Virus record (IMG/VR): IMGVR_UViG_3300009604_000095
Span: 1 to 23,097 of that record
Length of the DNA stretch: 23,097 nt
Source: a virus
Reading direction: 5' to 3' (one strand)
The notes under the pieces were generated by a model, which saw nothing but the letters and a program-made list of their open reading frames with translations, did not search any database and was not told the DNA's origin. The position numbers and the translations under genes are program-made. Positions 1 to 23,097 of this stretch are shown here, one piece after another; the stretch's first letter is position 1, and every line of letters begins with the position of its first letter.

Positions 1-614
1 AGCTTGAACTCACCCTGCGGGACCATCATGGTCTCGGTGAGCGGGGTGCCGAACTCGCTGGTCACCATCTCCCCAAACTGATCGAGCATCAACTCCTTCT
101 TCTCTTTGTAGATGACGTTGCCGTCGGAGTCCATCTTTGGCAGCCACGTCGGTGGGTCTGCCAGCATATCCCACATGGTGCCCATGAAGCCGATGCCACA
201 AGTGAACGTCCACGCCACCGCGTGCCTGGTCGCGTCCTTGTACTTCTTGTCGTAATAGAACCACTCGAGCAACCGCTCACAGGCTCTCGCCATGGCTTTG
301 GAGTCGCGCCCCACCCGTCCAAGGGACACCACTGGTGCTGGGGCTGACTGCAATACCGATGCGACCATCACTCGGAACGTCTGATAGAGGTAGTTGTGGG
401 TGACCTCGATGTGCTCCACTTCCTGCGGCCTGATGCGGGACATGTCGATGAGCTGCCCGTTCCGCATTACTTTGTTCTGGTCACCGTGGATAGCGTGCAG
501 CACCTCGAGCCAGCGCATATGGCGAGCCTGCATCCGCTCGCGACGAAGCTTGTACTGCTTGCGGATTTCAACCGCTAGCTCGTCGCCTTTCTTTCTCTTT
601 CCGTAAATGCTCAT
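1..614 (-). CDS. Phage portal protein, N-terminal part (runs off left edge)
   Basis: This is an open frame starting at ATG 614 and continuing past position 1; about 204 residues are visible. Portal proteins form the dodecameric ring at the capsid vertex through which DNA is packaged and ejected. The visible part has a basic N-terminus (MSIYGKRKKGDELAVEIRKQ), then a helical stretch with RPQEVEHIEVTHNYLYQTFR, a segment LQSAPAPVVSLGR, and GIGFMGTMWD. This layout is typical of portal proteins, where early helices precede a 'G.G.....WD' beta segment. It is the third gene after the large terminase on the same strand, the usual place for a portal. A weak SD (GGAT) lies upstream. The family call rests on pattern and context; the diagnostic middle of the protein is outside the window. 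Confidence 0.7.
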   Translation of the reverse strand, partial: MSIYGKRKKGDELAVEIRKQYKLRRERMQARHMRWLEVLHAIHGDQNKVMRNGQLIDMSRIRPQEVEHIEVTHNYLYQTFRVMVASVLQSAPAPVVSLGRVGRDSKAMARACERLLEWFYYDKKYKDATRHAVAWTFTCGIGFMGTMWDMLADPPTWLPKMDSDGNVIYKEKKELMLDQFGEMVTSEFGTPLTETMMVPQGEFK

Positions 615-626
615 CGTTTACCCATC

Positions 627-2168
627 CTACAGGTTCGCGGCACCAATGGCACGTGTAAGCATTGCCCGCAGACCACTCTGTTGGCTCGGCGTGAGAAACA
701 CCATATTCTCTGGACGGAGAGCGAACTCAAGGTGCTGAATCGCCGCAGCAGGCTTATTGCTCATCACTTGCGCCATTCCGGCCATGCGGGATGCCTGCAC
801 CCTGTCCTCCAGCGAACCGCTACCGCTGGCGACATCCTCCATCAGCCTGGCTGCCCCAGCGTAGTCTTCGCCCGCATAAAGCTTCTGCGCAGCAGGGAAA
901 GCCTCTTCATAACTCGCCTGATGCTCAGTCACACCGCTTCTTTCCATCTGATCCATGAGCATGACGGACTCCCTGGGGCGAGTCTGTGCTGGCACGTCAG
1001 TCTGTCCCACCCTCGGCGCATCCTCGATCATCTGTTCTATCGATCTGCGCTCCAGGCCCAGTGGGGTCCCTAGCGCCGTGAGTCCAGCTTCGGCTGACCT
1101 CTGGAGTCGGGGTGTCGGGAGTATGCGCTCGGTGGCTGGAACGGGGGCGAACTCAAGGGACTCGCGCCCGCGGCGAACCGCAGGGAAGCCCTGTTCCATC
1201 CCAAGACGCTCGTTGATTTGAGCCCGAGCAAGCTCTTTTGCAGCGGCTGCCTGGGCTGCCTGGTTCGCCAGTTCTGTGCGCGCCGCAATCTGCCATGCGA
1301 GGCCAGGGTCTTCGATCCACGTCTCCTCGAGGCTGGGTGGAGCCGCTACTGCGGCGGGTGCAAACCCACCAGTGGCAGGCCCAGATCCCCCGCGATACGG
1401 ACCCTCTGTGATGGCAACGGTTGACGGTGTCCCTGCCGCTGCCTGGGCTGCCGTCGCCGGCATCTCGTAGAACCCCTTGCCCTGCTCGAAGATGCCGGCG
1501 AGGTTCACGTCAGACAGGCGTGATTTGGGCTGGCCTGTCACTGCCACCGATGGATCCACTGGGAGTTGATCGGAGAACCTCTTGGCGAGGGCAATCTGTT
1601 CGGAGAAGCTAGTCCCTTCGGGGAGTTGCGCTTCTAGGAACCCAGCCTGAGTTCCAGTTGTGCCGGCTGGGGGGGATGTCGGTGCCGTCAGTCCACTCAT
1701 CACTGCTGACGTTGCCAGGTTTGTCAGTCCTGACGTCACCAGTCCCGGCACTGGGCTCCCCGGCTCCGGGGTCTGCGGCTGGTTTGGTGCGTACTTTCTC
1801 TTCCATACGTTTAGCTCCTCTACGGCTCCCTTCTCTTCTGCGTGCTTCTGTCCCCCGCCGACCAATCCGCCAAGCAGGCTCGCTCCTGCGGCTGCCCCTA
1901 GCGGGTTGCCGCCGGTCACTGCGAAGCCTGTCACGCCTCCTAACAGAGACGCTAGCCCACCGAATATCGTGCTCGCCAAGCCGCTCGATGGCTCTGGTGG
2001 GGGTGGCGTTAGCGATACCCTCCTCTGCGCGCCTTCCATGAGTGAGGTTTGCGGCCCGATCCGTCCAGCTTGGCGCCGCGCCGCCTGGAGACGCAACTGC
2101 ATCAGCGGGTCTTGACTCTGGTACTGCAGATCCTCGTCTGTCAGCAGCGGATTTGGCCCCAAGACCAT
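627..2168 (-). CDS. Gly/Ala/Pro-rich phage protein, possible internal virion or head-associated protein
   Basis: This is a 513-residue protein between terminase and portal. The start at ATG 2168 is supported by GAGG nine bases upstream. Residues about 62-107 are a Gly/Ala-rich hydrophobic stretch (GLASTIFGGLASLLGGVTGF and following) that could insert in a membrane or pack as glycine-zipper helices. A long Pro/Ala/Thr-rich middle follows. The last 95 residues are helical and resemble TPR-like pairs (YAGEDYAGAARLMEDV, then NKPAAAIQHLEFAL). Glycine-zipper hydrophobic segments are common in DNA-ejection proteins and in tape-measure-like proteins. I do not recognise the family, so a role in the virion is inferred only from its place between terminase and portal. 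Confidence 0.75.
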   Translation of the reverse strand: MVLGPNPLLTDEDLQYQSQDPLMQLRLQAARRQAGRIGPQTSLMEGAQRRVSLTPPPPEPSSGLASTIFGGLASLLGGVTGFAVTGGNPLGAAAGASLLGGLVGGGQKHAEEKGAVEELNVWKRKYAPNQPQTPEPGSPVPGLVTSGLTNLATSAVMSGLTAPTSPPAGTTGTQAGFLEAQLPEGTSFSEQIALAKRFSDQLPVDPSVAVTGQPKSRLSDVNLAGIFEQGKGFYEMPATAAQAAAGTPSTVAITEGPYRGGSGPATGGFAPAAVAAPPSLEETWIEDPGLAWQIAARTELANQAAQAAAAKELARAQINERLGMEQGFPAVRRGRESLEFAPVPATERILPTPRLQRSAEAGLTALGTPLGLERRSIEQMIEDAPRVGQTDVPAQTRPRESVMLMDQMERSGVTEHQASYEEAFPAAQKLYAGEDYAGAARLMEDVASGSGSLEDRVQASRMAGMAQVMSNKPAAAIQHLEFALRPENMVFLTPSQQSGLRAMLTRAIGAANL

Positions 2169-2178
2169 CGGTCAATCC

Positions 2179-4080
2179 TCACATGTAGTAGAACTCGAGG
2201 TCGTGACTCTCGCTGTCGAACAGTTCCAGATCATCCGGCACACGGGTTCCAGCGCGGCTCCACCCAACTTGCCTCTCTTCGGCGGGCTTTGCAAGGCCTA
2301 TCGTGACCTGCCCGTCCACGAATTGGGCTATCATTGCGCTGAACAGGAGGTCATCGTGTGAGCCTGGCAGATGGTCTGCCCGCCCCTTCCTCCTGTCCAT
2401 CACAAACGTCATAGCCTCCTCGAGTATTGCCTGCACCGGGCACTCGATGGAGTCGGTCTCGATTGCGATGTCGAACCTGTCGATGATGAGGTTTCTGGAC
2501 TTCTGGTCCGTGTTGAATCCAGGGGAGTCCGTCCACCGCTGCGTTGCTGTCGAGTAGCGCTGTGTGAAGTACGTCTTTGGGTATCCGCTCTGGATGAGCA
2601 TGTGTGTCGTGAGCAACCCTGGTCCGTTTGACTCTGGCGCGAGCCAGGCGCAGTTGTAGAACCAACCAGCCTTGACCATGTATTCCGCCAGTTTGTCGGC
2701 TTTCATCTTGGAGTCTCGAGCATAGGCAACGAAGCGCTTCTCGGTCCTGTCGAAGATTGCGAGAGCTGTCCTGTCCTGCCCGATGCCATGTCCAGCATCA
2801 GCACCGATGACGTACTCGTGGTCCTCTCTCGGCAAGTCAACAACGTGGAGCCAACCCCGCGATGACTCTCTGAACTTGAGCTCTGGCGCCTCCCAGGCTG
2901 CCTCCTTCCATGCCCAGTCGTCAGGACACTCTACCATCCCTTGGGATGGTCTTGGGCACATGTCGATCCACGCCTTCAACTTGGAGTTGTCGAAGCGGGG
3001 CGTACCTGTGGAGCGGAAAGCCTCCTCCGGGTTCGACGGATACTCCGCACAAAACGCATCGGCTGACCGGGTCTTGAACTTGATGCAGTAGCGGCGCCAC
3101 AGTATCTGGTCCCAATCAATGTTGTGTTTTCGCAGGAGCCCCAGCTCAGCCTCGTCCAGGCTCAATCTCGCCGACAGCTTCTCCACCTTCGGCATGTCAT
3201 CGATGAGCAGGTAGCCACGGATGTCCTCGACAATCTGCATGTCCTCGAGTTTTGGCTCGTACTCTGGGCGGTTTCTTGCGATGAACGAGGCCCGGTACTC
3301 CGGGTGGTCGAAGAACGGGATGAAGATGGGGGTGTAGCCATCCACGTTGCCAGAGGTGGCTCGCTGCCACTCCTCGTAGAAGAGTCCGCTGGCGCCGTTC
3401 GCTGTGGACTCGATGGCGACCATGGTGCCTGGCTCGTCTGGGACAGCCTGGGCAAACCCCACGAAGGTGGCGTCACCACTGGGCCAGAATGCCACTTCGC
3501 TGGCGTGGAGCAGGTCGATGCGGTCGCCGCGCCCCACGCCGGCTGCCTTCTGATTTGCAGATACCCTTCTGCCACCGGAACTCGCAGCGCGCACAGTGAT
3601 GGATGACTTGAGCCCCGGGCTGCCCTTGCGGCTCTCCGAGTCTGGGTTCTCGAAGAGCAGCTCTTTGCGATTGGAGAGGCGAACCATCGGTCGCACGATG
3701 TCATCGAGCCCGTCGTAGAAGGTGCGATGCATTCGGAAGAGCACGTCAGACGTGTCTGTGTCGTGCGCCACGATATAGCCGCGCCGGTTCTCGTTGAAGA
3801 TTGCTGCGTGGAAGATGTTGGCTGCAATCAGGGTGGAGACCCTGTGACGCCTGGATTTCAAGATGATGAGCCGGCTCGGTCTTCCGGTAGCGAGGTCTGA
3901 ATCAATCTGAGTCTGGATTCTCTGTTGTGCTGGATAGAGTTGTCCGAATCGGACCAACCTTGACGCCTCCGACACCACCCACAGGTGTCCCGCAAAGAAG
4001 TACGCTCTGTCCAGCGCGCACCTCGCCAGATGCGCGTGAAGTTCCTGAGTGTAGGACTCGTCCTGTTGCCTCAACGCCAT
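2179..4080 (-). CDS. terL: Terminase large subunit
   Basis: This 633-residue protein is the ATPase/nuclease motor that cuts concatemers and pumps DNA into the prohead. I chose ATG 4080 because CGGGAGGC sits about 11 bases upstream and the 57 codons before it (to 4251) look like out-of-frame sequence of the preceding gene. Visible parts are: the adenine-binding region with LYPAQQRIQ; a Walker A-like KSRRHRVST at residues 75-83; Walker B RIDLLHASEVAFW at about 187-199; IESTANG; and EYPSNPEEAFRSTG before the nuclease. The RNase H-like nuclease has GADAGHGIGQDRTA near 428, PESNGPG near 483 and SHDDLLFS near 575. The P-loop has Arg where relatives usually have Gly (K.RQ.G.ST). Its first 59 codons overlap the upstream gene in another frame. 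Confidence 0.95.
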   Translation of the reverse strand: MALRQQDESYTQELHAHLARCALDRAYFFAGHLWVVSEASRLVRFGQLYPAQQRIQTQIDSDLATGRPSRLIILKSRRHRVSTLIAANIFHAAIFNENRRGYIVAHDTDTSDVLFRMHRTFYDGLDDIVRPMVRLSNRKELLFENPDSESRKGSPGLKSSITVRAASSGGRRVSANQKAAGVGRGDRIDLLHASEVAFWPSGDATFVGFAQAVPDEPGTMVAIESTANGASGLFYEEWQRATSGNVDGYTPIFIPFFDHPEYRASFIARNRPEYEPKLEDMQIVEDIRGYLLIDDMPKVEKLSARLSLDEAELGLLRKHNIDWDQILWRRYCIKFKTRSADAFCAEYPSNPEEAFRSTGTPRFDNSKLKAWIDMCPRPSQGMVECPDDWAWKEAAWEAPELKFRESSRGWLHVVDLPREDHEYVIGADAGHGIGQDRTALAIFDRTEKRFVAYARDSKMKADKLAEYMVKAGWFYNCAWLAPESNGPGLLTTHMLIQSGYPKTYFTQRYSTATQRWTDSPGFNTDQKSRNLIIDRFDIAIETDSIECPVQAILEEAMTFVMDRRKGRADHLPGSHDDLLFSAMIAQFVDGQVTIGLAKPAEERQVGWSRAGTRVPDDLELFDSESHDLEFYYM

Positions 4081-4444
4081 GTGTTGCTGCCTCCCGTAGC
4101 TTGCGGAGCGCATTCTCGACGTTGTAGGCGTTGGGGTCAAACCGTTGGATGTCACGGTCGAGCCCGAGCGCCTTGGTGGCGTTGAGCAGCGCGCCTGACC
4201 GCGCTCTAACGTCTTTGTCAGGGATGCGCGGGTCCATAGCGAGTCTAACACACTCCTTGGCTATCCATAGGCGAACCGGGTCACCCGTCCTCGCCTCGCT
4301 ATACATAATGGCTTCATCAAAACCATTCATCTTCTCGTGGATGAACATGTCCACCGATGCCTCGTCCCCATCCCGCAAGTGGGCAGGCAGCATCGACATC
4401 GGCAGGTCACGCTCTTTGTCATCTGAATCGCGACGTCTTCCCAT
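3902..4444 (-). CDS. Small phage protein upstream of terminase (possible small terminase subunit position)
   Basis: This is a 180-residue frame starting at ATG 4444 with AGGAG seven bases upstream. The first 120 or so residues look like a genuine protein: a charged N-terminus (GRRRDSDDKERD), DGDEASVDMFIHEKMNGFDEAIMYSE, WIAKECVRLAMDPRIPDKDVRARSGALLNATKALGL and FDPNAYNVENALRKLREAA. These are mostly helical. The last 59 residues overlap the start of the large terminase in a different frame and are Gly/Ser/Thr-rich without clear structure. The gene directly before terL is often the small terminase subunit, which recognises DNA, but I see no unambiguous HTH, so that role is only a positional guess. 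The long overlap may mean the tail is read-through of the terminase ribosome-binding region. Confidence 0.7.
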   Translation of the reverse strand: MGRRRDSDDKERDLPMSMLPAHLRDGDEASVDMFIHEKMNGFDEAIMYSEARTGDPVRLWIAKECVRLAMDPRIPDKDVRARSGALLNATKALGLDRDIQRFDPNAYNVENALRKLREAATHGVEATGRVLHSGTSRASGEVRAGQSVLLCGTPVGGVGGVKVGPIRTTLSSTTENPDSD

Positions 4445-4453
4445 GGTCAGCTC

Positions 4454-4726
4454 CTAGAACGGGATACCGTCATCCGGCGCCCGCGGTGGTGCGCTGTGTC
4501 CGACAGCCGTTGTCGTGCGCGGCTCAAGCTCGAAGAGACCCTTCTGCCCACCGATCCACTCCGTGATGAGCAACTCGCCAACCTCTCCCACAGCCAACAG
4601 GTTGTCACATTGGCTCTTCGGCATCCAGTGGTCAGTGCCGTCAATGGTGACCAGCAGAGCCTTCTCCGTTACAATCTTCACCTCTTCGACCTGCACAGGC
4701 CGGAACGTCTTCACGAAATCACCCAT
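4454..4726 (-). CDS. Small protein of replication operon with SSB-like acidic C-terminal tail
   Basis: This 90-residue protein starts at ATG 4726, which shares its A with the TAA stop of the preceding DnaC-like gene (TAATG), so translation is probably coupled. The core VKIVTEKALLVTIDGTDHWMPKSQC resembles a short conserved phage domain with the pattern 'ETEKA.L..I.G...W.PKSQ', predicted to be beta-rich. A disordered Arg/Pro/Thr linker follows, and the protein ends PDDGIPF. That ending closely resembles the acidic, aromatic SSB C-terminal peptide (DDDIPF) used to recruit replication and repair partners. The protein is too short for a canonical SSB, but it could be an SSB-like accessory or a mimic of the SSB tail. 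Being last in the replication/recombination operon fits this. Confidence 0.8.
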   Translation of the reverse strand: MGDFVKTFRPVQVEEVKIVTEKALLVTIDGTDHWMPKSQCDNLLAVGEVGELLITEWIGGQKGLFELEPRTTTAVGHSAPPRAPDDGIPF

Positions 4727-5553
4727 TATTCTCTCCTCCAGTCGTCGCCCAAAAGTTCAATCACATTGCCCCCGGTGAGTCCCATGATGCGGGACCATAC
4801 CCGTGATCCACGGGTCTCACAAACCTGCTCTTCTCGCTGATTGCTGGTCACGATGACCGGCAGGCCTGCGTCATAGCGCCACATGATGACCTGCTCGAGG
4901 ATGTCCACCGCTCCCGGGGTGCTCCTCCTCGCCTGTCCCAAATCATCCAGCAGCACCCAGTCCACGCTGCGCGCCCGCTCAATCACAGCCCGCCCCCAGT
5001 CACGCTCCACAACTTCCTTGGAGTGAGTCATCCTCCACGCATCGAAGAGCACTTGCTCCTGCAGGTACATGCACCGCTTGCCGTGGAGCCTGACGAGTGC
5101 GTTGAGAGCGTGGAGCGCGAGGAAGGTCTTGCCGGTCCCCACAGGTCCGAGCAGGACGACTCCGCGGCGCACGTTGGCGTTGGCGAAGGTCTTCCTGAGT
5201 GCATCCATGGCAGCGGCGTTGGTCTTTGTTCTGGTGGGCTTGGTGGACATGGTCTCCACCAGGCTGTCCTTGATTTGCCGAGCCATGTCTCTGTCTGGCG
5301 AGAGCACGCCAAACGCTCCGTGGAGCAGCAGCGCCAGCTCACAGTCCCTGCAGGGCTCCACGTAGGAGTAAGCCTGCCCATTAGAAGGGGAAACCCTCTG
5401 TGAAATCTTCTGCTTGCCGGTGCAGGCCTCTCCTCCTGGCAGTACGCTTGGGCAGGGGATCTCCTCCACTTCCTCTGTCGGATTCCCCATATCCGACAGT
5501 TTGATTCCCGGGTTGTTTTCTTCTATTTGTTTCAATATTTCGTGCAGCAGCAA
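4726..5553 (-). CDS. dnaC-like: DnaC-like helicase loader (AAA+ ATPase)
   Basis: This protein of about 275 residues probably loads the replicative helicase at the phage origin. The motifs, numbered from the chosen start, are Walker A GPVGTGKT (136-143), Walker B VLLDDL (200-205), sensor 1 VIVTSN (ending at 238), and an arginine-finger region GSRVWSRI near 250. Four cysteines at about 34, 44, 68 and 71 (CPSVLPGGEAC and PCRDCE) form a possible zinc-binding N-terminal module. The start is uncertain. I prefer TTG 5553 because GGAGGG lies six bases upstream. An upstream TTG at 5592 has no clear SD, and ATG 5490 has none either. The 5' end overlaps the preceding gene by 173 bases in another frame. 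Confidence 0.88.
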   Translation of the reverse strand: MLLHEILKQIEENNPGIKLSDMGNPTEEVEEIPCPSVLPGGEACTGKQKISQRVSPSNGQAYSYVEPCRDCELALLLHGAFGVLSPDRDMARQIKDSLVETMSTKPTRTKTNAAAMDALRKTFANANVRRGVVLLGPVGTGKTFLALHALNALVRLHGKRCMYLQEQVLFDAWRMTHSKEVVERDWGRAVIERARSVDWVLLDDLGQARRSTPGAVDILEQVIMWRYDAGLPVIVTSNQREEQVCETRGSRVWSRIMGLTGGNVIELLGDDWRRE

Positions 5554-5950
5554 TGATATCCCTCCGTTCGTGTAGTTCCAGCCCACCCTCAATCTGCACG
5601 CAATTCTTCAGCAGCGTAGCCAGCTCGTGGCGTGCTGGTATCCCGTGCCTCCAGGGGTCTTCGGCGTACCCACTGAGGGCAGCCTTGAGTTCCTCCGGTG
5701 TCCAGCGTGAGAGCGCAATCTTGATGACCCGGTCCCGCCTGTCGTTTGCTCGGAAGCGGCTGCGCTTCTTGTCGAACAAATTGAACCAGTGGGTGTAGAC
5801 TTCCCTGCGTATTTCAAACTTGTATTTGCACTTGGAGCCTTCGTCATCAATCGCGGAGAGGAGGAAGGCAACGTCATCTTGCGCTTCCCCAAACTCTCCG
5901 CGACCGAGCCGAGCCCGAATTTCATCCAGCCTCTGCTCGTTTACGCTCAT
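5381..5950 (-). CDS. Phage replication/primosome protein (gpO/DnaD-like C-terminal domain)
   Basis: This 189-residue protein starts at ATG 5950, overlapping the recT stop in ATGA. Residues about 50-140 carry the pattern of phage replication-initiator C-terminal domains: VYTHWFNLFDKKRSRFRAND, then RRDRVIKIALSRWTPEELKAALSGYAEDPWRHG, and a following LLKNCVQIEGGLELHER. In such proteins this domain binds the helicase-loader complex. The usual N-terminal winged helix for origin binding is not apparent; the first 40 residues are short and acidic. It lies directly upstream of the DnaC-like gene, as gpO and gpP-type pairs do. The C-terminus is basic and then ends EDFTEGFPF, an acidic/aromatic tail resembling the SSB C-terminal peptide. 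The assignment is by pattern, without a search. Confidence 0.78.
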   Translation of the reverse strand: MSVNEQRLDEIRARLGRGEFGEAQDDVAFLLSAIDDEGSKCKYKFEIRREVYTHWFNLFDKKRSRFRANDRRDRVIKIALSRWTPEELKAALSGYAEDPWRHGIPARHELATLLKNCVQIEGGLELHERRDIIAAARNIETNRRKQPGNQTVGYGESDRGSGGDPLPKRTARRRGLHRQAEDFTEGFPF

Positions 5951-6846
5951 TGCGCTGACCCCTCCCGTGCCTCGCGCTCCATCGCCTCGAACTCAATCGC
6001 CTCTTGCTCTTCGATGGAGAGGCCAGACGGGCTGGCCTGCTTCTCCTCCACCGCAGGCGCTGCAGCCACAGCCTTCTTGCGGCGGGTCCGCTTGGGCTTG
6101 ACATCCTCGAAGAAGACCGGCGCCTCTGACGGGTCCGTCATGGCTGTGTTGTCCGCGGAAGCAGCCATGAGGGCAGACTCCACAGCCTTCTCTCCCATCG
6201 GGTCGAGTGGCAGCCGCTTCATCAGCCGTTTGATAGCAGCCTTGGAGAACATCTCCTCCGGCCACTTGTTGTAGGGGCTGGAGGGGTCTGACTTCTTGTA
6301 CCCCGGGCTGGAGTTGCGGATGCGAAACAGCGTGTCTTGGTCAACGATGTTGACGTGGACCGTGTTGTCAGTCATCTCTGCTATGGCGTAGGCGCCCACC
6401 ACATCTCCGCGACCCATCAGCGCTTTCTTGACTCTGACGAAGTCGCCACCGTCACCGGCACCCTCGCTGTACTCAAAGTCGTCGTTCTCGCAGAAGACAC
6501 CCCACTTGACCCGCTTGAAGAGCCCGGTGCGGTAGAGCACCTTGGCGATACCAGGGGCACCGAGGACGAACACTGCATTGTTCTTGAACGGGATGAGGCT
6601 GCAGTCCCCGCGGCGAAAGCTGAGTCTGAACCTGGCAGCGTTCATGGCACCCAGCAGTAGTGACTTGGGGTCACAGGCTGCGAGGCGTGGGTTCTCGTGG
6701 ATGAGGAGTTCCGTCTCGAAGGCGAGCTGTTGGAGGTAGTGCTCCTTGTCTCGCACATGGTCGGGCACCACAGCGAGGAACTTCTCTCTGCGAGACGCGA
6801 TTGCCATCTCCATCGACCGTCGGTTTGATGTGTTGTGAACTGTCAT
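5947..6846 (-). CDS. recT: RecT-family single-strand annealing protein
   Basis: This protein of about 299 residues anneals complementary single strands in phage recombination and works with the exonuclease encoded just upstream. RecT hallmarks are ENPRLAACDPKSLLLGAMNAARFRL, GDCSLIPFKNNAVFVLGAPGIAKVLYRTG, GAYAIAEM, and YNKWPEEMFSKAAIKRLMKRLPL. The C-terminal 70 residues are a basic then acidic linker (KPKRTRRKK, later SIEEQEAIEFEAMEREAR), probably a flexible partner-binding tail. Two ATGs compete. ATG 6852 overlaps the upstream stop (ATGA) but sits only one base from the SD AGGAG, whereas ATG 6846 lies seven bases from it and is the better start. Confidence 0.95.
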   Translation of the reverse strand: MTVHNTSNRRSMEMAIASRREKFLAVVPDHVRDKEHYLQQLAFETELLIHENPRLAACDPKSLLLGAMNAARFRLSFRRGDCSLIPFKNNAVFVLGAPGIAKVLYRTGLFKRVKWGVFCENDDFEYSEGAGDGGDFVRVKKALMGRGDVVGAYAIAEMTDNTVHVNIVDQDTLFRIRNSSPGYKKSDPSSPYNKWPEEMFSKAAIKRLMKRLPLDPMGEKAVESALMAASADNTAMTDPSEAPVFFEDVKPKRTRRKKAVAAAPAVEEKQASPSGLSIEEQEAIEFEAMEREAREGSAQ

Positions 6847-6848
6847 TG

Positions 6849-7913
6849 TCATGCTCCTTTGACTCTTGTCACCTTGATGGCTCCCCGGAATGGTTTGCCA
6901 GTTTTGTAGTACTCATCGAGGTCGAGGCCAGGGTTGGCCGCAGCCAGCAGCTTTGAATCGAACGTCCTCCTCCCGTTGTTTTGCGGCCATGACAGTCGGA
7001 ACATCCCCGTGCTGCCTTTGACCGCGTCTCCCATGTAGATTCCGATTCTGCTCTTGAGGTCATTGACCCGTGACTGGGCTGCCTTGAGGTCTGCGACAGC
7101 CTCTTCCATCTCCAGGCAGTGGGCATCCACTTCGGAGTCGATCTCTGCCTCTTCCATGTCCCGGTCTCCGGGGAAGAGCTGTCCCACGGCCTTGAAGGTC
7201 TTGGGGTCACCGTCACAGGAGTCGAGGTAGAAGAGCCGGTCCTCTGCGTTCGCATCGCTACCCACCAGCTTCCAGGCCCGCGCTGCCCGCTCGACAGCGT
7301 CTGCGAACCACTCGTCGTCACGCATGATGGTGCGGACTTGCAGGTTGAACTTGTCCATGGACGGAACGCAGCCCACGAGGTAGCCGTGGTCAAACTGGAA
7401 CTTGTCTTCGCACCAGCTCGTCATAATGCCGAGATACCATTGGAGTTGTGCCCACGCCCAGATGGGGAACCCACCGTCCTTCCAGTGCTTTGCCGCAAAG
7501 GGGCTCGTCACGTTCTTGTACTCGATCACTGTGAACCCGTGGTTGTCATATGCCACTTCGTCGGCGTTGGCGAGCACGAAGGGGTGGTCCTTGTGTCGCA
7601 CGGTGCCCAGGCGTTTCGGCATGGGCTTGAACTCGGGGCGTTGCTCGTAGCACACGTCGCGGATCATGCTCTCCATGTGGCTGCCGGCGCGCATGAGCAG
7701 GTTGGCCTCGTCGGGCTCAATCTCGCCCCGCTTTTCACCGAGCACGGTCAGCGGTTTGCGCCAGGGGTTCATCCCCATCAGCGCCCCGATGTCCGAGCCA
7801 CCGATGCCCTGGTTGCGAGCCTCCAGCCACTCCCCCCTTGGTGCTCCGTCTGGCAGCACCTCACCCTGTGCGAGTGCGTTATACATGGCGAGTACGTTTT
7901 CTTGCTCAGTCAT
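6849..7913 (-). CDS. YqaJ/lambda-exonuclease-like recombination nuclease
   Basis: This 354-residue protein is a 5'-3' dsDNA exonuclease of the YqaJ viral recombinase type, which makes the single strands used by RecT. Motifs are: QGIGGSDIGALMGMNPW (residues about 36-51); RAGSHMESMIRD with the conserved Glu near 81; LANADEVAYD with the metal-binding Asp near 118; VIEYKNV supplying the catalytic Glu131/Lys133; and WAWAQLQWYLGIM with the Gln of the PD-(D/E)XK family near 156-158. The C-terminal half is helical (SEVDAHCLEMEEAVADLKAA is a probable coiled coil). Start ATG 7913 has GGAG seven bases upstream and overlaps the HTH gene by eight bases. All catalytic residues I can identify are present. 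Confidence 0.94.
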   Translation of the reverse strand: MTEQENVLAMYNALAQGEVLPDGAPRGEWLEARNQGIGGSDIGALMGMNPWRKPLTVLGEKRGEIEPDEANLLMRAGSHMESMIRDVCYEQRPEFKPMPKRLGTVRHKDHPFVLANADEVAYDNHGFTVIEYKNVTSPFAAKHWKDGGFPIWAWAQLQWYLGIMTSWCEDKFQFDHGYLVGCVPSMDKFNLQVRTIMRDDEWFADAVERAARAWKLVGSDANAEDRLFYLDSCDGDPKTFKAVGQLFPGDRDMEEAEIDSEVDAHCLEMEEAVADLKAAQSRVNDLKSRIGIYMGDAVKGSTGMFRLSWPQNNGRRTFDSKLLAAANPGLDLDEYYKTGKPFRGAIKVTRVKGA

Positions 7914-8190
7914 TGATCATCTCCCCCGGTAGCCAGTTGACGTTGTGCAAGTCTCCGCCGCCGAGGAGCCAGTCGAGAGTGACCCCAAGCACGAGAGCGA
8001 GCCTGCTTACTGTGAGAATGGTTGGATTGCCGCGGACGGTCGCCCGCTGCATGGACGGGACTGACTCTCCGACCTCACGGCACGCATCAGATAGCGTGAA
8101 CGTGGACAGGTCTCTGTCAGCCTTCTTGCGGGCTAGGGCAAAGTCCCGGCGCCGCTCGATAGTTGAAATTGTATCTGCAAGGTCAATCAT
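7906..8190 (-). CDS. HTH (Cro/CI-like) transcriptional regulator
   Basis: This 94-residue protein heads the leftward recombination/replication operon. The segment TFTLSDACREVGESVPSMQRATVRGNPTILTVSRLALVLGVTLDWLLGG follows the XRE pattern: helix, turn, recognition helix, then 'L..LA..LGV..DWLL.G'. I chose ATG 8190 because AGGAGGT lies seven bases upstream; GTG 8199 and ATG 8196 are too close to that SD. The gene is first after the promoter at 8212-8239, so it may autoregulate the operon and also affect the divergent resolvase gene. Compact Cro/CI-type proteins of this size bind DNA as dimers. The specific operator is not identified. Confidence 0.85.
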   Translation of the reverse strand: MIDLADTISTIERRRDFALARKKADRDLSTFTLSDACREVGESVPSMQRATVRGNPTILTVSRLALVLGVTLDWLLGGGDLHNVNWLPGEMIND

Positions 8191-8211
8191 TGACATCACC
8201 TCCTGTGGCAG

Positions 8212-8239
8212 ACAATACTCCTCATTGTGGGGGTGTCAA
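8212..8239 (-). promoter_or_regulatory. Sigma70-like promoter for the leftward replication/recombination operon
   Basis: On the minus strand a perfect -35 TTGACA (plus-strand 8234-8239) is separated by 16 bases from a -10 TATTGT (8212-8217). The HTH gene starts about 20 bases downstream with an AGGAGGT ribosome site. It lies in the 78-base divergent gap between the HTH gene and the resolvase gene, where a phage control promoter is expected. Confidence 0.7.
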
Positions 8240-8268
8240 GCATTAAAGTGTAAACGAGGTTATTTATA

Positions 8269-8811
8269 ATGGAGAACGAAGGAAGGGTCTACATTGGTAT
8301 TGATCCGGGTATATCGGGGGCTGTCGCAGCTATCACGGAGGCTGGCGATTTGATTGCAGCTCACCACATCCCCACGCTACAGGCGAAGGGTAAGAGGCGG
8401 GAGGTGAACGTGGGCGCGCTCCGCACGCTTGTCACCGGGATGATCGGCCATGGAAGGGTCAAGGGGATGATTGGTCATGGAAGGGTGATGGGTGCAGTCG
8501 AGAGGGTTGGAGCCCGCCCCGGTCAGGGGGTCGTGTCGATGTACCGTTTCGGGAAGGCATGCGGGTTGCTCGAGGGGCTACTCCTGGGGCTCGGCGTTCC
8601 CTACATCACCCCGTTGCCGAGGTCATGGCAGGCTGCGATGTTGAAGGATGTGGAGGGTGAGACCCCGAAGATACGTGCAGTGATTGCGGCATCGCGGCTG
8701 TGGGGCAATCTGGACCTGACGTTGAAGAAGGACCACAACAAGGCGGATGCTGCCCTGATTGCGATGTACGCCAGGCAGGAGCACCTGCAGTCTATTGGCA
8801 GAGGAGATTGA
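8269..8811 (+). CDS. Phage RuvC-like Holliday-junction resolvase
   Basis: This 180-residue RNase H-fold endonuclease would resolve branched DNA during recombination and before packaging. Motifs are YIGIDPGISGAV with catalytic Asp12, AVERVGARPGQGVVSMYRFG with Glu78, WQAAM in the 'P..W' segment, and KKDHNKADAALIAMYA with the C-terminal acidic residues Asp155/Asp160. Residues 57-65 and 66-74 are a tandem duplication (GMIGHGRVK then GMIGHGRVM) placed just before catalytic Glu78, not expected in the family. The sequence TATAAT at 8265-8270 overlaps the start codon. Only a weak SD (GAGG) is present. The gene is transcribed away from the HTH operon. Confidence 0.92.
   Translation: MENEGRVYIGIDPGISGAVAAITEAGDLIAAHHIPTLQAKGKRREVNVGALRTLVTGMIGHGRVKGMIGHGRVMGAVERVGARPGQGVVSMYRFGKACGLLEGLLLGLGVPYITPLPRSWQAAMLKDVEGETPKIRAVIAASRLWGNLDLTLKKDHNKADAALIAMYARQEHLQSIGRGD
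8437..8490 (+). repeat. 27-bp tandem duplication inside the resolvase gene
   Basis: Units 8437-8463 and 8464-8490 match at 23 of 27 positions, both beginning GGGATGAT and sharing CATGGAAGGGT. Two differences are silent third-position changes (ATC/ATT, GGC/GGT), so the copy has existed long enough to drift and the frame has been kept. Confidence 0.9.
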
Positions 8812-8812
8812 T

Positions 8813-9301
8813 ATGCCACCGAGGAAAGCACACTTCTACATCAAGCGGCTCGAGGACCGGGGGTGGACCCCGGAGCGGATATGCAAGCTGGCCCGCATCC
8901 ACCGAGCTCGGTTCAACCGTCTGCGGCTGATAGGTACGTTGCCGACCAGGGTGGAGATCACTCGGCTCAGAAGCCTGATGAAGGTTCCGTCGGAGAGTCA
9001 GCGAGCGCTGGCTCGGGAGGCTTGGATAACTGAGGCAGAGAAGCCGGTCGTCATCCACAAGGCGCCGCCAATCAGCCTGACCCCGCGGCAGCGGTCTGTG
9101 CTCGAGGCTATAGCGAGGGTGCGGAGAAGCGGGTTGGACGAGACGGCGCTCGAACGGGTGGATGCTTCGCTCGCCTCGCGGATGCGCCGGCAGGAACTGA
9201 CCTACATCAAAGAGGTGGGTGGCACCAAGATGTACGGGTTGACGCCACTTGGTCTTGGGGTGTGCAAGCAGCTTGGCATCAAGACTGAGCCGGTCAACTA
9301 G
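8813..9301 (+). CDS. HTH / winged-helix DNA-binding protein, unknown role
   Basis: This 162-residue protein starts at ATG 8813, with GAGGAG just upstream and its start immediately after the resolvase stop. The N-terminal half is very basic and has an HTH-like segment (FYIKRLEDRGWTPERICKLARIHRARFNRLRLIGTLPTRVEITRLRSLMKVP), in which 'GWTPERICKLARIHRARFNRL' reads as helix-turn-helix. The C-terminal part from ISLTPRQRSVLEAIARVRRSG to YIKEVGGTKMYGLTPLG looks like a winged helix: three helices followed by a wing ending in a 'Y.LT..G' strand. I do not recognise a named family. Its position in a two-gene unit with the resolvase suggests regulation or DNA processing. Its stop overlaps the stop of the converging gene in the shared CTAG. 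Confidence 0.8.
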   Translation: MPPRKAHFYIKRLEDRGWTPERICKLARIHRARFNRLRLIGTLPTRVEITRLRSLMKVPSESQRALAREAWITEAEKPVVIHKAPPISLTPRQRSVLEAIARVRRSGLDETALERVDASLASRMRRQELTYIKEVGGTKMYGLTPLGLGVCKQLGIKTEPVN

Positions 9302-9660
9302 GTGTACTCTGGGATTTCCCGTGGGCTCGGCATCTGCCGGTAGGGGTCTCGCGCCTGGCGCAGTGGCTTGACCATCGTGTTGACGTCAGCCTGGGTGCGA
9401 CCCTGACCCCCGTACCCATAGCCCGGGTTGTTCATCAACTGGTACATCATCTGCCAGACAGCCATCTCACGCATCTCCTGCGTTGACATCTGCGGCTGCA
9501 TACCCTGTTGCGGCATCCCCTGCTGAGGCATCCCTTGTTCCATGGGCTGGGGCGGGACGGACCCCGGTGGGAGCCCTGATTGCACGCTGTCTTGCAGTGC
9601 GACCTGAGCTGCGTCACGCTGCTGTTGCCCTGGCTGTGGTCCTGTGAAGTTATAAGCCAT
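9298..9660 (-). CDS. Pro/Gln/Met-rich small phage protein with MPQQG repeats
   Basis: This 120-residue protein of low complexity starts at ATG 9660. Residues about 35-58 hold repeated MPQQG/MQPQ units (PMEQGMPQQGMPQQGMQPQM). A short helix follows (STQEMREMAVWQMMYQLMNN), then a Gly/Tyr segment (PGYGYGGQGR) and a helical end. It has no recognisable domain. Proteins like this in phages are often flexible virion or scaffold-associated proteins, but that is a guess. It is the last gene of the minus-strand block beginning at 13479 and shares its stop bases with the converging HTH gene. Confidence 0.7.
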   Translation of the reverse strand: MAYNFTGPQPGQQQRDAAQVALQDSVQSGLPPGSVPPQPMEQGMPQQGMPQQGMQPQMSTQEMREMAVWQMMYQLMNNPGYGYGGQGRTQADVNTMVKPLRQARDPYRQMPSPREIPEYT

Positions 9661-9663
9661 GTA

Positions 9664-10092
9664 TCACGCGGGGCCGGGGGTGCCCGTTAGGGCTCTTTCC
9701 CGGGCGAACTCCGGCATCTGACCACCCATTGCAGCCTGCTCGAGCTGACTGTAGTCCACATTGGAGAGTCCGCCACCATAGGCGCGCTCCTGGGCATCGC
9801 GAAGCCTGCGGCCTGCAAGTCGCTTCGCCATGCGAACATTTGCCATGTCCCCGCCAGTCAGAGGTCTGGACTGTCTCTGACTTGCCGCGGCTTGGAGCAA
9901 TTGCTGCTGTGGTGGTGCAGGCTGGGGGGCTGCCTGTGGGAGTTGTGGCGCCGCACCCTGCTGGAACTGTCCCTCCGGTGACCCCGACCCCTTCATCTTG
10001 AATTCCCAGGTCCATGGAGGAGCCTGTGCGGACTGTTGAGCCGATTGCTGAAAAGACTCTGCTCGGTTTCCCTGCGGTGGCTGGTATGGCAT
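9664..10092 (-). CDS. Gln/Ala/Pro-rich small phage protein
   Basis: This 142-residue protein starts at ATG 10092, chosen because GGAGG lies about five bases upstream; the earlier in-frame start at 10137 has no better site. The first 80 residues are Gln/Ala/Pro-rich and probably disordered (QQSAQQSAQAPPWTWEFKMK, then PQAAPQPAPPQQQLLQAA). The second half is basic and helical (GGDMANVRMAKRLAGRRLRD) and ends TGTPGPA. It shares its Gln/Pro bias with the next gene, so the two may act together. The family is not recognised. Confidence 0.7.
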   Translation of the reverse strand: MPYQPPQGNRAESFQQSAQQSAQAPPWTWEFKMKGSGSPEGQFQQGAAPQLPQAAPQPAPPQQQLLQAAASQRQSRPLTGGDMANVRMAKRLAGRRLRDAQERAYGGGLSNVDYSQLEQAAMGGQMPEFARERALTGTPGPA

Positions 10093-10133
10093 GGGTTCCT
10101 CCTTCTCCTTTGTCCCAGATTGCGGGCGCAGCG

Positions 10134-10571
10134 TCAATTCGTTTTGATGAGCCGGAGCAGTGAGACCTTGTTCTGGAGCATCTTTAGGGCAGCTTCCTGC
10201 TGCTTTGCCTGATTGAGCGAGTGCTCGTCGTTGACGGTCTGCCTCGCTATCCGCTCTTGGTACTGCATTGCCTCTTCGTAGTACGGGTTGTCGTAGTCCT
10301 CTTGGCCGATGTAGGGGAAGACTCGAGTCTCGATGGCTTCCCGCAGTGGGTCCATCTGGCGGATGCTGGTGCTGGGTTGCTGGATGGCGGCGGCGGGTTT
10401 CACTATCTCCCCCATAGGGGGAGATGAAGAGGGGATGAACGTCATGCCCTCGATGTTTTGGGGCATGGAGGCGCTTTTGGCGAGCAACCTGGCCTGGAGG
10501 GCTTCAACCTGTCGGCGCATCTCTTCGTCACGCGCAACGCTTGGAAGACCCTGGACCCTTGGCTCTGCCAT
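10134..10571 (-). CDS. Helical/coiled-coil phage protein of unknown function
   Basis: This 145-residue protein starts at ATG 10571 with AAGGGG upstream. An N-terminal helix (ARDEEMRRQVEALQARLLAK) and a C-terminal helix (EHSLNQAKQQEAALKMLQNK and following) are likely coiled coils. They flank a Pro/Ser-rich linker and an acidic Tyr-rich stretch (YIGQEDYDNPYYEEAMQYQ). There are no membrane segments. It may be a structural or scaffold-like protein. I do not recognise a family. Confidence 0.72.
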   Translation of the reverse strand: MAEPRVQGLPSVARDEEMRRQVEALQARLLAKSASMPQNIEGMTFIPSSSPPMGEIVKPAAAIQQPSTSIRQMDPLREAIETRVFPYIGQEDYDNPYYEEAMQYQERIARQTVNDEHSLNQAKQQEAALKMLQNKVSLLRLIKTN

Positions 10572-10574
10572 GGA

Positions 10575-11006
10575 CTACCCCTTCTGCTGTGCTGGCCTTT
10601 CGATGGGAGTCCAGTCGATAGTGCCGTCCTCTTTCAGCGGCATCGGCTCTTTTTTCTCCTCAGCGGGCTCCACCTTCTCTGGTTTCTCAGGCTTCTCACC
10701 CTCCTCGGCTTTCTCATCTGGCACAGCCGTGTCAGGCGGGGGAGTCTGAGCCGGCCCGCCCGGTGGGGACGTGGCGAAGTCCAGCCTCTTCTCATTGGTT
10801 GCCACCCTCGAGTGGATCCAGTCCACTTTGTCTCGCAAGTCAGTCAGCGCCTGGTAGCTGGAACTCTCCGAGGCGTGGCAGAACGCATCGACCGAGTCCA
10901 CCACTGTCTTGTTCTCTGTGTAGCCTGCCAGCACAGCCCCGATGGCAGCGATGATGGTGACCCAGAGCGAGCCTGGGTGGGCTGCCGCGTTTTTGAGTGC
11001 GCTCAT
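10575..11006 (-). CDS. Membrane-anchored protein with acidic Pro/Glu/Lys tail
   Basis: This 143-residue protein starts at ATG 11006, overlapping the upstream stop (ATGA) with GGGAAG before it. One hydrophobic segment (residues about 14-28, SLWVTIIAAIGAVLAGY) follows a short basic N-terminus. A helical region follows (SSYQALTDLRDKVDWIHSRVATNEKRLDF), then about 60 residues rich in Pro, Glu and Lys (EKAEEGEKPEKPEKVEPAEE). A single N-terminal membrane segment followed by a coiled coil is compatible with a holin-like or spanin-like lysis protein. It is equally compatible with a membrane-tethered accessory protein. The evidence does not separate these. Confidence 0.72.
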   Translation of the reverse strand: MSALKNAAAHPGSLWVTIIAAIGAVLAGYTENKTVVDSVDAFCHASESSSYQALTDLRDKVDWIHSRVATNEKRLDFATSPPGGPAQTPPPDTAVPDEKAEEGEKPEKPEKVEPAEEKKEPMPLKEDGTIDWTPIERPAQQKG

Positions 11007-11215
11007 TTTTTCTTCCCTTTCTTTGCAGGTTTCTTCTTGGCGGCAGGTTTCTTCTTCTTGGGCGGGTCGAACGCTTCGTTCACATCAGGCGTTGACGGGT
11101 CATCTGCCTTGAACTTTCCGCCAGATTCCCGTGCCCTCTTCGGCTCCGCGGGTGGCTTGGGTGGAGGCGTGTAAGGGATGCCCCTTCTCTTACAATGTTC
11201 TTCATACGTAGCCAT
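11003..11215 (-). CDS. Small Lys-rich basic protein with histone-H1-like tail
   Basis: This 70-residue protein starts at ATG 11215 with GGAGG eight bases upstream. The N-terminus (MATYEEHCKRRGIPYTPPP) is followed by a Pro/Lys linker. The last 19 residues are Lys/Ala/Pro repeats of the type PKKKKPAAKKKPAKKGKKK, like the tail of histone H1 or bacterial HU/AlgP-type tails. Such tails bind nucleic acid by charge. A DNA-condensing or virion-packaged role is possible but not shown. Coupled by ATGA to the following gene. Confidence 0.7.
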   Translation of the reverse strand: MATYEEHCKRRGIPYTPPPKPPAEPKRARESGGKFKADDPSTPDVNEAFDPPKKKKPAAKKKPAKKGKKK

Positions 11216-11216
11216 A

Positions 11217-11627
11217 TCACTGTCCTCCTATGCAAACATCCACGTAGCAGTCCGCTACCAACTCCACCGCGTCCCATCTGCCTTCATGGGCGCGACCGGC
11301 GCAGCACTGCTTGACCTTCTCCATATCATAGTCCCGACCGGAGCCCCCTCCAGCTCCCCCGCTCCCGGCAATGGTGGCATACAGGCACCCCGCGATACCC
11401 TTAGCCGCGCATGAGCCGCTCTTATCCACGATGCACCCCACAAACCCGTCCAGCTCCCCGCGCACCGTGCAGTAGAGGGCAGCCTGAGCTGCGCAACCCA
11501 ATGCCGAGTGCGTAGCGCACCGTCTGGTGTCCAGGCTCTCGTCAGGCGTGAAGCCGAGCCAGGCGCAGCCAACAATGCTGACGCTCATCCAGACCCAGAG
11601 CTGGATTGTGAGTGCAAAGTCCCTCAT
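11217..11627 (-). CDS. Cys-rich secreted lipoprotein-like protein with duplicated Cys pattern
   Basis: This 136-residue protein starts at ATG 11627, overlapping the upstream stop. The N-terminus MRDFALTIQLWVWMSVSIVGC looks like a signal peptide ending in a lipobox-like IVGC with Cys21. Ten more cysteines follow. Six of them form two copies of C-x7-C-x7-C (CATHSALGCAAQAALYC, then CIVDKSGSCAAKGIAGC) separated by 11 residues, suggesting a duplicated disulfide-linked helical unit. A Gly-rich hinge and a second region with CC, C and C follow. This would suit export to an oxidising compartment such as the cell surface or periplasm. Superinfection exclusion by a surface lipoprotein is one possibility, but no family is recognised. 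Confidence 0.7.
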   Translation of the reverse strand: MRDFALTIQLWVWMSVSIVGCAWLGFTPDESLDTRRCATHSALGCAAQAALYCTVRGELDGFVGCIVDKSGSCAAKGIAGCLYATIAGSGGAGGGSGRDYDMEKVKQCCAGRAHEGRWDAVELVADCYVDVCIGGQ

Positions 11628-12049
11628 ATCAGCTCGGCAACGAGGGTGTAGGTGGCGTCTTCGTTTGCCGACTCAGTGACTGTCACTTTGAACTGGCTCA
11701 CACGCGCCTCTGCTGCAATAAAGACACACCCCTCGCCGCTTGAAGCAGCGCCACCCAATGCGTGAGTCCCGCCATCTGGCACCACATAGGGGAGGGTCGT
11801 CCCTCCAGTCCAATCCGGCCAGGGCACAGTCGCTGTACCGTCCAAGGATGGGAAGACGGGGAGGACAGTGTATGAGAAGTTCGGGTCGCCACTGCCGATC
11901 CGGTCAAACCGCAAGTAGACACGCACTGGCCCCTTCCTCTCTCCAGCAAAGAAGTAGTACGTGTCCTCTCCGTTCACACCATTATTACCAGCAACGCCAC
12001 CCTGTATTGTCGCCCCATCTGCCAACTTCTTCAAAATCGGTCCACCCAT
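11624..12049 (-). CDS. Beta-rich phage protein, possible virion surface protein
   Basis: This 141-residue protein starts at ATG 12049 with GGAG seven bases upstream. It is rich in Gly, Thr, Val and aromatic residues with alternating hydrophobic strands (DTYYFFAGERKGPVRVYLRF, EARVSQFKVTVTESA, TYTLVAELI). This suggests a beta-sandwich like those of head-decoration or fibre domains. There is no signal peptide. It sits among other small genes, two of which also look beta-rich. I do not recognise a specific family. Confidence 0.72.
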   Translation of the reverse strand: MGGPILKKLADGATIQGGVAGNNGVNGEDTYYFFAGERKGPVRVYLRFDRIGSGDPNFSYTVLPVFPSLDGTATVPWPDWTGGTTLPYVVPDGGTHALGGAASSGEGCVFIAAEARVSQFKVTVTESANEDATYTLVAELI

Positions 12050-12050
12050 C

Positions 12051-12365
12051 TCACATCTCCTTCATTCCGTCTGTAAACCGCTCCAGTGGAGCCATTAACG
12101 GTGTCATCTGACCATCTGTCAACTGAATAGGAACGGCTAGCTCGGGGTCCACCTTAACGAACTGGGTCCGACCCCCCTCCACAAAGAAGACTCGCACCTG
12201 GCTGCCATCCCAGCTATCAACCCACCCCAGTGGAACTGGCGCCCCCCTAGACCCCCCGCCTACTGAAACAGCAAAACCCCGCAGGTTCAAACAACCTGCC
12301 AAGTGACGAGCGCTACTCAGCAACCGCTGGCAATAGAAACAGTAGACGTTGCTTTTAGTCCCCAT
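12051..12365 (-). CDS. Small protein with N-terminal CxxC, unknown function
   Basis: This 104-residue protein starts at ATG 12365. The N-terminus has CFYCQRLLSSARHLAGC (C-x2-C-x12-C), a possible incomplete zinc site. The rest is beta-rich (GWVDSWDGSQVRVFFVEGGRTQFVKVDPELAVPIQL) and ends with Met/Thr-rich sequence. The SD is weak. The gene follows a 294-base gap that contains an orphan copy of the plus-strand leader element, so its transcription may begin in that gap. The family is unknown. Confidence 0.65.
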   Translation of the reverse strand: MGTKSNVYCFYCQRLLSSARHLAGCLNLRGFAVSVGGGSRGAPVPLGWVDSWDGSQVRVFFVEGGRTQFVKVDPELAVPIQLTDGQMTPLMAPLERFTDGMKEM

Positions 12366-12659
12366 GGAGAGAACTCTACCAGAAGCTGACCGAAAGAGAG
12401 CACCACAAACTTACAGTTTGTGAAATTGCGGCACAGCCGCAATCCCCAACGGGAGATCAAGGACCGCGACTGCACCGCAAGGGGGGATACTGGCTGAAAC
12501 CGTGTAGAACGGCACCAAAACCGCCGGTATTGCCTCGCAAGATGGGGGCAAGCGAGAGCTAGTGCGTACAAAGGAACGTGCAGACTACTAATATTCCGCT
12601 AACTACCAAATATGATTAGATTTTAGCACGTTTTGAGCAAAATGTACAGCCCGCCTAAC
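12366..12659. other. Intergenic region with hairpin, orphan leader element and AT-rich segment
   Basis: This gap separates two minus-strand genes. It holds a perfect hairpin (12425-12443), an orphan copy of CAACGGGAGA (12447-12456) and a run of G at about 12481-12486. An AT-rich stretch (about 12585-12645) could supply a promoter for the leftward genes, but no good -35/-10 pair is clear. A plus-strand frame of about 66 codons is open across it from 12359, but it has no usable start codon, so I do not call it a gene. Confidence 0.6.
12425..12457 (+). promoter_or_regulatory. Orphan leader element: hairpin plus CAACGGGAGAT, no gene start after it
   Basis: The stem ATTGCGG (12425-12431) pairs perfectly with CCGCAAT (12437-12443) across the loop CACAG. 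Three bases later comes CAACGGGAGAT (12447-12457), the exact element found before eight plus-strand genes at 14386-18717. No ATG, GTG or TTG follows at the expected 4-7 bases. Confidence 0.7.
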
Positions 12660-13112
12660 CTAACTCGAGGCAACCACTAGCTCAATATCCACAGCAGCTG
12701 TGTTGGCCTTGCCCTGGATACCCGTTATTCCAGTCAATGTGTGACTCGCCAGCAAATCGCCAGCCGCAGCGTCCATCTCCATCGAACCCAGCATGAACGT
12801 CTCCCCTGCCTTCACCTTGACCACAGCCTCGTTGGAGTTGTTCGTCGCCTCAATCAAGAGCTCAATGAAGTTCGCCGTGTCCTTGTTCGTTATCCGCAAA
12901 TACTTCACGTCAGCAGCGATGTACGTCCCCTCTGCCCGAGCCCCAGACAGCTTCAGGATGTACCCAAACGATGTCTGCACTGCCATTATCCGAGCCGCGT
13001 ACTCACCCACGGTCACCGACTGCACTGTCCTGCTGCCCCTCTGGACACCACCGAGTGTCACGTCCTCCACTACTGTCACTGTCAGCGTTGCATCACTTAT
13101 CGTCGTCGCCAT
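12660..13112 (-). CDS. Beta-rich phage protein, possible virion protein
   Basis: This 150-residue protein starts at ATG 13112 with GGAGGAGAGG directly upstream. It is built of alternating Val/Thr/Ile strands (ATLTVTVVEDVTLGGVQRGSRTVQSVTVGEYAARIMAVQTS, KYLRITNKDTANFIELLIEA, AVVKVKAGETFMLG). The 'ITNKDTANFIEL.I......VKVKAGE.F.LG' part resembles phage beta-sandwich proteins that sit on capsids or tails. The gene overlaps the end of the upstream gene by 20 bases. No signal peptide. The virion role is an inference from fold-like composition. Confidence 0.75.
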   Translation of the reverse strand: MATTISDATLTVTVVEDVTLGGVQRGSRTVQSVTVGEYAARIMAVQTSFGYILKLSGARAEGTYIAADVKYLRITNKDTANFIELLIEATNNSNEAVVKVKAGETFMLGSMEMDAAAGDLLASHTLTGITGIQGKANTAAVDIELVVASS

Positions 13113-13479
13113 CCTCTCCTCCTATGTCGCCCAACGGCATCAGGAATGCCGGCACGGAATCCCCATCCGAGTTACCCAGTGCGCCATGCAACATGCGGGA
13201 CACGCGGTCTGCAGCAATCCTAGCACGCTCCTGTGGCGTGCCCATCTCATCTCCCATGTCCGCTACTAAAATGTCCAGGCACTTGTTGTAGTCGTAGCAG
13301 ATGAACTGCTCAGGCCCGCCCGCCAGGAAACGGTAGCCCAACCCAATGATGGCCGAGTTGAGACCGTCAAAGACAACCAGGCCATCGCCAGAACCTGCCC
13401 CATTGCCCCCCTCCGGGCTCGGTGGGTCGGCAGTAGGGTCAGATATCCCATCGAGCATCGTTCGCGTGTAGTCGCCCAT
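13093..13479 (-). CDS. Conserved-type phage protein of unknown function
   Basis: This 128-residue protein is first of the leftward small-gene block, starting at ATG 13479 with AAGGGGG upstream. After an acidic Gly/Pro linker comes VVFDGLNSAIIGLGYRFLAGGPEQFICYDYNKCLDILVAD. This fits a pattern known from short phage proteins, 'F.G...AIIG.G.R......vYDYdKci.iLm..dGms.EEA'. The terminal GGEDGDDDK is acidic and overlaps the next gene. Function is unknown in that group. Its mRNA leader would include the CTTAC-repeat tract at 13494-13583. Confidence 0.75.
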   Translation of the reverse strand: MGDYTRTMLDGISDPTADPPSPEGGNGAGSGDGLVVFDGLNSAIIGLGYRFLAGGPEQFICYDYNKCLDILVADMGDEMGTPQERARIAADRVSRMLHGALGNSDGDSVPAFLMPLGDIGGEDGDDDK

Positions 13480-13493
13480 GTGTGTTCCCCCTT

Positions 13494-13583
13494 AAGTAAG
13501 GTAAGTAAGTAAGTAAGGTAAGTAGAGTAAAGGTAAGGTAAGGGGTAGGTAAAGGTAAGTGAGGTAAGTGAGGTAAGGTAAGT
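13494..13583. repeat. Degenerate GTAAG/CTTAC tandem array
   Basis: About 90 bases are made of GTAAG units with 4- to 6-base spacing and small insertions (AAGTAAGGTAAGTAAGTAAG and similar). On the minus strand it reads as a pyrimidine-rich CTTAC repeat immediately upstream of the gene starting at 13479. It could arise by replication slippage or act as an iteron-like or leader sequence. Confidence 0.85.
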
Positions 13584-13674
13584 ACGCGCTGGGGGGTTAT
13601 CGTGTGTATGGGGGGCAGTCGCTACGCGACAATGGTTGTTTATTAATAGGTCCGCCGCCAGGGTACCCCCCCTT

Positions 13675-13734
13675 GCGCGCACGCACGCACATACCCGCAC
13701 ACCCACGCATACACACGTGCGCACCTACGCGCGT
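13675..13734. repeat. Alternating purine-pyrimidine (CA/CG-rich) tract
   Basis: About 60 bases are dominated by CG and CA dinucleotide steps (GCGCGCACGCACGCACAT, then ACACACGTGCGCAC). This composition can adopt Z-form DNA under supercoiling. TGCGCGCACG near its left side and CGTGCGCA near its right are imperfect inverted repeats. Confidence 0.7.
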
Positions 13735-13754
13735 TAGGGACAGCCCATCACCCC

Positions 13755-13774
13755 GATTGGAGCGCAGTACACCG
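13755..13774 (+). repeat. Direct repeat copy 1
   Basis: GATTGGAGCGCAGTACACCG matches the copy at 13901-13920 at 19 of 20 positions. A shorter related copy, CAGAGCAGTCCACCG, lies between them at 13816-13830. Both full copies are followed by TTTACA, immediately here and after 14 bases for copy 2. Confidence 0.8.
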
Positions 13775-13900
13775 TTTACAAAGTCGCCAGCCCGCAAGAT
13801 ACCGCCAGTCCACAGCAGAGCAGTCCACCGCTTGAGAGCAGCCCCAACAAGGTCGACAAGGGTCTCAGCTAGGCTCAACATCGGACAAAGGAGCGCATCG

Positions 13901-13920
13901 GATTGGAGAGCAGTACACCG
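13901..13920 (+). repeat. Direct repeat copy 2
   Basis: GATTGGAGAGCAGTACACCG is the second copy of the repeat at 13755-13774. Spaced repeats in a divergent region suggest operator or iteron binding sites for a phage regulator or initiator. Confidence 0.8.
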
Positions 13921-13942
13921 AATAGGGCAAAGAGTTTACATA

Positions 13943-14047
13943 ATGAGTATTATCAGACGTAACGGTCTGCAAGCTCCTGATATGATTGGAATCAAGGGGT
14001 GTTATTGGCAGGGTGTGAATCAAGGCGGAGCATGGTCTCGAGTCTAG
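13943..14047 (+). CDS. Possible 34-residue ORF in the control region (doubtful)
   Basis: ATG 13943 begins a short frame (MSIIRRNGLQAPDMIGIKGC and so on, ending GGAWSRV). It lacks a good SD and the shared leader element that precedes every downstream gene. The same DNA holds inverted repeats (CAGAC 13954-13958 with GTCTG 13965-13969; TATCAG 13951-13956 with CTGATA 13977-13982), so it may be a structured non-coding segment. Confidence 0.2.
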   Translation: MSIIRRNGLQAPDMIGIKGCYWQGVNQGGAWSRV

Positions 14048-14058
14048 GAGCACAGTAA

Positions 14059-14106
14059 AGACCCCTTCGCAGACCCCTTCGCAGACCCCTGAAAAGACCC
14101 CGAAAA
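14059..14106. repeat. Four-unit 12-bp tandem repeat (AGACCCC-N5)
   Basis: Units at 14059, 14071, 14083 and 14095 each begin AGACCCC. The first two are identical (AGACCCCTTCGC); the last two end TGAAA and GAAAA. The regular one-turn-plus spacing is iteron-like. Confidence 0.85.
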
Positions 14107-14359
14107 CAGCCCGGCAGCCTGGCCTAGCGCGCGTGCAGCTCGCGCATGTAGGCGTCCAAGGTGCCGTTTTGCGCTTTTTTGGGGAGCGCCAAACCTTCCA
14201 AAATCCCTCAAATCAAACCCACCCAAAACGCCCTAGAATCACCAAACAACCCAACTCCACAGATTTATTTTGCTCTGCTGAAACGTACACTGCGCCGCAT
14301 TGTGAAAAAAAGATGAAGAAATACCGACACTAATATTAATATGTTGCTACCTTGTGGTT

Positions 14360-14395
14360 GAGCCCAGAGCGTTTCTGGTCTCGAACAACGGGAGA
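14360..14395 (+). promoter_or_regulatory. Leader element 1: hairpin plus CAACGGGAGA
   Basis: The hairpin GAG-C-CCAGA / TCTGG-T-CTC (14360-14382, loop GCGTT) ends three bases before CAACGGGAGA (14386-14395). The start ATG is at 14400. The GGGAG core is the ribosome-binding site; the invariant flanks go beyond an ordinary SD. Confidence 0.8.
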
Positions 14396-14399
14396 CAAA

Positions 14400-14651
14400 A
14401 TGAAGCCGGGACAAGCAGTGCTATTCCACGCAAGAAAACTAGGATTCAATGAAGACGAGAAACCCCACAGCGACAATGGGAAGGTCGGTATCATCATCAG
14501 GAAAACAACCACGGAAGATACCCACAACGGTTACCACTTCACGGCTGGAGCGCAGGATGTCCAAACTTGTGTCGGTCGGTATCTGGTAGATATTGACGGA
14601 AAGGAGCGCCACGTTTGGGAAGGATACCTGTTCCCGTTCGTGAGCCGATAG
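14400..14651 (+). CDS. Small protein, first gene of the leader-element cassette, unknown function
   Basis: This 83-residue protein starts at ATG 14400, fixed by the shared CAACGGGAGA leader; an in-frame upstream start at 14352 lies before the leader hairpin and is rejected. The sequence begins KPGQAVLFHARKLGFNEDEK, then GKVGIIIRKTTTEDTHNGYHF, GRYLVDIDGKERHVWEGYLF. The 'G..VLF....GKVG.I......Y.V.i.G.....' pattern suggests a small SH3/KOW-like beta barrel, similar in style to part of the protein at 15938-16459. No named family is recognised. Confidence 0.75.
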   Translation: MKPGQAVLFHARKLGFNEDEKPHSDNGKVGIIIRKTTTEDTHNGYHFTAGAQDVQTCVGRYLVDIDGKERHVWEGYLFPFVSR

Positions 14652-14656
14652 CACAG

Positions 14657-14692
14657 CAAATCCGGGGGGATTTGAACCACTACAACGGGAGA
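14657..14692 (+). promoter_or_regulatory. Leader element 2: G-loop hairpin plus CAACGGGAGA
   Basis: CAAATCC (14657-14663) pairs perfectly with GGATTTG (14668-14674) around the loop GGGG. CAACGGGAGA follows at 14683-14692, and the start codon is at 14700. Confidence 0.85.
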
Positions 14693-14699
14693 AAACAAG

Positions 14700-15575
14700 A
14701 TGAACGACCGAGGACAAATCAAGCAAATCAAGCAGAGTGTCTGGAGCGTGACGATGCCCGCTGGGGTTAGGCGTCGCCGATACTCCGAGACCTTTACTTT
14801 CAACTTCGCTCGGCTCTGCTTGGCAACGTGCGCTCTCTTCGTCTCCGCTGGCAATTCCAAGATGAAGAAGACAGCCAAAAAGCTGGCGAAGCTGTGGAGC
14901 CATCCGGTCCGAATGGTCAGCTTCAACATTCCCGCCCTACTCGCTTGTCCCTTCGCCGATGCATGCATCAAATTTTGCTACGCTCTGATGGGTCGCTTTG
15001 CCATGAGGGACGCTCAAAAGGTCCGTGCTGGCAATCTGGCAATGCTCCGAGAGTTGTACAACCGAGGCGGAGTCGACCTAGTCGCTCAAACCATCGCGAA
15101 TTCTCTCTGGCCGGACATGCGACGCAGCCTGAAAAAAGGCCAGCGTCTGGTCATCCGAGTGCATGATAGCGGCGACTTCTTCTCACTCTGGTATGCACAA
15201 GCATGGGCTGACGCCTATCGCCTAATCTGTGCCCGCTGGGTTGCCGAAGGTGGAAGCGCTGACATGCTTCCATTGCCCTACGCTTACACTAAGGCACTCA
15301 AGCACTTCGCAGCTGTGGACTTCGGATTCCCTGTCACGCAGTCAGTCGGTGGAATCGCAGACGGGGCGATTGACTACACGGAGAGTCACTCGGTGGTTTT
15401 CGGAACTGTCGAGGAGTGCGAGGCGGCGGGCTACGTCAACGGGACCGATAGCGATATCCCTGCCATCCTTGGAGAGACCAAAATCGGCCTCATCTATCAC
15501 GGGAACGAAGCGAAGGTAGAAGACGTCAGAGAGCACCTTAGAAGCGCTCCACGGGCTCTGCCGATGGCTGCGTAG
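14700..15575 (+). CDS. GP88-family phage protein
   Basis: This 291-residue protein matches my recollection of the phage 'gene product 88' family, first named in mycobacteriophages. Its molecular activity is not established. Diagnostic parts are FNIPALLACPFADACIKFCYA with Cys83, Cys89 and Cys93 (C-x5-C-x3-C), and RVHDSGDFFSLWYAQAW near residues 153-169. Family members generally show 'C......C...CYA' followed by 'R.H.SGDF.S..Y...W'. The three closely spaced cysteines recall a metal or iron-sulfur site, which would be a prediction only. The start at 14700 is set by the shared leader element. There is no membrane segment. Confidence 0.85.
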   Translation: MNDRGQIKQIKQSVWSVTMPAGVRRRRYSETFTFNFARLCLATCALFVSAGNSKMKKTAKKLAKLWSHPVRMVSFNIPALLACPFADACIKFCYALMGRFAMRDAQKVRAGNLAMLRELYNRGGVDLVAQTIANSLWPDMRRSLKKGQRLVIRVHDSGDFFSLWYAQAWADAYRLICARWVAEGGSADMLPLPYAYTKALKHFAAVDFGFPVTQSVGGIADGAIDYTESHSVVFGTVEECEAAGYVNGTDSDIPAILGETKIGLIYHGNEAKVEDVREHLRSAPRALPMAA

Positions 15576-15585
15576 GGGTAGGGCT

Positions 15586-15619
15586 CACAGGGGGGTCTGT
15601 GGACACTAACAACGGGAGA
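15586..15619 (+). promoter_or_regulatory. Leader element 3: G-loop hairpin plus CAACGGGAGA
   Basis: CACAG (15586-15590) pairs with CTGTG (15597-15601) around the loop GGGGGT. CAACGGGAGA lies at 15610-15619, with ATG at 15624. Confidence 0.85.
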
Positions 15620-15623
15620 TAGG

Positions 15624-15884
15624 ATGCGATTTTTAACTGTGCTTTGTGTGCTCTTTGTGCTGGCAGGGTCTGCGATGGCTGGCGAGTGTGATGGGATGGT
15701 GATTGTCGAACGGGTGGAAGGGGAGTTTGCTGTGTTGGAAGGCGGGGGCGAATTGTGGGTGCAACGGATGACAGGCGAGCGGCAAGACCAGTGGGTGGAA
15801 GGGACGGTGGTGAGCGGGGACAAGCAGTGCGGGGTTCAACTCAGGCTGGAGGTGTCAAGGTTGCTCGAACGGTTGGACAAATAG
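15624..15884 (+). CDS. Small secreted protein, DUF3006-like
   Basis: This 86-residue protein starts at ATG 15624. The N-terminus MRFLTVLCVLFVLAGSAMAG is a clear Sec signal peptide with a likely AMA cleavage site. The mature part VIVERVEGEFAVLEGGGELWVQR resembles the DUF3006 pattern 'v.DRiEgd.AVlE'. QWVEGTVV and a C-terminal helix follow. Two cysteines (CDG and QCG) in the mature part could form a disulfide. Export of a small phage protein suggests an envelope role, such as modifying the surface, but this is inference. The family match is by eye. Confidence 0.75.
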   Translation: MRFLTVLCVLFVLAGSAMAGECDGMVIVERVEGEFAVLEGGGELWVQRMTGERQDQWVEGTVVSGDKQCGVQLRLEVSRLLERLDK

Positions 15885-15899
15885 GGTCCACGGGGGGCA

Positions 15900-15933
15900 T
15901 GAAATCAGGAGCTTTCACTTTTACAACGGGAGA
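15900..15933 (+). promoter_or_regulatory. Leader element 4: weak hairpin plus CAACGGGAGA
   Basis: A GGGGGG run (15892-15897) is followed by TGAAA (15900-15904) pairing with TTTCA (15913-15917), then CAACGGGAGA (15924-15933) and ATG 15938. The stem here is shorter than in elements 1-3. Confidence 0.75.
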
Positions 15934-15937
15934 TAAC

Positions 15938-16459
15938 ATGAACAATTTGCCATCGCACGCACTCGAAACCTTGAACACTCTCATCACGTACCATGACAGG
16001 AACGCAGAGCATGGCAGGACGGTAGCGGAAGCGCTTGAAATCCTGCGGGCAATCCTGGGTGGGAACATCCTGCCCGAACTGCCCGCCGAGAGAGCAGACC
16101 ATGTCGCCATAGGGCAAGCGGATTTGTATGACGCAGCAGATGCGGCGCGGGCAGAGGCGGCGCCTACCTCGCACCGGTTCAAGGTGGGGGACCGGGTTGT
16201 ACTCCGGCGGGACGTGGAGCGATACCCGAACGCGACGATCGCCAAGGGTTCAACCGGTACGGTCATCAGCACGCCCAGCTACCTATCAGTCCACCTAGAC
16301 GACAAGGTTGAAGGACTTAATCACGGTTGGCTTGTCAAGCACACCGCAGGGGACCACCCTTGCCCGGCGCATACTGGGCTTCAAAGGGGACACGCCCTAG
16401 TCTGGAGTGAAGAGCACTACAAAGACCTACAGCGCGACCTGACTGCTACCACCAGCTAG
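15938..16459 (+). CDS. Protein with C-terminal SH3/KOW-like segment, unknown function
   Basis: This 173-residue protein starts at ATG 15938, fixed by the shared leader. The N-terminal half is helical (HALETLNTLITYHDRNAEHGRTVAEALEILRAIL). A charged linker follows, then a beta region HRFKVGDRVVLRRDVERYPNATIAKGSTGTVISTPSYLSVHLDD. Its 'F..GD.V.......ipkGs.GtV......v.V..D' pattern is typical of small SH3-like barrels. A Cys/His-containing tail (DHPCPAHTGLQRGHALVW) ends the protein. I do not recognise the family or role. Confidence 0.78.
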   Translation: MNNLPSHALETLNTLITYHDRNAEHGRTVAEALEILRAILGGNILPELPAERADHVAIGQADLYDAADAARAEAAPTSHRFKVGDRVVLRRDVERYPNATIAKGSTGTVISTPSYLSVHLDDKVEGLNHGWLVKHTAGDHPCPAHTGLQRGHALVWSEEHYKDLQRDLTATTS

Positions 16460-16470
16460 GGCAACAATTC

Positions 16471-16497
16471 AGGGGGGTTAACTATGACAACGGGAGA
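16471..16497 (+). promoter_or_regulatory. Leader element 5: G-run plus CAACGGGAGA
   Basis: A run of six G (16472-16477) is followed by TTAACTATGA and CAACGGGAGA (16488-16497); the start ATG is at 16502. No strong hairpin is seen. An in-frame ATG at 16484 lies inside the element and is not the likely start. Confidence 0.75.
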
Positions 16498-16501
16498 CGA
16501 T

Positions 16502-17047
16502 ATGAACGATTGGAAATTCGAGAATCAGACGAGTGGCAACGCTGTCCGGGTCAACGCCGGTCTCGGCAACACAGCATGGTCTCGGGTGCTGTCCGATGGT
16601 CGCACGGCATGGCTGACGGACCCGGAGACCGGGCAGGCACCGACAGACCCTGAGTGTGTGAGGCTGCACGTCTACCCCGCTGACGGGGTGCGAGACCCTG
16701 TGCTGGTGGGTCTGATGCCGCTGTCGGTGGCGTTCCTCAGGGTGGAGGGGCTGGTGGTGGATGAGCCGTGGATTGCTGGTCCGCATCTCTGCACGGGACA
16801 GAGCGAGAACAATCGGTGGTTCTGGTTCTCCGGCGAGATGCCAACTGACTTGACAGCCAGAGAGGAGGCAATCCTCGACAGGATTACAGACCTCTTTGCC
16901 GAGGGCTGCTCTTGGCAGGAAGGGGTTCGGCCCGAGGTGCATGAGGGGACAGGCAGCGTTGACATGGCTGGGTGGCCTGATGGTGTCGCCTTCGGCCCGT
17001 GGTTCGCTGCGCTGATGCAGCGGGAGGGGGTGCAAGTCTACGATTGA
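16502..17047 (+). CDS. Phage accessory protein of unknown function
   Basis: This 181-residue acidic protein starts at ATG 16502, fixed by comparison with the other leader elements. It is beta-rich at first (NAVRVNAGLGNTAWSRVLSDGRTAWLTD, RLHVYPADGVRDPVLVGLMPLSVAFLRVEGLVV). A helical segment follows (TAREEAILDRITDLFAEGC) and then a Trp/Gly-rich end. No motif I can name and no membrane segment. It is part of the same transcriptional set as its neighbours. Confidence 0.75.
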   Translation: MNDWKFENQTSGNAVRVNAGLGNTAWSRVLSDGRTAWLTDPETGQAPTDPECVRLHVYPADGVRDPVLVGLMPLSVAFLRVEGLVVDEPWIAGPHLCTGQSENNRWFWFSGEMPTDLTAREEAILDRITDLFAEGCSWQEGVRPEVHEGTGSVDMAGWPDGVAFGPWFAALMQREGVQVYD

Positions 17048-17048
17048 G

Positions 17049-17084
17049 GCAGGTGAGGGGGGGGTTAACCACTGCAACGGGAGA
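17049..17084 (+). promoter_or_regulatory. Leader element 6: G-run hairpin plus CAACGGGAGA
   Basis: GCA(g)GTG (17049-17055) pairs with CACTGC (17070-17075) around a loop holding eight G. CAACGGGAGA is at 17075-17084 and ATG at 17089. Confidence 0.75.
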
Positions 17085-17088
17085 CAAG

Positions 17089-17391
17089 ATGGAAAGCATG
17101 ACGATTTTTGTGGAGTACATGGCGTGCTTGGGTTGCTGGATGGTGTCCGGTCTGGTTGACGGGGACACCGAGGCCGAGCCCTTTGATACGCTGGACTTTG
17201 ACAACAAAGAGGATGCGATTGCATACGCTTCGGAGACTCGCGACGGTTGCCTTGACCGCTACGAGGTGACCCTGCTGGTGGGTGGCAACGAACGCAAACC
17301 AGCGCGCCGCCGGCCTGAGCCTACCATCTACGAGCAGCACAGTTGCGACCGTGATTTGGAGAACGCGCTTGACGCAGAGGAGTGGCAGTAG
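17089..17391 (+). CDS. Small acidic protein of unknown function
   Basis: This 100-residue protein starts at ATG 17089. It begins ESMTIFVEYMACLGCWMVSG with a CLGC (CxxC) pair, then an acidic stretch (DTLDFDNKEDAIAYASETRDG) and a beta strand (YEVTLLVGG). A basic linker (RKPARRRPEP) and an acidic end follow. The first 65 residues look like one small alpha/beta domain of the type 'y.v......F....eAi.yA.......Y.V.l'. No family is recognised. It immediately precedes the methyltransferase and shares the same leader. Confidence 0.72.
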   Translation: MESMTIFVEYMACLGCWMVSGLVDGDTEAEPFDTLDFDNKEDAIAYASETRDGCLDRYEVTLLVGGNERKPARRRPEPTIYEQHSCDRDLENALDAEEWQ

Positions 17392-17400
17392 GGGTTCGCA

Positions 17401-17425
17401 GGGGGCAACAACCAACAACGGGAGA
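17401..17425 (+). promoter_or_regulatory. Leader element 7: G-run plus CAACGGGAGA
   Basis: Five G (17401-17405) sit in the loop of a weak GGTT/AACC stem. CAACGGGAGA follows at 17416-17425, with ATG at 17433 (or 17436). Confidence 0.7.
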
Positions 17426-17432
17426 CGGTACC

Positions 17433-18674
17433 ATGATGAAAATCGGAAGCATGTTCAGCGGGATAGGCGGCCTCGACCTGGCAGCAGAGCGGGCCTTTGA
17501 TGGTGAGCTGGCGTGGGCTGTGGAGCGTGAGCCCCACTGCGTCAAGGTGCTCCGGCGGCACTGGCCCGAGGCGCAGGTGGTGGAGGACGACGTGCAGCAG
17601 GTGGACCCGTCCAAGCTGTCGCCGGTCTCCGTCCTGACAGGTGGTTTTCCGTGTACTGACCTCTCGGTGGCTGGCAAGCGGGCAGGGCTCGACGGTGAGC
17701 ACAGCGGGCTCTACTCGGAGGTGCTGCGGTTTGCTGGGGTGCTCAAGCCTGAGTGGCTGGTGTTGGAGAACGTGATTGGGGTGCTCAAGTACCGGGAGCG
17801 CATCGAGGCTGACCTGTCCCAACTAGGCTACGGGTCGGCGTGGGTGCAGCGTGCGGCCTCGGACGTGGGTGCCCCTCACTGGCGGCGGCGGGTGTTCATC
17901 ATCTGCAAGCGGGGAGGTGAGCACCTCGGGGTCATCAATAAGCACGGCAAAATCCCCGGTGGATTCTGGCCCACTGCGGTGGCTGACGGGGACCGGGTTG
18001 CGATGTTCAAGCAGGGCGGCGAGCCTCTCGGGCGTGCTGTCCGCTGGCCGGAGGGCAGCAGGTGGCCCACTGCCACCGCTCGCGATTGGAAGAGCGGTAG
18101 CGCCAGCGCTGCGACCATGCAGAGGAACTCTCGACCGCTGGCCGAGGTTGTCCGCTGGCCCACGGCAGTGGCTGGTGATGCCAAGGCATGTGGTAGTCGC
18201 AACACCCCAGGGTCGAAGGCTCACAAGGGCGTCACGCTGACGGATGCAACACGAGGCGACGGTGGCACGGGTCGGCTCGGCAAACGTCGCCCAGGCAGGC
18301 TCAATGCCGACTGGGTGGAGACCCTGATGGGGTTCCCGATTGGCTGGACCCTGCCAGAGGGGCGCAACACCCACGCCAAGATGGGCGCCGGAGGCTGGAC
18401 AAAGTTTCCCAGCCGCTGGCCTGCTGGCAGGGGTGAAGAGCAGCACGGGTGGGAGCCTCCGCGCCTGCTGGAGGGCAAACCTGTGAAGGGGCGACCGGCG
18501 AGGCTGAGGGCTCTCGGCAACGCAGTGGTGCCAAAGCAGGGGTTCGTCGCCATCGTGGATGCCCTGGCTGCCATCGAGCGGGCAGAGTTGGGGGAAGAGG
18601 GGGTGCAGCGGGAGCTGGACGACTTCATCGGGCGCCAGATGCACCTCGACCTGGGGTTCTTCGAGCGCAATTAG
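17433..18674 (+). CDS. C5 cytosine-specific DNA methyltransferase (phage Dcm-type)
   Basis: This 413-residue enzyme transfers a methyl group from S-adenosylmethionine to cytosine C5, probably protecting phage DNA from host restriction. Motif I is MFSGIGGLDLAAE (residues 7-19), motif IV GGFPCTDLS with catalytic Cys74, motif VI ENV (112-114), motif VIII VQRAASDVGAPHWRRRVF (138-155) and motif X LGNAVVP (361-367). The target-recognition region holds three WPTA repeats (FWPTAVADGDR, RWPTATARDWK, RWPTAVAGDAK), as often seen in phage Dcm-like enzymes. RLNADWVETLMGFPIGWT precedes motif X. It looks complete and active. No restriction nuclease lies beside it, so it is an orphan methylase. Confidence 0.95.
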   Translation: MMKIGSMFSGIGGLDLAAERAFDGELAWAVEREPHCVKVLRRHWPEAQVVEDDVQQVDPSKLSPVSVLTGGFPCTDLSVAGKRAGLDGEHSGLYSEVLRFAGVLKPEWLVLENVIGVLKYRERIEADLSQLGYGSAWVQRAASDVGAPHWRRRVFIICKRGGEHLGVINKHGKIPGGFWPTAVADGDRVAMFKQGGEPLGRAVRWPEGSRWPTATARDWKSGSASAATMQRNSRPLAEVVRWPTAVAGDAKACGSRNTPGSKAHKGVTLTDATRGDGGTGRLGKRRPGRLNADWVETLMGFPIGWTLPEGRNTHAKMGAGGWTKFPSRWPAGRGEEQHGWEPPRLLEGKPVKGRPARLRALGNAVVPKQGFVAIVDALAAIERAELGEEGVQRELDDFIGRQMHLDLGFFERN

Positions 18675-18707
18675 GTACTAGTGGTGTGTGTGTGTTAACA
18701 GTGACAA

Positions 18708-18717
18708 CAACGGGAGA
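18708..18717 (+). promoter_or_regulatory. Leader element 8: CAACGGGAGA
   Basis: CAACGGGAGA sits four bases before ATG 18722. It is preceded by a GT repeat (18680-18696) rather than a G-run; no strong hairpin. Confidence 0.75.
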
Positions 18718-18721
18718 TGCT

Positions 18722-19297
18722 ATGTCTGGTCGCGATTATCCACAGCTACGAATTGTGCCCGTCACTTTCAACGCGGCGTGCGCCTATATTGAGAGCACGC
18801 ATCGTCACCACCAACCACCAAGGGGGTACAGGTTCGCACTCGGGGTGGCCGATAAGGGGGGGGTGTTGCGCGGCGTGCTGGTTGCCTCACGCCCAGTTGC
18901 TCGGGTGTTGGATGACGGCTGGACTTGTGAAGTGTCCAGGGTCGCCACTGATGGTGCCAAAAATGCCCGCTCCATGCTCTATGGGGCCGCAGCACGGGTG
19001 GCAAAGGCGATGGGCTTTGCGAGGATAATAACTTACACCCTACACACGGAACCAGGCACCAGCCTGCGCGCCGCTGGGTGGACAAACGATCATCGCACAA
19101 GAGGTAGCGAGGGCTGGAGAAACAGACCGGGGTTTAACCGCTCCTCGTTCCCAACCACCGACAAGAACAGGTGGGTGCGAGTGTTCATGGATACACCACC
19201 AGAGCCTCCACCCACTTGCGCACCACCAGCCCCTAACGGACAGCTCGCACTCTTTAACTCAGCGGGACAAGGCTCTGCCGAGGAGGTGACATCGTGA
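18722..19297 (+). CDS. GNAT-like phage protein (XF1762-type)
   Basis: This 191-residue protein starts at ATG 18722, set by the last leader element. The pattern FNAACAYIESTHRHHQPPRGYRFALGVADKGGVLRGVLVASRPVARVLDDG, then CEVSRVATDGAKNARSMLYGAAARVAKAMGFARIITYTL and GTSLRAAGW, matches a phage/prophage family I recall as XF1762-like and related to GNAT acetyltransferases. The 'R..tdg.KNA.S.LYgAAar.A.a.G....iTYTL..E.G.SLraaGW' core fits the acyl-CoA-binding region of that fold. The substrate is unknown. A Pro-rich tail follows. The gene ends in GTGA overlap with the next gene. Confidence 0.85.
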   Translation: MSGRDYPQLRIVPVTFNAACAYIESTHRHHQPPRGYRFALGVADKGGVLRGVLVASRPVARVLDDGWTCEVSRVATDGAKNARSMLYGAAARVAKAMGFARIITYTLHTEPGTSLRAAGWTNDHRTRGSEGWRNRPGFNRSSFPTTDKNRWVRVFMDTPPEPPPTCAPPAPNGQLALFNSAGQGSAEEVTS

Positions 19298-19557
19298 GCA
19301 GATGGAAGACGACGTGGCTGCTAGTGCCAGGGGTGGGGCGCCATGGGACGGCTGCCATGGACCTGTGCAGGGCAGGGGGCAGCTACCTGGGGGCAAACAA
19401 GTACGTGCGGTGTCCTGGCGCTCGCGTGCTTGCGGATGTGGTGGCTGTGCTAGATGCAGCCGGTCTGGAATACCAGGAAGTGGACAAACCTGCGATGCCG
19501 AGGCTCACCAAAGAGAAAGCCTACGTCGTCGCGCAAAGTTGGGAGGTGATACTGTGA
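19294..19557 (+). CDS. Small protein of unknown function (GTG start)
   Basis: This 87-residue protein starts at GTG 19294, which overlaps the previous stop (GTGA), with GAGGAGGTG upstream. It has a basic N-terminus (SRWKTTWLLVPGVGRHG), Gly-rich middle, a Cys pair, and the helical segment ARVLADVVAVLDAAGLEYQE. The C-terminus is Lys-containing and aromatic. No family is recognised. From here on, genes are joined by translational overlaps, not by the leader element. Confidence 0.7.
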   Translation: MSRWKTTWLLVPGVGRHGTAAMDLCRAGGSYLGANKYVRCPGARVLADVVAVLDAAGLEYQEVDKPAMPRLTKEKAYVVAQSWEVIL

Positions 19558-19823
19558 GAAAGAAGAAGAGCAACACACTTGGACGAACGGACGTGACGGG
19601 AGCCCAGTTCAGGTACTTTCGAGAGAACGTGCTGGACATGACAAGAGAGAAGGTTGCGGTCGCATTGGGCATGTCTGTGCAGAGCATTATCACGGCAGAA
19701 CAACGGGGTCGAGGGTACATCCAGTCAAGCCTCGCCATTCGCATCACCAACGGGGAGAAGAGGGACGTCACCATCCGCGTGGAGTGCAACCTCGACCCTG
19801 ATAGAATGGGGGACGTTGAATGA
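19554..19823 (+). CDS. Small HTH (XRE-like) protein
   Basis: This 89-residue protein starts at GTG 19554, overlapping the preceding stop (GTGA) with GGGAGGTG upstream. The segment GAQFRYFRENVLDMTREKVAVALGMSVQSIITAEQRGRGYIQSSLAIRITNGEK follows the XRE pattern: 'lt.e.vA..lGmS.qsI...E.......'. The N-terminus is a basic KKKSN stretch. It is probably a DNA-binding regulator controlling the cassette or the downstream genes. Its own operator is not visible. Confidence 0.78.
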   Translation: MRKKKSNTLGRTDVTGAQFRYFRENVLDMTREKVAVALGMSVQSIITAEQRGRGYIQSSLAIRITNGEKRDVTIRVECNLDPDRMGDVE

Positions 19824-20359
19824 ATGTCGAAGACGTGATCTCCATGGCGCTCGCAGAACAGGGGCTGGAGTACAGCCCCGAGGTGGTGGCTGGCTGGCTC
19901 CAGCATGACAACCCACCACCGGACCTGGCGCCCATCATTGACGCGATGGTGACTGACATCGACTACCTCATCCGGGTGGTGCAGGCCAAGATGCTTGCAT
20001 CACCCGACATCACCGAGCCTGAGCTGCGTAAGATGGCAGGGCTGCCCAAGATGACAAGGAGGATGGCGGCAGGGGAAAACTACCGGCGGGCGATGGGCTA
20101 CGAGAAGATCCACATCACACTTGCCGTCCCACGCCACATCAAAGAGACCATTGATGCCATGTCTCGTGCGATGAGCGTCACTCGGTCAGGCTTCGTGTCA
20201 CAGTGGTTGATTGGCTGCGCCCAGGAGGCACTGTGCAGGACAGCAGAGGTGCATGGATTGCCAGAGAAGGAAGCGCACATGGCACGCAACCATCCCAGCG
20301 GGAGAGGCAGGCCAATTGTCTACGAAACAATCAAGCGCATCTACCGCTCCAAGAGTTGA
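19820..20359 (+). CDS. Protein with ribbon-helix-helix-like segment, possible regulator
   Basis: This 179-residue protein starts at ATG 19820, overlapping the upstream stop in ATGA. The first half is helical and acidic (DLAPIIDAMVTDIDYLIRVVQAKML), followed by a basic segment (RKMAGLPKMTRRMAAGENYRRAM). Residues from IHITLAVPRHIKETIDAMSRAMSVTRSGFVSQWLIGCAQEAL look like a ribbon-helix-helix: one strand then two helices, with 'SR..FV..WL' in the second. The C-terminus is basic (PSGRGRP). It may act as a repressor with the preceding HTH protein. No exact family is recognised. Confidence 0.78.
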   Translation: MNVEDVISMALAEQGLEYSPEVVAGWLQHDNPPPDLAPIIDAMVTDIDYLIRVVQAKMLASPDITEPELRKMAGLPKMTRRMAAGENYRRAMGYEKIHITLAVPRHIKETIDAMSRAMSVTRSGFVSQWLIGCAQEALCRTAEVHGLPEKEAHMARNHPSGRGRPIVYETIKRIYRSKS

Positions 20360-20372
20360 AACAATCCCTTTG

Positions 20373-20401
20373 CATTGTGTGTTATGCTCGTGCATAAATG
20401 A
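20373..20401 (+). promoter_or_regulatory. Possible promoter upstream of the holin-like gene
   Basis: TTGCAT and CATAAA are separated by 17 bases in the 127-base gap after the RHH-like gene. This is a moderate sigma70-like match and would serve the holin-like gene at 20487. An alternative -10 is TATGCT in the same segment. Confidence 0.35.
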
Positions 20402-20486
20402 CAGCACTGAGAGGCACTGGTCTCGACGTGCTGGTGGGGTCGGGTTGGCGGCAGCTCGGCCTCACCTAATCCCTGCCGGCAGGCCA

Positions 20487-20723
20487 ATGACAGACGAGAT
20501 GCAAGTGGAAATCACAGCGACCCTATTAGACCTCGTCAAGAACGTCGCCGCGATGGATGCCAAGCTGGGTACAGTGGACGAGGAAATCAAGAAGCTACGC
20601 TGCGAAGTCGGCAAGCTGCAGAGCCAGACAACCAACATCACTGCTGTCGCACGGGCTGCATGGGTTGTGATTGGCCTGGCTGTTGGGGCTGGCGGTCTCG
20701 GTGCGTTTCAGGCGTTGCTCTGA
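20487..20723 (+). CDS. Holin/XhlA-like protein with C-terminal membrane segment
   Basis: This 78-residue protein starts at ATG 20487 with AGG just upstream; ATG 20499 is an alternative. A coiled-coil region (TATLLDLVKNVAAMDAKLGTVDEEIKKLRCEVGKLQSQTTN) is followed by one hydrophobic segment at the C-terminus (VARAAWVVIGLAVGAGGLGAFQALL). This order is typical of XhlA-type haemolysin/holin proteins, which help lyse the host by acting at the membrane. The next gene on the opposite strand is a putative hydrolase and overlaps it by 16 bases. The assignment is by layout only. Confidence 0.72.
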   Translation: MTDEMQVEITATLLDLVKNVAAMDAKLGTVDEEIKKLRCEVGKLQSQTTNITAVARAAWVVIGLAVGAGGLGAFQALL

Positions 20724-21547
20724 CAGCTTCTGACAGCCTTGGCCTGCTCTGACAGTACCGGGTTCACATCGTTGGGCTCTAGCGCCATGTCTTGACCACT
20801 AATAACACCCGCTCGAAACCAGTTCACTGACACAGGCGAGTAGGTGTTGGTCAACTCCACCAGCCCAGCGTTGCCACGCTTGCTGTTGAGGTAGCCCCAG
20901 GCTCGGCTGCTCCTGCCCTTCTCCATGCGACCCGTCCCGCACATCACGCCCCGCTTCTCCGGTGGCATGGTGCCCACCCTCTTCTTCCAGTGACGCTCGA
21001 TGGTGGATATCTTCGTGCCGTAGCACATCGGCTCCATGATATCGAACGCCTCCACCACCTCTGGTGACATGTACTTGTGGAAGCAGTTGGCATAGAGGAC
21101 TACGTCTGGAGCAGCCGCTCTCAACACCCCAACGAACTTGCGCGCTGCCTCCACTGGGTTGCTCGCACCAGCCCAGTGTTTCTCAGCGTTCCAATGGTAC
21201 TTGTTGATGCCGTGCTGCTTGAGCGCAGCAGCTACCGTCTCTGCCTCGGACTGGGCCTCGTCCAACGTGCGGCAGTAGTGGAAGCCCCAGCCATGTGGCT
21301 CGAGGCCCATCTTGCGGCACTCGCTGAATAAATCCTTGGCCTCTGCTGTGCGGAAGAGGTCGTCACCATCCACAATCTTGACTGAGAGAGCCTGGAAGCC
21401 ATCGAGAGCCTCTTGCCAGCCGTCACTGAGGTTGGACTTCCTCCAGATGGTGAGGATGCACTCTGGTGGATTGTGGTGCGACTCAGGCGCATCTCTCTTG
21501 GGGGTGGGTCGGTTAATGTTGCGGATGAAGGTGGATAGCCAGGTCAT
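20708..21547 (-). CDS. Putative TIM-barrel glycoside-hydrolase-like protein (possible endolysin)
   Basis: This 279-residue protein starts at ATG 21547, just after the stop of the large upstream gene, with GGTGA as a weak SD. Alternating strands and helices form a likely TIM barrel: ECILTIWRKSNLS, LSVKIVDGDDLF, LEPHGWGFHYCR, INKYHWNAEKHWAG, VVLYANCFHKYMS, FDIMEPMCYGT, GVMCGTG. Candidate catalytic acids are Glu in WNAEKHW and in DIMEPMCYG, where glycoside hydrolases usually carry acid/base pairs. It lies by a holin-like gene, so peptidoglycan cleavage is plausible. Family membership is not certain and a virion-associated hydrolase is also possible. Confidence 0.7.
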   Translation of the reverse strand: MTWLSTFIRNINRPTPKRDAPESHHNPPECILTIWRKSNLSDGWQEALDGFQALSVKIVDGDDLFRTAEAKDLFSECRKMGLEPHGWGFHYCRTLDEAQSEAETVAAALKQHGINKYHWNAEKHWAGASNPVEAARKFVGVLRAAAPDVVLYANCFHKYMSPEVVEAFDIMEPMCYGTKISTIERHWKKRVGTMPPEKRGVMCGTGRMEKGRSSRAWGYLNSKRGNAGLVELTNTYSPVSVNWFRAGVISGQDMALEPNDVNPVLSEQAKAVRSCQSNA

Positions 21548-21548
21548 G

Positions 21549-23097
21549 TTAGTCACCGAAGAGTTGTTTCTCGAGGTTCTTGTACGCCTCATTCTTTTCT
21601 ATTGCACGCTGCATCTTCACGTCACGCTTGAACCTCTCTGCCTCGTACTGGTCCTCGACGTTCTTTTTGAACCTGTTGCGCATCTCATTCCAGGCATCTG
21701 GGTACAACCTGCTGGTGTTGTACTCTTCTGAGGTTTGCGGTTGGCTGGCTCCACGCATTTGGTAGTCACGCAGTCGCTCGAGCCTGCTGGAGTCGAGCAC
21801 ATCATACCTTCGGCTGCCCCCGAACCCGTCAGCGATGAGCTCGGAGAGGGTGTACACCCTGCCTCGAGCGTTGTATGGCTTGTCGTTGTACCAGGCTGCC
21901 GCTTTGTCCCAGCCCCTGCCGCCGAGCCAGTCGGGCAGCTGTGATAGTCGAGCCGCGTTCAAGAACTGAATCACTTGGTCTGTCTTCGTCCTGCCGGCTC
22001 CAACTGTGATGAGGTCTCTACCTTGTAGGTCTCGTGGATCCCTGTTGAATGCAAACGCGCCGGCAAAACTCCACAACAACCCGTTGGGTGCGAACTCACT
22101 TGGGATTAACTGATCACCATACGCCTCGTCACGTCGCGCCTGACCACTCATTGGGGTGAACCTGCCGACGTCATAGAACGAGTGTGCCTGGGCCTGTGAT
22201 CCATCCGCCGCGGTGATGGTGTTGGTGCCCTCGTAAATCGTGTTCCCCTGCGCCCAATTCGGCAGGCTCGAGCGCGCCAACTCGATCTCTTTCTGCTTCT
22301 CTTCCGAGATGTCACCGTCCATGGTGGCTGTTGTCTGTCCCATTACCTCATAAAGCTGCCGATAGAACGCAGCCTTGATGGGGCGCTCTGCCATGTACTT
22401 GGTCATAAATGGGAAGGCTTTATAGGAGAACGTGATGAACGGTGCATACCACTGGCGCCCCCACCCGATTGCAGCAGACACATTTGAGTAGTCGAAGAAA
22501 CCTGACTCGAACACGTTCTCGACCGCTAGCCTCACCGCCGCGTCCTCATCGGCAACGTCGAGGATGGCGAGAGCCTTGTCGCGCCCACCAAGAGCCTGCT
22601 TCATGTCGTATGTGAGCGTACCAGTCTTGGCGAACTCCTTTTGCAGGACGCGAACCTGCTTGAACCTCCACAGTTTGAAGAACTCGTCACCGAACGTGTA
22701 TGAGCGGACCCCCAGGTTGTACCCCGCCTTGCCCATACCCCATGAACCCTTCAGCAACTTGCCACGCACGAAGATGTCGGTCGCAGCGAAGGCAAACTCA
22801 TCGAACCCTCCAGCCTTGAAGTCAACATCGGGCGCACCGACATCACCCCACTTCTTGGAGATGAGCGCGTTGGTCTCGACGGACAGGTAGTCCTTGCCGA
22901 ACAGCCCCCCGATCATTGCCTCCTCGAAAGCCCACCCCTCGTGCATCCACGCCTCGTCCCACGTCCCACCATATGCCTTCATGGCAGAGGCTGACGTGGC
23001 AGGGTTGAGCCCAACCATATCCGAGATGATGATGTTGCTTGACCAGTTGACGAGCTGGGTTGCCGGGTTCAGGGCAGTGTGACCCACCTTCCAGAAC
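21549..23097 (-). CDS. C-terminal part of a very large virion-associated/polyvalent protein (runs off right edge)
   Basis: The frame continues past the right edge; about 516 residues are visible and end KNLEKQLFGD. The visible start reads WKVGHTALNPATQLVNWSSNIIISDMVGLNP. This matches a pattern I recall from large phage polyvalent or internal virion proteins, 'K..lNP.T..RN..SN..l....G'. Further on are FITFSYKAFPFMTKYMAERPIKAAFYRQ and a basic coiled-coil end (NEMRNRFKKNVEDQYEAERFKRDVKMQRAIEKNEAYK). In such phages these giant proteins are ejected with the DNA or act as multi-domain effectors. Which of these applies here needs the missing N-terminal part. Confidence 0.75.
   Translation of the reverse strand, partial: FWKVGHTALNPATQLVNWSSNIIISDMVGLNPATSASAMKAYGGTWDEAWMHEGWAFEEAMIGGLFGKDYLSVETNALISKKWGDVGAPDVDFKAGGFDEFAFAATDIFVRGKLLKGSWGMGKAGYNLGVRSYTFGDEFFKLWRFKQVRVLQKEFAKTGTLTYDMKQALGGRDKALAILDVADEDAAVRLAVENVFESGFFDYSNVSAAIGWGRQWYAPFITFSYKAFPFMTKYMAERPIKAAFYRQLYEVMGQTTATMDGDISEEKQKEIELARSSLPNWAQGNTIYEGTNTITAADGSQAQAHSFYDVGRFTPMSGQARRDEAYGDQLIPSEFAPNGLLWSFAGAFAFNRDPRDLQGRDLITVGAGRTKTDQVIQFLNAARLSQLPDWLGGRGWDKAAAWYNDKPYNARGRVYTLSELIADGFGGSRRYDVLDSSRLERLRDYQMRGASQPQTSEEYNTSRLYPDAWNEMRNRFKKNVEDQYEAERFKRDVKMQRAIEKNEAYKNLEKQLFGD

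Follow-up and report, generated by a model that had tools for sequence, protein, structure and literature searches.

Why should eight adjacent genes of one phage carry an identical sequence immediately ahead of their start codons, and what might read it? We analysed a window of 23,097 nucleotides, positions 1 to 23,097 of IMG/VR virus record IMGVR_UViG_3300009604_000095. An exact search located CAACGGGAGA ahead of exactly eight genes, all on the plus strand, in one block and with ATG starts, at each of the positions given in the original prediction (Table 1). The predicted distance of 4-7 bases to the ATG was also recovered, being 4 nt in six genes and 7 nt at 14700 and 17433. The predicted count is right for the leaders and misses a ninth exact copy at 12447-12456, which does not precede any start. 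Base composition would yield ~0.05 exact copies on both strands of the window, and allowing one mismatch raised the number to 11, compared with 1.9 +/- 1.3 in shuffles.

All ten columns are invariant across the eight genes and identity falls off sharply at both ends of the 10-mer, with spacers and downstream codons differing among the leaders. The base 5' of the 10-mer is A in seven of eight cases, which makes the element almost an 11-mer, (A)CAACGGGAGA. Other gene starts in the window have different sites, and no copy precedes the terminase, the recombinase or other minus-strand genes. In unselected DNA, CAAC preceded a GGGAG SD only at the leader of G062, a relative. The claim that more than an ordinary SD is conserved here thus holds, and CAACGGGAGA is very probably a start-associated element similar to the SAS of cluster K mycobacteriophages.

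The seven gaps between the block genes are uniform (41-53 nt) and built of the same two parts, the leader and, in six of seven, a G5-G8 run between stop codon and leader. Among the products, the labels given from sequence were correct for GP88 (4e-18 in Pfam) and for the C5 methylase (6e-38), the gene labelled GNAT-like instead matches Mom-like DNA modification proteins (phrog_1384, 1.4e-31), and a DUF3006-like label found no support in Pfam or PHROG. The marking of eight adjacent genes by CAACGGGAGA is best explained if they form one post-transcriptional unit. CsrA-type recognition of the leader was dropped because ANGGA is absent from the motif.

Table 1 Features of the leader block and of the noncoding gap (window coordinates).
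Feature	Position	Strand	Remarks
Noncoding gap, proposed antisense RNA	12366..12659	-	MFE -103.7, z -4.35 (minus-strand fold)
Terminator-like 9-bp hairpin	12403..12423	-	after long hairpin; weak consensus match
25-bp uninterrupted hairpin	12426..12480	-	9 G-U pairs, 5-nt loop CUCCC; from folding
UCUCCCGUUG, exact antisense of leader 10-mer	12447..12456	-	spans loop (12455-12451) and flanks
Open loop CCCCC	12544..12548	-	89-96% unpaired; possible partner of leader G-tract (predicted)
Promoter-like TGTACA-17-TAAAAT, extended -10	12620..12648	-	upstream edge of gap; weak, fewer sites than shuffles
Eight-gene block served by leaders	14400..19297	+	includes GP88, C5 methylase, Mom-like genes
Leader CAACGGGAGA	14386..14395	+	4 nt ahead of ATG 14400
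G-tract (second conserved gap part)	14664..14669	+	before gene 14700
SAS-like leader	14683..14692	+	7 nt ahead of ATG 14700 (GP88)
G-tract	15590..15595	+	before gene 15624
SAS-like leader	15610..15619	+	4 nt ahead of ATG 15624
G-tract	15892..15897	+	before gene 15938
SAS-like leader	15924..15933	+	4 nt ahead of ATG 15938
G-tract	16472..16477	+	before gene 16502
SAS-like leader	16488..16497	+	4 nt ahead of ATG 16502
G-tract	17057..17064	+	before gene 17089
SAS-like leader	17075..17084	+	4 nt ahead of ATG 17089
G5 tract	17401..17405	+	before gene 17433
SAS-like leader	17416..17425	+	7 nt ahead of ATG 17433 (C5 methylase)
SAS-like leader	18708..18717	+	4 nt ahead of ATG 18722 (Mom-like)

The ninth copy, the only exact one apart from the leaders, is antisense to them and lies in a 294-nt gap between minus-strand genes that is known from a single assembly. 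Its centre coincides with the loop of the window's longest hairpin (the next has 15 bp), and by a rough estimate an extra exact copy would land on that loop by chance with a probability of 1e-5. With nine G-U pairs the hairpin is strong only as minus-strand RNA, and folding the gap on the plus strand gave z -2.62, compared with -4.35 on the minus strand. Within the antisense 10-mer only CUCCC is predicted to be unpaired, with GUUG in the stem. No Rfam family scored above its gathering score in the gap. A chimeric window was considered, as its left part is matched at 100% by three contigs, two of them ending at ~12240; we judged it probably not chimeric because G062 has homologs from both halves on one contig.

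The original prediction named no RNA partner for the leader, and the antisense copy points to a base-pairing RNA. As mRNA, the leader would present GGGAG, an SD of moderate strength, at the usual spacing, a position from which we infer a ribosome binding site (RBS). Transcription of the leftward unit would produce a structured minus-strand RNA from the gap, its hairpin displaying the loop as part of UCUCCCGUUG, which is exactly complementary to the leader. Pairing would cover the SD, block ribosome binding and shut down all eight genes together. In the predicted fold both CUCCC and CCCCC are unpaired, the former complementary to the leader and the latter to the G-tract, so that the second loop could contact the G-tract upstream, and a need to pair with the RNA would keep the leader invariant beyond the SD. 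Predicted pairing with the 10-mer reaches -17.2 to -17.8 kcal/mol at the eight leaders versus -2.0 to -13.5 at 25 other starts, and opening the four apical hairpin pairs would cost ~4 kcal/mol. For the extended loop, pairing with the leaders averages -22.5 versus -12.6 (best -19.2) for 500 shuffles. The A preceding seven leaders is unaccounted for by pairing. The weak promoter and terminator matches, the pairing of GUUG in the stem, the loop-SAS mismatch across cluster K and the phages with start-associated leaders in which no antisense copy was found all count against the proposal. On balance, silencing of the eight leader genes by an antisense hairpin RNA falls just short of an even call.

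Relatives provide a partial view of the element. G062, whose terminase is 53% identical, has one exact leader copy ahead of a gene, and an antisense copy was not found in it. The exact leader is absent from the relative G055, and most relatives are fragments that do not include the leader region; searches with single proteins (methylase, GP88) found no relatives. G065, an apparently unrelated phage, has four copies ahead of small genes. The predicted signal is start-associated, as proposed, and not strictly phage-specific. Leader scans with loose spacing gave mostly single matches.

It is possible that the leader is instead a strong phage RBS, an A/C-rich unpaired CAAC followed by GGGAGA, perhaps read by a phage protein or a modified ribosome, and that the hairpin is incidental. 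Its position and spacing suit an RBS, and in other viral contigs, where ACAACGGGAGA is followed by ATG, 74 of 121 matches lead into an ORF of 60 codons or more, versus 27% for any ATG, many of these sites having CAA-rich flanks. Recurrent leaders also exist where no antisense copy was found, in G065 and in Microbacterium phage AnnaSerena. The latter resembles the source phage in that ten near-identical motifs occupy RBS positions and are accompanied by a second motif upstream; its motif is a different one (GGGAAAGGACCCC), and no antisense copy was found in its genome. However, the pairing of the leaders with the anti-SD (-7.4 to -10.1) is weaker than that of several other starts in the window, which reach -17.4, and this explanation does not account for why the longest hairpin should bear the extra exact copy on its loop.

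It is unlikely that a lost gene left the copy at 12447 behind as a relic of its plus-sense leader, with the hairpin doing no more than ending or protecting minus-strand transcripts. CAACGGGAGATCAAGGAC is similar to the G062 leader CAACGGGAGACAAGGACA, but neither a start codon nor an ORF lies behind the copy, and 25 consecutive pairs including the G-U pairs confine the fold to minus-strand RNA; shared ancestry with the leader would also be compatible with an antisense role. We regard as improbable a recent spread of the copies with gene gain, by duplication or short-homology recombination, in which identity would reflect descent and not function. The uniform two-part gaps fit such a history, as do three near-identical G065 leaders covering most of the intergenic region, whereas the drop in identity at the 10-mer edges, the differing spacers and codons, and the same core in G062, at only 53% terminase identity, argue against it. 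The same drop speaks against the recombination seam suggested originally, and exchange of cassettes at the copies was not found in any genome. Chance conservation of an ordinary strong SD, consistent with the GGGAG in the leader, is very improbable and already contradicted by the invariance of all ten positions across the eight genes, where other starts differ.

Silencing by an antisense hairpin RNA would have parallels in other systems. The C4 antisense RNA known from phages P1 and P7 binds its target leader through loops, one upstream and one over the RBS (PMC5320573). RNase P releases C4 from a longer transcript. The RNA predicted here would likewise be a phage RNA contacting RBS and upstream sequence through loops, but one RNA would serve eight leaders; the Rfam C4 model has no match in the window up to E = 1. 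In Staphylococcus aureus, RNAs with UCCC loops, such as RNAIII, pair through C-rich loops with the SD of several mRNAs (PMC3861533). The C-rich hairpin loop set against several SDs is common to both, whereas those RNAs are bacterial regulators with diverse targets and the targets in the source phage share an invariant leader.

The closest comparison is with cluster K. Its SAS (consensus GGGATAGGAGCCC) is near-invariant, lies 3-7 nt from mostly ATG start codons, comprises an SD core with conservation beyond it, and occurs in many copies of one orientation at only non-structural genes, mostly >50 bp from the upstream neighbour; about half of the copies are preceded by the 17-bp inverted repeats of the ESAS, plus promoter-like sequence (PMC3203893). 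A single inverted SAS was noted in 2011 as lying away from gene starts, and SAS function was called unknown then (PMC3203893) and again ill-defined in 2024 (PMC11373665). The predicted likeness, with a different sequence, is borne out: (A)CAACGGGAGA is also a short near-invariant RBS element of non-structural genes, in one orientation, with ATG starts, conservation beyond the SD and one extra opposite-orientation copy away from starts. The source phage is a different phage, and its block gaps contain G-tracts in place of the ESAS-type 17-bp inverted repeats, which are absent, and promoter-like sequence.

In K1 the inverted copy also lies in a hairpin loop. In Anaya, Angelica, CrimD and Adephagia the single inverted SAS is the 10-nt hairpin loop CCUCCUAUCC, within a gap of 385-432 nt in which few or no genes are annotated and which folds with z -5.96 (Anaya) and -7.14 (CrimD), and the stem shows compensatory changes at four pairs. 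Late transcription in Adephagia appears to begin in this gap (genes 92-93), with the early genes upstream (PMC11373665). We propose, more tentatively than for the source phage alone, that an identical ribosome-binding leader groups genes, that one hairpin RNA with the leader antisense in its loop silences the group, and that two unrelated lineages, the source phage and cluster K1, reached this design separately, K1 with the hairpin placed in the gap from which late transcription appears to start. If so, late transcription itself would turn off the early genes in K1. In K1 phages the inverted SAS, noted earlier only for having no obvious link to a gene start, is now placed in an exposed hairpin loop, and the same layout in an unrelated phage yields a concrete hypothesis, antisense silencing of a gene set through its shared leader, open to test in Mycobacterium smegmatis with existing phages.

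Among the matches listed, the SAS is GGGATAGGAG throughout cluster K phages, and only K1-type phages and Amelie have a loop exactly complementary to it. Loop-SAS pairing is imperfect in Ekdilam/Hammy and Phrank/Syra333/Cain, and the loop is absent, with the SAS present, in Marshawn, LeMond, Keshu, SirPhilip and TribleTrouble. Strict co-variation of SAS and loop in cluster K, predicted beforehand, thus failed, and the loop does not track the SAS. The putative structured RNA had no Rfam match above threshold in Adephagia, the sole phage scanned; a similar large structured RNA occurs in 177 mycobacteriophage records.

Exact CAACGGGAGA occurs nine times on the plus strand of the window and is absent from the opposite strand, with about 0.05 copies expected from base composition alone. 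The original prediction of eight copies before ATG codons held, with spacings of 4 or 7 nt, but the total is nine. The eight leaders occupy ribosome-binding-site (RBS) positions before eight consecutive genes (14400-19297) and are invariant in 10/10 columns; the base 5′ of the 10-mer is A in 7/8, and conservation drops on either side. Products include GP88 and a C5 methylase, as predicted; the product proposed to be GNAT-like matches Mom-like DNA modification proteins instead, and the remaining genes of the block have no family match above the curated cut-off. The methylase and Mom-like genes adjoin (17433-19297) and have the same leader, which suggests joint control of DNA modification. The seven intergenic gaps span 41-53 nt, six with a G5-G8 tract between stop codon and leader, and 5 of the window's 11 runs of at least six Gs fall inside the 320 nt that these gaps make up (P ~2e-7).

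The leader exceeds an ordinary Shine-Dalgarno (SD) sequence, as had been claimed. Its predicted anti-SD pairing reaches no more than moderate strength, at -7.4 to -10.1 kcal/mol compared with -17.4 kcal/mol for gene 19294, sites at the window's other starts vary (for example, GAGGAGGTGA or AGGAGG), and CAAC immediately 5′ of a GGGAG SD recurred, among loci not selected for the motif, only in the leader of the relative G062. We consider it almost certain that the window carries a leader set, with a new sequence, of the Start-Associated Sequence (SAS) type named by Pope et al. (PMC3203893).

Elsewhere, the leader was found once in G062 and four times in the apparently unrelated phage G065, and was absent from the part of the equivalent region covered in the relative G055. 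The G062 copy (ACAACAACGGGAGACAAGGACA-ATG) precedes a 292-codon gene; G062 also repeats a leader peculiar to itself, GGGCAGGAGGATCGAGAG-ATGGA, at two adjacent minus-strand genes (contig L331, 16943-16960 and 16709-16726), and similar leaders, GGGCAGGAGG and GCCGGGAGGCAA, at further genes. All four G065 copies are upstream of ATGs, three within a near-identical leader of ~37 nt.

Coordinates of leader-associated features (window positions unless a contig is named)
Feature	Position	Strand	Context
Ninth 10-mer copy	12447-12456		294-nt gap between minus-strand genes
Uninterrupted 25-bp hairpin, loop CUCCC	12480-12426	minus	window's longest stem (next, 15 bp)
Second loop CCCCC	12548-12544	minus	~90% unpaired, complementary to G-tract
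TAAGGTAAGTAAG repeats	13493-13584		within 900-nt stretch 13480-14385
20-nt repeat pair	13755, 13901		within 900-nt stretch 13480-14385
~37-nt repeated leader ACGTCTGAAATTACACACAACAACGGGAGACAATC	L361 18790 to L362 426 (G065 18790-20426)		before three small genes
Structured 385-432-nt gap	L366 29683-30067; L368 28612-29033; L386 1948-2379		mycobacteriophages

The ninth copy has no start codon behind it. Its minus-strand reading, UCUCCCGUUG, is exactly antisense to the leaders and is displayed on the loop of a strong hairpin that is specific to that strand because it contains nine G-U pairs (gap fold z -4.35 on the minus strand, -2.62 on the plus strand). Promoter-like and terminator-like matches, both weak, flank the hairpin. 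Predicted pairing of the antisense 10-mer is -17.2 to -17.8 kcal/mol with the eight leaders and -2.0 to -13.5 kcal/mol with 25 other starts, and opening four apical pairs would cost ~4 kcal/mol. The extended loop pairs with the leaders at a predicted mean of -22.5, compared with -12.6 for shuffled loops (best, -19.2). The mostly noncoding stretch at 13480-14385 separates divergent gene blocks.

Cluster K1 mycobacteriophages have the same layout, an exact antisense of the leader in a hairpin loop. In cluster K, SAS are confined to the right half, with non-structural genes, and Anaya, Adephagia, Angelica and CrimD each have one inverted SAS away from any gene start (PMC3203893). We located it near the right end, in a gap whose length is 385 nt in Anaya, 432 nt in Adephagia and 422 nt in CrimD, and in Angelica inside the small annotated ORF gp92, in a stretch homologous to the other gaps. 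In all four it forms an open 10-nt hairpin loop, CCUCCUAUCC. The gaps fold strongly (Anaya z -5.96, CrimD z -7.14). Homologs of the Anaya gap occur in 177 mycobacteriophage records, compensatory changes are present at four stem pairs across 13 phages, and Rfam gave no match above the gathering score for the Adephagia gap. By RNA-seq, Adephagia late transcription appears to start between genes 92 and 93, and its early lytic genes are 44 to 88 (PMC11373665); the 92-93 interval is the gap holding the inverted SAS. A late leader silencing SAS genes would fit this transcription order.

An antisense regulator is plausible, if somewhat short of an even bet: RNA from the minus-strand gap would be produced, its hairpin would base-pair with the leaders, and pairing would stop translation initiation. 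The nearest mechanistic models are the C4 antisense RNA of P1/P7, which contacts the RBS through one loop and a site upstream through another (PMC5320573), and staphylococcal RNAs whose UCCC loops bind SD sequences (PMC3861533). Cluster K phages make the idea testable in a laboratory host. The chief competing reading is that the leader is simply a strong one and the hairpin incidental; we roughly estimate the probability of a specific 10-mer landing antisense on such a loop by coincidence at ~1e-5. Strictly matched loop and SAS should co-vary, and in cluster K they did not: among the matches listed, SAS is GGGATAGGAG throughout. The loop matches it exactly in K1-type phages and Amelie alone; pairing would include one bulge in Ekdilam/Hammy and two mismatches in Phrank/Syra333/Cain, and Marshawn, LeMond, Keshu, SirPhilip and TribleTrouble lack the loop. 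No antisense leader copy was found in G065, G062 or the Microbacterium phage AnnaSerena, which has start-associated repeats. A SAS system therefore does not require the antisense hairpin, which may have a role in particular lineages only. Possibly the 12447 copy is a relic leader, since it resembles the G062 leader (L331 17886, minus strand) beyond the 10-mer: CAAGGAC follows in both (window 12447-12464), offset by one base. A relic would account for the antisense origin and be compatible with antisense function, the likeness hinting that the hairpin derived from a leader copy in inverted orientation.

The window, an IMG/VR fragment of 23 kb, is colinear in its left part (recE, recT, a dnaC-like loader and terminase) with other contigs, whose terminases are 53-59% identical. 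A chimeric origin of this fragment is unlikely, because G062 (37 kb; terminase 53% identical) also carries homologs of the methylase, the 19820 and 12660 genes and the 21549 protein. Two contigs from other samples, L314 and L315, are 100% identical to the left part and both end at 12233-12243; the shared endpoint may reflect variability of this region or a fault in assembly.
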